64,000 nt of DNA, taken from the NCBI GenBank assembly GCA_905479995.1, contig CAJQON010000015.1, positions 124,001 to 188,000 on the forward strand, given 5' to 3'. The position numbers and the translations under genes are program-made. Within the stretch, counting starts at the first letter, position 1, and every line of letters starts with the position of its first letter. Below are positions 1-64,000 of the stretch, piece after piece. Below the pieces are notes generated by a model, which was given only the letters and a program-made list of their open reading frames with translations, was not told where the DNA came from and did not search any database. This DNA comes from an uncultured Flavobacteriales bacterium. GTDB lineage: Bacteria > Bacteroidota > Bacteroidia > Flavobacteriales_E > Vicingaceae.

Positions 1-1901
1 GGATTATCGCATTTTCCTATTGGTTGTTTGTTGGCTTTAGTTTCAATTATTTCTCCGTTTCTCACAATCCATAACGGGTTGTTTGCTCCGGCATATTCCA
101 ATTTATTTCCTGTTAATGAACAAAGTGCAATGTCCATTCCATCTTTCACTTCTTCGTCCGATTTTTCAAACTCTTGTATTACTATTTTTCTAGTTTTGGT
201 CAGAATTTCTCCAGAATCAGTTAAGCCATGTTCTCTAACCGAGCGGTTCAGTGCGTTGTTACAAATAACCGAAACCATGGCTCCTGGAACACCATGTCCA
301 GTACAGTCGGCCGCAGCAAATAATACTGTAGTTTCGTCATTGCGAACGGAGCTTTTGTGGAGAGAAGCAATCTGTTTATTTTCAGGCGATTGCTTTATGC
401 CTCGCAAAGATGTCTCATTTGTTGATAATTCGACAGGTTCATTATGATAAATAGACTCCATCCAATAAAAATCACCAGCAACAATATCCTTTGGTTTATA
501 AAGAATAAAGCTTTCCTGTAAATATTCTTTAACTACTTTGTTGGGAGGAAGAATGGCTGACTGAATACGTTTTGCATAAGTAATGGAGTCCATTATTTCT
601 TTGTTCTTTTCTTCCAATTCAGAATGTGCTTCTTCAACTATTGTTTTTTGTTTTTCTACTGCTAATTTTTGCTCTTCAATTATTTTTTTTTGTTTTCGAG
701 TGGCGCGTAAGCGATTAAATACAAAAATTAAAAAGATAATAACAAGTCCGAGTCCTGTTGCGGTAGCTCCTGTTAGAATTTTTTGTTTTTCCTTTTCTTC
801 AAACTCAATGGCTAATACTTTGTCATGTTCGGCATCATCAATAGCTTTTTGTTTTTCATACTCATATCTTGCTTGTTGTTGAGCAGATGCTTTTTGAGTT
901 GCTTTATTATGGGTGCTATCTTTCATAGAAATGTATAGTTTATACATTTCTAAAGATTTTTTGGAGGCACCTTGTTTTTCATGCACTATGCTTAAAACTT
1001 CGGCTGCATCTCTAATATATTCAGGTAAATTAGATTTTTGAGCCATTTCTAAGCTTTTATTGGCGTATTTAATTGCGCTGGAATTTTTGTTTGTTTCCAG
1101 ATATACCCACGCAATGTTATTGGTGGTTTGTATTTCTCCAAGTTTGTACTTGGTGTCTTGTTCAATTTTAAGGGCTTTAAAGAGGTATTCTAAACTTTTA
1201 TCATATAGTTTTTGTTGCTTATAAACCATTGCAATATTATCGTAAGAATCTGCAGCGGTATTTGCTCCAATTGTTAATCTACCTTCTAAACCTAAGTGGA
1301 GGTAGTGTAAAGCAGAATCTAAATCCCCTTTGTATTTGTATACTACTCCGATGTTGTTGAGTGATCGGGCTACACCAACCTTGTCATCTATTTCTCGCTC
1401 AATTTTAAGACCTCTTTTGTATATGCTAAAAGCTTTCTCTAAATCCCCTTGGTGTCTATATATTTGCCCAATAGTGTTAAGGGTGGGTGCAATTCCTGCT
1501 TTATGATCAATAGATTCACTAATTCTTAAACTTTCATGAAGGTATTCAAGGGCCAAAACAATGTTTCCTTTGTATTTATAAATAAATCCAAGATTATTTA
1601 ATGCGTCAGAAAGGGTTCTTTTTGCAGGAATTTGAAAGCTTGCATTGGTTTCTTTTTCTAGGTATGAATTACAATCGGTAACAATGGTGTCCCAAAATCC
1701 AGCTCGAGTATTCCAGAATGCTTCAGCGTATTTGGACCGAGCATCTAATAAAGTAGTGTCGTGATTTTTTGGGTTATTAATTTCTTCCATTATACTATCA
1801 GTATAATGTTTAAACCATTCATCATAAGTTTCTGAGTAACCTAATGAAGGTAGAATTAATAGGCTTATGTAGATGAAGAGTTTAATGGAATAAATATACA
1901 A
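1..1901 (-). CDS. TPR-containing membrane SpoIIE/PP2C-type serine phosphatase, 3' end cut by window edge
   Basis: The minus strand is open for 633 codons from a TTG at 1901 and runs off the window. Residues 1-23 look like a signal peptide. About seven tetratricopeptide repeats follow (roughly 50-330, e.g. LNNLGFIYKYKGN), then one membrane span (about 375-397, rich in G/V/I/L), a charged coiled coil, the linker YAKRIQSAILPP and a SpoIIE phosphatase core with GDFYWM and AADCTGHGVPGAMVS, which includes the metal-binding Asp. In the family such proteins remove phosphate from small partner proteins in a signalling switch; a SiaC-like candidate partner is encoded at 22225. The start is uncertain: the next in-frame ATG is residue 38 and would lose the signal peptide. 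No Shine-Dalgarno site is visible. Confidence 0.85.
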   Translation of the reverse strand, partial: MYIYSIKLFIYISLLILPSLGYSETYDEWFKHYTDSIMEEINNPKNHDTTLLDARSKYAEAFWNTRAGFWDTIVTDCNSYLEKETNASFQIPAKRTLSDALNNLGFIYKYKGNIVLALEYLHESLRISESIDHKAGIAPTLNTIGQIYRHQGDLEKAFSIYKRGLKIEREIDDKVGVARSLNNIGVVYKYKGDLDSALHYLHLGLEGRLTIGANTAADSYDNIAMVYKQQKLYDKSLEYLFKALKIEQDTKYKLGEIQTTNNIAWVYLETNKNSSAIKYANKSLEMAQKSNLPEYIRDAAEVLSIVHEKQGASKKSLEMYKLYISMKDSTHNKATQKASAQQQARYEYEKQKAIDDAEHDKVLAIEFEEKEKQKILTGATATGLGLVIIFLIFVFNRLRATRKQKKIIEEQKLAVEKQKTIVEEAHSELEEKNKEIMDSITYAKRIQSAILPPNKVVKEYLQESFILYKPKDIVAGDFYWMESIYHNEPVELSTNETSLRGIKQSPENKQIASLHKSSVRNDETTVLFAAADCTGHGVPGAMVSVICNNALNRSVREHGLTDSGEILTKTRKIVIQEFEKSDEEVKDGMDIALCSLTGNKLEYAGANNPLWIVRNGEIIETKANKQPIGKCDN

Positions 1902-1914
1902 TAATTTGGGTACG

Positions 1915-1948
1915 AAAAAAAGCCTCTGAAATTCAGAGGCTTTTTTTT
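1915..1948 (-). terminator. Rho-independent terminator after sodA
   Basis: Arms agcctctgaa (1921-1930) and ttcagaggct (1932-1941) form a perfect 10-bp stem with A and T runs on either side. It lies just downstream of sodA on the minus strand and could work in both directions. Confidence 0.8.
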
Positions 1949-1956
1949 GTTTTGAT

Positions 1957-2014
1957 TGTCACACTGAGCTTGTTGAAGTGGTATCAATTAAAATTTTTTA
2001 TAGTTCGACAGGCT
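1957..2014. repeat. REP-like intergenic inverted repeat
   Basis: The segment tgtcacactgagcttgttga at 1957, followed at 2004 by ttcgacaggct, forms an imperfect inverted pair (agcttgttgaa with ttcgacaggct). The sequence resembles a dispersed element common between genes in Flavobacteriia (cactgagcttgtcgaagtg type). Only this copy was recognised here. Confidence 0.45.
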
Positions 2015-2037
2015 AGCTATGATAAAAGTTTTAGATG

Positions 2038-2637
2038 CTATCCGTTAAATCTAGCATTTACTTCGTCCCAGTTAATTACATTAAAAAACGCATTAATGTA
2101 GTCTGGTCTTCTGTTTTGATAGTTTAAGTAGTAAGCATGTTCCCAAACATCCAATCCTAAAATTGGTGTTCCGCCACACATTCCTGGCATTAAAGGATTG
2201 TCTTGATTTGCAGTAGAGCAAACATCAACAGCGCCATCAGCAGTTTTACAAAGCCAAGCCCATCCAGAACCAAATCTAGTTGCAGCAGCTTTACTAAAAG
2301 CATCTTTAAAAGCATCAAAAGAACCAAATTTTGCATCAATTGCATCAGCAACTGCTCCAGTTGGGTTTCCTCCGCCATTCGGACTCATTACTTTCCAAAA
2401 TAAATCGTGGTTAAAATATCCACCACCGTTATTTCTAACAGCGCCATTGTTCATGTCCATTCCTGTTAAAATATCCTCAATAGATTTTCCTTCAAGATCA
2501 GTTCCTGAAATAGCGTTGTTTAAGTTTGTTGTATAACCGTTGTGGTGCTTAGAGTGGTGTATCTCCATTGTTCTAGCATCTACATGTGGTTCTAGTGCAT
2601 CGTAAGCGTATGGTAACGCAGGTAATTCAAAAGCCAT
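2038..2637 (-). CDS. sodA: Superoxide dismutase, Mn-type
   Basis: A 199-residue Fe/Mn superoxide dismutase that converts superoxide to hydrogen peroxide and oxygen. The metal ligands are visible as the His of MEIHHSKHH, the His of YFNHDLFW, and the Asp and His of DVWEHAYY. The NNGGGYFNH Gly together with the Gln of TANQDNPLM is the pattern usual in Mn enzymes, so Mn or cambialistic use is inferred. There is no signal peptide, so it is cytoplasmic. It lies 24 bp downstream of the peroxiredoxin gene and is followed by a terminator at 1915, which suggests a perR-prx-sodA transcription unit for oxidative defence. Confidence 0.95.
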
Positions 2638-2661
2638 AGTTTTTTATTTTTAAGTTAATAA

Positions 2662-3291
2662 TTAGTGTGCAGATAAATATTCTGCTATTCCTTCATGAGT
2701 AGTTGTTAAACCTTCTTTTTCTTTGGTCCAGTTTGCAGGGCAAGCCTCTCCATTTTCTTCGTTAAATTGTAAAGCATCTACCATTCTAATTGCTTCATCA
2801 ACGTTTCTTCCTAAAGGTAAATCGTTTACCAATTGGTGTTTTACAATACCTTCTTTGTCAATTAAGAATAATCCTCTATAAGCAATTAATTCACCTTCAG
2901 CAACCATTTCACCTTCGTCATTCCAATCATAATCACCAGCCATACAGTCGTAGTTGAAAGTAATCGTCTTGTTAGTATCAGCAACCAATGGATAAGTAAC
3001 GCCTTGAATTCCTCCAGCGTTTTTTGCCATTTGTAACCATCCCCAATGCGATTGTTCAGTATCTGTAGATACAGCAATTACTTCAGTATTTCTAGATTTA
3101 AATTCTGCTAATTTTTCTTGAAACGCGAATAATTCAGTTGGACACACAAATGTGAAATCTTTTGGGTAAAAGAATAACACTACATACTTCCCTTTAAATT
3201 GTTCTAATGTGAAATTGCTTACAATTTCTCCTCCGTTAATTACAGCAGATGCTGAGAATCCTGGAGCTTTTTTTCCGACTAATACGCCCAT
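2662..3291 (-). CDS. 2-Cys peroxiredoxin (AhpC/Prx1 type)
   Basis: A 209-residue typical 2-Cys peroxiredoxin that reduces hydrogen peroxide and organic peroxides. The peroxidatic Cys is in FYPKDFTFVCPTELFAF and the resolving Cys is in NGEACPANW near the C-terminus. The start lies 4 bp downstream of the end of the Fur/PerR-family gene, so the two are surely co-transcribed. With sodA next, the unit detoxifies superoxide and then the peroxide it produces. Confidence 0.95.
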   Translation of the reverse strand: MGVLVGKKAPGFSASAVINGGEIVSNFTLEQFKGKYVVLFFYPKDFTFVCPTELFAFQEKLAEFKSRNTEVIAVSTDTEQSHWGWLQMAKNAGGIQGVTYPLVADTNKTITFNYDCMAGDYDWNDEGEMVAEGELIAYRGLFLIDKEGIVKHQLVNDLPLGRNVDEAIRMVDALQFNEENGEACPANWTKEKEGLTTTHEGIAEYLSAH

Positions 3292-3295
3292 CTTT

Positions 3296-3703
3296 TTAAT
3301 TTTTATTTGTTAAACATTTATTACATTTTCCTTTTAAATAGATGTTGGTTGTTTCTACTTTAAAGGAGTTAATTTTTTTAAATTTTATCGTTGAGATGTC
3401 CATCTCAATATCATATACATTTCCACAACTGTCGCACTTAAAATGAGCATGTTCATCCATAATGGCATCGTACCTTACCTCATTATCTTCAATTGTTACA
3501 GTAGAAGCAATTCCATTGTCTATAAATAGCTTTAAAGTATTATAAACAGTGGTTTTTGATAAGGTAGGGATCTCGTCAACCAAGTCAGAATAAATGGTTT
3601 CTACAGTAGGGTGAGCTCTATTTTCATGCAGATACTCATAGATCTTTATCCGTTGTAAAGATGGTTTGATGTTGTGAGCTGTTAGATGACCTACAAAGTC
3701 CAT
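3296..3703 (-). CDS. perR: Fur-family peroxide-responsive regulator (PerR-like)
   Basis: A 135-residue winged-helix regulator of the Fur family. The DNA-binding region includes IKPSLQRIKIYEYL and LSKTTVYNTLKLF. The metal-sensing part has HAHFKCDSCGN and a C-terminal CNKC, two CxxC pairs that would bind structural zinc. Its position at the head of a peroxiredoxin-sodA unit, with a PerR-box-like palindrome just upstream, favours PerR over an iron-sensing Fur. The role as peroxide sensor is inferred from context; the family call is firm. Confidence 0.85.
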   Translation of the reverse strand: MDFVGHLTAHNIKPSLQRIKIYEYLHENRAHPTVETIYSDLVDEIPTLSKTTVYNTLKLFIDNGIASTVTIEDNEVRYDAIMDEHAHFKCDSCGNVYDIEMDISTIKFKKINSFKVETTNIYLKGKCNKCLTNKN

Positions 3704-3724
3704 TAATTGATATAGTTATAAATA

Positions 3725-3739
3725 TGTAATGATTACAAA
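3725..3739. promoter_or_regulatory. Candidate PerR box upstream of perR-prx-sodA
   Basis: The segment atgtaatgattacaa contains a perfect 13-bp palindrome (3726-3738) with a 6-1-6 layout. It matches the known PerR box TTATAATnATTATAA at 11 of 14 defined positions. It sits 21 bp upstream of the perR start, where an autoregulatory site would be expected. Confidence 0.55.
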
Positions 3740-3803
3740 CTTAGAATTATTTTTGAAATTCCGTCTCTTTTATTTTGCTTTTTTTTACACAAAATGGATT
3801 AAT

Positions 3804-3831
3804 CAACAATTCACAAAATATTGTTCACAAA
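3804..3831. repeat. Two near-identical TTTGTGAA-containing direct repeats upstream of parA
   Basis: The segments caacaattcacaaa (3804-3817) and aatattgttcacaaa (3817-3831) are adjacent imperfect direct repeats in the AT-rich gap between perR and parA. They resemble DnaA boxes only weakly (two mismatches to TTATCCACA in the better one) and do not match a parS site. Their function is unknown. Confidence 0.3.
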
Positions 3832-3956
3832 TACTTGGTAAGTTGGTGTTCAAAACGCTTCAATTTGTCCTACTTTTAACTTACTTTGTATCGATTGTTT
3901 AGGTGAGCGTTTTGCTTAGAATCGGTCAATCATTAGAAATTAAATAACCAAGTAAT

Positions 3957-4769
3957 ATGGGTAAAATAATAGCAATATCAAATCAAAAAGGTGGAGTAGG
4001 TAAAACTACAACAGCCATAAATTTATCAGCAGCTTTAGGTGTTTTAGAATACAAAGTGTTGTTGGTAGATGCTGATCCACAAGCTAACTCAACGTCAGGA
4101 GTAGGTTTTGATCCTCGTAACATTAAAAAAAGTGTCTATGAGTGTTTGATTAATGAAATTGAGCCTCGTGAAGCAATTTTGCACACGAATTCTCCAAATT
4201 TAGATATTTTACCTGCTCATATTGATTTGGTTGGTGCAGAAATTGAATTGATTCAACTGCCCAATAGAGAACAAATGATGCGTGCATCATTGGCTCAGAT
4301 AAAAGACGATTACGATTTTATAATTATAGATTGCTCTCCTTCATTAGGCTTAATTACAATAAACTCTTTAACTGCTGCTGATTCTGTAATTATTCCAGTT
4401 CAATGTGAATTCTTTGCTTTGGAAGGTTTGGGTAAATTGTTAAATACCATAAAAATTGTTCAAGCTCGTTTAAATCCAGATTTAGATGTTGAAGGATTGT
4501 TATTAACCATGTTTGATGTTCGTTTAAGATTATCTAACAATGTAGTAGATGAAGTAAAAACACATTTTCAAACAATGATGTTTGATACAATCATTCAAAG
4601 AAATACACGTTTAGGTGAAGCTCCAAGTCATGGCGAAACCATTATTATGCATGATGCAAGTTGCAAAGGATCGATTAACTACTTGAACCTAGCACGTGAA
4701 ATTTTGCAAAAAAATGAGATGACCAAAATGACAGATGAGGAGAAAACAATTGTATTAGAAGATGAGTAA
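3957..4769 (+). CDS. parA: ParA/Soj chromosome-partitioning ATPase
   Basis: A 270-residue ParA-family ATPase that moves the ParB-bound origin region during chromosome segregation. The deviant Walker A motif KGGVGKTTTAINLS is at residues 11-24, and DFIIIDCSPSLG supplies Walker B and switch II. ParB overlaps the last 8 bp (4762-4769), which implies translational coupling. Length and gene order match chromosomal Soj-Spo0J pairs, not plasmid ParA. Confidence 0.95.
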   Translation: MGKIIAISNQKGGVGKTTTAINLSAALGVLEYKVLLVDADPQANSTSGVGFDPRNIKKSVYECLINEIEPREAILHTNSPNLDILPAHIDLVGAEIELIQLPNREQMMRASLAQIKDDYDFIIIDCSPSLGLITINSLTAADSVIIPVQCEFFALEGLGKLLNTIKIVQARLNPDLDVEGLLLTMFDVRLRLSNNVVDEVKTHFQTMMFDTIIQRNTRLGEAPSHGETIIMHDASCKGSINYLNLAREILQKNEMTKMTDEEKTIVLEDE

Positions 4770-5652
4770 AAAACCTGCTTTAGGAAAAGGATTAGGAGCA
4801 CTGCTTCAAAGTGTTGATACAGACATTACCCAAGGTGGCAAGTCACAAAATAATGACGATGTTGTGGGGGCGGTTTCTACTATTTCCATTAAAAATATAG
4901 AAGCAAATCCTTTTCAGCCTAGAACACAGTTTGAAAAAGATGCCTTAGTTGATTTGTCTAATTCAATTAGAGAGCTCGGAATTATTCAGCCTGTAACTGT
5001 TCGTAAACTAGGTTATGGTAAATACCAATTAATTTCTGGTGAAAGAAGGTTTAGAGCTTCTCAAGTAGTTGGATTAACAGAAATCCCTGCATTTATTAGA
5101 ATTGCCAATGATCAGGAAATGTTAGAAATGGCATTGGTAGAAAACATTCAACGACAAGATTTAGACGCAATAGAAGTGGCGTTTAGTTATCAAAAATTAA
5201 TAGAAGAATGCAAACTTACTCAAGAACAAATGAGTGAGCGTGTTGGTAAAAAAAGATCTACAGTATCCAATTATTTAAGGTTATTAAAATTACCTGCAGA
5301 AATTCAGTTGGCAATACGAGCAAAAGAGTTAAGCATGGGCCATGCTCGAGCATTGATTAACATTGATGAAGAAAAGAAACAATTAACCATTGCTAGAAGA
5401 ATCATAAAAGAAGGACTTTCTGTCCGTCAGGTAGAAGAAATAGTAAAAGGAAAAAAAGAAAAAGAATTAGCCTTGAAAAAAGGCGGTAAATCAGACTTAT
5501 CTTTTAGCCAACAGAAAATTAAAGAAGACTTATCCGATTTTTTAAGAGCAGACATTCAATTGCAATCTAATGCAAAAGGCAAAGGGAAGTTGGTTATTCC
5601 ATTTGCGTCAGAAAAAGATTTAGAGCGCATAACAGAGCTTTTAGGCTTATAA
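4762..5652 (+). CDS. parB: ParB/Spo0J chromosome-partitioning protein
   Basis: A 296-residue ParB. The N-terminal nuclease-like CTP-binding domain carries NPFQPRTQF and the ISGERRFRAS motif, and ENIQRQDLDAIE follows. A helix-turn-helix (about 145-185, VGKKRSTVSNYLRLLKLP) would bind parS, and the C-terminal 60 residues would dimerise. The gene overlaps parA by 8 bp. No parS palindrome (TGTTnCACGTGnAACA type) was seen in the window. Confidence 0.95.
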   Translation: MSKKPALGKGLGALLQSVDTDITQGGKSQNNDDVVGAVSTISIKNIEANPFQPRTQFEKDALVDLSNSIRELGIIQPVTVRKLGYGKYQLISGERRFRASQVVGLTEIPAFIRIANDQEMLEMALVENIQRQDLDAIEVAFSYQKLIEECKLTQEQMSERVGKKRSTVSNYLRLLKLPAEIQLAIRAKELSMGHARALINIDEEKKQLTIARRIIKEGLSVRQVEEIVKGKKEKELALKKGGKSDLSFSQQKIKEDLSDFLRADIQLQSNAKGKGKLVIPFASEKDLERITELLGL

Positions 5653-5658
5653 AACATT

Positions 5659-6225
5659 GTGGTGAAAACGATTGCAATACTCATTTTTTTAATCATTACT
5701 TCAGCCAATTTATTGGCTCAAAAAACGATTTTAGATTCTATTTCTATAGGCGATACCGTTGCTGTTAAAGAAAGAAAACATTCACCAACCAAAGCAACTA
5801 TTATGAGTATGGCCGTTCCGGGGTTAGGGCAGGTGTACAATAAGAAATATTGGAAACTACCTATAATTTATGGCGGAATAGGTACAGCATTGTATTTTGG
5901 TTTTTCTAATAAGAAAAGTTTTAACGACTTTAAAACAGCTTATACCTATAGAACCGATGGAGATGCTAGCACAGTAGATGAATATGAAGGGGTTTTGTCA
6001 GATTCAGGATTGTTATCTAATGTAGAATACCACCAACGAAACAAAGATTTATCGTTTATCATTGCCGGGTTGTTGTATGTATTTAATATAGTAGATGCTG
6101 CTGTAGATGCTCATTTATATAATTTTCCTAAAAACGATAAATTATCGTTTAATTTGCAACCAAGTTTAGACTTAACGTATAATCAGCAGGTTAGTACAGG
6201 GTTGAAATTGGTTATTAAACTATAA
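5659..6225 (+). CDS. DUF5683-family membrane/secreted protein
   Basis: A 188-residue protein with an N-terminal signal peptide (residues 1-20, ending LLAQ). The central PGLGQVYNKKYWKLPIIYGG is the hallmark of DUF5683, followed by hydrophobic segments near 70 and 135. The function of the family is not established. It starts 6 bp after parB, with tandem GTG codons at 5659 and 5662, so it belongs to the parAB unit. This position is often seen in Bacteroidota and gives no direct functional clue. Confidence 0.8.
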   Translation: MVKTIAILIFLIITSANLLAQKTILDSISIGDTVAVKERKHSPTKATIMSMAVPGLGQVYNKKYWKLPIIYGGIGTALYFGFSNKKSFNDFKTAYTYRTDGDASTVDEYEGVLSDSGLLSNVEYHQRNKDLSFIIAGLLYVFNIVDAAVDAHLYNFPKNDKLSFNLQPSLDLTYNQQVSTGLKLVIKL

Positions 6226-6311
6226 ATAAGACCATTTATAATTGAAATTTACCAATGGTGTAGAAAGCTTAAAAAATTACAATACAACACAACAAATAAA
6301 GTTTTAGAGGT

Positions 6312-7028
6312 ATGAATATTGCAATTATAGGGTATGGAAAAATGGGGAGGGTTATTGAAGAGGTAGCCCTAAGTAGAGGGCATAAAGTAATCTTAAAAAT
6401 TAACTCTAAAAATACGCATGACTTTACTTTTGATAACTTAAAAAATGTGGACGCTGCAATAGAATTTACCAATCCAGAATTAGCCGTAAATAATATTAAT
6501 GTATGCCTAGAATCTAATACTCCAGTAGTGGTAGGAACAACTGGTTGGTATGATAAATTTGATGAAGTAAGAGAAACTGTAGTACAAAATGAAGGAGCAT
6601 TATTGTATGCTACCAATTGTAGCATAGGTGTAAACTTGTTTTTTAAAATGAATAAGTACATTGCTAAGCTTATGAATAAACATGAGGCTTATGATGTGAA
6701 AATGGAAGAAACGCATCATACCCAAAAGTTAGATGCACCTAGTGGAACTGCTATTACTTTAGCAGAAGGTATTATAGAGAATAAAGAAGATAAAGATCTT
6801 TGGGTAAAAGGAGAAGCACATGCAAAAAATCAATTGGGAATAGTAGCACACAGAATTGAGAATGTACCCGGAACACACGAAGTAAAGTATTCATCGGCAA
6901 TTGATGACATAGAGATAAAACACACCGCACACAACCGAAATGGATTTGCTTTAGGAGCTGTAATTGCTGCTGAATATATCTTTAATAAAAAAGGTATTTT
7001 TACCATGGAAGACGTACTCTTTAATTAA
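6312..7028 (+). CDS. dapB: 4-hydroxy-tetrahydrodipicolinate reductase
   Basis: A 238-residue DapB, the second committed enzyme of lysine and diaminopimelate synthesis. It reduces the DapA product with NAD(P)H. The nucleotide-binding GYGKMGRVIEE is at the N-terminus. EETHHTQKLDAPSGTA holds the catalytic His pair and Lys and the substrate-binding SGT. The matching dapA lies at 20607, far from this gene. The signal peptidase cluster starts 11 bp downstream. Confidence 0.95.
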   Translation: MNIAIIGYGKMGRVIEEVALSRGHKVILKINSKNTHDFTFDNLKNVDAAIEFTNPELAVNNINVCLESNTPVVVGTTGWYDKFDEVRETVVQNEGALLYATNCSIGVNLFFKMNKYIAKLMNKHEAYDVKMEETHHTQKLDAPSGTAITLAEGIIENKEDKDLWVKGEAHAKNQLGIVAHRIENVPGTHEVKYSSAIDDIEIKHTAHNRNGFALGAVIAAEYIFNKKGIFTMEDVLFN

Positions 7029-7038
7029 AAAATAGACA

Positions 7039-8682
7039 ATGGAATTAAGCATTAGCGCATTTGTAATACTCTCAATAATTTATTTTATAGCGAGTCATGT
7101 AGGACTCTACAAAATATTTGAAAAATTAGGTATAGAAGGCTGGAAAGCATTAGTGCCTTTTTATAGCACTTATATTGCTGTAAAAACAGTTAAAAAATCA
7201 TGGCTATGGATCATAACCTATTACATTCCATTTTTAGGGTTTGTAGTTTGGATGGGAATAATAGTAGAACTCATGAAGTTATTGGGTAAAACTTCTTTTA
7301 AAGAACACTTTTTAGGAGTAGTATTTGCTGGAATATATTTACCATACATAGGGTTTAAAGAAGAGGTGAAATTTATTGGCTTTGAAGAAGCTGCTAAATA
7401 CAAAAAAACAAGGAAAAGAGAATGGGCAGATGCGTTGGTTTTTGCCGTTATTGCAGCAACTTTAATTAGAGGGTTTTACATGGAAGCGTTTACCATACCA
7501 ACTTCTTCTATGGAGCGAAAATTGTTAATTGGCGACTTTCTTTTTGTAAATAAAATGGCTTATGGAGCAAGGGTTCCTTCCACTCCTTTGAGTTTTCCCT
7601 TTACGCATCATAGCTTTCCAGAAGAAATCCCATTTATTGGGATTCCATTGCCATTTGGTGGAAGTCAATCGTATGTAGAATGGATTAAATTTCCTCACTA
7701 TAAAATGCCTGCAATGCAAGATGTAGAACGGAATGATTGTGTAGTGTTTAACTTTCCTGCAGGAGACACTGTTGTTATTGAAGAGCAAGCTCAAATTTAT
7801 GAGCAAATGGTTCGAAACCATAGAGTCGGATTAAACATATCTGAATCGGAAGCTAGAAATATGGTGCACGATCGTTACACTATTAAATCTAGACCAGTTG
7901 ATAAAAAAGAAAACTACATTAAACGTTGTGTTGGTATTCCGGGTGATAAATTAGAGATTATTGACACTAAATTAATGATAAACGATGAAGAAGCTTATTT
8001 TGATGTTGGAGCACAGTTTAAGTATGATTTACAAGTGAAATATCCTTTAACCAAAGAGTTTTTATTGAAGAAGGAAATCAATTTTGAATTTCCAGAAGAT
8101 CAGGTTAGAGATGCCAATGGACAACCTGTTTTTGACAATGAAGGTAATCCGGTAATGCAACAATATTGGGTAAATAATGATGGCATTCATACCTTAACAA
8201 TGACTGAGGATGCTAAGAATAAGTTAATGGCAACAGGTAATGTGTTGGCCATTGCGAAACACAACGATAAAAAACAACCAAAACCAGAACAATACTTAAA
8301 CGTTTTTCCAAATGATACACAGTACAATTGGACGGTAGATAACTTTGGGCCTATTCTTATTCCTAAAAAAGGAGCTACCGTTAAATTAACTACAGCTACA
8401 CTTCCGTTGTATAGAAGAATTATTAAAAACTACGAATACAATGAATTGGAAGTAAAAGGAACAGATGTTTTTATAAACGGACAAAAAGCAACTGCTTATA
8501 CCTTTAAGCAAGATTATTATTGGATGATGGGAGATAATAGACATAACTCTCAGGATTCCCGTTACTGGGGGTTTGTACCAGATGATCACATTGTTGGAAA
8601 AGCTGTTTTTGTTTGGTTTTCTAAAGATACCAAGTTTGGAACAGGCATTAGATGGGACAGAGTATTTAGCTTAGTACACTAA
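7039..8682 (+). CDS. lepB: Signal peptidase I, long Bacteroidota form
   Basis: A 547-residue membrane serine protease that removes signal peptides from exported proteins. An N-terminal multi-span region (residues 1-115, DUF5684-like) precedes the anchor span and the S26 catalytic domain. The nucleophile Ser is in TSSMERKLLIGD, the general-base Lys is in YIKRCVGIPGD, and GDNRHNSQDSRYWGFVP is box E. A long insert of about 180 residues lies between the Lys box and box E. The stop overlaps the next start by one base (TAATG). This is a fully active-looking copy. Confidence 0.95.
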   Translation: MELSISAFVILSIIYFIASHVGLYKIFEKLGIEGWKALVPFYSTYIAVKTVKKSWLWIITYYIPFLGFVVWMGIIVELMKLLGKTSFKEHFLGVVFAGIYLPYIGFKEEVKFIGFEEAAKYKKTRKREWADALVFAVIAATLIRGFYMEAFTIPTSSMERKLLIGDFLFVNKMAYGARVPSTPLSFPFTHHSFPEEIPFIGIPLPFGGSQSYVEWIKFPHYKMPAMQDVERNDCVVFNFPAGDTVVIEEQAQIYEQMVRNHRVGLNISESEARNMVHDRYTIKSRPVDKKENYIKRCVGIPGDKLEIIDTKLMINDEEAYFDVGAQFKYDLQVKYPLTKEFLLKKEINFEFPEDQVRDANGQPVFDNEGNPVMQQYWVNNDGIHTLTMTEDAKNKLMATGNVLAIAKHNDKKQPKPEQYLNVFPNDTQYNWTVDNFGPILIPKKGATVKLTTATLPLYRRIIKNYEYNELEVKGTDVFINGQKATAYTFKQDYYWMMGDNRHNSQDSRYWGFVPDDHIVGKAVFVWFSKDTKFGTGIRWDRVFSLVH

Positions 8683-9548
8683 TGAAAAAAAAGAATAGCA
8701 TATTAATAGCCGTTGGTATTTTACTAGCGGCTATTTTTATTTATTACCAGCTCAGGTTTAATCATTATAAAGTGATGTCTGGAGGGATGCAGAATACGTT
8801 GTTGAAAGGAGATGTAATTCTGATAGATAAGCATTTTGATGAGGTAGAGACCAACCAAATTTTTGTTTTTTTTAAAAGTGTAAATGAAGAAGAACAAGAG
8901 GTTTGTAGTAGAGTCGTTGGTTTGCCTGGGGATGAAATTAAATTGGAAAATGCAATTTTATACCTAAACAATAAGGAAGAAAAAAATGAATATGTTTTGC
9001 ATGAATATAACGTTGTTGCTCCTATAGGGTTGAATAAAGACACGTTATTTAAAGATGGAATAGATGCTTCTTTGTTGTTGATTTTAGACGATTTTGGAAA
9101 CTATCAAATAACCCTTTCTGAACAAGATTATAATCTATTTAGAAAATTAAAGTTTGTTCAAAAAGTAGAACAAATTATTCATCCAACGGCATATCAATAC
9201 AAGCGAAATGAATTGTTTATCTTTCCGAATAATGGCAAGTACAATTGGAGTAAAGATAATTTCGGACCAATTACCGTTCCTCAAAAGGATGTTACAATTA
9301 AACTAAATAAAGACAATTTACCGTTGTATAAAAGTATTATCGAAATAGCTGAAAACAGTTTAATTACGATAAGCGAAAAAGGAATAATGTTGCAGAATAA
9401 ATTACTTGATGAATACACTTTTAAACAGAACTATTATTGGGTAATGAGTGATAATAGAGATAATGCAATAGATTCGAGGTATTATGGTTTTGTTGCAGCA
9501 GATAAATTGATAGGCGTATATACTGCTTCATTATACTCCGATAATTAA
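8682..9548 (+). CDS. Signal peptidase I paralogue lacking both catalytic residues
   Basis: A 288-residue S26-fold protein with one N-terminal membrane span. The nucleophile box, [12 protein letters not shown] in its neighbours, is [12 protein letters not shown] here, so Gly replaces the catalytic Ser. The Lys box, [11 protein letters not shown] in its neighbours, is [11 protein letters not shown], so Ser replaces the general-base Lys. Box E persists as [16 protein letters not shown]. The frame is intact and sits between two active-looking paralogues with one-base and 8-base junctions, so it is maintained rather than decaying. It may be a regulatory or binding pseudo-protease; that role is inference. 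Confidence 0.85.
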
Positions 9549-9556
9549 TTGAAAAA

Positions 9557-10615
9557 TTGAAAATCCAAAAATCACATATTAAACAATGGTTAAAAGCAAT
9601 GCTTTTTGCAATACTAACTGTAATTTTTATAAAATCTTTTGTGGTTTGGATTTACATGGTGCCAACTAGCTCAATGGAAAAAACCTTATTGCCAGGCGAT
9701 TTAATTCTAGTAAACAAATTTAGTTATGGTATTCGATTGCCAATTACACCATTAACCTTTCCATTAAGTCATCAAAAATTACCTTTTAATGAAGAGGTAA
9801 ATTCCTATTTAGATTTTATTCAATTGCCATATTTCAGGTTGTTTAGTTCTGAAGTAGAACAAAATGATGTGGTAGTTTTTAATTACCCAATGCAAACTGA
9901 TTTTCCAGTAGACCACAGAAGTTTTTACATTAAACGTTGTGTTGGATTACCGGGAGATACGCTGAAGATTAATGCCAAGCAAGTTCTTATAAATAATAAG
10001 GCTTTGGCATTTCCAAAAAAAGTAGCTTTTGATTATAATGTTCAAACAGGTATAGAATTAAATTATGATACTTTATTGAAATATGATGTTACTGAAGGAA
10101 GTCGGATTTCTGGAACTAGAAGATGGCAATTGACGCTTTCAGATAGTTCAAAAAATAGATTAGAAGCCTTGGATTATGTACACTCTATTGTTCCTTTAAA
10201 TATTAATAAAGACAATTATGCGACTTACATTTTTCCTTATCATAAACATTACAATTGGAATGTAGATTATTATGGCCCATTGATAATTCCTAAGGCTGGA
10301 GCAACAGTTAAGCTAGACAGTAATAGTATTCATTTATATAAACGAATAATTGAGCAATACGAAGAAAATGAATTGAGCTGGGAAGGAAATTCTATAACTA
10401 TTAATGGCATTGAAACAGATCACTATATCTTTAAAATGAATTATTATTTTATGATGGGAGATAACCGGCATAAAAGTTCCGATTCGCGCTTTTGGGGATT
10501 TGTTCCAGAAAACCATGTTATAGGTAAAGCAACTACAGTTTTGTTTTCGGTTAATAAAAATTCAGATGCTGAAAGTAACTATCGTTGGGAACGTTTTTTT
10601 AGTGGAATATATTAA
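9557..10615 (+). CDS. Signal peptidase I, third tandem copy
   Basis: A 352-residue S26 signal peptidase with one N-terminal anchor (about residues 14-33). The catalytic Ser is in [12 protein letters not shown] and the Lys is in [11 protein letters not shown]. Box E reads [17 protein letters not shown]. It lacks the multi-span N-terminal region of the first copy. The start is TTG at 9557; the first in-frame ATG is residue 15 and would cut into the anchor. Eight bases separate it from the inactive middle copy, so the three were made by tandem duplication and are probably co-transcribed. Confidence 0.9.
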
Positions 10616-10623
10616 TCTAGCTC

Positions 10624-11631
10624 ATGAAAAAAACAACCATTAGCATAGTGATGCCAGTTAAAAATACCGCCCAATTTTTAGAAGAATGTTTAGATTCTAT
10701 AATTAGTCAAACTAGGAATGATTGGGAATTGCTGGCTGTTAATGATCATTCTACTGATGCAAGCCTTGATGTTTTAACCCGCTATGCTGAAAAGGATGCT
10801 AGAATAAAAGTGTTTAACAATAAAGGCAACGGAATTATTCCTGCTTTGCAATTGGCTTATTCAAAAAGTTCTGGCAATTTAATAACGAGAATGGATTCTG
10901 ACGATATAATGAAGCCGGATAAGCTACAAGACTTGAGTGCTGATTTGGAACATAATGGTGAAGGGCATGTTGCCTTGGGATTGGTAAAATATTTTTCTGA
11001 AGATGGAATACGAGATGGTTTTGCACGCTACGAAACTTGGTTAAATGGTTTAATTGCTAATGGCAATAACTTTACTGAAATATACAAAGAGTGTGTTATT
11101 CCTTCACCTTGCTGGATGATGCACCGCTCTGACTTTGATAGCTGCGGAGGATTTAATTCAGAAGTATATCCAGAAGATTACGATTTGGTATTTCGCTGGT
11201 ATCAAAACAACATAACATGCATAGCAAACAATAAGGTTTTACACCTTTGGAGAGATTATCCAACCAGAACATCGCGCACCGATGAGCATTATGCCGATGC
11301 CAGTTTTATTGAAATTAAAACCAACTACTTTTTAAAACTAGATTATAATACGGCTAAAAATTTAGTGGTTTGGGGGGCTGGTAAAAAAGGAAAGTTTGTG
11401 GCAGAATTGCTGCTAAAAAACAACATTCCTTTTCAATGGGTGTGCGACAACCCCAATAAAATAGGAAAGGACATTTACGGTCAACGTTTATTGTCTTTTA
11501 CAGCTTTAAATGAATTAGAAAACACGCAGAGTATTGTAACTGTAGCAAACCCTAAAGCTCAAACTGAAATTAAAAAATTCTTTACAACAAAAGGGGAAGA
11601 GCTCATAACAGATTATGTTTTATTTTGTTGA
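10624..11631 (+). CDS. Family 2 glycosyltransferase with C-terminal Rossmann-like segment
   Basis: A 335-residue protein. Residues 1-230 form a GT-A glycosyltransferase with ISIVMPVKN, VNDHSTDAS and the metal-binding RMDSDD; YPEDYDLVFRW fits the later catalytic region. Residues 255-335 (LVVWGAGKKGKFVAELL) look like a nucleotide-binding Rossmann segment of the kind fused to some sugar-modifying transferases. Its substrate cannot be told. It starts 8 bp after the signal peptidase cluster and overlaps the convergent TPR gene by 12 bp. Confidence 0.85.
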   Translation: MKKTTISIVMPVKNTAQFLEECLDSIISQTRNDWELLAVNDHSTDASLDVLTRYAEKDARIKVFNNKGNGIIPALQLAYSKSSGNLITRMDSDDIMKPDKLQDLSADLEHNGEGHVALGLVKYFSEDGIRDGFARYETWLNGLIANGNNFTEIYKECVIPSPCWMMHRSDFDSCGGFNSEVYPEDYDLVFRWYQNNITCIANNKVLHLWRDYPTRTSRTDEHYADASFIEIKTNYFLKLDYNTAKNLVVWGAGKKGKFVAELLLKNNIPFQWVCDNPNKIGKDIYGQRLLSFTALNELENTQSIVTVANPKAQTEIKKFFTTKGEELITDYVLFC

Positions 11632-12618
11632 CTTTTTAGATAATTTAAAGCGTAGCACTAACAAAATAATTAACAAGACTCCACCAAACAAGTACCAAAT
11701 TAAGTTGTTCGATTCCTTTTCTTTAAACTTAGGTAGTTCTTCTTTAGCTACAAATACATCAGAAATAATGGGAAGAAGTGTGTCTGAAGAACTTTCTAAG
11801 CTATCCAAATATGTTGTTTCAATAGGGGTTAAAACTAACCTCACCTTAGCCAATCTTTTGTTAATAATTGGTGCCAAATCGGGGTCGTAACGTTGGGCCA
11901 ACAAATAAGTGCCCGAAGCATTATTAAGGTCCACACTTAGGCTATACAAATCGGCTAATTGTAACAATAACTGAGCAACAACTTTGTTTTTTGGTTTCAC
12001 AAAATACATCCGTTCACGAAGCTGATACTCTATTCCAATTGCCAAGCGCTGTCGAGCATAATTGTCGTTTAAAATAGTTGTTGGAATAGAATCATTACCA
12101 ATAGTATGACCCAAAACAGTATTGTTTTTTAACCAATTTGCATCATTATTAATGGCCATTTGGGCTTCTAAAATTTTTAAATGAATCCATTCTGACTCCA
12201 TGTGAGAGCTAGGGTTTATTTCTAGCCCTTTTTTGGTCCAATAGTAAGCAGAGTCATTGTTTCCTTTTAGTTCGTAAGCTACACCAAGATTGGAATAAAT
12301 GCTATAGCTGTCACCTCCACGTTGTTGCACTTTTTCTAGAATAGTGATAGCAGAATCTAGCTGGTTGTTATAGATGAGGTAAATAGATAAATTAATAAAA
12401 TCCCAATTGCTACTGTCTTTTTCCAGCTTAATCGTAAGCTCTTTTAATTTTTTATCTATTTCAGTTTGAGATAATTTTGGTCTTATACTACTTATAAACT
12501 TTATTGGATAATCATAACTTGTTTTTTCTCCAAAAACATTAAACCCCGAACCATTTATGCAAGCAAAAGAAGTAGAGCTAATAGTTAAGAAGAGAAGAGT
12601 TTGAATAAAGTATTTCAT
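11620..12618 (-). CDS. Exported TPR protein with C-terminal membrane anchor
   Basis: A 332-residue protein with a signal peptide (1-20, ending SFAC, which could also be a lipobox Cys). Tetratricopeptide-like helices run from about 45 to 260 (e.g. YSNLGVAYELKGNNDSAYY), and one C-terminal membrane span (about 303-322) is followed by a basic tail. The layout suggests a periplasmic scaffold tied to the membrane. No enzymatic motif is seen, and the partner is unknown. Confidence 0.7.
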   Translation of the reverse strand: MKYFIQTLLFLTISSTSFACINGSGFNVFGEKTSYDYPIKFISSIRPKLSQTEIDKKLKELTIKLEKDSSNWDFINLSIYLIYNNQLDSAITILEKVQQRGGDSYSIYSNLGVAYELKGNNDSAYYWTKKGLEINPSSHMESEWIHLKILEAQMAINNDANWLKNNTVLGHTIGNDSIPTTILNDNYARQRLAIGIEYQLRERMYFVKPKNKVVAQLLLQLADLYSLSVDLNNASGTYLLAQRYDPDLAPIINKRLAKVRLVLTPIETTYLDSLESSSDTLLPIISDVFVAKEELPKFKEKESNNLIWYLFGGVLLIILLVLRFKLSKKSTK

Positions 12619-12651
12619 AAGTGCAGTTTTTTAGATAACTAAATATAGCAA

Positions 12652-13893
12652 TTATTTATTGGCAATACTCTCCGAAATAATCCAAGCGCCCGTCCAAGCA
12701 GCCTGAAAGTTAAAACCACCTGTTAAAGCATCAATATCTAAGACTTCTCCGGCCAAGTATAAGTTTTGAACCACTTTGCTTTCCATGGTTTTAAAATTAA
12801 CCTCGTTTAGCTTAACTCCACCACAGCTTACAAATTCTTGCTTAAAAGTAGTTTTTCCTTTAGAGTGGTAAACATCTCGTAAAATAACTTCAGTTAATTT
12901 GTTGAGGTGAGCCTTGCTCAAGTCTGCCCATTTCATTTCGGTAGTAATTTGGGCTTTATTAATGAGGTATAGCTTTAGTTTTTTTGGTACATCCAAATCA
13001 AATTGGTTGATTACTTTCTTCGCGCCAAATTGAGTTCTACAATCATTGAAAAAACTCTTTAACGTATCATCATCAAATGCTGGTTGCCAGTTTACGCTAA
13101 AATCGAATTCATAATTTTTATCACTCAAAAAACGAGCTCCCCAAGAAGACAGTTTTAATACTCCGGGACCGCTAACACCCCAATGTGTAACTAGTAAAGG
13201 GCCTTGCTCTTCATATTTACTACCTAAAATTTTAATTTCTACCTCACTTACCAAGCCTTGTAAGGCCAAAATATCGTTTCCTGGTAAGTTAAAGGTAAAT
13301 AGCGAAGGGGTGGGAGGAATAATGCTGTGCCCCAATTCAGCAATAAAATTGTAGCCTTCAATTTTGTTGAAACCTCCAGTAGCAATTACTAAATTGGTAC
13401 AAGCAAGCGTTTTATTTTCTAATTGGACACTAAATTCGTTGTTAACTTTTGTAATGGTTTCTACTTTAGATTGGTATTTAACTTCAATGTTGTATCGGTT
13501 AAGCTCACGCGAAAAACAATCAATGATAGTTTGTGAATCATCTGTAGTTGGAAACATTCTTCCATCGTCCTCAATTTTTAACTCAATACCTTTGTTGGCA
13601 AACCATTCTATAGTATCACCTGGTTGAAATTGATGAAAAGGTCCAAGTAATTCTCTGTTTCCTCTTGGGTAAAATTTCACCAACTCTTTTGGTTCAAAAC
13701 AAGCATGGGTAACATTACACCTTCCACCACCCGAAACTTTAACTTTAGAAAGCAGTTTTGTCGATTTTTCTAAGACGACCACTTTTAATTCAGGGTTTTT
13801 GGCAGCAATGTTTATGGCAGCAAAAATTCCTGCAGCGCCACCTCCAACAATTATAGTATGGTAGGTATGATTTTTATTTTGTAAGGACTCCAT
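12652..13893 (-). CDS. HI0933/YhiN-family FAD-dependent oxidoreductase
   Basis: A 413-residue flavoprotein. The FAD-binding GGGAAGIFAAINIA is at residues 17-30, VSGGGRCNVTHA follows near 54, and the C-terminal GEVLDIDALTGGFNFQAAW closes the FAD site. This is the BaiN/YhiN/HI0933 family, whose members include bile-acid-modifying enzymes but whose usual substrate is unknown. Its neighbours give no pathway clue. Confidence 0.85.
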   Translation of the reverse strand: MESLQNKNHTYHTIIVGGGAAGIFAAINIAAKNPELKVVVLEKSTKLLSKVKVSGGGRCNVTHACFEPKELVKFYPRGNRELLGPFHQFQPGDTIEWFANKGIELKIEDDGRMFPTTDDSQTIIDCFSRELNRYNIEVKYQSKVETITKVNNEFSVQLENKTLACTNLVIATGGFNKIEGYNFIAELGHSIIPPTPSLFTFNLPGNDILALQGLVSEVEIKILGSKYEEQGPLLVTHWGVSGPGVLKLSSWGARFLSDKNYEFDFSVNWQPAFDDDTLKSFFNDCRTQFGAKKVINQFDLDVPKKLKLYLINKAQITTEMKWADLSKAHLNKLTEVILRDVYHSKGKTTFKQEFVSCGGVKLNEVNFKTMESKVVQNLYLAGEVLDIDALTGGFNFQAAWTGAWIISESIANK

Positions 13894-14160
13894 TTGGTAA
13901 ATATAATATCAAAAAATGACCTTAGGGCTAACAAATTTGAAAGAAACCCTAGCTTAGTAATAAAAGATAGCATTTTAGTTTGAAGAGAAAAATAGTACAT
14001 TAAATATTGTTATACTGATCCTGTTGGAGAATTATATTGTGCAATTCGCTTTGAGGGAATAACTAAAGCTGTTAAGCTTTTATCATCATGGTATAATTTA
14101 AATTAAAAAGGCCCGTCTAAATTTAGACGGGCCTTTTTTTACACTAACTAAAAAACCAAA
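13894..14160. other. Intergenic gap with terminator and a short degenerate frame
   Basis: This 267-bp gap holds the palindromic terminator at 14108. On the plus strand, 13995-14105 is open for 36 codons (containing LYCAIRFEGITKAV) without a usual start. It may be a gene remnant or chance. Nothing else is recognised. Confidence 0.4.
14108..14135. terminator. Bidirectional terminator after the large T9SS gene
   Basis: A perfect 28-bp palindrome (aaggcccgtctaaa and its complement) with A and T runs on the two sides. It lies 25 bp beyond the stop of the minus-strand gene at 14161 and is a textbook intrinsic terminator in both directions. Confidence 0.9.
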
Positions 14161-17100
14161 TCACTTGATTACTAACTTTCTTGTAATAATTCCTTTATCC
14201 GAAGAAACCCTTAAGAAATATACTCCTTTAGTTTCACCAGTTAAGTCAATTGAATAATTACCTATTTGGTCGTTATCACTTAAATCTTGAGTAAATACTA
14301 CTCGACCTAATTGATCAAAAATATTTATTTCAATATTTTCACTTTTTAAATTAGATAGGTTAAGCGTAAAGGCTCCTTTACTTGGATTTGGATATACAGT
14401 AATACTTGAACTGTTGCTAAAGTCTGCTATTCCAACAGTTGCAATATTTGTGTTGAATACTGAAAAGTCTCCACAGTAGTTCACAACAACTAAGGTTACT
14501 AAATAACTACTATCTGTAGCATAAGTATGTGTAGGGTTTTGTTGGTTACTTGTGTTTCCATCACCAAAATCCCAGAACCATGTTACAGGATTTCCTGCAC
14601 TTGCATCAATAAATGTGGTAATAAAACCATTTACATTAAATGTAAAGTTTCCACCTAATGAATCACAAACATCCATAGTATCACATATAACATCTGTACC
14701 ACAATACGAGTATGCACTTAAACAAACAACGTAGGTAGAATCAACAGCATAAGTATGCGTTTGATTGTGACCAGTTACTACTGGAGAACCATCACCGAAA
14801 TCCCAAGAAACTGAATCTTCATGTGTAGTTGTTGTTGCATCAAAGTTTACGATACTATAGTTTGGTATAGTTGTAAAGTCAGCAGCAGCAGTTGTATCTA
14901 GAGTTGCTGATACTTCTGTTCTATAAGTTGAACAAGAAGTGTATCCATAGTGTATCTGTCCATTCCAGTTTCTAGTAGTAAAAAATGAACCACCAAACAC
15001 TGGAAGACCTCCACCTGCACCTTCTAAAATTTGTAGATCAGTATTAGAAACTAATACATCTCCTACACTTCCACCATTGGTGTAGTCAAGTCCTCCACTA
15101 GCAACAACACAAAAAGCATAGGTTTGTCCTGCAGGAATAGTAAGACCATTAAAATTAACTTGTAATGGTGTTGGAACTCCATTTCCAGAACTTGTAATAC
15201 TTGACGAGCCAACTAAAGTCCAAGCCGAAGAATTTGTTTCAGAACCAACCCAAGTACCTACTTTATAGTATACATCAACGTTTTGAGCTCCAGCATCTAA
15301 ATTACCATCAAAACCTGAAATAGGGATTGAATTAATTCCAACTACATCAAAAAAGTTAAGACTAGAACCATTTCCGCCTGAAAAAGGGGTTGATAAACTA
15401 TCTTCAATAATACCTGCAGCATATTGTAAGTAATAGGTGTTTTGAGTAGTAACTGAAGGTATTTGGAAAGAATTACCTGTTCCAACTACTTTACCACCAG
15501 CTATAGAGTCATACCATTCATAAACTACTCCTGGTAAAATTAAACCAGTAATTGTAGCAGTGTCACCATCACACCCAATACCATTAAATCCTATTGGTTG
15601 ATGTGGAATACCTATAAATGAATAAAGATCTGATGTATCGTTACTTAAATCTTGCTCACCTGTTAATGTTACATATCCATTTAGGTTGTAATTTAAACCT
15701 GTATAGGTGTTAATTGTTCCAATGGTTACAGTATCATATTCATTAAATAATAACGTATCATTATAATTTAACGATAAGCTTTGAACTAAATCACCAGTTA
15801 CATCAACATCTATGTTCATGTTAAAAATAGTGTCTCCCAAGTTTCTTACAATAACTGTAACTGGAGTAGTACTATCACCACAAACAACTGTTCCTGGCTC
15901 TAAGAAGCTAACAAAAGCTGCATTAAATAGGAGTGGAGTAAACTCATCTGCACCCATATCTACATTAGGACCCATTGGTCTAGTATCTCCGTCTATATCA
16001 TCTAAAATACCTACTGAATTATCACCCTTATCATTTAATAATAATGATGTTGCGTGTAAATCTGTTGTGCTTACAAAAATTGGATCTGTACTTCCAGATC
16101 TTCCATTCATTGTAGGTTGACCAGTTTTCCATAGTGCCATAGTTGCATAAACGTTAGGGCCATCATCAACAAAGTTGGTGTTTGAAGCTGGAGTCCAATA
16201 AATGTTGTAATCAACTACGTTTCTATTTAAAGTGATGTCATCTAATGACTCAAATGCGAAATCAGTTTCACTCATAAAAATGTTGTTTCTAATGTCCAAG
16301 TTGATCATGTCATTTACTCTAAATGCACCATTAGTTCCACTTGTATTATAAACAGTATTATGCCAAACATCTGTTTCCTCAATATCATCTAAGTAAAAAC
16401 CATTGTCCGAATTACTCGAAATCATATTGTTGGTAATTACACCTCTTGCTGTTGGGGTTGCATCAAAATTTGCATCAGAAAGGTATAATCCATAATCTGG
16501 AACTCCTATAGCGCTGTTGTAAGAAATGTCAAACATCATTAGATCAGTACAGTAAATACCATCTCCATTTACATTTCTAACATTTGTTATTGTAGTTCCA
16601 ATTATTTTAATAGAGTCTTGATCATCTATATATAAAGCGTAATCTTCTGGAGAATCAATGGTATTGTTTAAGAATGCATTTCCAATATTTCTTGATGCTG
16701 ATTGCCCTTCAAAATGAATTGCTTTTTCACCACCTTCAATAAAGCAATTTGAAACGGTAGTCCAATATGCATTTCTTCCTTCAGATGTTGAACTAGTTTC
16801 AGTATTTGAAGCAGATACTCCAATAGCATCAGACAATCCTGTTCCTAATGACATTTTTATAGCACAAGCTTCAATTGTATTGTACATTGCTGAATCTCTT
16901 AGCTGAACTCCATAAACATCTCTTGTTCCAGTATTTTCTAGGGTCATATTCTTAATGGTAACCCAGTCGGCACCATTTAAATATACATTACTAAAAGCAC
17001 CGTTTACTAAAGTAACTAATGCAGTATCTACTCCATCAACAGTTATTGTTGCATTAGTAGATGTACCTACAATTCTGTTTAAAATTAACCTTTCTGTGTA

Positions 17101-18165
17101 AGTTCCAGGGTTAACAGTAACAACTACATGAGAATCTACTCCGCAAGTATTGGCTGCATAAGCAAAATCATTAAATGTATTGAAACTTGCAGTTGCACCA
17201 CCAAGGGTGTAATTGCCTTTTAACGGTGTACATAAAATAACTTCTACTGTATCGTTTCCATTAGCAGAATCAGCAACTCTATTGGGGTTTGTTGACCATG
17301 CTTTTATGGTTGAAAATCCAGCTGGAAAATTGAATGAACCAATGTTTACTGGTGTAGCTGTAGTTGCATTTTGAACCAATGAACCTGCCCAGTTATAGGT
17401 TGTTTGAGGAACACCATCTACAGACCAATCTATATCTGCAGTAACCAATGTGTTTCCACCAAAGTTTTTTAAAGTTACATCAACAGGATTAACACCAATT
17501 GTAATTGGATTCATAGGGTTGTCTATTGAGATAACACCTGCATCATTTGGTAATATGTTTTCAACTAAGAAATCATCGATTGCCATATCTCCATAATAAT
17601 TGGTAGCAATTGTAGTTCCATTAAATCTAAATTTAACGTTTTTAGCTCCAACAAATGCACTTAAAGAAACCTTAGCTTGTAACCATGGATCCGTGGAAGC
17701 TCTTTGTTGTTGACCAGTTGCAGAAAAAATAGAAATCCATGCTCCCGTTCCTGTCGTATCAATCTCAAACGAAAGTGTTCCCATTGTAGAACCATACATA
17801 TGGTACCAAAATGAAACTTCTGGATTATTAGTTGCGCTAAAATCAAATGCTGGTGTTTCTAAAAATGCACTTCTTTTAGCACTACATGATGCTTCTAAAT
17901 ACATATAAAAGGATCCTGATGGAGTATGATCAAGATTTGGACCTGTTGATCCAGATCCTGTTGCGTTTACATCATTTGTCCAATCCATTTGGTCTCCTGC
18001 GGCATTTAACCAACCCGCTTCGAGCATTGTATAAGCTGGATCACAAGCAGTAGAACCTGTTGTTTCGTTTTCAAACCCATAATCATATGGGAAAGTTGAG
18101 ATTTGTGCATTGTACTGGGTAATGCTAATTACACCCAGCAAAGCAAATAGTAATAGTTTTTTCAT
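14161..18165 (-). CDS. Large T9SS-secreted protein with MAM-like, beta-helix and PKD domains
   Basis: A 1334-residue surface or secreted protein. After a signal peptide (ending ITQYNAQ), residues 25-205 form a MAM/jelly-roll-like module (YMYLEASC, WYHMYGSTMG, GDMAIDDF). Residues 330-745 look like a right-handed parallel beta-helix with many N/D/I turns (e.g. NNMISSNSDNGFYLDD). An Ig-like CARDB-type stretch follows. Two PKD domains carry VSWDFGDGSP and WFWDFGDGNTSN. The last 75 residues are a type A T9SS sorting domain (YPNPSKGAFTL, then GVYFLRVSSDKG and TRKLVIK). The MAM-like module resembles one in the subtilase at 23481. Role as adhesin or glycan binder is inferred. Confidence 0.85.
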   Translation of the reverse strand: MKKLLLFALLGVISITQYNAQISTFPYDYGFENETTGSTACDPAYTMLEAGWLNAAGDQMDWTNDVNATGSGSTGPNLDHTPSGSFYMYLEASCSAKRSAFLETPAFDFSATNNPEVSFWYHMYGSTMGTLSFEIDTTGTGAWISIFSATGQQQRASTDPWLQAKVSLSAFVGAKNVKFRFNGTTIATNYYGDMAIDDFLVENILPNDAGVISIDNPMNPITIGVNPVDVTLKNFGGNTLVTADIDWSVDGVPQTTYNWAGSLVQNATTATPVNIGSFNFPAGFSTIKAWSTNPNRVADSANGNDTVEVILCTPLKGNYTLGGATASFNTFNDFAYAANTCGVDSHVVVTVNPGTYTERLILNRIVGTSTNATITVDGVDTALVTLVNGAFSNVYLNGADWVTIKNMTLENTGTRDVYGVQLRDSAMYNTIEACAIKMSLGTGLSDAIGVSASNTETSSTSEGRNAYWTTVSNCFIEGGEKAIHFEGQSASRNIGNAFLNNTIDSPEDYALYIDDQDSIKIIGTTITNVRNVNGDGIYCTDLMMFDISYNSAIGVPDYGLYLSDANFDATPTARGVITNNMISSNSDNGFYLDDIEETDVWHNTVYNTSGTNGAFRVNDMINLDIRNNIFMSETDFAFESLDDITLNRNVVDYNIYWTPASNTNFVDDGPNVYATMALWKTGQPTMNGRSGSTDPIFVSTTDLHATSLLLNDKGDNSVGILDDIDGDTRPMGPNVDMGADEFTPLLFNAAFVSFLEPGTVVCGDSTTPVTVIVRNLGDTIFNMNIDVDVTGDLVQSLSLNYNDTLLFNEYDTVTIGTINTYTGLNYNLNGYVTLTGEQDLSNDTSDLYSFIGIPHQPIGFNGIGCDGDTATITGLILPGVVYEWYDSIAGGKVVGTGNSFQIPSVTTQNTYYLQYAAGIIEDSLSTPFSGGNGSSLNFFDVVGINSIPISGFDGNLDAGAQNVDVYYKVGTWVGSETNSSAWTLVGSSSITSSGNGVPTPLQVNFNGLTIPAGQTYAFCVVASGGLDYTNGGSVGDVLVSNTDLQILEGAGGGLPVFGGSFFTTRNWNGQIHYGYTSCSTYRTEVSATLDTTAAADFTTIPNYSIVNFDATTTTHEDSVSWDFGDGSPVVTGHNQTHTYAVDSTYVVCLSAYSYCGTDVICDTMDVCDSLGGNFTFNVNGFITTFIDASAGNPVTWFWDFGDGNTSNQQNPTHTYATDSSYLVTLVVVNYCGDFSVFNTNIATVGIADFSNSSSITVYPNPSKGAFTLNLSNLKSENIEINIFDQLGRVVFTQDLSDNDQIGNYSIDLTGETKGVYFLRVSSDKGIITRKLVIK

Positions 18166-18675
18166 GAGATTTAATTTAATTGATAAGGATTTTATTTAGA
18201 ATGAATTACCGAAGTAATATTATTGATAGGTAAAGGTTTTTTGTTGACTAAAAATGTACCCCTTTGAAAAGAGAAGTAGGTATTAGTTGTAAAAGAGCTA
18301 TTTAAGTTTATACATACCATTATGGTACAAAAGTAGGTTGACACCCAATTTTAATCGACTCTGCCTATAAGGTCGAGCCAAATTTTTATTCAAGTTAAGA
18401 TGGAGTTATATTATTTATCGGTGGATGTTGAAATAAATACGATGACTTTATTGTTGTTGGATATATAACAGTTTTATCGAAAAATGTTAAGCCTATAAAG
18501 TCGAACTAAGTTGTTAAATTAAGTAAAGATGGAGCTGTGTTATTTGTCGATGAGGGAGAAAGAAAATACGATGATTGTGTTTTCATTGGATTCATAAATT
18601 TTTAGACATATAAAATCTTTAGCCTATGAAGTCGGACTTTTTAGTTGTGCAGAATTAATAGGGTAGGCGATTAAA
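18166..18675. repeat. 510-bp gene-free stretch with degenerate ~130-bp direct repeats
   Basis: Copies begin at 18363, 18491 and 18622 (gcctataaggtcg, gcctataaagtcg, gcctatgaagtcg), spaced 128 and 131 bp; the third is cut at about 18645. Within the units aagatggag, atttatcg or atttgtcg, and aaatacgatga recur in register. In one frame both full units read like KDG(V/A)(I/V)LF followed by KYDD, but stops interrupt, so they may be decayed coding repeats. 18166-18360 shows nothing clear. Confidence 0.55.
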
Positions 18676-19677
18676 TTAATGTAAAATTTTAAAGGTAAGT
18701 TCTTTTAAAAGCTCTCCATGGTTAGTAGATATGTTGTTTACGCCTTTGCTTTTAAGGTCATATTCTCTCAGGTACTCAATAACTTTTACTAATTTTTTAA
18801 TGTTATAGTTTTGCGCTGCCGATTTATAATCTTGCACAAAATAAGGGTTTACACCTAAAGCAGATGCTAATCCATTTTGAGATTTGTCTTTGGCATAATG
18901 TACCTTTAGTAGGTTGGAATAGTAGGAGTAAAGCATGCCAACTGTTAAAACTAGTGGGTGTTCTTTTTCGTTTTTGGCAAAATGCATTACAATTTTGTTG
19001 GCCTTTACAATGTCTTTATTTCCTAAAGCTTTATTAAATTCAAAATTATTGTAGTCTTTACTAATTCCAATGTATTTTTCTACTGTTTTAGGATCTATTG
19101 AGTTGCCTTCTGTAACGTTTATGGTTAGTTTATTTAGTTCGTTTACAATTTTACTTAAATCAGTACCAACAGAGTCAGCAATTAATAAAGCAGCAGGAGG
19201 AGTAATACTGTATTTTTTACTTTTTAAATAAGAGCCTATCCAATCTGGAACTTGGTTGTCGTATAGTTTTTTTGTTTCGAGGAAAACCGTTTTCTTTTTT
19301 AGTTTTTTACCAATGGCTTTTCTGCCATCTACTTTTTTGTATTTATAACAAAAAACCAATATAGTAGAAGTGGTAGGGTTGTCTAGGTAACTATCTAATT
19401 TTTCAATTTCTCGACTAAGGTGTTGAGCTTCCTTTACAATTACTACGTTGTGGTTAGCCATCATAGGGTAGCGTTTAGCAGCTCCTACAATTGTCATCAT
19501 GTCCGTTTCTTTACCATATAAAACCGATTGGTTAAAGTCTTTCTCGCTTTCGTCTAATACATTGGCTTCAATGTAGTCAGTAATCTTATCTATGTAAAAA
19601 GGTTCTTCACCTGTAAGGAAATATACAGGGTGGTAAACTTTGTTTTTAAGATCTTTAAGTATGTTGTTGAAATCCAT
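18676..19677 (-). CDS. holA: DNA polymerase III delta subunit
   Basis: A 333-residue clamp-loader delta subunit that opens the sliding clamp. The N-terminal VYFLTGEEPFYIDKITDYI is the diagnostic segment of the family, and the arrangement of AAA-like domains and a C-terminal helical collar fits (LKSKGVNNIS near the end). The stop and start codons of this gene and the AMP nucleosidase gene share one base at 19677, which indicates coupling. Confidence 0.9.
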   Translation of the reverse strand: MDFNNILKDLKNKVYHPVYFLTGEEPFYIDKITDYIEANVLDESEKDFNQSVLYGKETDMMTIVGAAKRYPMMANHNVVIVKEAQHLSREIEKLDSYLDNPTTSTILVFCYKYKKVDGRKAIGKKLKKKTVFLETKKLYDNQVPDWIGSYLKSKKYSITPPAALLIADSVGTDLSKIVNELNKLTINVTEGNSIDPKTVEKYIGISKDYNNFEFNKALGNKDIVKANKIVMHFAKNEKEHPLVLTVGMLYSYYSNLLKVHYAKDKSQNGLASALGVNPYFVQDYKSAAQNYNIKKLVKVIEYLREYDLKSKGVNNISTNHGELLKELTFKILH

Positions 19678-20462
19678 TAATCTTCGGTGTAAGAATACTT
19701 TAAATGTTTAACGCTTGTGCCGTTGTTTCTAATTTCTTGTAAAGATTCAATTCCAATGTTAATGTGGTCGTTTACATAGTTTTTGGTAATTACGGCATCA
19801 CTTTTATCTGTTTTAACACCTTCGGCTATCATGGGTTGATCTGATACTAATAATAACGCTCCTACAGGAATACTGTTAGCAAATCCAGTAACAAACAAAG
19901 TAGCTGTTTCCATGTCAATTGCCATAGCTCTAATAGCCCTTAAATATTCCTTAAAGTCTTCATCATGCTCCCAAACTCTTCGGTTGGTGGTATATACAGT
20001 GCCTGTCCAGTAATCATGGCCCATTTCTTTAATGGTAGATGATACCGCACGCTGTAAAGTAAATGCTGGTAACGCTGGCACCTCTGGCGGAAAGTAATCA
20101 TCAGAAGTTCCTTCACCTCTAATGGCTGCAAGAGGTAAAATATAGTCACCCAACTTGTTTTTCTTTTTTAATCCTCCACATTTCCCTAAAAACAGACAAG
20201 CTTTAGGCTCAATAGCGCTTAATAAATCCATAATAGTAGCTGCATTGGCACTTCCCATGCTAAAGTTAATAATGGTAATATCATTAAAAGTCGCGTTGGG
20301 CATGGCCTTGTCTGTACCATTAATAGCAACACCATTCTTTTCTGCAAAAAACTCTACGTAATTGTTGAAATTGGTCAATAAAATATACTTACCAAAGTCT
20401 TTTAGCTCAGTACCAGTATATCGAGGTAGCCAATTGTCAACTATTTCTTTTTTTGATTTCAT
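19677..20462 (-). CDS. amn: AMP nucleosidase, short Bacteroidota form
   Basis: A 261-residue nucleoside phosphorylase-fold enzyme that splits AMP into adenine and ribose 5-phosphate. INFSMGSANAATIMDLL, FLGKCGGLKKKNKLGDYILP and the base-site segment AIDMETATLFV are characteristic. It is much shorter than enterobacterial Amn (about 480 residues) because it lacks the N-terminal regulatory domain, as is usual in Bacteroidota. It directly precedes holA in the same unit. Confidence 0.88.
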   Translation of the reverse strand: MKSKKEIVDNWLPRYTGTELKDFGKYILLTNFNNYVEFFAEKNGVAINGTDKAMPNATFNDITIINFSMGSANAATIMDLLSAIEPKACLFLGKCGGLKKKNKLGDYILPLAAIRGEGTSDDYFPPEVPALPAFTLQRAVSSTIKEMGHDYWTGTVYTTNRRVWEHDEDFKEYLRAIRAMAIDMETATLFVTGFANSIPVGALLLVSDQPMIAEGVKTDKSDAVITKNYVNDHINIGIESLQEIRNNGTSVKHLKYSYTED

Positions 20463-20606
20463 GGGGTTGTGGTGGTTAATTTGAGTTCTAAATTACTTCA
20501 AATTATCGATTAATTTAAAAAGAAAATCAAGTATATTAAAAAATTTAAAAACCGACATTATTTAGCTAAATAAGTATGACCTTTGTGTTAAATTATTATT
20601 TATAGT

Positions 20607-21482
20607 ATGAGTAAATTTAAAGGAACAGGAGTAGCAATTGTAACTCCTTTTAATTCAGATAAAAGCGTTGATTACAATAGCTTAGAAAAATTGGTTGAAC
20701 ATTTAATTGACAATGGTATCGATTATTTGGTAGTGCAAGGTACAACTGGCGAGTCGGTAACTTTAACCAAACAAGAAAAACAAGAAACTTTAGCATTTAT
20801 TCAGAAAGTAAATAACAACAGATTGCCGATTGTTTTAGGTATTGGTGGTAATTGTACAGCAACTGCTGTAGAAACGTTAAAAACTACAGATGTAGCAGGA
20901 GTAGATGCCATTCTTTCTGTAAGTCCTTATTACAATAAGCCTACGCAAGAAGGAATTTACCAACATTATAAGGCTGTAGCGGAAGCATCAGCTTTACCTA
21001 TTATATTATACAATGTGCCAGGAAGAACAGGTTCTAATGTTTTGGCTGAAACAACTTTGTGTTTAGCTCGAGAGTTTGATAATATTATTGCTGTAAAAGA
21101 AGCTTCGGGTAGTTTAGAGCAATGCATGACAATTATTCAAAATAAGCCAGAAGGATTTTTAGTTATTTCTGGAGACGATGCGTTAACTTTACCATTTATA
21201 GCTTGTGGCGGAAATGGAGTAATTTCTGTAATTGCCAATGCATTTCCAAAAGGCTTTTCGAGCATGGTTAGTGCAGCTTTAAATAATAATATGGATGAGG
21301 CCAGAGCGCTACATTATAAGTATTTTGAAATGATAGATTACTTATTTGTAGAGGGTAATCCTGCAGGTGTAAAAGTTGCTTTAGAAGCATTAAACATTAC
21401 TGGTAATTCAGTCCGATTACCATTGGTAAATGTCAGTGAGGCGACAGCAACTAAAATTAAAGACATAATGTCGGCTTATTAA
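20607..21482 (+). CDS. dapA: 4-hydroxy-tetrahydrodipicolinate synthase
   Basis: A 291-residue class I aldolase that condenses pyruvate with aspartate semialdehyde in lysine and diaminopimelate synthesis. GTTGESVTLTKQE, YYNKPTQEGIYQHY and LYNVPGRTGSN (catalytic Tyr) are present, and the Schiff-base Lys is in VKEASG. Length is standard. A near-consensus -7 element (gacctttg) lies about 22 bp upstream of the start. dapB is at 6312, so the pathway genes are scattered. Confidence 0.95.
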   Translation: MSKFKGTGVAIVTPFNSDKSVDYNSLEKLVEHLIDNGIDYLVVQGTTGESVTLTKQEKQETLAFIQKVNNNRLPIVLGIGGNCTATAVETLKTTDVAGVDAILSVSPYYNKPTQEGIYQHYKAVAEASALPIILYNVPGRTGSNVLAETTLCLAREFDNIIAVKEASGSLEQCMTIIQNKPEGFLVISGDDALTLPFIACGGNGVISVIANAFPKGFSSMVSAALNNNMDEARALHYKYFEMIDYLFVEGNPAGVKVALEALNITGNSVRLPLVNVSEATATKIKDIMSAY

Positions 21483-21528
21483 ATACTAAAAATGCAGAGT
21501 TTTGAGTTATAGTTTTAAAAACAAAATA

Positions 21529-22170
21529 ATGCGAAACTTTTTAATATCAATACTAATGGGAACTATTTTAATGGCTTGTTCGGATTATAAGGCTAACGAT
21601 AATAAATCTATTGAAACAATTCTCCCAGCAAATAGTTTAAATATGGATACAATAACCTTAGGAGCTGGGTGCTTTTGGTGTGTGGAAGCCATTTTTCAAA
21701 ACATAAAAGGAGTAGAGAGCGTGACTTCTGGTTATTCTGGTGGTGCAGTTCCAAATCCTTCTTATAAAGCAATTTGTTCGGGAACAACAGGGCATGCCGA
21801 AGTGATACAGGTGGTGTATGATCCTGCAGAAGTATCGTTGACCACTATTTTAGAGGTGTTTTGGCAAACACATGATCCAACAACGTTAAACCGACAGGGT
21901 GCAGACGCTGGTACACAATATCGTTCAGCTATTTTTTACCATACTGAGGAACAACAGGAAGTAGCAACAACTATTTTTAATAGACTAGATGATGCCGGTG
22001 CGTTTTCAGCTCCAATTGTTACAGAAATCACAGCGTTTACTAATTTCTTTCCAGCAGAAGATTATCACCAAGATTATTTCAATCAAAATGGATCTCAACC
22101 TTATTGTAGAGCGATTATTAGTCCTAAGGTAAATAAGTTTAAAGAAGCTTTTCAAGACGTATTGAAATAG
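21529..22170 (+). CDS. msrA: Lipoprotein methionine-S-sulfoxide reductase A
   Basis: Starting at the ATG at 21529, not the upstream TTG at 21502, gives a 213-residue protein with a clear lipoprotein signal (MRNFLISILMGTILMAC, lipobox LMAC). It would act at the membrane outside the cytoplasm. The MsrA motif GAGCFWCVEAIF holds the nucleophilic Cys, and GYSGG and TGHAEVIQV follow. It repairs oxidised methionine. The C-terminal resolving Cys is in PYCRAI. Confidence 0.92.
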   Translation: MRNFLISILMGTILMACSDYKANDNKSIETILPANSLNMDTITLGAGCFWCVEAIFQNIKGVESVTSGYSGGAVPNPSYKAICSGTTGHAEVIQVVYDPAEVSLTTILEVFWQTHDPTTLNRQGADAGTQYRSAIFYHTEEQQEVATTIFNRLDDAGAFSAPIVTEITAFTNFFPAEDYHQDYFNQNGSQPYCRAIISPKVNKFKEAFQDVLK

Positions 22171-22224
22171 AAATTAAGGTATTAATTTTCAATCTCAAAG
22201 CAGAACTGCTATATTTGTTTTCAA

Positions 22225-22614
22225 ATGGAGACACTTAATATAGCAGGTACGCAGAGTTTGCCAAAAGTTAACTTTGATTTAGTTAGTAATATGCTTGAAC
22301 TATCTGGTCGCTCTATTCCTGAACATCCCGAAAAATTTTATAGGCCATTAGATGATTGGCTGAAAGCATACTTGTTAACAACTCCAAAAGAAACAGAACT
22401 TAAAATCTATTTAGATTATTTAAATACACATTCTACTGAATGTTTACTGTTATTATTAAGGAAGTTGGAGGTATATAAAAAATCTAGCGGTGCTCATGTA
22501 GTGGTTTCTTGGTTGTTTGATGAAGACGATGAAGATATGGAAGGGCTTGGAGGTGATCTTGCTTCTTTAGTTGACCTTTCATTTAATTTGGTTGAAGTAA
22601 AAGACGAAGATTAA
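22225..22614 (+). CDS. SiaC-family (DUF1987) regulatory phosphoprotein
   Basis: A 129-residue protein of the SiaC/DUF1987 family. LSGRSIPEHPEKFYRPLDDWL near 26-46 and the segment YLNTHSTECLLLLLRKLE near 64-82 match the family. Ser70/Thr71 lie where SiaC is phosphorylated. In Pseudomonas, SiaC is phosphorylated by SiaB and dephosphorylated by the SpoIIE-type phosphatase SiaA. No kinase is adjacent here; the nearest candidate phosphatase is the SpoIIE protein at 1-1901. It ends convergently with aroE, overlapping by 4 bp. Confidence 0.82.
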   Translation: METLNIAGTQSLPKVNFDLVSNMLELSGRSIPEHPEKFYRPLDDWLKAYLLTTPKETELKIYLDYLNTHSTECLLLLLRKLEVYKKSSGAHVVVSWLFDEDDEDMEGLGGDLASLVDLSFNLVEVKDED

Positions 22615-23351
22615 CTGTTCCATATTTCCCACGATTTTTCTGCTTGCAATTTTAACATTCCCAAACCATTTAATATAGATGCACCATTTGTTTTTCCTTT
22701 TTTTAGAAAAGTTGTCTCCGCTGGGTTATAAACCAAATCATATAGTAAATGATCGGGTGTTAAATTAGCATAATCTATTTTTGGATATGCATCTACATTA
22801 GGAGAAGTACCTAAAGGCGTGCAGTTAATGATAAGTAAATGATGTTTTATAACAAATTCATTTACATCTTCATAACTAATTTCGTTGGCATGTTGAGGTG
22901 TTCTAGATACAAAAAGGCAATCAATGTTTAGTTCCTTTAATACAAAATATATAGCTTTTGAAGCTCCACCAGTACCTAAAATAAGAGCACGTTCATGCTT
23001 GTTGGTTAAAAAAGGTTTTATTGACTTTTTAAACCCATAATAATCTGTGTTATACCCTTTTGTTTTTTTTGTAACCGGATCAATTGAGATAGTATTTACT
23101 GCACCAATTTCTTCAGCAATTGGATCTATATTATCTAATAAACTCATTACAATTTCCTTATGAGGAATGGTAACGTTAAGGCCGATTAGGTTGGCATTTT
23201 TTTTAATAGTAAGCGCTAAATCGGTTATATTTTTTATATCAAATAGCTCGTATTCTGCATCTTCAATAGCGTCATCTTTAAATTTTTTAGAAAAGTAGTT
23301 TTTCGAAAAAGAGTGGGTGAGCGGGTGGCCAATTAGCCCGAACAATTTCAT
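22611..23351 (-). CDS. aroE: Shikimate dehydrogenase
   Basis: A 246-residue NADP-dependent enzyme of aromatic amino acid synthesis that reduces 3-dehydroshikimate. GHPLTHSFSKNYF binds substrate, LNVTIPHKE holds the catalytic Lys, NTDYYGFKKS the catalytic Asp, and LGTGGASKAI is the nucleotide-binding loop. It is slightly shorter than the E. coli enzyme (272 residues), as is usual in this phylum. Confidence 0.94.
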   Translation of the reverse strand: MKLFGLIGHPLTHSFSKNYFSKKFKDDAIEDAEYELFDIKNITDLALTIKKNANLIGLNVTIPHKEIVMSLLDNIDPIAEEIGAVNTISIDPVTKKTKGYNTDYYGFKKSIKPFLTNKHERALILGTGGASKAIYFVLKELNIDCLFVSRTPQHANEISYEDVNEFVIKHHLLIINCTPLGTSPNVDAYPKIDYANLTPDHLLYDLVYNPAETTFLKKGKTNGASILNGLGMLKLQAEKSWEIWNS

Positions 23352-23480
23352 AGCTTTATTTTTTTACAAGTTTATGGATTTAAAACTAGATTTACGAAAC
23401 CAATACTAGTCAAAATTGGAGACACAACTAGTCATTAAATTTTGTATCTTACAGCATAATTACCAACTATCTACTTTTTT

Positions 23481-26400
23481 ATGTGCTCACAAACATCTTT
23501 TAAATTAACAGCGATATCCTTAATTTTAGGTATATCATCATTTGCTGCAATTGGACAAAACAACACTCAACTTTTATTTAAATCTGGAGTAGTATTACCT
23601 ACCAATCATGTTTCTACAGGTTCTAATGGCTTATCTTATGATGCAGCTGAGTTAGTAGGCAATAAATATTACCGATTAATTCAATTTTCAACGCTTCCAA
23701 GTCAAGCAGTTAAAGAAGAGTTGGTTAATAATGGGGTAAAATTATTAAACTACATTCCTAACAACGCTTATTTTGCTGAAGTAGATAAAACCACAGATAT
23801 AGGTTCTTTAAAAGCGTTCAATGTTACACATGTAATGAAAATTAAAGAAGAATTTAAATTGTCAAATAAATTGGCTAAAAATGATTTTCAAGAATGGGCA
23901 GTATCTGGCAGTAGTATTCAATTAAATGCTGTTGCTTTTGAAGGAGTTAGTAAAGAAATTATAACCAACGAATTAAGTAAAATAGGCGCAACAGTTATTT
24001 TAGTAAACTATGCTAATATAGTTCACTTACAAATAGAAAAAGTTAAATTGAATGAATTGTACCAGTTGCCATTTATTCATTATTTCGAGCAAATTGAATC
24101 ACCAACAGAACCAGAAAATTTGCCAGGAATGAGTGATCATAGAAGTAACAATTTAGCAACTTCTTATTTTTCTGGTTTAAAATACGATGGAACTGGGATT
24201 ACTGTTATGTTGCAAGACAACAGTGCGCTCGATGAACACATTGATTATACAGGGAGGTTTACCAATACACCTTCGGCTACAAATTCTGGAGATCATGGGG
24301 AGCATTGTGGAGGAACAATTGCCGGAGCGGGTAATATTGATCCAACTGCTAGGGGAATGGCTTATGGCGCTGATGTTTTGGTTTATGGCTCTAACAATAA
24401 CAACTTTAACGATGTACCAACAATTTATGCCAATGATAACGTAACAATTACCTCAAAAAGTTACAGCAATGGAACCAATGCTGGTTATACCACTTTGGCG
24501 CAGCAACTAGATCAACAAGTAAGACAATTACCAAGTTTGATTCATGTTTTTTCTGCTGGAAATGCAGGGACAAGTAATACTACGCCTGCAGGAGCAGGTT
24601 GGTATAATATTACAGGAGGACACAAAGCAGGTAAAAACGTAATTACTTGTGCTAATCTTACTCAAGAAGACGTAGTAGCTAACTCTAGTAGTAGAGGACC
24701 TTGTGAAGATGGAAGAATAAAACCAGACATTAGTGCTGTAGGAACAAATGTATGGTCCACGCATGACCCTAATGATTATGTTTCTAAAACAGGAACATCA
24801 ATGTCTTGTCCAGGAGTAGCAGGAACTTTAGCTCAATTGTACCATGCTTATAAAGATTTAAACAGCGGAAATAACCCACCATCAGGATTAATTAAAGCAT
24901 TAGTATTGAATACGGCAGATGACCTTGGTAATGCTGGTCCAGACTTTATTTATGGTTGGGGAAGAATTAATGCCAGAAGAGCTTTTGATGTGATGGACAA
25001 TAACCAATACATTACTGGAACGATGTCTAATGGAGGTAACAATACTCACAACATAACCGTTCCACCCGGAACAGATCAATTAAGAGTAATGGTTTTATGG
25101 GTAGACTATGAAGGTGCTGCAAATGCTTCACCTGCTTTGGTAAATGACCTTAATATGTTTGTGCAAGAACCTAGTACAGCAACTTTTAATCCATGGGTAT
25201 TAGATCCAACTCCAAACGCAACTAATTTAAATTCAACTGCAATTAGAGGAGTTGATGATTTAAATAACATGGAGCAAGTAACTATAGATAACCCTCAAAG
25301 TGGAGTGCACGTGGTTGATGTTTCTGGATTTTCAGTTCCACAAGGACCACAAACTTATTATGTTGTTTATGAATTTGTAACAGACGATGTTGTGTTAACT
25401 TATCCAATAGGTGGAGAAGGTATTGATAGCGATGTAAACGAAATTATTCGGTGGGATGCTTTAGGTAATACCGGAACATTCGATTTAGACTATTCAGATG
25501 ACAATGGTGCTTCATGGAGTAATATTGTAACGGGTGTTAGTGCTTCAGATCGTTTTTACAATTGGAATGTTCCAGCCGGAATTACAGGAGAAGCCTTAGT
25601 AAGAGTTACTAGGGGGGCGAGTACAAGTCAAAGTCACACCACCTTTTCAGTTATTCAAACACCAACCAATTTACAAGTAAATTGGGCTTGTCCAGATTCA
25701 ATGAATGTATCATGGAATCCAATACCAGGAGCTACTGGTTATGAAGTAAGTTTACTAGGAAATAAATACATGGACTCTGTTGGAACAGCAATAGGAACCA
25801 ATAATTTAACCATTCCCGCACCATCTAATATAGACCACTGGTGGAGTGTAAAAGCATTGAGCAGTAATAATTGTGAAGGAAGAAGAGCTTTGGCTGTTTT
25901 TCAATCTTCGGGAACATTTAGTTGTGTTTTACCTACCGATTTAGAATTAACAAGTTCAGTACCGTCTAACGGTTCTCAACTTTCTAGTTGTATGATGGCT
26001 AGTCCAACAGTTACTATAACAATTAAAAATAACGGATTAAGTTCGTTGTCCAACATTCCAGTACATTATCAATTAAATGGAAATACAGCCATAAATGAAA
26101 CTGTTGCTGGACCATTAGCTGCTGGAGCTTCTATGAATTATACTTTTACAGTAAACATTATTCCTATTGTTGGAAATAATACTTTAATAACATGGAATAC
26201 ATTAGTAGCAGATGGAAACAGGTATAACGATACGTTAAATGCTCAATTTGTTTTTGCTTCTTCGCCACTTAAGTCATTGCCTTGGTCTGAAGATTTTGAA
26301 GGGTTTACCCTTTGTCCTTCAAACGATCAGTGTGGTGCAGATGTTTGTGTTACTTCCAACGAGTTTATGAACGATGTAAACGGACTTGGTGATGATATTG

Positions 26401-27077
26401 ACTGGCTTACAGATGATAATGGTACAGCCTCAAATAATACAGGCCCAACAACTGATTTTAAACCTGGAACCACTTTTGGAAAATATATGTATCTGGAAGC
26501 TACAGACTGTTTTTATTCTCAAGCAAATTTAATATCACCTTGTATTGACTTAACAAATGCTTCATCGGCAACATTAACTTTTGCTTACCATTTGTATGGA
26601 TTTGAAATAGGTGAGTTACACGTAGATATATTAGTGAATGGAGTATGGACCAATGATATTACTACTATAGTTGGACATCAAGGGAATCAATGGCTACAAG
26701 AAATAGTTTCATTAACCCCATATTTAGGTAATGTGGTTAATTTCCGATTTAGAGGAATAACAGGAAGTGGTTATAGAAGCGACATGGCTATTGATGATAT
26801 TAGTGTAACAGGAACAGTTTCGTTAGATGAAATAGAATTAAGTAATAGTTTTAATCTTCATCCAAACCCATCTGATGGTATCTTTAATTTTGAATATTTA
26901 GGAGCAACAACCGGAACAGCTAAGGTAATTGATGTTAATGGTAAAGTAGTCTTTGAGAAGAGTTTAGGTATTATGGATAAAGGAACTATTGATTTAACTA
27001 ATCAAGCGGATGGTATTTACTTGTTAATGCTTAGTAGTGAGGATAATGTGATTACTAAAAAACTGATAAAAAGATAA
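23481..27077 (+). CDS. T9SS-secreted S8 subtilisin-like peptidase
   Basis: A 1198-residue exported protease. A signal peptide (about 1-25) is followed by a propeptide-like region and the S8 catalytic domain. Asp is in MLQDNSALDEHID, His in GDHGEHCGGTIAG, the oxyanion Asn in FSAGNAGTSN and Ser in KTGTSMSCPGVAG. A P-domain-like jelly roll, fibronectin/CARDB-like modules and a MAM-like module (AYHLYGFEIGE, SDMAIDDISV) come next. The type A T9SS sorting domain is at the end (HPNPSDGIFNFEYLG, TKKLIKR). All catalytic residues are present. Confidence 0.92.
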   Translation: MCSQTSFKLTAISLILGISSFAAIGQNNTQLLFKSGVVLPTNHVSTGSNGLSYDAAELVGNKYYRLIQFSTLPSQAVKEELVNNGVKLLNYIPNNAYFAEVDKTTDIGSLKAFNVTHVMKIKEEFKLSNKLAKNDFQEWAVSGSSIQLNAVAFEGVSKEIITNELSKIGATVILVNYANIVHLQIEKVKLNELYQLPFIHYFEQIESPTEPENLPGMSDHRSNNLATSYFSGLKYDGTGITVMLQDNSALDEHIDYTGRFTNTPSATNSGDHGEHCGGTIAGAGNIDPTARGMAYGADVLVYGSNNNNFNDVPTIYANDNVTITSKSYSNGTNAGYTTLAQQLDQQVRQLPSLIHVFSAGNAGTSNTTPAGAGWYNITGGHKAGKNVITCANLTQEDVVANSSSRGPCEDGRIKPDISAVGTNVWSTHDPNDYVSKTGTSMSCPGVAGTLAQLYHAYKDLNSGNNPPSGLIKALVLNTADDLGNAGPDFIYGWGRINARRAFDVMDNNQYITGTMSNGGNNTHNITVPPGTDQLRVMVLWVDYEGAANASPALVNDLNMFVQEPSTATFNPWVLDPTPNATNLNSTAIRGVDDLNNMEQVTIDNPQSGVHVVDVSGFSVPQGPQTYYVVYEFVTDDVVLTYPIGGEGIDSDVNEIIRWDALGNTGTFDLDYSDDNGASWSNIVTGVSASDRFYNWNVPAGITGEALVRVTRGASTSQSHTTFSVIQTPTNLQVNWACPDSMNVSWNPIPGATGYEVSLLGNKYMDSVGTAIGTNNLTIPAPSNIDHWWSVKALSSNNCEGRRALAVFQSSGTFSCVLPTDLELTSSVPSNGSQLSSCMMASPTVTITIKNNGLSSLSNIPVHYQLNGNTAINETVAGPLAAGASMNYTFTVNIIPIVGNNTLITWNTLVADGNRYNDTLNAQFVFASSPLKSLPWSEDFEGFTLCPSNDQCGADVCVTSNEFMNDVNGLGDDIDWLTDDNGTASNNTGPTTDFKPGTTFGKYMYLEATDCFYSQANLISPCIDLTNASSATLTFAYHLYGFEIGELHVDILVNGVWTNDITTIVGHQGNQWLQEIVSLTPYLGNVVNFRFRGITGSGYRSDMAIDDISVTGTVSLDEIELSNSFNLHPNPSDGIFNFEYLGATTGTAKVIDVNGKVVFEKSLGIMDKGTIDLTNQADGIYLLMLSSEDNVITKKLIKR

Positions 27078-27103
27078 GTTAAACCAGAATAATTGTATTA
27101 TAG

Positions 27104-27127
27104 AACCGCAAGATTTATCTTGCGGTT
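27104..27127 (+). terminator. Terminator after the subtilase gene
   Basis: Arms aaccgcaagat and atcttgcggtt around a TT loop, followed by a T run. It lies 27 bp past the stop at 27077 and 31 bp before queE. Confidence 0.85.
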
Positions 27128-27157
27128 TTTTATTAACGATATGTGTATTTTTGTTGC

Positions 27158-27811
27158 ATGATAGATGAGATTGAAAACATAACAGCTCAAGACAAAGACT
27201 TGTTAAAAGAAGGGAAGAAGTTGCCCATAATGGAAGAGTTTTATTCTATACAGGGAGAAGGTTTTAATACTGGTAAATCTGCTTACTTTATTCGTGTTGG
27301 TGGTTGCGATGTAGGATGCCATTGGTGTGATGTGAAAGAAAGTTGGAATCCGAATCTACATCCTTTAACAAACGTTGATCAAGTTGTAGGGAATGTACAA
27401 AAATATCCAGCAAAATCGATTGTTATTACTGGAGGCGAACCCTTAATTTACAACCTTAACTATTTAACCAATAAATTAGCTAATAACGGTGTTGAAGTGT
27501 TTTTAGAAACATCTGGCGCACATCCTTTAACTGGGACTTGGCATTGGATTTGCTTATCTCCTAAAAAGAATTTACCACCATTACCAGAAGTGTATAAAGA
27601 AGCACATGAACTAAAAGTGATTGTTTACAACAAAAACGATATCGAATGGGCTGAAACACATGCAGAAAAAGTAGGTAAAGACTGTAAGTTATACTTGCAA
27701 CCAGAGTGGAGTAACAAAGAAAAAGTAACTCCGCTTATAATTGATTATGTAATGCAAAATCCAAAATGGAACATATCATTACAAACACATAAATACATGC
27801 AAATACCTTAG
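27158..27811 (+). CDS. queE: 7-carboxy-7-deazaguanine synthase
   Basis: Starting at the ATG at 27158 (the GTG at 27143 adds an unlikely five residues) gives 217 residues. It is a radical SAM enzyme that makes the 7-deazaguanine ring in queuosine synthesis. The cluster-binding motif is GGCDVGCHWCDVKESW (CX3CX2C). YSIQGEGFNTGKSAYFIR at the N-terminus and VITGGEPL are family hallmarks. The C-terminal LQTHKYMQIP is also typical. Confidence 0.93.
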   Translation: MIDEIENITAQDKDLLKEGKKLPIMEEFYSIQGEGFNTGKSAYFIRVGGCDVGCHWCDVKESWNPNLHPLTNVDQVVGNVQKYPAKSIVITGGEPLIYNLNYLTNKLANNGVEVFLETSGAHPLTGTWHWICLSPKKNLPPLPEVYKEAHELKVIVYNKNDIEWAETHAEKVGKDCKLYLQPEWSNKEKVTPLIIDYVMQNPKWNISLQTHKYMQIP

Positions 27812-27828
27812 TTTTACTATTGAATTAT

Positions 27829-29787
27829 ATGAATAAGATACAACAACTATTATTAGGACTTTTAACTTTAGTTATCATCAACTGCAGTGTTGCACAACCT
27901 AGTTCCAAGGTGTCATCAACCAGTAAAAAAGCCATCAAATTATTTAACGAAGGAAAATCGAATTACGATGCCAGAAACAATGAGTCTGCCGAGATAAATT
28001 TATTAATGGCCATAGAAAAAGATCCCAATTTTGTAGAAGCAGAATTGCTTTTAGCTTACGTTTATCAAGATTTTAGAGATTATGAAAAATCCTTAAAACA
28101 TTACGAAAGGTGTATCGAAATTAAACCAGATTTCTTTCCTGAAGTTTATTTTTCGGCAGCTGGGTTTCAGCTTAAATTTGGACAATATGAAAAAGCATTA
28201 AAAAACTTTGAGAAATACCTCACCTATGTTAATGCTCCTTTAATGAGTAAGCCATATGCTAAAGATGGAATTCGTGATTGTAAATTTGCCCTAGAAGCCT
28301 TGAAGCATCCAGTAGATTTTAACCCAATTAACATGGGAGAAGCTATTAATAGTCCTATGTCAGAGTACTTCCCTTCAATTTCTGTAGATGGTGAAACATT
28401 TTTATATACAAGACAATTGAAAAGTGAAATGACCTACACAGGTTATAATGAAGATTTTTTCTTAAGCACTTTTGATGGACATAATTGGACACAAAGTGTG
28501 AATGTAAAGCCAATAAATAGTTTAACGAATGAAGGAGCTCCAACGCTTTCAGCAAACGGTAGGTTTTTAATCTTTACATCTTGCGACAACCCTGTAGAAG
28601 GATATGGAAGAGACCGAAAAGGTTTTGGTAGCTGTGACTTATTTTACACTTTTAGAGTTGGAGATAACTGGAGCAAACCAAAAAATTTAGGACAAACTAT
28701 TAATTCTCGTAATTGGGAAACTCAACCTTCTTTTTCGGCAGATGGGAAAACACTTTATTTTATTAGAGGGTTGGGACGACCGCCCAACAGACAACAAGAT
28801 ATATGGACATGCGAATTGACTGAAGCAGGAACTTGGTCTAAACCTCGGCCTTTAAGTAGTGTTATAAATACTAAAGGTGTTGAAGAATCTGTATTTATTC
28901 ACCCCGATGGAAAAACACTTTATTTTTCTTCAAATGGCCATCCAGGAATGGGAGGATTAGATATTTACATGAGTAAAAAGGGGGAAGATGGAAAATGGCA
29001 AACACCTATTAATTTAGGTTATCCTATTAATACTTTTAGCGAAGAGAATAGTTTGTTGGTAGGAGCTAGCGGAAATATAGCTTATTTTGCTTCAGATAGA
29101 GAAGGAGGTTTGGGAGGATTGGACCTTTATCAATTTGAATTACCAGAAAACTTAAAACCAGATCCAGTAAACTATTTAAAAGGTAAAGTGTATGATGCAC
29201 AAACTAAAAAACCCTTAGAAGCCCGTTTTGAGTTAGTCGATTTAGAAACAGGAAAAGTAGTGGTGATTTCACATTCAGATCGCTCATCAGGAGAGTTTTT
29301 GGTTAGCTTACCTATCAATAAAGAGTACGCATTAAATGCTACAAGTGAAGGGTATCTTTTTTATTCTGAAAATTTTATGCTTACCGAAGGAAGCTTAAAA
29401 GAACCCTATCGAAAAGATGCACCCTTAAATAAGATAGAAGTAGGTAAAACAGTAGTACTTCGTAATGTGTTTTTTGATACCGATAAATTTGATTTAAAAC
29501 AAAAATCAAAAATTGAATTAAACAGATTGATGGCCTTTTTAGAAAAAAATCCTACCGTAAAAATAGAATTAGGTGGACATACAGATAATGTTGGTAGTGC
29601 TAAATCCAACCAAGTTTTATCTAATAATAGAGCAAGGGCTGTTTACGATTACTTATTGTCTCAAGGAGTTGTGGCAGAACGATTATCAACAAAAGGATAT
29701 GGCGATACTAAGCCAATAGCAGATAATAATACAGAGGAAGGTAGAGCGGAAAACAGAAGGACAGAATTTAAAATTACAAGCAAGTAA
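27829..29787 (+). CDS. OmpA-family protein with TPR, beta-propeller and CRD domains (PorE-like)
   Basis: From the ATG at 27829 the protein has 652 residues. It has an N-terminal signal (possible lipoprotein Cys in IINCSVAQ), TPR repeats (about 35-150), PD40/WD40-like repeats (about 170-440, SFSADGKTLYF and HPDGKTLYFSSNG), a carboxypeptidase-regulatory-like domain (about 445-520) and a C-terminal OmpA peptidoglycan-binding domain (ELGGHTDNVGSA, NRARAVYDYL, AENRRTEF). This order matches the T9SS component PorE and also other OmpA-TPR proteins, so PorE is a proposal only. Confidence 0.85.
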   Translation: MNKIQQLLLGLLTLVIINCSVAQPSSKVSSTSKKAIKLFNEGKSNYDARNNESAEINLLMAIEKDPNFVEAELLLAYVYQDFRDYEKSLKHYERCIEIKPDFFPEVYFSAAGFQLKFGQYEKALKNFEKYLTYVNAPLMSKPYAKDGIRDCKFALEALKHPVDFNPINMGEAINSPMSEYFPSISVDGETFLYTRQLKSEMTYTGYNEDFFLSTFDGHNWTQSVNVKPINSLTNEGAPTLSANGRFLIFTSCDNPVEGYGRDRKGFGSCDLFYTFRVGDNWSKPKNLGQTINSRNWETQPSFSADGKTLYFIRGLGRPPNRQQDIWTCELTEAGTWSKPRPLSSVINTKGVEESVFIHPDGKTLYFSSNGHPGMGGLDIYMSKKGEDGKWQTPINLGYPINTFSEENSLLVGASGNIAYFASDREGGLGGLDLYQFELPENLKPDPVNYLKGKVYDAQTKKPLEARFELVDLETGKVVVISHSDRSSGEFLVSLPINKEYALNATSEGYLFYSENFMLTEGSLKEPYRKDAPLNKIEVGKTVVLRNVFFDTDKFDLKQKSKIELNRLMAFLEKNPTVKIELGGHTDNVGSAKSNQVLSNNRARAVYDYLLSQGVVAERLSTKGYGDTKPIADNNTEEGRAENRRTEFKITSK

Positions 29788-29789
29788 CT

Positions 29790-30347
29790 ATGAAAAAGAA
29801 CATTCAAAACGCATTAATTATACTATCAACTCTCGCATTTGTTGGTTGTGCAGGCGAAACTGCCCCTGCAGTATCTATAGATAAAGAATCTATAGAACAT
29901 TTATTGGAAGAGTATGAAGAATGTCAATCTGAAGCTGAAAATGCAATGGATTGTAAATCCTTCACAGCAAAAGCAATTTCAAAGTATTTTGGAGTAGAAG
30001 ACTTGATGGTAGGTGGACAATACATTCCTTATGATGGAATACGAGATTTTGTTTCTGAAAGCAGTGCTTGGACCAATTATGGTGATGCCGACAATCAAGT
30101 GATCTTAGATAAGGCACAACAATTTGCCAATGATGGAATTCCAGTTATTGCTATTAATACCAATGATGCACATCAATTAGCAGTCCTAATTGTTGCAGGA
30201 GAAAAATCAACCTCTTCTAAATGGGGAGTAAAAGTTCCTTCTTGCGCAGCATTTTTCCCTAAAAATGGTCCAGAGTCATTTATCGATAAAACATTAAACT
30301 ATGCTTGGAGTTCTCCTGATGGTGTAGAAATTTGGGTAAGAAACTAA
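29790..30347 (+). CDS. Lipoprotein, possible cysteine hydrolase, family not recognised
   Basis: A 185-residue protein with a lipobox (LAFVGC, residues 15-20). It starts 2 bp after the OmpA gene, so the two are co-transcribed. A Cys at the head of a helix (DCKSFTAKAISKYFGV) and a later His (NTNDAHQLAVLIVAG) followed by WGVKVPSCAAFF and a C-terminal AWSSPDGVEIWVRN recall the Cys-His layout of NlpC/P60-like amidases. This similarity is by eye and the catalytic role is unproven. Confidence 0.6.
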   Translation: MKKNIQNALIILSTLAFVGCAGETAPAVSIDKESIEHLLEEYEECQSEAENAMDCKSFTAKAISKYFGVEDLMVGGQYIPYDGIRDFVSESSAWTNYGDADNQVILDKAQQFANDGIPVIAINTNDAHQLAVLIVAGEKSTSSKWGVKVPSCAAFFPKNGPESFIDKTLNYAWSSPDGVEIWVRN

Positions 30348-31228
30348 GGTTGGCAAAACCAATACTCATAAGTTTAATTGTTGTACTGAGTTTTAGTCAG
30401 TGCATTATTGCGCAACAAGATTCTGTTAATACAAAACGTTTAAAAACAGTAATTGTAACCGAAACGGTTGCGTATGCAGGTACAATGGCTGGGCTTTACG
30501 GTTTGTGGTACAAAAATGAACCCAGTTCCTCATTTCATACATTTAACGATAATGACGAGTGGTTTCAAATGGATAAGGTTGGTCACAGTGTCACTTCTTA
30601 CTACGTTGGCATGGCTGGTTATGAAGCGTTGAGGTGGAGTGGTGTAAGTAGAAAAAAATCTATTTGGTATGGAGGAACATTAGGCCTCTTTTTTTTAACA
30701 TCGGTTGAAATATTTGATGGATACTCTTCTGCTTGGGGTTTTTCTTGGGGAGATGTTGCTGCCAATACTGCTGGAAGTGGATTGTTTATTGCCCAACAAT
30801 TGGCTTGGGATGAGCAACGGATTTTATTAAAATATTCTTATAACAAAAGTGACTTAGCAGAAGTGAGACCAGAATTGTTTGGCGAAAATTTGCAACAAAA
30901 CCTTCTAAAAGATTACAATGGTCAAACTTACTGGGCTTCAGCTAATATTGCTTCTTTTTTAGGTGATAATACCACTTTTCCAAAATGGTTAAATTTTGCT
31001 GTAGGGTATGGTTCTGAGGGAATGGTTGGTGCATTTGATAATTCTTATGATCCAAGTATTCAGCGATATCGTCAATATTATTTAAGTTTAGATATTGACT
31101 TAACACGAATAAAAACAAAAAGTAAGTTTTTTAATACCGTATTAGGAGCATTTGGGTTCATAAAGTTTCCTATGCCAACTATTGGTTTTAGTAATGGGGA
31201 AACGCATTTTTATGCAGTATACTTTTAG
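30332..31228 (+). CDS. DUF2279-family outer-envelope protein
   Basis: A 298-residue protein with a signal peptide ending near CIIAQQ. DKVGHSVTSYYVGMAGYEALRW and EIFDGYSSAWGFSWGDVAANTAG are typical of DUF2279 (YfiM-like), followed by a likely outer-membrane-associated tail ending in Phe. The start TTG at 30332 overlaps the previous gene by 16 bp; an alternative TTG lies at 30350. The family function is unknown. It is probably the last gene of the 27829-31228 unit. Confidence 0.75.
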   Translation: MGKKLRLAKPILISLIVVLSFSQCIIAQQDSVNTKRLKTVIVTETVAYAGTMAGLYGLWYKNEPSSSFHTFNDNDEWFQMDKVGHSVTSYYVGMAGYEALRWSGVSRKKSIWYGGTLGLFFLTSVEIFDGYSSAWGFSWGDVAANTAGSGLFIAQQLAWDEQRILLKYSYNKSDLAEVRPELFGENLQQNLLKDYNGQTYWASANIASFLGDNTTFPKWLNFAVGYGSEGMVGAFDNSYDPSIQRYRQYYLSLDIDLTRIKTKSKFFNTVLGAFGFIKFPMPTIGFSNGETHFYAVYF

Positions 31229-31229
31229 C

Positions 31230-33596
31230 TTATTTCAATAAATTAACATGACCAGTTATCTTTTTAGATTCGAATGCATTTGTCACATATTCTAATCTGT
31301 AAGCATAAACTCCGGGTTTAGCTAAAAAGCCTTTATGGCTTCCGTTCCATTTTGTATTGATATTTTCAGCTTTAAATACGAGTTCTCCCCAACGATTAAA
31401 AATAAAAAATTCATAGCGAATCATTTCACAATTAAATTCAGGAAAAAAATAATCGTTGTATCCATCTCCATCAGGTGTAAATGAGTTTGGTAGGAATACA
31501 GGACACAAGCCACAATTTCCGTCAATAAAGTTAATTCTACCTTTTGAAGTTCCGCAATTGTTTGTGACTTCAACGGAGTAAGTGCCTTGCTGGGTAACGT
31601 TAAAAGTAGAATCGGTGGAGCCATCTAGCCATAGGTAAGTTGCGTCTGGGAGAGATGCGTTTAATAAAACATGCTCACCAGTACACAATACAGTATCATT
31701 CCCAATGCTTACTAATGGCACCGATTTGTAGCAAACATGAATAGAGTCTAATGCAATACCGCAATTGTTGCTAACAGCAACCCAAATAAAAGTATCTGGT
31801 TGAATAATGTTGTAGGTTGATAGGGTGGAATTATCTTGCCATAAATAAGTAGCCTCAGGAGAGAATACATTTAATAAAAGGTTTTCACCATCACATAAAA
31901 CGGTGTCTTTTCCAAGGTTTACTATGGGTGAATTGTTTTGGCTAATATCAATAGAGTCGGTAAATATGCATCTTCCATTAACTACTGTAACCTGGTATGT
32001 TCCTGCTTGATTAACAGTAAGGGTAGAATCGATAGAACCATCTTGCCAATTGTATGTTGCATTAGGAAATGCTGCATTGAGTAGAATGCTTTCGGAATTG
32101 CATAAAAGGGTGTCATTCCCAAGCTCTATTGATGGTATGGCGTTGTAGCTAATCAAAATATCGTCAGAACTTGTGCCGCAAATATTGGTAACATCTACCG
32201 AGTAATTTCCTTGTTTAGAGATGTTTAGAGTAGAGTCCGTAGACCCATCACTCCATAAGTAACTTGATGAGGGGAATGTTGCGTCTACTAAAAGATTTTC
32301 ACCATCGCAGAGTGTGGTGTCTTTTCCGAGGCTTATAGTTGGAGGGGTATTAAAATCAACAACAATAGAATCGCGTGTAATGCATCCTGTCTGATTAGTA
32401 ACATCTGTCCAATACGTTCCTGATAGTGTAATGTTGTAGGTCGGGTTGGTAGAACCATTTTGCCAACTGTAAGTGCAGTTGGGTGTGTTCGCATCGAGCA
32501 TCAAACTTTCATTAGGACACAAAGTAGTATCATTGCCTAGATTAACGATTGGTGAAGGGGTGTAGCTAATAATTATTTCATCTGAACTCGTGCCGCATTC
32601 ATTGGTGACATCTACCGAGTAAGTTCCTGCTGAATTTATGGTTAATGTTGAGTTGGTAGAACCATCACTCCATAAATAGGTTGCGTTAGGCGATGTAGCA
32701 TCAAGTAGAGTGTTTTGTCCGTTACATAGTGTAATGTTATTTCCTAAATCAACAGAAAGGAGTGGTTTTTGAGAGACTATTATAGAGTCTGTTACGGAGC
32801 AAGAACCGTTTGTTACTTCTACACCATATGTGCCGGGTTGAGTAACATTAAGAGTAGAGCTTGTAGAGCCATCTTGCCATAAATAGGTTGCTGTAGGAAA
32901 TGCAGTATTAGGGAAAGAGGCGTCAAGGGTAAAGAGTTGGTTGGGGCAAATGGCAGTGTCGTTGCCAAGGTTTACACGAGTTATGTGTATGCTATCTATG
33001 CCCATTCTTAGTTTTCCATTAAGGCTACTGCTGCTAAAAAGACTATTGTCATCATCTTGAGGTAAAAACTTAATGGTGTGTGTGTTTGAGGTGGCGGTAA
33101 ATGAAATGCAGCTTGCTTCCCAGGTAAAATTATTGCTTTTAGATGGTGCTTGGCTAGAGGTGGGTGTTGTAACACCTGCAAGAGTATTGTCAATATAAAC
33201 AGCCCAAGAACCAGAAGTGTCAAAATGTGCAGTTTGTTTAACCACAGCTTGATAAAAATTGATCGTATAGCGTTGATCAATGTTAAAGCCATTTACGGTT
33301 TGCATAATACCCTCGCAATAATCTCTACTGTGTATTCCGGAAACAAAGGTGTTTCCGGAATAGGGGGTTCCGTTTACTCCAATTGGTGTATTTGGGCCTG
33401 AGGTGCCAGTAATGTCTGATTCTGAAGCTGCTAGGCTGATAGCGTTTGAATTTGGGTCGGTAAAAGGTATCTGTTGCCAGCCAGTTGGAGCAGTGTTTGA
33501 TGCAATTGTTCCATCTAAATCGGGGTTAATAAAGCTTTGGCTTTGAAGTGAAGTGTAAAATAGGCAAACAAGTGCCAAAGAAAATAGCGTTTTCAT
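31230..33596 (-). CDS. T9SS type B-sorted surface protein with seven Ig-like repeats
   Basis: Starting at the Met at 33596 gives 788 residues with a clear signal peptide (MKTLFSLALVCLFYTSLQSQ); the upstream start at 33629 adds 11 residues before it. An N-terminal jelly-roll-like module (about 20-210) is followed by seven repeats of about 70 residues (LGNDTxLCxGENLLLDA, then YLWQDGSTxSTLxV, GTYSVxVTN). The last 85 residues are the gliding-motility-associated type B sorting domain (FLPNSFTPDGDGYNDYF, FNRWGELVF, GVYAYRL). It is probably a surface adhesin. Confidence 0.88.
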   Translation of the reverse strand: MKTLFSLALVCLFYTSLQSQSFINPDLDGTIASNTAPTGWQQIPFTDPNSNAISLAASESDITGTSGPNTPIGVNGTPYSGNTFVSGIHSRDYCEGIMQTVNGFNIDQRYTINFYQAVVKQTAHFDTSGSWAVYIDNTLAGVTTPTSSQAPSKSNNFTWEASCISFTATSNTHTIKFLPQDDDNSLFSSSSLNGKLRMGIDSIHITRVNLGNDTAICPNQLFTLDASFPNTAFPTATYLWQDGSTSSTLNVTQPGTYGVEVTNGSCSVTDSIIVSQKPLLSVDLGNNITLCNGQNTLLDATSPNATYLWSDGSTNSTLTINSAGTYSVDVTNECGTSSDEIIISYTPSPIVNLGNDTTLCPNESLMLDANTPNCTYSWQNGSTNPTYNITLSGTYWTDVTNQTGCITRDSIVVDFNTPPTISLGKDTTLCDGENLLVDATFPSSSYLWSDGSTDSTLNISKQGNYSVDVTNICGTSSDDILISYNAIPSIELGNDTLLCNSESILLNAAFPNATYNWQDGSIDSTLTVNQAGTYQVTVVNGRCIFTDSIDISQNNSPIVNLGKDTVLCDGENLLLNVFSPEATYLWQDNSTLSTYNIIQPDTFIWVAVSNNCGIALDSIHVCYKSVPLVSIGNDTVLCTGEHVLLNASLPDATYLWLDGSTDSTFNVTQQGTYSVEVTNNCGTSKGRINFIDGNCGLCPVFLPNSFTPDGDGYNDYFFPEFNCEMIRYEFFIFNRWGELVFKAENINTKWNGSHKGFLAKPGVYAYRLEYVTNAFESKKITGHVNLLK

Positions 33597-33955
33597 TGTT
33601 TTAAGGTTCGTTAAATAGTTTGTAGGCAAACTATTGTGGTTAATTTATCCTTAAGGATAATAGTAGGTTAATAAGTAGTTATTCGTATAATTGTTACGTG
33701 TAATACGCAAGTAATCAGTAAGTAACTGACTTTAATATTAAGTATTTTTTTTAAGAACGGTACTAATGTTAATAAAAAAAGTACCATTCATAATGGTCTT
33801 TCGTCTTCTTAATTGGGTAAGCTGTACTTACCTAAGGATAAAGACCTTAAGAACTATGTGTAATACGGCAATAATGTGTTTGTAGTTGCCTCAGTAGTTT
33901 CTGAAACTACAATTAATTAGGGGAATTTTTTTGAGGTGTATTTATCTAAAGGCAT
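33597..33955. repeat. Gene-free stretch crowded with short inverted repeats
   Basis: No gene is seen in these 359 bp between two minus-strand genes. It holds many short palindromes: tagtttg/caaacta (33616-33633), ttatccttaaggataa (33645-33660), accatt/aatggt (33783-33797), ggtaag/cttacc (33816-33832), taagg/cctta (33833-33849) and gtagtttctgaaactac (33894-33910). They could fold as a 5' leader of the T9SS type B gene or bind regulators. Confidence 0.5.
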
Positions 33956-34486
33956 TTAAAACTCAAGGTTTAAGCCATCTAATATAGCTCTTATACTAAT
34001 TAACAATGTCGCTTTCTCAGTTGTTTCATTTTCTATCGCATCGTCTAAATCAAACTTTAAATCTTCCACTTCACTTTCCTGAAACGTAGCATCAAAATTT
34101 TCTATTACCGTTAAAACTTCTACTACCACCATGTAGTCTCCTTTTATGGCTTCTCTAATAAATGTAGAGATGTGTTCGCTACCATCTAAATTTGATTGCC
34201 AGAAAATAGAAATTAATGTCGCTTTTTCCGAAGCAAATTTTTCATCTGTAATTGCACGAACCAATTCTTCTGTTACTGATTGATCTTTCAAGTCATATAA
34301 TAATGCTATAATAGATTCTCGTATTTCTGTTTTTTCTGAACTACAAAGCAATTCAACAATAGGATAAATAGATTTTTCTGTTCCGTGCTTTCTCAGCTGT
34401 TTCAGTGCAGTGATAACTTTCTTATCATCTGCAGAGGTTAAGTCACTATGAATATTGTTGAGGCGGTTGTCTTTTGCTGTACTCAT
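33956..34486 (-). CDS. HEAT-repeat protein
   Basis: A 176-residue all-helical protein without a signal peptide. It shows HEAT-like helical pairs (DDKKVITALKQLRKHG, EIRESIIALLYDLKD, VVEVLTVIENFD), which usually form protein-binding scaffolds. It lies downstream of gap but is separated from it by a terminator. The partner is unknown. Confidence 0.75.
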   Translation of the reverse strand: MSTAKDNRLNNIHSDLTSADDKKVITALKQLRKHGTEKSIYPIVELLCSSEKTEIRESIIALLYDLKDQSVTEELVRAITDEKFASEKATLISIFWQSNLDGSEHISTFIREAIKGDYMVVVEVLTVIENFDATFQESEVEDLKFDLDDAIENETTEKATLLISIRAILDGLNLEF

Positions 34487-34503
34487 CTTATTTTAAATAA
34501 AAA

Positions 34504-34528
34504 AGAGGCTGAAAATAGTTCAGCCTCT
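34504..34528 (-). terminator. Terminator after gap
   Basis: Arms agaggctgaa and ttcagcctct around aatag, followed on the minus strand by a T run. It lies 22 bp past the gap stop and 18 bp upstream of the HEAT gene start. Confidence 0.8.
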
Positions 34529-34549
34529 ATATTTATAATCATTTAATAT

Positions 34550-36010
34550 TTAGTAATAAATCAATCTTCTAACTTTAGCAATATACTTGGCTAATCTTAT
34601 AACTTGTTTAGTATAACCAAATTCGTTGTCGTACCAAACATATAGTACAATGTTCTTTTTGTCGTTCGAAACAATTGTTGCATTGCTGTCAAAAACAGAA
34701 CAGCAGATGTTTCCAATAATATCGTTAGATACTAATTCAGGATCATTTTCGTATTTAATTTGATTAACTAACTTACCTTCTAAAGCTGCTTTTCTAATAA
34801 TTTCATTTAAGTCTTCAACAGAAGTTTCTTTTGTTACTTCAAGACTTAATATTGCTAGAGAACCATTTGGAGTAGGAACTCTAACCGCGTTAGCTGTTAG
34901 TTTACTTTCTAATGATGGAATTACTTTAGTAACAGCTTTTCCTGCTCCAGTAGAAGTAATAACCATGTTAATAGCAGCAGATCTACCTCTACGAGGTTTG
35001 TTGTGCATATTGTCTAGTAAGTTCTGATCGTTAGTGTAGGCATGAACAGTTTCAATATGACCTTTAACAACACCAAGTGTGTTTTCTATGGTATAAAGTA
35101 TAGGAGAAATTGCATTGGTTGTACACGATGCTGCAGAAAAGATGTTATCATCATCAATGTTTAAATCGCCTTCATTAATTCCATAAACAACATTAGGAAT
35201 TTCTTTTCCTGGAGCGGTAAGTAAAACTTTACTAACTCCTTTAGCTTTTAAGTGTCTTCCTAGTTGCTCTTTATTGGTAAAAACTCCAGTGTTATCTACA
35301 ACTAAAGCATCGTTTATGCCATAGTTGGTGTAATCTATGTCTTCTGGATTTTTGGCTTCAATCATTTTTACGATTTGGCCATTAATAATTAATGCTCTAT
35401 TGGTTAAGTCTTCTTCAACCGAACCTGAGAAAAAACCATGAACCGAATCGTTTCTTAATAACGCTGCTCTTTTAATAATATCTGCATCGGTAACCGATCT
35501 AGTTACAATTGCTTTCAACCTTAATTGTTGTCCTTTTCCTGCTTGTTTAATTAGCTCTCTAGCAGCCAATCTACCAATTCTACCAAATCCGTATAAAACA
35601 ACATCTTTAGGTTTAAGTGTTGCGGTATCGTTTCCTTTAAAGCTACCCAATTCATTGTTTAAGAAATCAGACATTGAAGTGAAATTGCTCTTTTTAGCAT
35701 TCCATTCACTGGCCAACTTACCTAAATCGAGTTTAGAAGGAGCCAAGTCCAAATCAACAATTTCTTTTGCTAAAGCAGATGTTTCTGCAATATCAACAGC
35801 ACTGTAAGTAATTGTTTTTGCTTTTTTATGAAGTGTTAGTATTTCAGAAATACTTTTATCAACTAAAGGATGTCTGAATAAGACAAGTTCAATAGATTTC
35901 TCATACATTAAATGCCCAATTGAGCTAATTAGATTTACAGCAGATTTTTCATCGCTTACATATTCGTTAAGTTTTGCTTCGTAAGCAGATTTCTCATTTA
36001 ACATTTCCAT
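34550..36010 (-). CDS. gap: Glyceraldehyde-3-phosphate dehydrogenase, long form
   Basis: A 486-residue glycolytic or gluconeogenic dehydrogenase. Residues 1-125 are an all-helical extension absent from the usual 335-residue enzyme. The NAD-binding YGFGRIGRLAAREL follows at about 131, the catalytic Cys is in SAASCTTNAISPI, and the His is in ETVHAYTNDQ. Long forms of this kind are common in Bacteroidota; the extension's role is unknown. The sigma factor gene ends 3 bp upstream, so both may share a transcript. Confidence 0.92.
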   Translation of the reverse strand: MEMLNEKSAYEAKLNEYVSDEKSAVNLISSIGHLMYEKSIELVLFRHPLVDKSISEILTLHKKAKTITYSAVDIAETSALAKEIVDLDLAPSKLDLGKLASEWNAKKSNFTSMSDFLNNELGSFKGNDTATLKPKDVVLYGFGRIGRLAARELIKQAGKGQQLRLKAIVTRSVTDADIIKRAALLRNDSVHGFFSGSVEEDLTNRALIINGQIVKMIEAKNPEDIDYTNYGINDALVVDNTGVFTNKEQLGRHLKAKGVSKVLLTAPGKEIPNVVYGINEGDLNIDDDNIFSAASCTTNAISPILYTIENTLGVVKGHIETVHAYTNDQNLLDNMHNKPRRGRSAAINMVITSTGAGKAVTKVIPSLESKLTANAVRVPTPNGSLAILSLEVTKETSVEDLNEIIRKAALEGKLVNQIKYENDPELVSNDIIGNICCSVFDSNATIVSNDKKNIVLYVWYDNEFGYTKQVIRLAKYIAKVRRLIYY

Positions 36011-36013
36011 TGA

Positions 36014-36877
36014 TTATCCTAAATATGTTTTTAATAAATTACTTCTTGAAGAATGTCTTAATCTTCTTATTCCTTTTTCTTTAATCTGACGAACTCTTTC
36101 ACGAGTTAATTCAAATTTTTCTCCAATTTCTTCTAAAGAAAGAGGATGGGCAATTCCTATCCCAAAAAAATCTTTTATCACATCGCATTCTCTATCTGTA
36201 AGTGTTGATAGTGAACGATCAATTTCTCTTTGTAACGATTCATGCATTAAACTCATGTCTGCAACAGGAGAATTGCCATTTGACAATACATCTAATAATG
36301 TTCCATCCTCACCATCTTTAAACGGAGCATCTACAGAAACATGTCTACCTGATATTTTTTGAGACTCAGTTACTTTTTCTTGTTCAATGTCTAACGATTC
36401 TGCAATTTCTTCTGGAGATGGTTCTCTTTCAAACTCTTGTTCTAACCTTGAAAATGCTTTGTTTATTCTATTTAAAGAACCAACCTGATTAAGAGGGAGT
36501 CTTACAATTCTTGCTTGTTCAGCTATAGCTTGAAGAATAGACTGACGAATCCACCATACTGCATAAGATATAAATTTAAAACCTCTTGTTTCATCAAATC
36601 GTTGAGCAGCTTTAATTAACCCTAAATTTCCTTCATTAATTAAATCGGGAAGCGTTAATCCTTGGTTTTGATATTGTTTTGATACGGAAACCACAAATCT
36701 CAAATTGGCTTTAACCAATTTTTCTAGAGCAATTTGGTCACCTTCTTTAATTTTCTGTGCTAATTCTACTTCATCTTCGGCTGTAATTAATTCTTCTCGT
36801 CCAATTTCTTGTAAGTATTTGTCAAGAGAAGCACTATCTCTGTTGGTAATAGATTTCGTAATTTTTAGTTGCCTCAT
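36014..36877 (-). CDS. rpoD: Primary RNA polymerase sigma factor (Bacteroidota SigA)
   Basis: Choosing the Met at 36877 gives [19 protein letters not shown] and 287 residues, the standard start and length of the Bacteroidota primary sigma; the track-length start at 36907 adds ten atypical residues. Regions 1.2 to 4.2 are present: [19 protein letters not shown] (2.1), [16 protein letters not shown] (2.3-2.4) and [18 protein letters not shown] (4.2). Region 1.1 is absent. It directs housekeeping transcription from TAnnTTTG-type promoters. Confidence 0.95.
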
Positions 36878-37133
36878 TCCGTATAATATTTGTTGATAGG
36901 ATAACAAATTTAACCATCTTTTACGGTTATTTCAACCGAAAGGTAAAAGGAAATTCAAATAATTAATTGGTCGATTAAATGGAGTGTTTTGTCTTTAATA
37001 ATTTTTTGTTCATGTATAAAATGCAAAATAGAAAAGTAATCTATTTATTAACTCAAGAGTGCTTTATGAGTTAGGTGGAGTGTATTTGTAGGCAAAATTT
37101 TTCTCATTTAATGACAAAAATGAGCTATAAAAA

Positions 37134-37155
37134 AAGTCCCGTTTTAACGGGACTT
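37134..37155 (-). terminator. Terminator after the 65-residue small gene
   Basis: Arms aagtcccgtt and aacgggactt around TT, flanked by A and T runs. It lies 4 bp past the stop of the minus-strand gene at 37159. Confidence 0.85.
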
Positions 37156-37158
37156 TTT

Positions 37159-37356
37159 TTAGTTTAAAACCACTTCAATAAATTCAATCTGTTTCGATTT
37201 CCGAATACTCAATGCTTTAGAGTAGTTTAAAATATTGTTAATGGTTTCTTTCTTTGGGGAGAGAATGGAGTGCTTTTCTTCAATTTTAAAGAGTGCTTTT
37301 AATTCATTTTCTTGTTTGGTTATTTCTTGTAAATCTAAAAGAGTAAATTTTGGCAT
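37159..37356 (-). CDS. Small hypothetical protein, 65 residues
   Basis: MPKFTLLDLQEITKQENEL begins a charged, mostly helical protein with no signal peptide or Cys. It has its own terminator and Bacteroidota-like codon use, which supports a real gene. The function is unknown. It lies between sigA and the ECF sigma gene; a regulatory role is possible but nothing in it shows this. Confidence 0.6.
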   Translation of the reverse strand: MPKFTLLDLQEITKQENELKALFKIEEKHSILSPKKETINNILNYSKALSIRKSKQIEFIEVVLN

Positions 37357-37431
37357 AGGCTCATTTTTGTTTTTAAGTGTGTTAATTACTTACTTTAACG
37401 GCCATTCTTTTTGTTTATTGTACAAATAAAA

Positions 37432-37463
37432 AAAAGCTTCTATATAAACATATAGAAGCTTTT
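37432..37463 (-). terminator. Terminator after the ECF sigma gene
   Basis: Arms aaaagcttctatat and atatagaagctttt around a 4-base loop, with T runs on both sides. It is 22 bp past the sigma gene stop at 37485. Confidence 0.8.
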
Positions 37464-37484
37464 CTCTAACTAATTAAATTGGTA

Positions 37485-38072
37485 TTAGTGAAGTGTTAAA
37501 TTTAAATTTTTCTCTTCAGCCATTTTCCTTAAGTTTATTAAGGCGTAGCGCATTCTACCTAGTGCCGTATTAATACTTACGTTAGTTGTTTCGGATATTT
37601 CCTTAAAACTCATATCGTAAAATAAGCGCATCATCAAAACTTCTTTTTGATCACTCGGCAAAAACTTGATTAAGCTTTTTACATCAGAAAGCACTTGGTT
37701 TTTCTCTAAGTCTTCCTGAATGTTATTGTCAGGATTCTTTATCACATCAAAAATGTCAAACTCATCACTGTTTTTAACAAAAGGCATTCGTTTGTTTTTT
37801 CTGTAATGGTCAATTATTAAATTGTGAGCTATACGCATCACCCAAGGCAAAAACTTTCCTTCGTCATTGTATTTACCTTTTCTAATGGTATTAATCACTT
37901 TAATAAATGTGTCCTGAAAAATGTCTTCTGCTAAAGCATCGTTCTTTACCTTACAAATAATGTAAGTATACACTTGCGATCTAAATCGAACAATTAATTG
38001 TTCAATAGCCGCTTCGTTTCCCTTCAAGTAAGCTTGAATTAATTCCTGGTCAGAAAATTTTGAAAGTTTCAT
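37485..38072 (-). CDS. ECF-type RNA polymerase sigma factor
   Basis: A 195-residue group IV sigma factor with only regions 2 and 4. Region 2 has DALAEDIFQDTFIKVINTI and WVMRIAHNLIIDHYRK; region 4 has LPSDQKEVLMMRLFYDMSFKEI and NTALGRMRYALINLRK. No anti-sigma gene is adjacent. It is preceded by a perfect AAGGAGG ribosome-binding site, rare in this genome (see 38079). Target genes are unknown. Confidence 0.92.
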   Translation of the reverse strand: MKLSKFSDQELIQAYLKGNEAAIEQLIVRFRSQVYTYIICKVKNDALAEDIFQDTFIKVINTIRKGKYNDEGKFLPWVMRIAHNLIIDHYRKNKRMPFVKNSDEFDIFDVIKNPDNNIQEDLEKNQVLSDVKSLIKFLPSDQKEVLMMRLFYDMSFKEISETTNVSINTALGRMRYALINLRKMAEEKNLNLTLH

Positions 38073-38078
38073 AATACC

Positions 38079-38085
38079 CCTCCTT
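38079..38085 (-). promoter_or_regulatory. Unusually strong Shine-Dalgarno site of the ECF sigma gene
   Basis: AAGGAGG on the minus strand lies 6 bp before the ATG at 38072. Most starts in this window have only A-rich leaders and no Shine-Dalgarno match, as is usual for Bacteroidota, so this site stands out. Confidence 0.75.
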
Positions 38086-38264
38086 TTTTATGGTTAAGCA
38101 ATAATTGTAGCTTTAATAGCTTATTATTTAAAAAAGTAGATATTATTTATAGGCAATGATTTTAATTAGTTTGTATGCAATAAATATAATAACGCAGGTT
38201 ATTTTGTTTTATTGTGTACGCTAAAATTATTTTTTAGTTACTTCAAAACTACTGAAAAGAAAAG

Positions 38265-38272
38265 TAAGTTTG
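38265..38272 (+). promoter_or_regulatory. Candidate Bacteroidota -7 promoter element of uvrA
   Basis: TAAGTTTG matches TAnnTTTG exactly and lies 35 bp before the uvrA start. No clear TTG -33 element is seen at the usual distance. Confidence 0.4.
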
Positions 38273-38307
38273 TTAGCATTAACATTAATTAACAGATTTA
38301 GCTATAA

Positions 38308-41118
38308 ATGTCGCCAAAAACTGCAAAACCTATTGCCATCAATACTCGAACTCATATACATATAAAAGGGGCTCGCGTTCATAATTTAAAAAATGTTGAA
38401 GTAGCTATTCCTCGGAATAAGTTTGTTGTGGTTACTGGTCTTTCAGGATCGGGTAAATCTTCTTTAGCGTTTAATACTCTTTTTGCTGAAGGTCAGCGGA
38501 GGTATGTGGAGAGCCTATCTTCTTATGCTAGGCAGTTTTTGGGGAAAATTGAAAAGCCAGATGTTGATCATATTCATGGAATAGCTCCAGCAATTGCTAT
38601 AGAGCAAAAAGTAAATACTGTAAATAAACGTTCTACAGTTGGTACTTCTACAGAAATATACGATTATTTAAAACTGTTGTTTGCAAGAATTGGGGTTACA
38701 TATTCTCCAGTATCAGGTAAGGTAGTAAAAAGAGATACCATACAATCTGTTGCTGAATACATTAATGGCTTAGCTTTTGGTGCCAAGGTTTTTTTGTTGG
38801 TTAGTTTAGATCTTGGCGACAAAACGCTGGATGAACAGTTGGGTTTATATATAAAACAAGGTTTTACTAGGGTCTGGTTAAATGGGAAGGTGCAAAGAAT
38901 TGATAAAATTGAAACATCCGATTTAAAGGTTGATCAGTTAAAGCTTTTAATAGATCGTTTTGTGGTGGATGGTAGTGATGAAAATGAAAATAGAATATTT
39001 GAAAGTGTTGAGGCTGCTTATTATGAAGGTGGTGGAGAGTGTTTCCTTGTGGTAGATATGGAGGGTAAACAAACAGAGAAAAAGTTTAACAATAAATTTG
39101 AGGCTGATGGAATAGCATTTGAAGAGCCAAGTGCACATTTTTTTAGTTTTAATAATCCGGTAGGTGCTTGTAAGGTTTGTGAAGGCTATGGAAGTGTTAT
39201 AGGAATAGATGAAGATTTAGTCGTTCCTAATAAAAACCTATCCATTTATGAAGATGCATTAGTTTGCTGGAAAGGTGAAAAAATGCAAAAGTGGAAGAAT
39301 GAGTTGGTGATGTCTGCCATGAATTTTGATTTTCCTATACATAAACCTTATTATGAATTATCGAAAGAGCAGCAGCAATTGCTTTGGACAGGAAACAAAC
39401 ATTTTAAGGGTTTAAATAAGTTTTTTAAGTTTATAGAAAGTAAGAGTTATAAAATTCAATACCGAGTTATGTTGTCTAGGTATAGAGGAAAAACGGCATG
39501 TCTAGATTGTATGGGTACTCGGTTAAGAAAAGATGCCAATTATGTTAAGATTGGAAATAAATCTATTACCGACTTGGTGTTAGCACCTATTTCAGAGTTA
39601 GACTTATTCTTTAATAACTTAAAATTAACTTCTTTAGAAAATGAAATAGGTGAGCGCTTACTCATTGAGATTAAATCTAGGCTTGGGTTTTTAAGAAATG
39701 TAGGCTTGGGGTATTTAACCTTAAATAGGCTTTCTTCAAGTTTGTCTGGAGGAGAATCTCAGCGAATTAATTTAGCAACTTCTTTAGGAAGTAGTTTGGT
39801 GGGTTCTATGTATATTTTAGATGAGCCGAGTATTGGTTTGCATTCAAAAGATACCGAACGCTTGATAAGTGTGCTTAATGAGTTAAGAGATTTAGGTAAT
39901 TCGGTTATTATAGTGGAGCACGATGAGGATATTATTAAAGCTGCTGATTATATTATTGATTTAGGGCCAGAAGCTGGTCATTTGGGAGGAGAAATAGTGT
40001 TTGAGGGCAATTATAAGGCTTTACTCAAGAGTTCGGAAAGTTTAACTGCTCAGTATATAAATGGGGTGCAAGAAATTGCTTTACCCAATAAGAGGAGAGA
40101 TTGGAAAAAACGAATTTTATTGGAAGGGGCAAGAGAGAATAATTTAAAAGGAATAGATGTTGAATTTCCTTTACATGCCTTAACAGTTGTTACTGGTGTA
40201 AGTGGTTCTGGAAAGTCTTCATTGGTAAAAAAGTGTTTGTTGCCAGGTGTCAAAAAAATGTTTGAAGGGTATGCTGAGCAAACTGGAGCATTAGATAAGA
40301 TTTCAGGAGATATAGATAGTTTGTCAGGTATTGAGTTTGTAAGTCAAAATCCTATTGGAAAGTCGTCAAGATCTAATCCAGTTACCTATGTAAAGGCTTA
40401 TGATGAAATAAGGGCTTTGTATGCGGCTCAAAAATTAGCTGTTAGCAGAGGTTATAAAGCTGCTCATTTTTCATTTAATGTTGATGGTGGGAGATGTGAT
40501 ACCTGTAAAGGGGAGGGCGAGGTTACTGTTGAAATGCAGTTTATGGCTGATATTCATTTGATGTGTGAGGAATGTTCTGGGAAGCGGTTTAAAAGTGATA
40601 TTTTAGAAATAAAATTCAATGCTATAAGTATTGCTGATTTGTTGGAAATGACCATAGATGAGGCGATTTTGTTTTTTGAAAAATATGACGGGAGGCATGA
40701 AAAGCGAATTATTGATAAATTAAAGCCGCTTCAAGATGTTGGTTTGGGTTATATTCATTTGGGGCAGTCTTCCAGTACCTTGTCTGGTGGTGAAGCTCAG
40801 CGAGTTAAATTGGCTTCTTTTCTTACCAAAAAAGATAATTCGGAAAACATTCTATTTATTTTCGATGAACCTACAACAGGACTTCATTTTCATGACATTA
40901 AAAAGTTATTAAAAGCATTAAACTCTTTAATTACAAAAGGCCATTCGGTTGTTGTGGTAGAACATAATTTGGATGTTGTAAAATGTGCTGATTGGGTAAT
41001 TGATTTGGGCCCTGAAGGTGGAGAGAGTGGAGGGAACCTTGTTTTTGCTGGTTTACCTGAAGATTTGGCTAAATCTAGTGATTCATTTACAGGAAAATAT
41101 TTGCAACTAAAGCTTTGA
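38308..41118 (+). CDS. uvrA: UvrABC nucleotide excision repair ATPase A
   Basis: A 936-residue damage-recognition protein with two ABC ATPase modules. Walker A motifs are GLSGSGKSSLAF (N) and GVSGSGKSSLVKK (C), and signatures are LSGGESQRI and LSGGEAQRV. Zinc-binding Cys pairs appear in CKVCEGYG, CLDCMGTR, CDTCKGEG and CEECSGKRF. The length is close to the E. coli protein (940). Start ATG at 38308 gives MSPKTAKPIAINTRTHIHIKG, with the core beginning near residue 17. Confidence 0.96.
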   Translation: MSPKTAKPIAINTRTHIHIKGARVHNLKNVEVAIPRNKFVVVTGLSGSGKSSLAFNTLFAEGQRRYVESLSSYARQFLGKIEKPDVDHIHGIAPAIAIEQKVNTVNKRSTVGTSTEIYDYLKLLFARIGVTYSPVSGKVVKRDTIQSVAEYINGLAFGAKVFLLVSLDLGDKTLDEQLGLYIKQGFTRVWLNGKVQRIDKIETSDLKVDQLKLLIDRFVVDGSDENENRIFESVEAAYYEGGGECFLVVDMEGKQTEKKFNNKFEADGIAFEEPSAHFFSFNNPVGACKVCEGYGSVIGIDEDLVVPNKNLSIYEDALVCWKGEKMQKWKNELVMSAMNFDFPIHKPYYELSKEQQQLLWTGNKHFKGLNKFFKFIESKSYKIQYRVMLSRYRGKTACLDCMGTRLRKDANYVKIGNKSITDLVLAPISELDLFFNNLKLTSLENEIGERLLIEIKSRLGFLRNVGLGYLTLNRLSSSLSGGESQRINLATSLGSSLVGSMYILDEPSIGLHSKDTERLISVLNELRDLGNSVIIVEHDEDIIKAADYIIDLGPEAGHLGGEIVFEGNYKALLKSSESLTAQYINGVQEIALPNKRRDWKKRILLEGARENNLKGIDVEFPLHALTVVTGVSGSGKSSLVKKCLLPGVKKMFEGYAEQTGALDKISGDIDSLSGIEFVSQNPIGKSSRSNPVTYVKAYDEIRALYAAQKLAVSRGYKAAHFSFNVDGGRCDTCKGEGEVTVEMQFMADIHLMCEECSGKRFKSDILEIKFNAISIADLLEMTIDEAILFFEKYDGRHEKRIIDKLKPLQDVGLGYIHLGQSSSTLSGGEAQRVKLASFLTKKDNSENILFIFDEPTTGLHFHDIKKLLKALNSLITKGHSVVVVEHNLDVVKCADWVIDLGPEGGESGGNLVFAGLPEDLAKSSDSFTGKYLQLKL

Positions 41119-41148
41119 TTTGTTAACTTCATCGCAATAAAGCTGCAA

Positions 41149-41538
41149 TTGGTCGAAAAAAATAACATAGTAAATTTAAAGCATACAACTGTTTGTCTCA
41201 GAGAGGATGGGATAGTGGAGATTAATATCTTGGCAAATGTCGAGATGGGGAGAAAAGAATGTGTTGAAGTGCTTGATGTTTATGAGGACTTGTTAGAAGC
41301 TAAGAAGTATCCGTTGCTTCATGTTGTTAATGAGTACGTAATAATTGATAAGGAAGCTAGGGAATTTGGCTCTTCAGAAGCAGGTTTAAAGTTCTCAAAA
41401 GCAGAAGCTTTTGTTATTAATTCTTTTCCACATAAGCTACTCGCTAATTTTTATTTAAAAGTGAATAAACCTCAAGTTCCTACAAGGTTTTTCGAAAATA
41501 AACAAGATGCCATCAATTGGCTTAATCAATTTTTGTAA
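41149..41538 (+). CDS. Small STAS/SpoIIAA-like protein (DUF7793 type)
   Basis: A 129-residue cytoplasmic protein. VCLREDGIVEINILANVEM, then KYPLLHVVNEYVIIDKEAREFGSS is split around the pattern of an alpha/beta STAS-like fold, and NFYLKVNKPQVPTRFF matches a family of small proteins often annotated as DUF7793. The role is unknown; a part in signalling or stress response is only suggested by the fold. TTG at 41149 is the probable start since no in-frame ATG precedes the fold. Confidence 0.6.
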   Translation: MVEKNNIVNLKHTTVCLREDGIVEINILANVEMGRKECVEVLDVYEDLLEAKKYPLLHVVNEYVIIDKEAREFGSSEAGLKFSKAEAFVINSFPHKLLANFYLKVNKPQVPTRFFENKQDAINWLNQFL

Positions 41539-41622
41539 ACTCATTTTAAATTATTTCTCAAGCTCGTCTTTACAGTTTTTTAGTTGTGGTTTATAAGGTT
41601 TTTATTTAACTACATTTGAGCT

Positions 41623-42849
41623 GTGAATTTTTACCTCAATAGATTTGCCTTTCGGCATCAGTTAATTAATAGTGTTCCTGATGCAAGTTTGGGAATTGTT
41701 GTTGTGATACCTTGTTGCAATGAATCAGATATAATTTCAACTTTAACTAGTCTTTATAATTGTCTTCAGCCTCAGAGTTGTGTTGAAGTTATTGTTGTTG
41801 TAAATGCCTCTGAACAGGCTGATCGTTCTGTTGTTGAACAAAACAATACAACTGTTTTAGCAATAAAGGAATGGTTAAAAACTTGTGATAAGGGATGGTT
41901 GGATTTTTATTTTATTGTTGAAAACGAGTTGCCTAATAAACATGCTGGAGTTGGATTGGCTCGAAAAATTGGCATGGATGAGGCAGTAAGAAGGTTTGTT
42001 GAGGTGGTAAATGATGATGGAGTTATTGTCTGTTTTGATGCAGATTCGCTTTGTGAATCTAATTATTTGGTTGAAATTGAGCGACACTTTAATTTGTATC
42101 CTAAAACACCAGCGTGTTCTATACATTTTGAACATCCTATAAGCGGTAATGAGTTTTCTGAGGAAATATTTAGTGGAATTATTAATTATGAGTTGCACTT
42201 GCGTTATTATAAAAACGGATTGCAATATGCTGGATTGCCTTATGCTTTTCATACAATAGGGTCTAGCATGGCTGTAAGAAGTTGGGCGTATCAGAAGCAA
42301 AACGGGATGAATAAAAAGAAGGCTGGGGAAGATTTTTATTTTCTACAAAAATTAATTCCTTTAGGTGGTTTTACGGAGCTTAAATCTACTATGGTTATTC
42401 CGTCTCCAAGAGTTTCAGATCGAGTTCCGTTTGGTACGGGGAGAGCAATGCAGAGTTGGTTGTTAGAAGGAAGGGGTGAAATGTTGAGCTATCATCCTAA
42501 CTCCTTTATGGATTTAAAGATGTTTGTAAGTGCGGTTCCTCATTTTTATGAATCGGATGATGTTGAGCTGCCCAATTTAATATGCAAATTTTTACATACA
42601 ATTGATTTTGAAGAAAGTTTGAGGAAGATAAAGTCCAACAGTACATCCAGAGAACATTTTGTAAAGTTGTTTTTTAATTGGTTCAATGCATTTAAAGTGC
42701 TAAAACTAATGCATTTTATGAGGGATACATCTTATGAAGAGGTAGAGATATCAGAAGGTGCAAACAAGTTGTTAGAGTTTATTGGGGCGGATAGAGTGGA
42801 TGGCGTTGATGAGTTATTGTTAGCTTATCGAGCTATAGATCGTTCTTAA
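41623..42849 (+). CDS. Family 2-like glycosyltransferase
   Basis: A 408-residue protein with GT-A features: VVVIPCCNESDIISTLTSL, VEVIVVVNASEQ and the metal-binding CFDADSLC; the acceptor region includes AGEDFYFLQKL. The length past residue 300 is helical and unassigned. Start GTG at 41623. It ends convergently with the rsmI-like gene, overlapping by 4 bp. The sugar donor and acceptor cannot be told. Confidence 0.75.
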   Translation: MNFYLNRFAFRHQLINSVPDASLGIVVVIPCCNESDIISTLTSLYNCLQPQSCVEVIVVVNASEQADRSVVEQNNTTVLAIKEWLKTCDKGWLDFYFIVENELPNKHAGVGLARKIGMDEAVRRFVEVVNDDGVIVCFDADSLCESNYLVEIERHFNLYPKTPACSIHFEHPISGNEFSEEIFSGIINYELHLRYYKNGLQYAGLPYAFHTIGSSMAVRSWAYQKQNGMNKKKAGEDFYFLQKLIPLGGFTELKSTMVIPSPRVSDRVPFGTGRAMQSWLLEGRGEMLSYHPNSFMDLKMFVSAVPHFYESDDVELPNLICKFLHTIDFEESLRKIKSNSTSREHFVKLFFNWFNAFKVLKLMHFMRDTSYEEVEISEGANKLLEFIGADRVDGVDELLLAYRAIDRS

Positions 42850-43553
42850 CCAATTAGAAAAATACAAGGTCTTTTCTGTAAGTTAATTTTAGTCGTTTTC
42901 CATTCTTCAATAGTCTTGGTCCAAATTTGTTCAGTAGGCATTGTTATGTCAACGGCAATACAAAGTTTGGTCGATTCAAAGCAGTTCTTTAATAAGTCTT
43001 CCAGTACATTATTGTTTCTGTAGGGTGTTTCAATAAAGAGTTGAGTTTGTGATCTGTTTTTGGCAAAACGTTCTAGTTCCTTTATCTTTTTTGTCCTGTC
43101 TTTTTGTTCTTTAGGTAAATAACCATTAAAGCAAAAGCTTTGGCCATTAAATCCACTAGCCATTAGGGCGAGTAATATTGAAGATGGGCCAATAAGAGGA
43201 ACAACCTTAATTTCTTTTTTTTGTGCCAAAGCAACAATTTCAGCTCCAGGGTCAGCTACTCCTGGGCAACCTGCTTCCGATAGTACGCCAACATTTTTGC
43301 TATCTAATAAAGGTTTGATGTATTCTGAAACCTCAATATCAGTTGTTCTTTTATTGAGCTCAAAAAAAGTTAGCTCATCAATAGTTTTAGTAATCCCTGC
43401 TTTTTTTAAGAAACGTCTAGCAGTTTTGATGTTTTCTACAATGTAAACATCAATTTCATTAATTATTTCATTGTTAAACTGAGGGATTACGTGATTAATA
43501 CCTGTGTCTCCAAGTGTAACAGGTATTAAGTATAAGGTTCCTTTGGTAGTCAT
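42846..43553 (-). CDS. RsmI-family SAM-dependent methyltransferase
   Basis: A 235-residue tetrapyrrole-methylase-fold enzyme. GTLYLIPVTLGDTGINHVIP, LSEAGCPGVADPGAEIV and PLIGPSSILLALMASGFNGQ match the RsmI family, which methylates C1402 of 16S rRNA on the ribose. The sequence diverges from standard RsmI (EAGCPGVADPG in place of DAGTPGISDPG), and it is the shorter form seen in Bacteroidota, so the exact target is uncertain. Its start overlaps the phosphatase gene by 4 bp. Confidence 0.8.
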   Translation of the reverse strand: MTTKGTLYLIPVTLGDTGINHVIPQFNNEIINEIDVYIVENIKTARRFLKKAGITKTIDELTFFELNKRTTDIEVSEYIKPLLDSKNVGVLSEAGCPGVADPGAEIVALAQKKEIKVVPLIGPSSILLALMASGFNGQSFCFNGYLPKEQKDRTKKIKELERFAKNRSQTQLFIETPYRNNNVLEDLLKNCFESTKLCIAVDITMPTEQIWTKTIEEWKTTKINLQKRPCIFLIG

Positions 43554-44011
43554 TTGTTTAGGTTTAATATGAATTTATCACAGGCTTTGTCAACCATTTG
43601 GTATACATCTTCAAAACCTTGTTCTCCTCCGTAATATGGGTCAGGAACACTTAAATTTTCATTTGGAAAAGATAAATTGAGAAGAAGTTTTACTTTGTTC
43701 TTGTCGTCATCGGTTTTAGCTAGGCTTAAAATATTGAGCATATTGCTCTCGTCCATCGCAAAAATATAATCAAATTCGTTAAAGTCGTTGTAGTAAAATT
43801 GTTGTCCTCGCTGATTGGAAATATTAATGTTATGTTCTATTGCTTTTGCTTGCATTCTTTTGTCGGGTGCTTCACCAATATGGTAATTGGCTGTACCTGC
43901 AGATTCTACTTTAATGTTTAAACCTAGAGTTTTGGCTTTATTTTTTAAAATACCCTCAGCAATAGCAGATCGACATATATTTCCAAGACAAACAAATAAT
44001 ACTTTGGTCAT
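43550..44011 (-). CDS. Low-molecular-weight protein-tyrosine phosphatase
   Basis: A 153-residue phosphatase. The P-loop VCLGNICRSAIAEGI holds the catalytic Cys and Arg, and the general-acid Asp is in VPDPYYGG. It overlaps the upstream small membrane-protein gene (ATGA) and the downstream rsmI-like gene by 4 bp each, so the three are translationally coupled. Substrates in this phylum are often unknown; no tyrosine kinase is nearby. Confidence 0.92.
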   Translation of the reverse strand: MTKVLFVCLGNICRSAIAEGILKNKAKTLGLNIKVESAGTANYHIGEAPDKRMQAKAIEHNINISNQRGQQFYYNDFNEFDYIFAMDESNMLNILSLAKTDDDKNKVKLLLNLSFPNENLSVPDPYYGGEQGFEDVYQMVDKACDKFILNLNK

Positions 44012-44145
44012 AGGTAGAAGGATAAAATATAGATAATTGTGGTTGCAAAAGTGATAATTAAAACATATCCCATTGCTTTTTGCATACGAGTACTAGCTCG
44101 TTTGTAGTGAAAAGGTGTTTCGTATTTCTTTTTTAAAAATCCCAT
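44008..44145 (-). CDS. Small single-span membrane protein, 45 residues
   Basis: Read by hand from the ATG at 44145: a basic N-terminus (MGFLKKKYETPFHYKR), then one membrane span (about 26-43, GYVLIITFATTIIYIL). Its TGA overlaps the ATG of the phosphatase gene, and a terminator of dnaA ends 11 bp upstream. Tight coupling and sensible composition support a real gene. Function unknown. Confidence 0.65.
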   Translation of the reverse strand: MGFLKKKYETPFHYKRASTRMQKAMGYVLIITFATTIIYILSFYL

Positions 44146-44156
44146 AATAAAAAAAA

Positions 44157-44175
44157 CAGGAACCAAAAGTTCCTG
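44157..44175 (-). terminator. Terminator after dnaA
   Basis: Arms caggaac and gttcctg around a 5-base loop, with a run of T on the minus strand leading up to the small gene start at 44145. It lies 65 bp past the dnaA stop. Confidence 0.7.
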
Positions 44176-44239
44176 CTTAGTTAGTGCAAATAAATAAGAA
44201 CTATTGCTTTGCGTCTTTGTACAATAATTTTGTTAATGT

Positions 44240-45673
44240 TTATTGTAAGCTAATTTTTTTCTTAAGGTCATCAATGTAGCCTCTAAAGCGTTTGTCAGTT
44301 TCCATTAGGTTGTTAACTGTTTTGCAGGCGTGTAATACTGTTGCATGATCTTTTCCTCCACAATGCATACCGATTGTAGCTAAACTAGATTTTGTCATTT
44401 GTTTAGAAAAGTACATTGCAATTTGTCTTGCCTGAACCACTTCTCTTTTTCTAGTTTTAGACTTAAGTGTATCTATAGCCATGTCGAAATAATCACAAAC
44501 TACTTTCTGGATGTAATCTATTGAAACTTCTTTTGCAGTGTTCTTAACAAACTTGTCTACCATTTGGCGGGCAAGATCTAAGTTGACTGCTTTTTTGTTT
44601 AATGATGATTGGGCTAAGATGGAGATTAATGCTCCTTCTAGTTCTCTAACGTTTGTAGTTATACTGTAACCAATGTATTCAACAACATCTTTCGGAAGGT
44701 CTAATCCTTCTTGGTACATCTTCTTTTCAAGAATAGCAATTCTAGTTTCAAGAGCAGGAGCTTGTAAATCGGCAGCTAATCCCCATTTAAAACGAGAAAG
44801 TAAACGTTGTTCCATTCCAATAATTTCAACAGGAGCTTTATCGGCAGTTAAAATTAATTGTTTACCATTTTGATGTAAGTGGTTAAAAATATGGAAGAAT
44901 ACATCTTGTGTTTTTGGTTTTCCTCCAAAAAACTGTACGTCATCTATAATTAACACATCTATCATTTGATAGAAGTGGATAAAGTCGTTTTGTTCGTTGT
45001 TTCTAACGGCATCAATAAATTGGTGTGTAAACTTTTCTGAAGAAACGTATAAAACTGTTTTGTTCGGAAATTTGTTCTTTACATCAATACCAATAGCATG
45101 TGCTAAGTGTGTTTTACCTAAACCAACATCACCATAAATCAATAATGGATTGAAAGCAGTTCCGCCTGGGTTTTTTGCTACTGCAAAACCTGCTGAACGA
45201 GCTAGTCTGTTGCAATCTCCTTCAATAAAGTTAGAGAAAGAATAGTTTGGGTTTAATTGAGAATCAACGTTTATCTTTTTAAGTCCTGGTATAATAAATG
45301 GGTTACGTATAGATTTGTCTTTATTCAAATCGATAGGCATCGATACTGGCTTATTCTTTAATGCTTGTCTATTAGTAGCAGGAATTTTTACGGTATAAGG
45401 TTTTGCACTGCTTTGGTTGTTTTCCATTACAATACTGTATTCTAGCCTTCCGTCAGGACCTAATTCTTTTTTTATGGTTTTTTTAAGAATACTTACGTAG
45501 TGTTCTTCTAGCCATTCGTAAAAGAATTGACTAGGAACCTGGATGGTAAGAACTTTGCTTTTTAATTTTACGGGTTTTATTGGATCAAACCAAGTTTTGT
45601 AACTCTGTAAACTTACATTATCCTTAATTACCTGAAGGCAACTGTCCCAAACTAAATTAAAGTCTTTTTGCAT
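44240..45673 (-). CDS. dnaA: Chromosomal replication initiator DnaA
   Basis: A 477-residue AAA+ initiator. Domain I (1-85), a variable linker, then Walker A GDVGLGKTHLAHAIG near 180 and Walker B DVLIIDDVQFFGG. The C-terminal DNA-binding domain includes the signature GGKDHATVLHACKTV. It binds DnaA boxes to open the origin. No DnaA-box cluster is visible in the 529 bp upstream. Confidence 0.96.
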   Translation of the reverse strand: MQKDFNLVWDSCLQVIKDNVSLQSYKTWFDPIKPVKLKSKVLTIQVPSQFFYEWLEEHYVSILKKTIKKELGPDGRLEYSIVMENNQSSAKPYTVKIPATNRQALKNKPVSMPIDLNKDKSIRNPFIIPGLKKINVDSQLNPNYSFSNFIEGDCNRLARSAGFAVAKNPGGTAFNPLLIYGDVGLGKTHLAHAIGIDVKNKFPNKTVLYVSSEKFTHQFIDAVRNNEQNDFIHFYQMIDVLIIDDVQFFGGKPKTQDVFFHIFNHLHQNGKQLILTADKAPVEIIGMEQRLLSRFKWGLAADLQAPALETRIAILEKKMYQEGLDLPKDVVEYIGYSITTNVRELEGALISILAQSSLNKKAVNLDLARQMVDKFVKNTAKEVSIDYIQKVVCDYFDMAIDTLKSKTRKREVVQARQIAMYFSKQMTKSSLATIGMHCGGKDHATVLHACKTVNNLMETDKRFRGYIDDLKKKISLQ

Positions 45674-46202
45674 AGTTAAAAGTTCCTCTATTAAATGTTA
45701 AAAAAATAAATTAATGTCCAAAAAATAACAATTGGTTTTAAGAGTGTATTGTTAATAAGTAATTGTTGCTAATTCGAATTACTAAACACCTTTAAATCAA
45801 TACTTTCTGCTAAAAAGTTTTGTCCTTGTTTTGTTCTAACAAATATTTGTATAAAAAAGTGAAAAAAAAAACTTTTTGGGTATTGTTTTTTTAAAAAGAT
45901 TTTCTATCAATTGTAATGTGCTCTGAATTAAAGGGATAATATTTTCGATTTACTGAAATATGTATGTTTATGCACTTTCTGTCGATTTCTGTTGTGTTTG
46001 TAAAAACATTGAATTTAGTTTTCTGATATTCCTTTCGGTTAAAATTTAGGTCATTTAAACTTTGTTAAATAGTCACTTAATATTATGGGTGATTTTTATA
46101 TTTTGAATCAAATTAAATGATGGTTGATGACTTCTTTTTATTATAATTTTTTAATTGAATTCTATTATGGAAATTTGGAGGTAATTATTAAAGGTAAACT
46201 AT
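45674..46202. other. 529-bp gene-free divergent region between dnaA and a thioesterase gene
   Basis: The region is AT-rich with homopolymer runs (gtgaaaaaaaaaactttttg near 45860). I see no TTATCCACA-type boxes, no strong palindromes and no open frame with coding character. It should hold promoters for both neighbours, but none match the consensus well. It gives no support for an origin here. Confidence 0.5.
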
Positions 46203-46616
46203 ATGTATAATTCTGAAACAAAAGTTAGAGTCCGTTATGCCGAAACGGATAAAATGGGGTATTGCTATTATGGAAATTATGCAACTTATTTTGAGGTGGC
46301 AAGGGTTGATATGATTAAGCAGTTGGGGTTTAGTTATAAGCAAATGGAGGATGATGGAGTTGCTTTGCCGGTGTTGGAATTTAGTATAAAATACTTTAAA
46401 CCAGCTTTTTATGATGAGGAGGTCACAATAAAAACAGTTGTAACAGAAAAGCCAGCTGCTCGAATTAAGTTCGATTATGAATGCTATAATGATAAGGGTG
46501 AGTTGTTAAATAAAGCAACCACAACATTGGTTTTTGTAAATATGAAGAGCGGCAGACCGCAACAAGCACCTGAGGATTTTATGCTTGCTATTGAAGGTTA
46601 TTTTAAGTCAATCTAA
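46203..46616 (+). CDS. YbgC/FadM-type acyl-CoA thioesterase
   Basis: A 137-residue hot-dog-fold enzyme. VRVRYAETDKMGYCYYGNYATYFE is split here as VRVRYAETDKMG and YYGNYATYFEVAR, the 4HBT motif with its catalytic Asp. It hydrolyses acyl-CoA thioesters; the chain preference is unknown. Neighbours give no pathway. It overlaps the convergent M28 gene by 9 bp. Confidence 0.88.
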   Translation: MYNSETKVRVRYAETDKMGYCYYGNYATYFEVARVDMIKQLGFSYKQMEDDGVALPVLEFSIKYFKPAFYDEEVTIKTVVTEKPAARIKFDYECYNDKGELLNKATTTLVFVNMKSGRPQQAPEDFMLAIEGYFKSI

Positions 46617-47525
46617 ACTTGTTATTGTTAAGTAAGTACTGTTAATTACTTGAGCCATTTTTGCAATATTTAAAGTTTCCATTCGGTCGGAAGATTTGTG
46701 GTAGTTTTTGTTTCTGTAAAAAGCCGTGTCTGTAATCATTACTGCACTAAAACCGTATTTCCAATAGTTAAGGTGGTCAGAAAAGTCAATTCCTTGTAGC
46801 CATTTGGGGCCAAAAAACTTCTTTGTATTTATTAATTTCTTTTGTTTAAAGCTGGAGCTAAACTTTCGGGCAAATTTACCCTTGCCCAATTTATTTACCA
46901 ATGTAATGTAATTGCCTTGGTTTCCATAAAATAAAGAAAGTAGTCCTATTGGGTAGTCTTGTGATTTTTTGGATTCATCAAAATATCCAATCATCTCTAA
47001 GCAGGCCATTCCGTAAACATCTATCTTATTGTCAATTAATGATTTTGCGTGTATGTGGCTTCCCATTTGTTCTGTTCTAAAATAAGGAGGTTCTTCTAGT
47101 GTGTAAGCAACTAGTTCTATGCGATAGTTAAGGGTTTTGTTTTTTAGCATTCGCGATAACTCCAATAGACCAACTACACCACTAGCATTGTCATCGGCAC
47201 CCTCTTGGTTGTCACAAACATCGTAATGGGCTCCTATAATAATGGCTTGTTTGTTTTTTATGCCATAAATTGCCACAACATTTTTGTAAACTTTTCCTTT
47301 TACTGTGTATTCTTGAAAATAAGTGGAGTCTGAGTGTGTGCTGAATTCATTAAAGATGTAATTGGCAGTTCGATTAAGTTGATCTATGTTTTTATGGTTT
47401 CTAGGTTTTGCTGTTTTTGTAAGTGTTCTGAGATGGGCATTAATATGAGATGTGTCTGCTTCTTGTCCTTTTGCAGCAGAAAGAAAAGATGTTAGGATTG
47501 TAATAGTGATTATGGATAATTTCAT
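46608..47525 (-). CDS. Secreted M28-family metallopeptidase
   Basis: A 305-residue zinc aminopeptidase-type enzyme with a signal peptide (1-20, ending AAKG). Metal and catalytic residues are visible in IIGAHYDV (His, Asp), GADDNASGV (Asp), TLEEPPYF (Glu pair), CLEMIGYFD and DFSDHLNYWKYG (His). It probably trims peptides in the periplasm or outside. It is divergent from arsR. Confidence 0.88.
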   Translation of the reverse strand: MKLSIITITILTSFLSAAKGQEADTSHINAHLRTLTKTAKPRNHKNIDQLNRTANYIFNEFSTHSDSTYFQEYTVKGKVYKNVVAIYGIKNKQAIIIGAHYDVCDNQEGADDNASGVVGLLELSRMLKNKTLNYRIELVAYTLEEPPYFRTEQMGSHIHAKSLIDNKIDVYGMACLEMIGYFDESKKSQDYPIGLLSLFYGNQGNYITLVNKLGKGKFARKFSSSFKQKKLINTKKFFGPKWLQGIDFSDHLNYWKYGFSAVMITDTAFYRNKNYHKSSDRMETLNIAKMAQVINSTYLTITSLD

Positions 47526-47571
47526 AGTTGAAGTAAAAATACGCTTAAAATAAATATAGATTAAATTTATT

Positions 47572-47587
47572 ATCGTAATATTGCGAT
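47572..47587. promoter_or_regulatory. ArsR-type operator next to the arsR start
   Basis: ATCGTAATATTGCGAT is a 16-bp palindrome with 14 of 16 symmetric positions. It ends 3 bp before the arsR ATG, so a bound repressor would block transcription or initiation. Palindromes of ATCGnAATATTnCGAT form are usual for ArsR-family repressors. Confidence 0.65.
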
Positions 47588-47590
47588 GAT

Positions 47591-47926
47591 ATGGGAATTA
47601 CAAAGGCAGATTTATTTACAGTTGAGCAAAACCGATTAGCGTTGTTGGCAAAATCTATTGCTCATCCAGCAAGAATTGCCATAATTGAGCATATTATTAA
47701 ATCTAATACTTGCATTAATAATCAATTGGTTGAAGAATTGGGATTAGCACAAGCTACCATTAGTCAACATTTAAAAGAATTAAAAAATGTTGGAATTTTA
47801 CAAGGTAGTGTTGAAGGAAAGACAATGTGCTATTGTATAGATATGGCTGAATGGGAAAAAATCAAAAACGAATTAATTAATTTTTTTAGTCAATCAATTG
47901 GATGCAAGTCTGATGATTGCTGTTAA
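47591..47926 (+). CDS. arsR: ArsR-family metalloregulatory repressor
   Basis: A 111-residue winged-helix repressor. AKSIAHPARIAIIEHI and LAQATISQHLKELKNVGIL form the DNA-binding part. Cys residues in NTCINNQ, MCYC and the C-terminal GCKSDDCC could bind As(III) or Sb(III). It heads a five-gene operon that ends in arsenate reductase, which supports arsenic sensing. The operator lies at 47572. Confidence 0.92.
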   Translation: MGITKADLFTVEQNRLALLAKSIAHPARIAIIEHIIKSNTCINNQLVEELGLAQATISQHLKELKNVGILQGSVEGKTMCYCIDMAEWEKIKNELINFFSQSIGCKSDDCC

Positions 47927-47941
47927 TATAAAGTTGTAGTT

Positions 47942-48409
47942 ATGAAATTATCAGAATTTAAAGAAGCCTTAACAAAGGTTAAAGAGCTAAAATTTGAGCA
48001 ATCTAACGGTTTTGAAGTGCCAGCTCATTTTCATGTTACCGAAATAGGTAAAATTGACAAACACTTTATTGATTGTGGTGGAACAATGAGAGATGAGTCT
48101 GTTATTAATTTTCAATTATGGGTGGCCGATGATGTGGAGCATCGATTTGCAGTTGATAAGCTGTTAGGTGTAATTAAGATGTCTGAAGAAAAATTAGGTC
48201 TTTCAGATGCAGAAATAGAAGTGGAGTATCAAGGAGAAACAGTGAGCAAATACAATGTTGTATTTAATGGGGGTGTTTTTAAGTTGCAAAATAAATTTAC
48301 GGACTGTTTAGCTAAGGATAATTGTGGAATTCCTGAAACTAAAAAGAAAGTGTCTTTATCAGAATTGCAAAATCAGAGTTGTTGCGAACCTAGTTCGGGT
48401 TGTTGCTAA
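47942..48409 (+). CDS. DUF6428-family protein with Cys-rich tail
   Basis: A 155-residue cytoplasmic protein placed 15 bp after arsR. VPAHFHVTEIGKIDKHFIDCGG is split as VPAHFHVTEIG and KHFIDCGG, features of DUF6428, a family that regularly accompanies ars genes. The C-terminus LQNQSCCEPSSGCC has four Cys in eight residues and echoes the Cys tail of ArsR, which suggests metalloid binding. The role is inferred. Confidence 0.8.
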   Translation: MKLSEFKEALTKVKELKFEQSNGFEVPAHFHVTEIGKIDKHFIDCGGTMRDESVINFQLWVADDVEHRFAVDKLLGVIKMSEEKLGLSDAEIEVEYQGETVSKYNVVFNGGVFKLQNKFTDCLAKDNCGIPETKKKVSLSELQNQSCCEPSSGCC

Positions 48410-48412
48410 AAC

Positions 48413-49360
48413 ATGAAAATTTTTGCGCTATATTTTCTGCTTTGTTTTTTTCCAACTTTATTGATTGGTCAAAACGATAGTGCTTTTGTGCAGAGAGAAG
48501 GAGATTTTGTGTTGAAACCAAATTTTTTATTTCAAAATTTAAATCTATCTATAGATGGGGCGCATGGCGATATTATTGCTTTTGAACCAGGAAATACAGC
48601 TGCAATAGGCATGACAGCTTCTTACAAGTGGTTTGTGGCTAGTTTGTATTATGGTGTTTACAACGAATATAATAATGAGCTAAAAAACAAATCAACCTAT
48701 AGAGATTTTAGGTTTAATTTTTCGAAAAGACATGCAGGATTAGATTTAAATTTTCAATGGTTTAAAGGATTTTCAATTAAGGAATTGCCCGAATCTGTAG
48801 ATCCTAGTTTAATAGAACAGCTTAATCCTAATTTGGATCTATTTACATTTGGGATTAACTTTTATTATGGATTAAATAAAAACCTATCCATACAATCGGC
48901 ATATAAATACAATGAGCTACAAAAAAGTAGTAGCGGTTCTGTAATTGTTGGTTTGAGTCAAAACTATTCACAGCTTAATTTTACGAGTAACATTTTTCCT
49001 GATGATATTGCATTGGGTATGAATATGGCGGAAGACAAAAATGATGGTAAATTTTTGGCGTTTATACCTACGGTTGGATACATGTATAATTTTGTAGAAG
49101 GAAAATATCATTGTTCACCAAATGTTTTAGCTGGAATGGGAGTGCAGTACCAAGACTATGTGTCTGAAGCAAAAGGTAACTTTAAGGGAATTAATAGAGC
49201 GGTTCGATACAATTTAAATTTACCGGTTGGATACAATGGTAATAAAGTGTTTTTTGGTGCTGTTGGCCGATATGATAATTTTATATATTATTTAGAAAGA
49301 AGTGTAGAGATTAAATATAATCTACTAAGTTTAAAGGCTTATTTTGGAGTTCGATTTTAA
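48413..49360 (+). CDS. DUF4421-type outer-membrane beta-barrel protein
   Basis: A 315-residue exported protein with a signal peptide ending LIGQ and alternating beta strands to a C-terminal Phe (LKAYFGVRF), typical of outer-membrane barrels. SYKWFVASLYYGVYNEYN and HAGLDLNFQWFKGF fit DUF4421. It starts 3 bp after the DUF6428 gene, so it belongs to the ars operon, which is unusual for an outer-membrane protein. A part in metalloid passage is only a proposal. Confidence 0.7.
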   Translation: MKIFALYFLLCFFPTLLIGQNDSAFVQREGDFVLKPNFLFQNLNLSIDGAHGDIIAFEPGNTAAIGMTASYKWFVASLYYGVYNEYNNELKNKSTYRDFRFNFSKRHAGLDLNFQWFKGFSIKELPESVDPSLIEQLNPNLDLFTFGINFYYGLNKNLSIQSAYKYNELQKSSSGSVIVGLSQNYSQLNFTSNIFPDDIALGMNMAEDKNDGKFLAFIPTVGYMYNFVEGKYHCSPNVLAGMGVQYQDYVSEAKGNFKGINRAVRYNLNLPVGYNGNKVFFGAVGRYDNFIYYLERSVEIKYNLLSLKAYFGVRF

Positions 49361-49370
49361 TTAAAAAGGG

Positions 49371-50021
49371 ATGATGTATAGAAATTATATTTTAGAAGTA
49401 TTGGGAACCTTTTTTCTGGTTTTTGTTGGTTGTGGTGCTATGGTAATTAATACCGAAACAGGAGGTGTGATTAGTCATACTGGCGTTGCGTTAAGTTGGG
49501 GATTAATTGTGATGGTAATTATTTATGCTATAGGTGGCTTGTCTGGAGCTCATTTAAATCCGGCTGTTACAATAGGTTTGGCGGTTATTAAAAAGTTTGA
49601 TATTAAGCAGGTGCCAGGTTATATAGTAGCTCAATTATTGGGAGCTTTATTGGCGGCATATACCTTAAAATTAATGTTTCCTTTAAACGAAACTTTAGGA
49701 AGTAGTTTACCATCAGGAAGTTGGGAGCAATCCTTTATATTAGAAGTCATTCTAACGTTTTTGTTGATGTATGTTATTTTAAGAACTGCAGTAGATACGG
49801 AGGGAAATAACATGGCTCCAGTTGCTATTGGTGCAACTGTTGGGTTGGAAGCAATGTTTGCTGGTCCCATTTGTGGAGCCTCCATGAATCCTGCAAGATC
49901 CATTGGTCCAGCATTGGTTTCTGGTCATACAGAACATTTATGGGTTTATGTTGTGGCAACTATTTTGGGTGCTTTATTGGCGGTTGGATTAAATGAAATC
50001 ACTAAAAAAATGAAAAACTAA
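49371..50021 (+). CDS. MIP-family aquaporin/aquaglyceroporin (AqpS-like)
   Basis: A 216-residue channel with six spans and both NPA boxes: SGAHLNPAVTIGLAV and CGASMNPARSIGPAL. In some ars operons (Sinorhizobium AqpS) such a channel lets arsenite, made from arsenate by ArsC, leave the cell down its gradient. Its overlap by one base with arsC supports the same use here. No ArsB or Acr3 pump is in this operon. Confidence 0.92.
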   Translation: MMYRNYILEVLGTFFLVFVGCGAMVINTETGGVISHTGVALSWGLIVMVIIYAIGGLSGAHLNPAVTIGLAVIKKFDIKQVPGYIVAQLLGALLAAYTLKLMFPLNETLGSSLPSGSWEQSFILEVILTFLLMYVILRTAVDTEGNNMAPVAIGATVGLEAMFAGPICGASMNPARSIGPALVSGHTEHLWVYVVATILGALLAVGLNEITKKMKN

Positions 50022-50410
50022 TGAAAAAAGTATTGTTTGTTTGTGTAGAGAACTCTTGTAGAAGCCAAATGGCTGAAGCATTTGCTAAAATTCATGGAAA
50101 AGGAATAATTGAATCTTATAGTTCTGGTTCTAAACCATCGGGAATTGTTAATCCAAAAGCCATTGCAAGTATGGCTGAAATAGGTTACGATTTATCAGCG
50201 CATGGTTCTGTGGGTTTAACTGAAGTGCCGCAGGTGAAATATGAATATGCTATTACAATGGGATGTGGTGATGAATGTCCGATGATAAATGCAGTAGAAA
50301 GAGAAGATTGGGGTTTGCCAGATCCGAAGCATATGAACGCGGAGGAATTTGCCAAAGTAAGAGATATTATTGAGCAAGAGGTGATTGACCTGATTAAAAA
50401 AATGGGTTAA
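50021..50410 (+). CDS. arsC: Arsenate reductase, thioredoxin-coupled LMW-PTP type
   Basis: A 129-residue reductase that turns As(V) into As(III). The P-loop VCVENSCRSQMAEAF holds the nucleophilic Cys. ITMGCGDECPMI carries the further Cys pair used in the disulfide relay of this family. The last gene of the ars operon, it overlaps the aquaporin gene by one base and meets the convergent FkbM gene. Confidence 0.92.
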   Translation: MKKVLFVCVENSCRSQMAEAFAKIHGKGIIESYSSGSKPSGIVNPKAIASMAEIGYDLSAHGSVGLTEVPQVKYEYAITMGCGDECPMINAVEREDWGLPDPKHMNAEEFAKVRDIIEQEVIDLIKKMG

Positions 50411-51189
50411 GAAAAAGATTGATACCACTTGAGTTTGTGGTTACCTTTTGTTGCCATAATTACTCCAAAGTTATCTTTGCTGTAAATCCATTTTCTATTC
50501 AACAATAACTTAACTACAAAACCCCACCAAAAAAGTTGGTGTATGCGTTTAAATTTTGTGGTAAAACCATGCTGTTTTAATAATTCAGAAATAACCTCAA
50601 AATCTGGTTTACCATTAATTATTCCATTTACTTCGGGTCTTCCAGCAATAATGGTTAAGCTAAGGTTTTTACAACTTTCAAGAAGCTGAGCCATGCCTAA
50701 TAACGTGTCGTATTCTGCTCCATTTATGGTTAAATTAATGTGTGCAATTTTAGCAACGTCAATTTTTAATTCTTGAACAATTTGATCGAGTGTTTCGGTG
50801 TTTACCTCAATGCTATTGTCGCTGATGTTAATTTTAGAATCCACTTCAACGCTTTCGAGTTGATTCCAGCTACTTTCGGCTCCATACAGGAGCTTTAGTT
50901 TGCCTTTTTTGCTGGCTGTTCCCTTTTCAACCAATCGAATGTTTAGTTGGTTTTTATGGATGATTTCTTGTGCAATTTTGTGGTGTCTTGGGTCAGGATC
51001 AATACCAATAATAAGTCCGTTTTTGTTTATTTTGTTTTGCATGGTAAACAAATCGGAAGTAACAGGATAGTTCATGTCAAAGCCAAGTTGAATGCCAATG
51101 CAATCCCCTTTTAAATAGGGGAACTTTAGTTTCCCATCTCTTGCTGTAACCCATTTCCAAATTATTTTCTTCACTTTTTTTATTTTCAA
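50407..51189 (-). CDS. FkbM-like methyltransferase
   Basis: A 260-residue protein. GLIIGIDPDPRHHKIAQEII holds a SAM-binding acidic loop, and AHINLTINGAEYDTLLGMA corresponds to the FkbM pattern IKIDVEGAE. Here Asn-Gly replaces Glu-Gly, so activity is uncertain. FkbM enzymes O-methylate sugars or lipids; the substrate is unknown. It overlaps arsC convergently by 4 bp and is not part of that operon. Confidence 0.7.
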   Translation of the reverse strand: MKIKKVKKIIWKWVTARDGKLKFPYLKGDCIGIQLGFDMNYPVTSDLFTMQNKINKNGLIIGIDPDPRHHKIAQEIIHKNQLNIRLVEKGTASKKGKLKLLYGAESSWNQLESVEVDSKINISDNSIEVNTETLDQIVQELKIDVAKIAHINLTINGAEYDTLLGMAQLLESCKNLSLTIIAGRPEVNGIINGKPDFEVISELLKQHGFTTKFKRIHQLFWWGFVVKLLLNRKWIYSKDNFGVIMATKGNHKLKWYQSFS

Positions 51190-51299
51190 TCAAAAATCAA
51201 TATTAATAAAGAGGTTTCCTAATTAATGCTACGATTCATTTTTGTGTAAGGCAGTAACTTTATGAGGAGTGGTTTAAATATTAATTAAATCAATAGACT

Positions 51300-51307
51300 T
51301 ATCTTTG
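51300..51307 (+). promoter_or_regulatory. Candidate -7 promoter element upstream of 51350
   Basis: TATCTTTG matches TAnnTTTG exactly, 42 bp before the ATG at 51350. No clear TTG -33 element is seen. Confidence 0.4.
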
Positions 51308-51349
51308 TAAAATATTCGATATTTTTAATAAATAATTATTTATAATTTA

Positions 51350-51826
51350 ATGAAGTACAGGTGTTTAACAAATGAAGAATTAAGCGAGTTGGAAACTGAA
51401 TTTAAACAGTTTTTAATTACTAGCAATGTTTATACTGAAGAATGGGAAGAATTGAATAGAAAGAAGGATTCTCGTGTAAATGAATTGGTGGAAATGTTTA
51501 GTGATATTGTTTTGGATAAAGCCTTAAGAAATATAAAGTACCTTGAACATACTACTATTAAAGACATTAAGGCATTTAAGTGCGGTGCAGATGAAATGAT
51601 TTTAATAGGAATAACCTCTACGAACCCTATTGTTGATTTTACAAAAGATGCGCCAAGCGAATTTAAAGACGAACTGAATATTTTTAGCACGAATAAACCT
51701 TATAATAAAGATAGAGAATTAGAGGTTTTTCAGTTGTTGGAGTCGGGATGCAGCATTGTAAGTGAAGAAAGATTTAATAAATTAGAATTGGCTTACACTT
51801 ACTCAACAAAAACGATACAAAATTAA
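51350..51826 (+). CDS. Hypothetical protein, 158 residues
   Basis: A charged cytoplasmic protein, not recognised. It has helical segments (LSELETEFKQFLITSNVYTE), and a beta-rich middle part ADEMILIGITSTNPIVDFT. Its TAA-ATG junction overlaps the dacB start by one base, so it is translationally coupled to dacB. A perfect -7 element lies upstream. No catalytic motif is evident. Confidence 0.7.
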   Translation: MKYRCLTNEELSELETEFKQFLITSNVYTEEWEELNRKKDSRVNELVEMFSDIVLDKALRNIKYLEHTTIKDIKAFKCGADEMILIGITSTNPIVDFTKDAPSEFKDELNIFSTNKPYNKDRELEVFQLLESGCSIVSEERFNKLELAYTYSTKTIQN

Positions 51827-53289
51827 TGAGATATACTATTTTCCTAATGTTTTACCTGATGGTTTTGAGCTCCAATGCTCAAACCGTTAAAGACCTCCGT
51901 TTGGCCATAAAAAATATGGTTGCCGATAAAGATTTAAAAAATGCATCCGTTAGTTTTTATGCGATGGATTTAGATTCGAATAAGATTATTTCTGGAATTA
52001 GTTCAAGTAGAACCTTGGTTCCTGCTTCTATTATGAAAGTTGTTACAACCGCAACAGCGCTAGAGATGATGGGGCCAGCAAAACGTTTTTCTACCTTTTT
52101 AAAATATTCTGGTGAAATAGATAGCAATTGTACCTTAAATGGAAATATTTATATTGTTGGAGGTGGTGATCCTTGTTTGGGTTCGCCTAGATTTTCAAGG
52201 CATTATGGCGATTTTATAAATAAGTGGGCAACAGAGATTCTGAATCTTGGAATAGATTCGATAAACGGAAGGGTGATTGCTGATGCTTCGGTTTTTACAG
52301 AGCAAATGATTCCTTCTACTTGGATTTGGGGTGATATAGGTAATCATTATGGTGCTGGTCCGTGTGGACTTTCTATTTATGATAATCAATGTAAATTAAC
52401 TTTAAAGTCGGGTAAAAAAGGAGACTCTACTTTAATTACTTGTGTTAAACCATATATTCCCAATTTAACTTTTGAAAATGGTGTTAAAAGTATGATTACC
52501 AAAAAGGATGAATCGTATATTTTTGGTGCTCCATATCAAGAACATAGAGCAATAAGAGGAGGTATTCCTTTAAATAAAGTAGATTTTGAAGTAAGAGGTT
52601 CTATTCCGGATCCAGCTTATTTAGCTGCTTTTGAGTTGGATATGGAGTTGAGAAAGATAGGGGTTCGTCCATCTAATACATCTACAACTTTACGAAAAAT
52701 AAAAGCCAACAAAGGAAGTTTTGTTAAGGAGAAAAAACACATTATTTATACGATAAGATCGCCTAGGTTGAGCTCAATTATAGAGTTAACCAACATGTAT
52801 AGTGTTAATTTGTATGCAGAACATTTAATGAGTCAGATAGGATTGTTTAAATATAAGCACGGAGATACGGGCTCTGGCACTGTGGCAGTAGAACAATTTT
52901 GGAAATCTAAAGGAATGAATGTGGAGGGCTTGCATGTTAACGATGGAAGCGGATTGTCTCGATTTAATGCAGTTAGCTCTAGGCAAATGGTAGATTTGTT
53001 GCAGTTGATGTATAGTAGTAAAAATTATAAAATATTTTTAAATACAATGCCTGTAGCTGGTAAGTCTGGAACGTTAAGAAATGTCGGGAAAGGTTCTGCT
53101 GCTGTGGGTAGAGTTCATGCGAAAAGTGGTACTATGACTAGGGTTAAGAGTTATGCAGGGTATGTAACCACCAAAAACAAAAGGCACATAGCTTTCTCTA
53201 TCATTGTAAATAATTACAACTGTTCTACTGTTCAAATGAAACGTAAAATGGAAAAGGTAATGATTAAGCTAGCTGAAATCAGCGATTAA
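51826..53289 (+). CDS. dacB: D-alanyl-D-alanine carboxypeptidase/endopeptidase (PBP4, S13)
   Basis: A 487-residue periplasmic penicillin-binding protein that trims peptidoglycan peptides. Signal peptide ends LSSNAQ. The SxxK motif is in VPASIMKVVTT, the second motif in NDGSGLSRFNAVS, and the KTG-like motif in HAKSGTMTRVKSYAG. Domains II and III of PBP4 lie between the first two motifs. It ends convergently with a small gene, overlapping by 4 bp. Confidence 0.93.
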   Translation: MRYTIFLMFYLMVLSSNAQTVKDLRLAIKNMVADKDLKNASVSFYAMDLDSNKIISGISSSRTLVPASIMKVVTTATALEMMGPAKRFSTFLKYSGEIDSNCTLNGNIYIVGGGDPCLGSPRFSRHYGDFINKWATEILNLGIDSINGRVIADASVFTEQMIPSTWIWGDIGNHYGAGPCGLSIYDNQCKLTLKSGKKGDSTLITCVKPYIPNLTFENGVKSMITKKDESYIFGAPYQEHRAIRGGIPLNKVDFEVRGSIPDPAYLAAFELDMELRKIGVRPSNTSTTLRKIKANKGSFVKEKKHIIYTIRSPRLSSIIELTNMYSVNLYAEHLMSQIGLFKYKHGDTGSGTVAVEQFWKSKGMNVEGLHVNDGSGLSRFNAVSSRQMVDLLQLMYSSKNYKIFLNTMPVAGKSGTLRNVGKGSAAVGRVHAKSGTMTRVKSYAGYVTTKNKRHIAFSIIVNNYNCSTVQMKRKMEKVMIKLAEISD

Positions 53290-53501
53290 GCTTTCTTCTT
53301 TTTCTTGTCAGAAAGTGGTTTTCCGTTTTTGTATTCTCCTAAGATAACAACATCTTTTACTCTTTGATATTCCTTAACAGCAATATCCATAGCCTTTTGA
53401 GTGTCTCTTCTGATTCTAATACCGTTCTTGCTTCCTTTGTTTCTTACTTCTAAGTAAAAACCGTCTTTAAGTTCGGTTGGTTTCGTTGCTGGTCTGCCCA
53501 T
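53286..53501 (-). CDS. Small basic protein, 71 residues
   Basis: MGRPATKPTELKDGFYLEV starts a basic protein with RNKGSKNGIRIRRDT in the middle and a Lys-rich tail (DKKKKKA). No signal peptide. The start looks like an AT-hook-like GRPA segment, and the composition suggests nucleic acid binding, but no family is recognised. Good codon use and lack of alternative frames support a real gene. Confidence 0.6.
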   Translation of the reverse strand: MGRPATKPTELKDGFYLEVRNKGSKNGIRIRRDTQKAMDIAVKEYQRVKDVVILGEYKNGKPLSDKKKKKA

Positions 53502-53562
53502 CTAAAAAATTGTTTAGCTGCTAATTTACCATTTATAGACTAAAAACCAAGGATTGGGGGGA

Positions 53563-54573
53563 TTATTTTAATATTTCAACAAATGTTTTTTGCTTTTTCA
53601 CAAAGTAGGCATATACAATGTTTAGGTCTATCATTCCGGTTGAATTAAATTTTTCGGTATTCGTTCTCTTTTTTCTGTTTTGAGAAAGTGAGAAATAGTA
53701 GGAGGTGTGAGCTCTTAAAATTGCAAATGAATGTAACGGTTTTCCAGTTATTAATAACTGAAAACTACTTATTCCATCGAGTGCTAAGCGCTTAAAAATA
53801 GTTGTAAACCTCACTTTTTTAGAGAGGTTTTTGTGTAGCATTAATAAACTGTTACGGTAGTTTAGAAAAGTTTTTCTAGGATTGCTTTTGTCTAGCGTTC
53901 CTCCACCAACATGGTAAACTGTTGAGTTAGGTTCAAACATTATTTTTAAACCTTTATTTTTTAGTCTCCAGCAAAGATCTATTTCTTCCATGTGAGCAAA
54001 AAAGTATTCATCTAAACCTCCTATTGAGTGGTAAAGTTTTGCTCGAATGAATAAGCTTGCTCCAGAAGCCCAAAATATTTCTGTTGAATCATTATATTGA
54101 TCTTGATCTGTCTCTGTGTTGTCAAAAATCCTTCCTCGGCAAAATGGATAGCCTAAATTATCAATAAACCCTCCTGCAGCGCCAGCATATTCAAAACTGT
54201 TTTTGTTGTGGTATGCTTTAATTTTTGGTTGACAAGCTGCAATTTCATCATTACTGTCCATTAGTGTAATAAGCGGGGTTAACCAGTTTTCGGTTACTTC
54301 TACATCTGAATTGAGCAGCACATAATATTCTGCATTAATTTGTTTTAATGCGTTGTTGTATCCTCCAGCAAAACCATAATTTTTATCAAGCGTAACAATT
54401 TGAACAGAAGGGTGGTTGGCCTTAAGGTATTCCACAGAGTTGTCTGTAGAGTTATTGTCTGCAACAATTACAGAGGCTTCATTATTGCTAAAATTAACAA
54501 CAGAAGGAATGAATTGTTTGAGAAACTCAATTCCATTCCAATTTAAAATGACAACAGCTACTTTTTTACTCAA
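53563..54573 (-). CDS. Family 2 glycosyltransferase (rhamnosyltransferase-like)
   Basis: A 336-residue GT-A enzyme. VVILNWNGIEFLKQFIPSVV begins the fold, ADNNSTDNSVEYL and LLNSDVEVTENWLTPL hold the nucleotide- and metal-binding residues, and AHMEEIDLCWRLKNKG is the conserved acceptor-side motif of the WcaE/rhamnosyltransferase branch. It probably adds a sugar to a surface polysaccharide. It sits 8 bp from the GWxTD gene and likely shares its transcript. Confidence 0.9.
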   Translation of the reverse strand: MSKKVAVVILNWNGIEFLKQFIPSVVNFSNNEASVIVADNNSTDNSVEYLKANHPSVQIVTLDKNYGFAGGYNNALKQINAEYYVLLNSDVEVTENWLTPLITLMDSNDEIAACQPKIKAYHNKNSFEYAGAAGGFIDNLGYPFCRGRIFDNTETDQDQYNDSTEIFWASGASLFIRAKLYHSIGGLDEYFFAHMEEIDLCWRLKNKGLKIMFEPNSTVYHVGGGTLDKSNPRKTFLNYRNSLLMLHKNLSKKVRFTTIFKRLALDGISSFQLLITGKPLHSFAILRAHTSYYFSLSQNRKKRTNTEKFNSTGMIDLNIVYAYFVKKQKTFVEILK

Positions 54574-54581
54574 ACCACAAA

Positions 54582-56033
54582 TTATCTAGGGTTATTAAAA
54601 TAATCATCAGATCTACTACCATAACTTCCGTTAGGGTTTTCGTTTTCCATGTCTTCTGCTTGGTTGGTTCTGTTTTGTAGTTGCATTTTCCATTGCGGAT
54701 AATTAATGTGACCAGGCATGTCAGAATGCAGTAAGGGGTAATCATTGGTTACAACATCGGGGCTGTAGAATACAAATTTTTTGTTGCTAAATTGTTCAAT
54801 TTTATAATAGTGCCATATTTCATAAGGGTAAGCGTTAGGCTCGCTAGGAAATACAGTACGTGTATTTGGTTTGTTGTATTTTAAATAAACCCTACCACGA
54901 TCGGTAGTGTAGCCACGTTTAATTCCTGTAGAAAAAAGTTTGTTTACTGTTTTTACACGTTCTAAGTATTCTTTCCAATCTTTCTCTGGTTCGCTTTCAT
55001 TTCTAGTTATCCAAAAGTTGTAAAAAAATTGACGCATTAAATCTTCGTCTTCACCTTTTAATTGGTTCTTAGCAAAATTAATTTCTACAGTGGTAGAAAT
55101 TGGTTCAATACTTTTAATGTGTTCTGTAAGTTCTTTTTTACTGAATTCGTTTACAAATGAGTTGATGTAATCTTCAGACATAAGAATAGGGCTGGCGCTT
55201 GGGTTGCTTCGTTGAAAAAACACTTTTTTCTGAGTAACCATTTCATTGGTTTTGTTTCTAACCTCTACTACTAAGTTGTAATTTCCTGAAGGGAGTTTGT
55301 TGATGTCGAAACTACTTAAAATGGCATTTACTGGCTTTGCCTTTTCTCTAGAAATACTTTTGTAATTGCCAGAGAGTTTGCTTGTTTCGTTTGATTCTAT
55401 ATAGCTGTTTATTAGAAAGCCTTCATCAGCTCCTAAGGCTTTATCAGCATTGTAAATTTCGGCATAATAGGCAATTTTAAAAAAATCTTCTGAATAAAAA
55501 TCTGAGGTATAAGGGATCACATCATAACCACTTTTACTTATAATACTTTTTTCTTTAGTTTTTTGAAGCGATTCAATAAGCTCAATGTCAGAAATTGAAA
55601 TTTTGTCTTTAGGGTAATTAAGGGTAATTTTTTGATTGGAAACAAACGGTTGGTTTAAGGAGTTAATGTCTTTTATTGAAATTTCAAAATTATATTCCCC
55701 TTGAGGCAATGAAATTCGTTGCTGATCCATAAAATCTACTTTTTTTTCCAATGAATCTTCTAGCTCTGGACTTAGTAGGTTAAACTTTTTAAAGGATTTT
55801 ATTTCTTCACCATTTTTAAAAACGAGGGTAACCTCAATGGTGCTTTGTAGCTTGTTTGCTTCGTTTGGTTTATATACTGCAGAATTTCCATTAACAGATA
55901 AGTATGTTTCAATATAAGGGCCAGTTTCTGGAGAGTTGAAGGTACAGTAAGTAAAGTAAGCTTTAAGGTTGGTATTGGAATAACCGTTTAAGCTAGCGGC
56001 TATAATAAGTAACAGTACGAAAAATCTTTTCAT
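54582..56033 (-). CDS. GWxTD domain-containing exported protein
   Basis: A 483-residue protein with a signal peptide (1-20). Residues 25-330 are beta-rich, and residues 335-430 form the GWxTD domain (NFWITRNESEPEKDWKEYL, GYTTDRGRVYLKYNKPNTR). The C-terminus is disordered and Asn-rich. The family is widespread in Bacteroidota and has no known biochemical role. Confidence 0.85.
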   Translation of the reverse strand: MKRFFVLLLIIAASLNGYSNTNLKAYFTYCTFNSPETGPYIETYLSVNGNSAVYKPNEANKLQSTIEVTLVFKNGEEIKSFKKFNLLSPELEDSLEKKVDFMDQQRISLPQGEYNFEISIKDINSLNQPFVSNQKITLNYPKDKISISDIELIESLQKTKEKSIISKSGYDVIPYTSDFYSEDFFKIAYYAEIYNADKALGADEGFLINSYIESNETSKLSGNYKSISREKAKPVNAILSSFDINKLPSGNYNLVVEVRNKTNEMVTQKKVFFQRSNPSASPILMSEDYINSFVNEFSKKELTEHIKSIEPISTTVEINFAKNQLKGEDEDLMRQFFYNFWITRNESEPEKDWKEYLERVKTVNKLFSTGIKRGYTTDRGRVYLKYNKPNTRTVFPSEPNAYPYEIWHYYKIEQFSNKKFVFYSPDVVTNDYPLLHSDMPGHINYPQWKMQLQNRTNQAEDMENENPNGSYGSRSDDYFNNPR

Positions 56034-56178
56034 GATAAATAGAGTAATACTGGTAAAAATACTATTTATTGATGAGTTTAAGAGCTCAATTTTATAAACG
56101 GTTTAATTGTATTTATTATTGACTGAAAAATAATTTTTAAAAAAAACTGAAAAATAGTTCATATTTAAAATCAATTGC

Positions 56179-56186
56179 TACTTTTG
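56179..56186 (+). promoter_or_regulatory. -7 promoter element of tRNA-Ser
   Basis: TACTTTTG matches TAnnTTTG exactly and ends 4 bp before the first base of the tRNA, so transcription would start at or near the mature 5' end. Confidence 0.6.
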
Positions 56187-56190
56187 CAGC

Positions 56191-56278
56191 GGAGATGTGG
56201 CAGAGTGGTCGAATGCGGTAGTCTTGAAAACTATTGTACCGTAAGGTACCGGGGGTTCGAATCCCTCCATCTCCGCCA
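56191..56278 (+). tRNA. trnS: tRNA-Ser(UGA) with encoded CCA
   Basis: Acceptor arms ggagatg and catctcc pair fully, with discriminator G at 56275 and CCA at 56276-56278. The anticodon loop is cttgaaa (anticodon TGA at 56225-56227) on a 5-bp stem. A long variable arm (gtaccgtaaggtac) and gggggttcgaatccc as T arm are typical of a class II serine tRNA. Its 3' end is the left attachment site of an island. Confidence 0.96.
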
Positions 56279-56284
56279 GAAAAA
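56269..56284 (+). repeat. Left attachment-site repeat (attL) in the tRNA-Ser 3' end
   Basis: The 16 bp atctccgccagaaaaa, covering the tRNA 3' end and five following A, are repeated exactly at 63025-63040 in the same orientation. This is the usual mark of integration at a tRNA gene that restores the tRNA. Confidence 0.75.
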
Positions 56285-56323
56285 CCCTTAGTAGATTGTT
56301 AGTCAATTTGTTGAGGGTTTTTT
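56281..56323 (+). terminator. Terminator after tRNA-Ser carried by the island
   Basis: Arms aaaaccct (56281-56288) and agggtttt (56314-56321) with an inner gattg/caatt pairing, followed by T. It lies 3 bp past the tRNA CCA. Confidence 0.7.
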
Positions 56324-56360
56324 GTTTCTAGTTTAGACCGTATTTAGTCCAAAACATTGT

Positions 56361-56493
56361 TTGCCAACGGCTCGAATATGCAGAGTGCGGGTTTTCAAGG
56401 AACTTCATTATTAAACCGCTACTTGGTTTATTAAATGCTTTAAAGTTCAAGTTTACTAAAACGCCCCGCATTACGTATATTTATTGTTGGCAG
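56361..56493. repeat. attC-like palindrome E1
   Basis: Outer ends ttgccaacggctc (56361) and tgttggcag (56485-56493) are inverted. Inner arms agtgcgggttttc near 56385 pair with aaaacgccccgcatt near 56457. It has the layout of an integron attC site (short inverted cores around a hairpin) and lies 6 bp past the sulfotransferase stop. Confidence 0.6.
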
Positions 56494-56499
56494 TAGTGT

Positions 56500-57324
56500 T
56501 TATATCTCAAAACCAAGTTTTTTTACATATTCTATTTTTTCACTTTCAAATATGCTCAAATCTTTATTCTTGTATCTGTTATTCGAACCTGTATTTTTAG
56601 GGATTCGATAAAGCTCCTCTTTTTCACTTATTGATAAATTAATACCTGCAAATTCTAATAATTTATCAATTTCTATTTTCGGTTGGTTGCAAAAGTTGGT
56701 GTGATTTATAAGTAAAAATCTATTGCTATATTTCTTTGATTTTTCAAGTACATCTTTAGTAGATTCAATCCAATAATCAAATTGCTTTACTGCTAATTCA
56801 TTGTCGCTTTCCTTTCCGTCCAAACGGATATTGTATTTCCAACCCCAATTATTCAATTGCTGTTTATTATTTGAAAAAGCCATATCTAATCCATTCCTTA
56901 AAACGTGTACGTATTTTAGTTCATCAAAGAAATCCAGTAATTCATTCATATATATATGAGTATTTGGCTCTTTCCACCCCCAATTGTCCGTATTTTTTCC
57001 TTTACTAAACAGTTTCTTTACTACACGTAAATAAAATTTAGAAGTTGAATGAAAAGTTGGATTTGATTTTGATGCTAAATACAATTCATTTAATTCTTGC
57101 AATGAAAGTTTATTGAATCTCATATAATTCTCAAATAAACTCATCCGTTTCTGTTTTTGCGAATCAGATGATTTCCTGTACCAATCAGGATTTTTAAATA
57201 ATCTTGTAAAAATCAGATTATCATTAGGACCATTAAGGTCATCTCCCATATATATTCCAGAATGTATTAAAACTTCTGCTATGGCTCTTGTGCCACTGCC
57301 TCCTAAGGCTCCTATTGCTATCAT
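56500..57324 (-). CDS. Sulfotransferase-family protein
   Basis: A 274-residue cytoplasmic protein of the PAPS-dependent sulfotransferase superfamily. The N-terminal IGALGGSGTRAIAEVLIHSG is the 5'-phosphosulfate loop with Gly and Ser/Thr (Lys is lacking), and YVHVLRNGLDMAFSNNKQQ matches the 3'-phosphate-binding region. WGWKEPNTHIYMNELLDFF is usual in bacterial members. Acceptor unknown; it may decorate a surface glycan. It is the first cargo unit, between E1 and E2. Confidence 0.75.
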   Translation of the reverse strand: MIAIGALGGSGTRAIAEVLIHSGIYMGDDLNGPNDNLIFTRLFKNPDWYRKSSDSQKQKRMSLFENYMRFNKLSLQELNELYLASKSNPTFHSTSKFYLRVVKKLFSKGKNTDNWGWKEPNTHIYMNELLDFFDELKYVHVLRNGLDMAFSNNKQQLNNWGWKYNIRLDGKESDNELAVKQFDYWIESTKDVLEKSKKYSNRFLLINHTNFCNQPKIEIDKLLEFAGINLSISEKEELYRIPKNTGSNNRYKNKDLSIFESEKIEYVKKLGFEI

Positions 57325-57344
57325 TGTTACTTCCTTTATATTAC

Positions 57345-57435
57345 TGCCAACACCTATCTATGTTTTTGTGTTGTTTTAAACTTTAGTTTAAAATGATAAA
57401 GCTAAAACAATATAAAATATTGATGTTGTTGGCAA
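57345..57435. repeat. attC-like palindrome E2
   Basis: Outer inverted cores tgccaaca (57345-57352) and tgttggca (57427-57434). The centre contains gttttaaact and agtttaaaat, which pair. It separates the sulfotransferase unit from the 57486 gene. Confidence 0.6.
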
Positions 57436-57452
57436 ATCGTTATTGTTTTATT

Positions 57453-57525
57453 TTTTTTTTGTTAAAACCTCTCCTTTAGAAGTTTCTAATTGTAAAAAGT
57501 AAATACCAATTGGAGCATTAATGTC
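57453..57525 (-). pseudogene. Out-of-frame remnant of a T9SS type A sorting tail
   Basis: In another minus-strand frame than the 57486 gene, 57525 to 57453 reads DINAPIGIYFLQLETSKGE then VLTKKK and a stop. After a one-base slip in the ten-T homopolymer (57451-57460) the text continues IKQ-stop, so an intact tail ending KKIIKQ is implied. It is the end of a different, secreted protein now joined to the cargo gene. Confidence 0.6.
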
Positions 57526-57947
57526 AATATCAATTTATTATTTTGAATACTGCCGTGTAGGTTTAATTTATAACCTGGTTCAAGAAATTTTATTTCATCC
57601 AATATTTCTCTTGCTTTTTGAGTTGAAATTGTCCCAGTTCCCTCGTGTAGAAAAGCGCATCTTAAAGCATAACAATCATTACCACTTAACTTCGTCCCTT
57701 TTAACAAGTTTTGATAATCTTCTTCAGTACTATGTTTTCTAACCATTGCTAATTGGCCTTCAGAATAATTCGTTTTATAACTGTCACCAACATAATCATC
57801 AAACCATTGAGCATACTTTTTACCAGACGTTTTATTTCCGTCAGAAATTTTAGAACAAATGTCTGGAATGGTTAAAGCCGTTGCAATTGCACAGTACCAG
57901 TTTTTATTGGTAATTGAAATTTTTATTGAGTCTGTTAAGTGTTGCAT
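57486..57947 (-). CDS. Mobile-cassette hypothetical protein with replaced C-terminus
   Basis: A 153-residue protein. NWYCAIATALTIPDICSKIS, KYAQWFDDYV and KLSGNDCYALRCAFLHEGTG match by eye a common all-helical hypothetical family, possibly HEPN-like, found in many mobile islands. The last 14 or so residues (TLMLQLVFTFYN) do not fit; they are the frame-shifted reading of a T9SS tail. The gene is thus probably a chimera truncated near residue 140. The E2 and E3 palindromes flank it. Confidence 0.6.
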   Translation of the reverse strand: MQHLTDSIKISITNKNWYCAIATALTIPDICSKISDGNKTSGKKYAQWFDDYVGDSYKTNYSEGQLAMVRKHSTEEDYQNLLKGTKLSGNDCYALRCAFLHEGTGTISTQKAREILDEIKFLEPGYKLNLHGSIQNNKLILTLMLQLVFTFYN

Positions 57948-57957
57948 CTTAATTAAT

Positions 57958-58024
57958 GGTAACGTGTGGCTAAATATACGGATTTGCTGGCGAAGCGCAA
58001 ATATGGAATTTAGGTTGTGTTACC
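57958..58024. repeat. attC-like palindrome E3, overlapping the RT gene 3' end
   Basis: Outer inverted cores ggtaac (57958) and gttacc (58019-58024), then taaat/attta and atttgc/gcaaat inner arms around an 8-base centre. It contains the last codons and the stop of the reverse transcriptase gene, as in many integron cassettes where the attC overlaps the gene end. Confidence 0.65.
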
Positions 58025-59250
58025 CAACGTTTTCTTTTCTTAACTGGCTTATTTTTCAATACAAATTTGGCTATTCCGCCACTTAAGTAGACATGGTTAA
58101 ACCAATAGCCGTTAAGGTGTTTAAAGATCATTCTTTTTCTGAGGTGGTAGGTTTTATAATGAATCATGATGCCTAAATAAGAATTCATACTGCTTAAAAA
58201 TGCATTGAGGTCGTCTTTAGTAGGTTTACGTGTTTCAATTATTTTATTCTGCTGCTGAATGGCAATGTAAAAATTGCCTTTAGTTCGGTTAGCGATATAA
58301 ATTCTGTTGGGCTTTATCACTGTTCCTAAAAACTTGACTCCTTTTGTGTAATGCTGCAAGTATATTTTCTTTGGATGTAGAGTCAATTTTAATTCATTAT
58401 TAAGATAATTTGATATTACAGGAATTAAAGACTTGAGATATTCTTTGTCTGAGTGAACAATAATGAAATCATCAACATATCTGCCATAAAAACGAATACC
58501 GAGTTCTTTCTTTATAAAATGATCGAAGGCACTCATGTAGAAGTTGGCAAATATTTGACTGGTTAAATTACCAATGGGTAAACCACTATTTGGTGGACTG
58601 TTAAAAAGGCTTTTGTTTGTAGGTAAGCCATTCCAGTTTTTAGAACTTCCTTTTATGATGCAGTTTTCAATTGGGCTATTGCTTATTATTTTATAGCATA
58701 TTTCTAATACCAACTCTTTATCTTTTTGTTGATATTTTGTTTCTATAAACTTTTCTAATCTACTGAAGAGAATTTCTTTATTGATATGCATAAAGAAACC
58801 CTCAATATCTAATTTTAATACATAGCAATCCTTTGTATAATTGATAGAGCATTTACGAATGAATTTATTAGCTCTACTGATACCATAATGCGTTCCTTTG
58901 CCAATACGGCAAGCAAAACTGTCTTGAATAAACTCTTTTTCGAAAAGCGGGTTTAGTTTATTAATGATGAGATGATGTACTACTCTGTCTCTAAAATCGG
59001 CAGCAAAAATTTCGCGTTGCACTGGTTTGTGTACAATAAAAGCAATTGTCTTGCCCGGTTGGTAGCTTCCATCATTCAGCTCGTTCCATAATTGAATAAG
59101 ATTGTTTTCATAATCCAATTCAAAAGTGAGCGCATTAATGGTGTTACGTTTGTTATTACGACAGGAATAGTAGGCTTTAAAAACTGCTTCTAACGAAAAG
59201 CCTTCTTTTAGCTTTGTGTTGTTAGCATTAGAAAATAACGATAGTTGCAT
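57970..59250 (-). CDS. DGR-type reverse transcriptase
   Basis: A 426-residue reverse transcriptase of the diversity-generating retroelement branch. VLKLDIEGFFMHINKEI holds the first catalytic Asp (motif A). GLPIGNLTSQIFANFYMS has the DGR-specific IGxxxSQ motif, in place of the QGxxxSP of other bacterial RTs. GRYVDDFIIVHSD is the YxDD active site. KGVKFLGTVIKPN and a basic C-terminus (KKRKRW) complete the fingers-palm-thumb. It would copy the TR transcript into cDNA with errors at adenines. All catalytic residues are intact. It starts 57 bp past the TR. Confidence 0.95.
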   Translation of the reverse strand: MQLSLFSNANNTKLKEGFSLEAVFKAYYSCRNNKRNTINALTFELDYENNLIQLWNELNDGSYQPGKTIAFIVHKPVQREIFAADFRDRVVHHLIINKLNPLFEKEFIQDSFACRIGKGTHYGISRANKFIRKCSINYTKDCYVLKLDIEGFFMHINKEILFSRLEKFIETKYQQKDKELVLEICYKIISNSPIENCIIKGSSKNWNGLPTNKSLFNSPPNSGLPIGNLTSQIFANFYMSAFDHFIKKELGIRFYGRYVDDFIIVHSDKEYLKSLIPVISNYLNNELKLTLHPKKIYLQHYTKGVKFLGTVIKPNRIYIANRTKGNFYIAIQQQNKIIETRKPTKDDLNAFLSSMNSYLGIMIHYKTYHLRKRMIFKHLNGYWFNHVYLSGGIAKFVLKNKPVKKRKRWVTQPKFHICASPANPYI

Positions 59251-59261
59251 AATCTTTAATA

Positions 59262-59291
59262 AAAGTGCCTGAAGATAACCTCAGGCACTTT
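59262..59291 (-). promoter_or_regulatory. Hairpin in the TR-RT spacer
   Basis: Arms aaagtgcctga (59262-59272) and tcaggcacttt (59281-59291) form a perfect 11-bp stem with an 8-base loop. It lies 16 bp past the TR and 11 bp before the RT start. It may stabilise the TR RNA, prime or position the RT complex (as the Sp region does in the Bordetella phage DGR), or attenuate RT expression; a short T run follows on the minus strand. Confidence 0.6.
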
Positions 59292-59307
59292 CTGCTTTGT
59301 TTAAAAC

Positions 59308-59442
59308 CCCGTACTGCACGCACGTAATTTGTGTTGTTCTTATTGTTGTTGTTCTGGTTACCATTGTTGAAATTCTGTTTCCACGCATTGTTGTTATCGT
59401 TCTCCGTAGAACTCCAATAGTTGTTATTAGCAAAACCACCAA
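59308..59442 (-). repeat. DGR template repeat (TR), 135 bp
   Basis: The 135-bp segment is 77% identical to the variable repeat at 60078-60212. By hand count it has 53 adenines on the coding strand; 29 are changed in the VR, against 2 of the 82 other bases. It is rich in AAC and AAT codons (18 Asn codons, 17 altered in the VR), the usual design that avoids stops when adenines change. The last stretch, tacgtgcgtgcagtacggg, is unchanged and GC-rich, like an initiation-of-mutagenic-homing site. The open frame through it (59228-59506) is not considered a protein gene. Confidence 0.95.
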
Positions 59443-59625
59443 CGATATAAAATAAAGGTGTTAATCTAAGTACAAGGCGTCTTGCACTTATTATAGTAAA
59501 CATCATTTCTAAAAAAAGAAAGAAGTCTTACTCATTTTAACTGCTTTTGCAAACAGTCCCTTTATCGCTTTTAAACTAAAACTTGCTCGCTTACTGCCAC
59601 CGTAACAACAGTAATTCTGGCTTTA

Positions 59626-59967
59626 TTAAGGCTGGCTATTACGCCAACCTGTAATTTGTTTTCCAATATTATCCATTAATACGCTTATTTCTACTTGTTT
59701 TTTTATGGATATTATTTTCATATCAGTACATAGTCGTATTTCTAGCTTTAAGAGTTCAAAGTCATCCAAAAAAGCCTCTAGGTATTCTTTCTTGTTTTGT
59801 GCTTTGTTGGCTCTGTAAATACTTCTCATTAGCACCATAGAATCTTTCTTTAGATCTTGCCCTAAAGTGTATTTATATTCTTTAGAAAAATCTTTGGTTA
59901 AACTGTAAATTAACAAAATGAGTTTGTACACATCCTTAAAAACAGGTAAATCATAATATAACGCCAT
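59626..59967 (-). CDS. avd: Accessory variability determinant (Avd), four-helix-bundle protein
   Basis: A 113-residue helical protein with a basic surface: LPVFKDVYKLILLIYSLTKD, TLGQDLKKDSMVLMRSIYRA and EISVLMDNIGKQITGWRNSQ are the helix signatures of the bAvd/four-helix-bundle family related to the S23 protein. In known DGRs, Avd forms a pentamer that binds the RT and the TR RNA. Its place between target and TR is the usual one. Two adjacent stops end the frame; the same frame then stays open for 37 codons. Confidence 0.9.
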   Translation of the reverse strand: MALYYDLPVFKDVYKLILLIYSLTKDFSKEYKYTLGQDLKKDSMVLMRSIYRANKAQNKKEYLEAFLDDFELLKLEIRLCTDMKIISIKKQVEISVLMDNIGKQITGWRNSQP

Positions 59968-59983
59968 TGTAAATAAGTTAAAT

Positions 59984-60015
59984 AAAAAATGGAGGACAAA
60001 CGCCCTCCATTTTTT
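59984..60015. terminator. Hairpin between target gene and avd
   Basis: Arms aaaaaatggagg (59984-59995) and cctccatttttt (60004-60015) around an 8-base loop. It is 16 bp upstream of avd and 55 bp past the target stop. It can act as a bidirectional terminator and lies where DGR target sites often carry a hairpin that aids homing. Confidence 0.6.
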
Positions 60016-60023
60016 AAAAATCG

Positions 60024-60036
60024 ACCGCTACGCGGT
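60024..60036. repeat. Short GC-rich hairpin downstream of the VR
   Basis: accgc and gcggt flank tac, giving a 5-bp stem with 3-base loop, 41 bp past the VR end. Beyond it, ataaattgttaaa occurs twice (60038-60050 and 60062-60074), the second copy overlapping the target stop. Such structures after the VR are needed for homing in the Bordetella phage DGR; here that is inference. Confidence 0.4.
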
Positions 60037-60069
60037 AATAAATTGTTAAATAGATGAATGGATAAATTG

Positions 60070-61143
60070 TTAAAAAGCCCGTACTGCACGCACGTAATCC
60101 GTGATGGTCTTAAGGCTGAAGCCCTGGAGACCACTGGGGAAATCATGGGCCCACGCAATGCTGCCATCGCGCTCCGTAGAACTCCAATACCTGAAATTAG
60201 CAAAACCACCAATTGCTGCCCTCTGGGAGTACATTTCATTTAATTCAAATCTGGTTGGCATTCGCCAATCCATAAATTTTTGTCCATTTGTACTATGGTT
60301 TGCTGGATCGCTTATTATATTTTGCGCTGTATACCAATCGTTAGATATCGACTGGTCTTGTGTCTCTGCCACAAGACCATGTTTCCCATCTGCTGATATT
60401 CTAAAAACATAACCACCGAGAGCAGGGTGTAAACCAATAGTGTAGATTGGTTCTGTATAGACTCCTACGCTGTCTTGGAAAGTGCCACCACCGTTGCTTA
60501 GCGTTACTGTAGTTCCTGTACGGCTAATGGTTTGTATTTCGTTGGTTACAGAACCATCTACTTCTGATGTAATACCGCCTGCATTATAACCTAGATTAGC
60601 TATGTCAGTAGAGTCTAGTTGGGTGTCTGTATCAATGATGTGATTATTCCAGTTAGCAGTATCTAAGGCGGTAATACCATTAGCAATAGATACCCCAAAT
60701 ACAGGGTCAGTTTCTGTTATACTTACCCCGCCAACAATGCTATCTGCTGTTTTAGCGTGCAAAGCGTAAGGAACACTCATTAGTTGGCTAGTGCCTGTTA
60801 TGGTGTAAGCTGTTCCTCCTGTTGGGTCAGTTTCTGTTTTTATAAAATAAGTATCGTTTGCCCAATCAATCGTACTAAAGCTTCCACTAACTACCGTTCC
60901 TGCACCTATTTCAAGGCTTACCAATCCGTTGGCGTTGCTTGTTGGTGTTTGTGTTTCTACATAAACTGCTGTTCCTGTTGCTCCACCTTGTAAAATGCTT
61001 ATTTGCATACCTACTGCTGTAGAAGTTACTAAAGCATCACTAGCATTTCTTACTACTGCTTGGTAACTCATTTTTTCTGGGCTTTGTGCCCATACACTTG
61101 CAGTCATAAATAATACTGCTGCTATTGTAAATATTCTTTTCAT
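60070..61143 (-). CDS. DGR target protein, secreted, C-type-lectin-like/DUF1566 variable domain
   Basis: A 357-residue exported protein. Signal peptide 1-19 (MKRIFTIAAVLFMTASVWA). Residues 20-125 form a beta-rich module (KMSYQAVVRNASDALV) and residues 130-230 a Thr/Asp-rich linker. From about 245 a DUF1566/Lcl-type domain begins (GGYVFRISADGKHGLVAE, DWRMPTRFELNEMY), whose last 45 residues are encoded by the VR and contain YWSSTE and YVRAVRAF. Invariant Trp, Tyr and Ser residues form the scaffold, and the variable residues would form the binding surface. No T9SS tail is present; the gene 6 bp upstream encodes one. Confidence 0.92.
   Translation of the reverse strand: MKRIFTIAAVLFMTASVWAQSPEKMSYQAVVRNASDALVTSTAVGMQISILQGGATGTAVYVETQTPTSNANGLVSLEIGAGTVVSGSFSTIDWANDTYFIKTETDPTGGTAYTITGTSQLMSVPYALHAKTADSIVGGVSITETDPVFGVSIANGITALDTANWNNHIIDTDTQLDSTDIANLGYNAGGITSEVDGSVTNEIQTISRTGTTVTLSNGGGTFQDSVGVYTEPIYTIGLHPALGGYVFRISADGKHGLVAETQDQSISNDWYTAQNIISDPANHSTNGQKFMDWRMPTRFELNEMYSQRAAIGGFANFRYWSSTERDGSIAWAHDFPSGLQGFSLKTITDYVRAVRAF
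60078..60212 (-). repeat. DGR variable repeat (VR), 135 bp
   Basis: It encodes the last 45 residues of the target gene and aligns without gaps to the TR at 59308-59442. Of 31 mismatches, 29 are at TR adenines; they change 17 Asn and 1 Lys and leave a silent ACA to ACG. The exceptions are AAC to AGG (third base C to G) and CAG to CAT (G to T). The constant end tacgtgcgtgcagtacggg is shared; differences begin just after it. Confidence 0.95.
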
Positions 61144-61148
61144 TGTTT

Positions 61149-61622
61149 TTAGTTTTTGATTATTTTAAATGTTTTTATTAACTGATTGTTATCCGTTACG
61201 GTTAAAAAGTAAGTTGCTTTTGGTAAACTTTCTAGATTAATGGTAGAAGTTGTTGCTGTTACTTTTTTGTTTTCGATTACTTTTCCTTGTAGGTCTATTA
61301 GTTGAAAGTTTAAGTTTTCTAACTTTTCACTGTCTACTTTTAACTGCAAGTAATTGGTTGTAGGGTTGGGGTAAACCGAAAGTTCTAATTGAATAGTTGT
61401 TTCGTTTATTCCTACTGTTGTAGAAATTTCATAGGGTTGTTGCACACCTTGTGCTAAGCTTCCGTTTGTTCCTGTTGCAGTAGTGTAAACTACTTGTCCT
61501 ACCGTGTAACTGGAGGTTCCGCCTGTTCCGGTGGCTTCACCCCCTGATGCAGTTGGGATTTCTTGGGCGTGTAATCCTCCTATTCCTATGAGTAAAAATG
61601 TAATACTTGCTATTGTTTTCAT
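61149..61622 (-). CDS. Small T9SS type A-sorted protein upstream of the DGR target
   Basis: A 157-residue secreted protein with signal peptide (1-19, ending GLHA) and an N-terminal Gly/Thr/Ser-rich stretch (GGEATGTGGTSSYTVGQVVY). The last 75 residues are a type A sorting domain (VYPNPTTNYLQLKV, YFLTVTDNNQ, KTFKIIKN). It lies 6 bp from the target gene, so both are made together; it may carry or present the target on the surface. Such short proteins often sit beside DUF1566/FISUMP-type genes in Bacteroidota. Confidence 0.85.
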   Translation of the reverse strand: MKTIASITFLLIGIGGLHAQEIPTASGGEATGTGGTSSYTVGQVVYTTATGTNGSLAQGVQQPYEISTTVGINETTIQLELSVYPNPTTNYLQLKVDSEKLENLNFQLIDLQGKVIENKKVTATTSTINLESLPKATYFLTVTDNNQLIKTFKIIKN

Positions 61623-61646
61623 ATTTTATTTAATTTTTAATCGAAA

Positions 61647-61665
61647 GATTGAACAAAAGTCAATC
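61647..61665 (-). promoter_or_regulatory. Palindrome with near-consensus -7 element before the DGR target operon
   Basis: gattga and tcaatc flank a 7-base centre, 25 bp upstream of the operon start. On the minus strand GACTTTTG (61661-61654), one base off TAnnTTTG, lies across the centre. A regulator bound to the palindrome would cover the promoter. Confidence 0.45.
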
Positions 61666-61683
61666 ATTTAGTTTAATTACACA

Positions 61684-61763
61684 ATACCCCTTAATGGGTA
61701 TATTTTATGTTGGGTAACGGCTAAATAAAAACCGTTTTCAATGGGTTTTATTTTTTGTTAGGG
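61684..61763. repeat. attC-like palindrome E4 with adjacent inverted repeat
   Basis: Core ends ggtaac (61713-61718) and gttaggg (61757-61763); inner arms aaataaaaacc (61723-61733) and gggttttattt (61743-61753). It overlaps the stop of the 61748 gene. Next to it ataccc/gggtat (61684-61701) form a further small palindrome. It is the right border of the DGR unit. Confidence 0.65.
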
Positions 61764-62134
61764 TTAGTTTTTATTAAAGGTCCTAATAGTTCAGGTTCTT
61801 CTCTTATGGACAGAAACAATTCATTTTCTTTTCTAATAAAATATTTAAAGTGAAATATTGGATCCCATGAAAGTGGCTGACCAAAAACATCATTTTCTGT
61901 ATTTCGTTTAAATTTTTTCATCGTTAAAATCAATGTGTCTGCTTTGTACTCAAAAGACCCATAAAATGTTACCATACCAGCATTAGCTTCATTTCCGGCT
62001 AAAGTAAACGTGCTATCAAGATTTAACTTTAATTCAATACGAGTTCTATTGGTATTATGAACAAAGAGTTCAGGAAGCTCTTGTGATAATCCAAAAAATG
62101 GAAGTATAAACAATATTTGTATTAATCGCATCAA
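61748..62134 (-). CDS. Small exported hypothetical protein, 128 residues
   Basis: Signal peptide MMRLIQILFILPFFGLSQ, then a beta-rich body (RTRIELKLNLDSTFTLAG, MVTFYGSFEYKADTLILT) that looks like a small lipocalin-like or META-like barrel. No family is recognised. The 3' end lies in palindrome E4 and the 5' side is 10 bp from E5, so it is a single-gene cassette. Confidence 0.65.
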   Translation of the reverse strand: MMRLIQILFILPFFGLSQELPELFVHNTNRTRIELKLNLDSTFTLAGNEANAGMVTFYGSFEYKADTLILTMKKFKRNTENDVFGQPLSWDPIFHFKYFIRKENELFLSIREEPELLGPLIKTNPNKK

Positions 62135-62143
62135 TTTAATTAA

Positions 62144-62196
62144 GCCTAACGGTTAATGTAAAAAGTCGTTTTAATGCTTTTTACATAGTGTTAGCA
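62144..62196. repeat. attC-like palindrome E5
   Basis: Core ends gcctaac (62144-62150, matching RYYYAAC) and gttagca (62190-62196, close to GTTRRRY). Inner arms atgtaaaaag (62156-62165) and ctttttacat (62177-62186) are a perfect 10-bp stem with 11-base loop. It is the cleanest of the set. Confidence 0.7.
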
Positions 62197-62252
62197 GTAT
62201 TAAAAGCTCCTAAATGAAAGAGGTTATTAAGTTTGTCCAAAGTTCTTTAAAT

Positions 62253-62780
62253 CTATTTGTCAGCGTCATATTCACTAGCACTCCACTCATCACTATTACT
62301 AGAAAGTAGTCTATGCACTTCTATTGGCTTGCCTTTCCTCAAAAGGTCAATAAAGCTTTCTTCCCCACCAGCGTAACCCCACTCTGATGTTTCATGATTT
62401 CTAAAAAAATCAGCCACAAGCATTAGCTTTCCATTTAGCTCCTTAATAAAAAACACTTTGCCCATCATAAAAACTCCTGGCGATGGATTCACTCCTGAAA
62501 TATAACATGCCCATAAAGATTCTCCTGTACTATCTTGATAATGAGAGATTTTGTAAATGTTTCTAGCATTTGCATTCGCATCTGCCTCTTCATAAAAAAA
62601 ATCTGGCTTAGGTTTTTTAAGTACTGGATATCCAAGTCCTATAGTCACGTTGTCTGAAAACATAGCCATTTGAGAAACTATGTCATTATACTCTTCAAAC
62701 CTTGACTTATAATTTCCAGCCTCTAAAACTCTTTGCTCAAGTTCAAATAGTTCATTTAAAAAGTCTATTATTTTGTCCAT
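62253..62780 (-). CDS. Hypothetical cytoplasmic protein, 175 residues
   Basis: An acidic protein without a signal peptide: FLNELFELEQRVLEAGNY, WACYISGVNPSPGVFMMGK, ADFFRNHETSEWGYAGGEES. The alpha plus beta layout recalls NTF2-like immunity or SnoaL-type folds, but no family is recognised. It is a single-gene unit between E5 and a degraded half palindrome at 62795-62830. Confidence 0.6.
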   Translation of the reverse strand: MDKIIDFLNELFELEQRVLEAGNYKSRFEEYNDIVSQMAMFSDNVTIGLGYPVLKKPKPDFFYEEADANANARNIYKISHYQDSTGESLWACYISGVNPSPGVFMMGKVFFIKELNGKLMLVADFFRNHETSEWGYAGGEESFIDLLRKGKPIEVHRLLSSNSDEWSASEYDADK

Positions 62781-62880
62781 ATTTTTTTTATTACTGCTAA
62801 CAACCGGCTAAACCACACTAATGTGTAACGTACCCGAAGTTTTCCTTGTAAATATAGTACATTTGAGTTACACAGTTGTA

Positions 62881-63054
62881 ATGGATGAATTATTAATAAA
62901 ATATCGCTTTCAAGGGTTTCCTTATATCGTAGCTGATGGTAAAGGTGAGTTTTACCAATTACCTCATGTAGTTAATAAGTATACTAGATCATTCAGAAAA
63001 TTGAATGTTGTATTGAATAATGGTATCTCCGCCAGAAAAAGCTTCCTTATTTAA
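62881..63054 (+). CDS. Truncated small island gene crossing the right attachment site
   Basis: From the ATG at 62881, 57 residues (MDELLIKYRFQGFPYIVADG, FYQLPHVVNKYTRSFRKLN, VVLNNG). This resembles the N-terminal part of a small protein often found in Bacteroidota mobile elements. After NNG at 63024 the frame passes into the 16-bp repeat and stops 10 codons later, so the original 3' part was probably replaced by recombination at the repeat. Confidence 0.5.
   Translation: MDELLIKYRFQGFPYIVADGKGEFYQLPHVVNKYTRSFRKLNVVLNNGISARKSFLI
63025..63040 (+). repeat. Right attachment-site repeat (attR)
   Basis: Exact copy of the 16 bp at 56269-56284 (tRNA-Ser 3' end). The following gcttcctta hairpin and T run look like the terminator that once followed the tRNA. 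Confidence 0.75.
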
Positions 63055-63067
63055 GGGGGCTTTTTTT
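63041..63067 (+). terminator. Terminator after attR, probably the native tRNA-Ser terminator
   Basis: gcttcctta and taagggggc pair (with two G-U) around a TT loop, followed by seven T. It directly follows the right repeat. Confidence 0.65.
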
Positions 63068-63294
63068 ATGCTTTGACAATTTCGTTGACAGTGCCATAGG
63101 TTTTGGAAGGCTATATTAACCTTGCTCTAAGAAATAATGTGATGTTCGTTTAATAAATTTTTCCAGCGATTAGTGTTGGTTAGTTGCATAGGTAAGAAAT
63201 AAGTTGGTATAATAAAACGAACCTTAGGAAAAGCTGTAGTATTTTCCAAGTACACACAAAGCTAGCAATTAATTATACGCGTTGTTTGCTGTAG
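63068..63294. other. 227-bp gap without recognised features
   Basis: No open frame with coding character, tRNA or strong palindrome is seen between the attR terminator and the HipA gene. Confidence 0.4.
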
Positions 63295-64000
63295 TTATTT
63301 TACTTTATATGGAATGGTTTTTAATTTACTAGCGATATAATCAGTGGTTTTTTTTGAGATATTTAAATCTTCAGCAATTTTTCTCCAATTATGAAAACTT
63401 TGATTTATTTCATTAATTATTTTTTTTGGATTTTTGATAGAATACTCGTCTGCTACGTGAAGAATATCTTTTAGTTTGAAGTTTTGATTTTTACCATTTA
63501 TTGAGAGGAAATGTGGTGTGATTCTATTAAAATTTTCATTGTAACTAAATGTTAAATCATAGGCTGGAGATAAATTCCATTCTCCATTCTCTTTCATATT
63601 GAATCCGAAATTTTTAGTATGGTCATCTACGTTTTGACCAATTACATTGAAAACCATTATCTTAAATAACTGTTCTTTTGCGGAATAATCTAAATTCATT
63701 TTATTCAATATGGTAAATATTTGTTCATAAGAATAAGTATCGGGCAATTTGAAATTCATACCTGCAAATGCATGTAGGGTTTGTGTATGAATTTTTTGTC
63801 CATTAACACGATCAAACCTTTTAGTCATAAAATAAAAATCATTTTCAAATTCTTTTAATTCTGAATCCATAATGATAATTTTAGATTCTCTTGCCATTAG
63901 GTAATATGCATATTCAATTTTACCTCTTTCTTTATCAGAGTCTAAACCTATATCTCTATTGAATTTTAGAATCCAACTATCTTGGTTTTTTGATGGTAAG
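63295..64000 (-). CDS. HipA-type serine/threonine kinase, 5' part cut by window edge
   Basis: The minus-strand frame is open through to 64000, so 235 residues of a longer protein are visible; the Met at 63897 is internal. QDSWILKFNRDIGLDSDK is the ATP-pocket side, YFMTKRFDRVNGQKIHTQTL and NVIGQNVDDHTKNFGF hold the catalytic Asp and metal-binding residues, and LSPAYDLTFSYNENF is the activation end. HipA kinases are toxins of HipBA systems that phosphorylate glutamyl-tRNA synthetase or related targets. The HipB antitoxin would lie outside the window. All visible motifs are intact. Confidence 0.85.
   Translation of the reverse strand, partial: LPSKNQDSWILKFNRDIGLDSDKERGKIEYAYYLMARESKIIIMDSELKEFENDFYFMTKRFDRVNGQKIHTQTLHAFAGMNFKLPDTYSYEQIFTILNKMNLDYSAKEQLFKIMVFNVIGQNVDDHTKNFGFNMKENGEWNLSPAYDLTFSYNENFNRITPHFLSINGKNQNFKLKDILHVADEYSIKNPKKIINEINQSFHNWRKIAEDLNISKKTTDYIASKLKTIPYKVK

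Follow-up and report, generated by a model that had tools for sequence, protein, structure and literature searches.

Little is understood about how diversity-generating retroelements (DGRs) come to spread among distant bacteria, and the locus described here raises the question of whether a complete DGR can travel as a gene cassette. In these systems a reverse transcriptase (RT) and the accessory protein Avd copy template repeat (TR) RNA with errors at adenines. The window, meaning the whole 64,000-nucleotide stretch of DNA that was analyzed, comes from an uncultured Flavobacteriales bacterium (genome G000).

A complete DGR of normal anatomy

A TR with 53 adenines (59308 to 59442) and a variable repeat (VR; 60078 to 60212) were located on the minus strand and aligned without gaps over 135 bp. 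Recounting by program gave 31 mismatches, 29 of which fell at template adenines (29/53 A versus 2/82 non-A; Fisher p = 8.3e-13). On the template strand, the adenine changes were A>G in 13 cases, A>T in 8, and A>C in 8, and the two mismatches off adenine were C>G and G>T. Seventeen Asn codons were altered from TR to VR, and no stop codon was created. TR, VR, and RVT_1 gene each occurred only once in the entire genome.

The remaining DGR genes were also encoded on the minus strand. The 426-aa RT (57970 to 59250) matched the RVT_1 profile at 77.5 bits, its best solved relative was PDB 8ub7 ("Reverse transcriptase"; E = 3.5e-33), and its solved matches were DGR-type or group II RTs. Alignment of 13 related RTs placed the IGNLTSQ and YVDD motifs within invariant or near-invariant blocks. 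The 113-aa accessory protein (bAvd; 59626 to 59967) scored 74.3 bits against Pfam bAvd (PF22296; cut-off, 40) and 66.8 bits against NCBIfam DivGenRetAVD (NF033474), under the cut-off of 80. The 357-aa target (60070 to 61143) has a C-type-lectin-like Lcl_C C terminus, with PF07603 above its cut-off and a match to PDB 8q4e HbP1 at an E value of 4e-25. The VR encodes the end of this Lcl_C-domain protein, as judged by profile match and not by structure prediction, and we infer that the target is a surface protein. Upstream lies a gene for a small protein with a T9SS C-terminal sorting domain (61149 to 61622, minus strand; PF18962 and TIGR04183 above cut-off), and such a gene directly precedes the same type of target in six related loci (L017, L018, L019, L045, L078, and L079).

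Two structured elements accompany these genes on the minus strand. The target-site hairpin ACCGC-GTA-GCGGT, with a GNA triloop, lies 3′ of the VR (60024 to 60036); the form CCGC-GNA-GCGG was found in most related loci, with GTA or GAA as the loop elsewhere, and was degenerate in an RT-less copy from genome G005. A terminator-like stem-loop separates TR and RT (59262 to 59292), and a long stem occupied this position in 11 loci with differing sequence; differing stem lengths left no covariation score. We conclude that the element satisfies all of the sequence criteria examined for a complete DGR.

An earlier note, made from the sequence alone, had called the element a complete DGR, and that claim held on RT, TR/VR, Avd, target, and hairpin evidence. 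Its TR and VR coordinates, gapless alignment, and mismatch counts held exactly on program realignment, as did, on recount, its 17 changed Asn codons without a stop. One of the refutations that it proposed, a loss of adenine bias on realignment, was run, and the bias stood. Its RT with IGNLTSQ and YVDD was upheld, with motifs intact and DGR/group II lineage, and its Avd-like protein was upheld by Pfam above cut-off and by NCBIfam only below. Its secreted target ending in the VR held as an Lcl_C-domain protein, except that the VR is not quite the last 45 residues: the VR ends at 60078, and the stop codon is at 60070 to 60072. Its reading of an active or recently active element was supported indirectly, as follows.

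Indirect evidence for recent activity

Compared with the TR of locus L017, the TR was changed at 3/53 adenines versus 7/82 other bases, such that adenines were the better kept across species. In the same comparison the VR, as against the TR, showed the opposite trend (26/53 A versus 6/82 non-A changed). The RT genes of the two loci differed by 124 synonymous versus 64 nonsynonymous codons, which indicates that the RT is under purifying selection. TR adenine conservation, VR divergence, and RT constraint make it likely that the DGR is active now or was recently, a conclusion that is well supported but indirect, with current mutagenesis being an inference.

The DGR has matched, cassette-like ends

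A strict scan for canonical attC sites (RYYYAAC/GTTRRRY) gave nothing useful, and a pattern for another attC subtype had no copy in G000. Because a loose hairpin scan was scarcely better than shuffled sequence, we turned to the complementarity of unit ends. The DGR unit (57964 to 61718, minus strand; gene order T9SS protein-target-avd-TR-RT) starts with G|TTACCCAAC at 61718 and extends as far as the G|TT of 57963. The exact complement of its start, GTTGGGTAAC, lies at the 3′ end of the RT gene (10/10 own-end complementarity) and is followed by an attC-like hairpin. The resulting site (57957 to 58028, minus strand) comprises R″ (GTTGGGTAAC, 58028 to 58019), the hairpin, and the G|TT of the next cassette; it contains the C-terminal codons of the RT, and its fold had a z score of −2.5 against shuffles. 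The interval of 57970 to 61622 given in the earlier note thus held only in part, as it covers no more than a portion of a larger unit with its left end at 61718. The fossil copies and the tRNA-Ser island described below had also escaped the note, as had the cassette ends.

Neighboring genes are organized in the same way. Three also have self-complementary ends: a sulfotransferase gene (56500 to 57324) in a cassette at 56362 to 57351 with ends GTTGGCAGTA and TACTGCCAAC (10/10), an open reading frame (ORF) at 61748 to 62134 in a cassette at 61719 to 62150 (8 to 9/10), and an ORF at 62253 to 62780 in a cassette at 62151 to 62801 with ends GTTAGCAGTA and TACTGCTAAC (10/10). The cassette at 57345 to 57963, with an ORF at 57486 to 57947, has its own attC-like site (57345 to 57441; z = −5.0), and its own ends match poorly (5/10). 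All are on the minus strand, in tandem and head to tail. Over 9 cassette types, own-end complementarity averaged 8.9/10 versus 6.7/10 to the next cassette (permutation p = 1e-4), and the bottom strands of the attC-like sites folded better than shuffles (z from −2.5 to −7.2). Every match in a blind scan for matched ends (75 kb, 228 gene-unit tests) lay in this array, one being a nested overlap. The R′ boxes read GTTRNNN and are mostly off the canonical GTTRRRY: GTTAGGC fits, and GTTGGCA, GTTACCC, GTTACCA, and GTTAGCA do not. Matched ends and attC-like folds are observed directly.

Related cassettes and recombinases in other genomes

All loci compared come from single draft genomes or metagenome-assembled genomes (MAGs). 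The DGR-target unit recurs twice in cassette arrays of the sister species G010, both times without an RT and with the same ends. The hairpin of the 57486 to 57947 cassette recurred 7 times in G011 and 23 times in G010, where it follows unrelated genes. In about 20 copies, the sister-species hairpin repeat was constant through ...GGGCG and variable from TT onward, and we therefore place the crossover at G|TT. Two further DGRs, L026 (hairpin, −41 kcal/mol) and L032, had ends that were 10/10 complementary, and a gene for a 368-aa IntI/XerA-like tyrosine recombinase stops 50 bp upstream of the L032 cassette. Two-sided ends were not found at many of the related Bacteroidota DGR loci, including L017, L020, L021, and L037, and thus the link between DGRs and cassettes is not general.

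One alternative is that the element is an ordinary chromosomal DGR and that its matched 10-mers and hairpins are coincidence or transcription terminators. In its favor, the DGR parts are standard and several orthologous loci lack such ends. Against it, 10/10 ends are absent from the rest of the 75 kb, the RT-less copies keep the same ends in other contexts, and L032 has its recombinase gene upstream. We consider this explanation very unlikely.

A relative of the L032 recombinase heads a cassette array in G010 (L162). Recombinases of this type scored 190 to 216 of 265 bits, under the NCBIfam integron-integrase cut-off, and skip profile positions ~180 to 240. In G000, a search for an intI-type integron integrase (TIGR02249) returned only Xer-like matches. 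In L153 and L019, group II introns were found antisense within attC-like R″ sites, and in L019 this site is the same GTTGGGTA, located where a related DGR RT ends; group IIC-attC introns also insert antisense in attC R″ sites (PMC7923331).

A second alternative is that the units form a transposon-like family, each with terminal inverted repeats of its own (GTT...AAC), and that a transposase moves them without an integron-type recombinase. The unit ends are indeed inverted repeats, and G000 has no integrase. Against this model, a hairpin common to unrelated genes lies within every unit, after R″ and before the next G|TT, arrays run head to tail in a single orientation, tyrosine recombinase genes head arrays, and antisense introns occupy R″. 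This model too is very improbable.

Two other integrases were set aside as candidates for the array enzyme: that of L160 (G010:C139) adjoins a gene that we take to encode an IS91-type transposase, read without a profile search, and that of L147 (C149) has no adjoining cassette start or end. Separately, L032 has no clear GTT after its 3′ hairpin, and its RT is broken by a run of N.

The array lies within a tRNA-Ser island

The array is located between copies of a 16-nt direct repeat, ATCTCCGCCAGAAAAA, from the 3′ end of tRNA-Ser(TGA) (56191 to 56278, plus strand), an integration hotspot of the genus. One copy is at the tRNA 3′ end (56269 to 56284, plus strand), a second is at the far end of the island (63025 to 63040, plus strand), and a third lies outside the window at the equivalent of 65229 to 65244. 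No integrase of the island's own was found between the repeats, and Rfam returned only the tRNA and chance matches in this part of the window. The same tRNA-Ser is occupied by tyrosine integrases in G010 and G009.

A third alternative, then, is that the DGR arrived with the tRNA-Ser island only and that the array is an old passenger with no role in its transfer. The three repeats, which are directly observed, speak for it, as do the islands with integrases that occupy this tRNA in G010 and G009. Against it, the RT-less G010 copies and the L026 and L032 DGRs have cassette ends with no tRNA nearby. We regard the island-only model as unlikely.

A probable DGR cassette and its predicted movement

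We conclude that the DGR is likely carried, with a complete working set, as one cassette of an integron-like array, with excision being inferred. The case is weakened by the lack of such an integrase in G000, the R′ mismatch, the 5/10 ends of the 57486 to 57947 cassette, and the fact that no excision product was seen. From family knowledge, cDNA would replace the VR beside the GNA-loop hairpin, and the surface protein would gain new binding residues, the target function itself being inferred. The anatomy suggests that a trans-acting tyrosine recombinase would join this cassette's folded RT-end site to a second site at G|TT. The predicted excision product is a 3.75-kb circle in which GTTGGGTAAC and GTTACCCAAC would form a full site, with the junction ...GTTGGGTAAC-hairpin-G joined to TTACCCAACAT...; alternatively, the cassette would be inserted elsewhere. 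In this reading, sister species show a later stage, with RT, avd, and TR deleted and the target and its last VR retained.

A bolder reading, possible but with the balance tipped slightly against it, is that a Bacteroidota-specific integron-like platform gathers entire DGR modules as cassettes and exchanges them, using an XerA/IntI-like recombinase without the IntI-specific insert and attC sites with relaxed R′, and that RT loss after transfer freezes one binding variant. No description of a DGR as an integron cassette was found in the literature searched by full text, an absence that is not proof. If a DGR does travel as a cassette, a gene-capture system would distribute a targeted-mutation system between genomes, and the host would acquire a ready-made evolvable surface protein; both spread and host gain would be open to simple recombination assays. 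Cassettes that lack the RT would then preserve, as a natural record, the variants kept once diversification stopped.

Comparison with known systems

Like chromosomal integrons and the integrase-less attC clusters known as CALINs, the array has head-to-tail cassettes in a single orientation, folded bottom-strand sites, a G|TT crossover, own-end complementarity, and antisense group II introns in R″. Unlike integrons, it has GTTRNNN R′ boxes and no IntI in its genome, and the recombinase of its relatives falls short of the family cut-off and is without the IntI-specific stretch. Direct repeats of the tRNA-Ser 3′ end, at a tRNA hosting tyrosine-integrase islands in sister species, are shared with tRNA-targeted Bacteroidota islands; unlike these, the island here lacks an integrase and bears a cassette array.

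As in the Bordetella phage BPP-1 DGR (bRT, Avd, TR, and mtd VR), there is a group II-related RT, an Avd, adenine-specific TR/VR divergence, and a hairpin 3′ of the VR. Unlike BPP-1, the element is chromosomal, has an Lcl_C target with a T9SS partner, has a terminator-like TR-RT stem, and is carried, in our reading, as a cassette. Its hairpin has a 5-bp stem and a GNA triloop 40 to 50 bp from the VR; phage DGR hairpins have a 7- to 10-bp stem and a GRNA tetraloop 4 to 34 bp from the VR (PMC3240598). Legionella-type DGRs encode close relatives of both RT (61 to 65% identity; L023 to L027) and Avd but have other targets, and no convincing cassette ends were found in them. In the RT tree, the Legionella-type RTs were nested among those of Bacteroidota.

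Anatomy and maintenance of the DGR

The earlier note had placed a DGR at 57970 to 61622, and it was located where claimed. All components lie on the minus strand, in the order target gene (60070 to 61143) with its VR (60078 to 60212), avd (59626 to 59967), TR (59308 to 59442) and RT (57970 to 59250), and profile searches matched the RT to RVT_1, Avd to bAvd and the target to Lcl_C. An ungapped alignment and adenine-specific divergence had also been claimed, and both held: over 135 bases, TR and VR differed on the gene strand at 29 of 53 template adenines versus 2 of 82 other bases (Fisher p 8.3e-13). The claim that 17 Asn codons had changed without a stop held as well, there being 17 Asn codons among 20 altered and no stops; among TR codons, just AAA and AAG could mutate to a stop. 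The genome holding the window (3.1 Mb, 59 contigs, 98% complete) contains one TR, one VR and one RVT_1 gene, and the solved structure nearest to the RT was 8ub7, which we take to be the BPP-1 DGR RT complex.

In most related loci, a GC-rich hairpin, CCGC-G[T/A]A-GCGG, occurs about 40 to 50 bp past the VR, whereas in phage DGRs the stem is longer and the loop is a GRNA tetraloop (PMC3240598). GCGNAGC DNA is known to form unusually stable mini-hairpins. TR and RT were separated, in each of the 11 loci compared, by a long stem-loop with T-rich sequence behind it; the stems differed in sequence. A small T9SS-tailed protein (61149 to 61622; homologues in loci L018, L019, L078, L082 and L084) recurs beside this type of target, also without a visible DGR, and its role is unknown.

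Across species, 3 of the 53 TR adenines were changed in the related loci L017, L018 and L035, and the non-adenines were slightly less conserved (7 to 8 of 82 changed). Each VR differed from the window TR chiefly at adenines (22 to 26 of 49 to 53). Twelve related RTs were 49 to 85% identical to the window RT with an invariant catalytic YVDD block, and codon differences from the L017 RT were 124 synonymous and 64 non-synonymous. We read the TR/VR pattern, RT conservation and codon differences as pointing to a system that is being maintained; no current activity was observed, and present mutagenesis is inferred.

The DGR unit has matched cassette ends

We conclude that the DGR is ordinary in mechanism and unusual in carriage. 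It belongs to a minus-strand row of unrelated genes pointing in one direction (ORF 62253, ORF 61748, the DGR unit, ORF 57486 and a sulfotransferase), with an imperfect hairpin after every gene or unit. The DGR unit starts at 61718 with GTTACCCAAC and carries GTTGGGTAAC as an attC-like R'' box at the RT 3' end (58028 to 58019), both on the minus strand. Like the DGR unit, the sulfotransferase and 62253 units matched their own ends at 10/10; the 61748 unit matched at 8 to 9/10, and the ends of the ORF 57486 unit did not match (5/10). Own-end matches averaged 8.9/10 versus 6.7/10 for the next cassette (permutation p 1e-4). An integron cassette requires its start to pair with its R'' box once the circle is excised, and the own-end matches fit this requirement; excision itself is inferred. 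A blind end scan of 75 kb (228 gene-unit tests) recovered the DGR unit together with neighbouring units, and gave no match outside the array. The same scan of other loci (1035 tests) yielded only nine matches that reached 9/10; the Saprospiraceae locus L032 gave the sole 10/10.

The array is bordered by 16-nt tRNA-Ser 3'-end repeats at 56269 to 56284 and 63025 to 63040, and a third copy lies beyond the window, after a HipBA pair. That pair occupies another small segment, also flanked by tRNA-Ser repeats (8026 to 10272 of L091, equivalent to 63025 to 65271 of the window). Synteny of the tRNA-Ser with its neighbouring GWxTD gene holds across the genus, and most genus contigs stop within about 2.8 kb of the tRNA-Ser. 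No integrase was found in the window island; tyrosine integrases occur at the tRNA-Ser in sister species G010 and G009, with matching repeats in G010.

DGR cassettes and recombinases elsewhere

DGRs with matched ends occur repeatedly. Locus L026, whose RT is 62% identical to the window RT, has a cassette start at 236 (GTTATGCAAA) and an R'' at 4733 (TTTGCATAAC), just past the RT stop, followed by a hairpin of -41 kcal/mol and CG|TTATGC; any such match arose in 4 of 500 shuffles. The L032 ends are GTTACTTGCC and GGCAAGTAAC, and a gene for a 368-aa tyrosine recombinase lies directly upstream of this cassette. GTTATAACCA is common to the left end of L018 and the right end of L035. Antisense group II intron sequence was found at GTTGGGTA at the RT end of L019 and, antisense to the cassettes, within an attC-like R'' in L153 (12890 to 13713). 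These introns resemble, in site and orientation, group IIC-attC introns, which have the same habit of antisense insertion in attC R'' (PMC7923331).

The L032 recombinase and one in G010 that heads a cassette array (L162, contig C5, 6489 to 8705) share 45% identity across 269 residues. At L162, a palindrome comes after the gene, then a cassette whose ends match at 9/10 and the start of a second cassette; the L162 enzyme could be the platform enzyme. Both enzymes matched XerA and IntI profiles, and the nearest solved structures were XerC-like 4a8e, XerA 5hxy and IntI4 2a3v. Because both fell below the integron-integrase cut-off and skipped profile positions of about 180 to 240, and because a recombinase search of the window's genome found XerC/D-like genes only, we describe the array as integron-like rather than classing it as an integron.

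Sister species retain decayed copies

The hairpin after ORF 57486 was matched 23 times in G010 and 7 times in sister species G011, many of the matches being more than 90% identical and behind different genes. Aligned copies were constant up to ...GGGCG and variable from TT on, the border that recombination at G|TT would be expected to leave.

The T9SS-target unit occurs twice in G010 cassette arrays, bounded by A/GTTACCCAAC and GTTGGGTAAC; both copies have the VR and lack avd, TR and RT. Compared with the window TR, one of these VRs still had changes at 26 of 53 adenines and at just 2 of the 82 remaining bases. In sister species G005, target and VR are kept, and the target/avd spacer then runs straight into the final ~30 codons that match the RT; G011 has an avd that is interrupted a few codons in. 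The RT-less target genes with fossil VRs lie at L045 1724 to 2100 (G005), L078 3454 to 4620 and L079 264 to 1391 (G010), and L080 78 to 383 (G011). From these remnants we conclude that the DGR was formerly present and decayed repeatedly while the target gene was kept open. Non-adenine differences in the fossil VRs (2, 8, 9 and 18) suggest unequal ages; a caveat is that the TR native to each species is not known. The G005 hairpin on the VR side is likewise degenerate (ACCTCGTATCGGT).

Distribution across taxa

RTs more than 60% identical to the window RT came from Bacteroidota and relatives of Legionella. Because the RT tree places the Legionella group within the Bacteroidota RTs, the DGR element crosses phyla; transfer of the cassette remains an inference. 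The window's RT type was present in only 1 of 46 genomes of the order.

The genus also contains another, distinct DGR (L047, G012:C76, about 55.0 to 58.4 kb of the contig), with two VRs, a single TR containing 24 adenines, and an RT of about 30% identity. On a very large, 327-kb viral contig (L039), a 10-kb stretch contains two RTs of the window RT family along with as many as three TR/VR-like pairs. One Bacteroidota MAG has two DGR copies (L021 and L037), and the RTs of L037 and another related locus, L034, are nearly identical.
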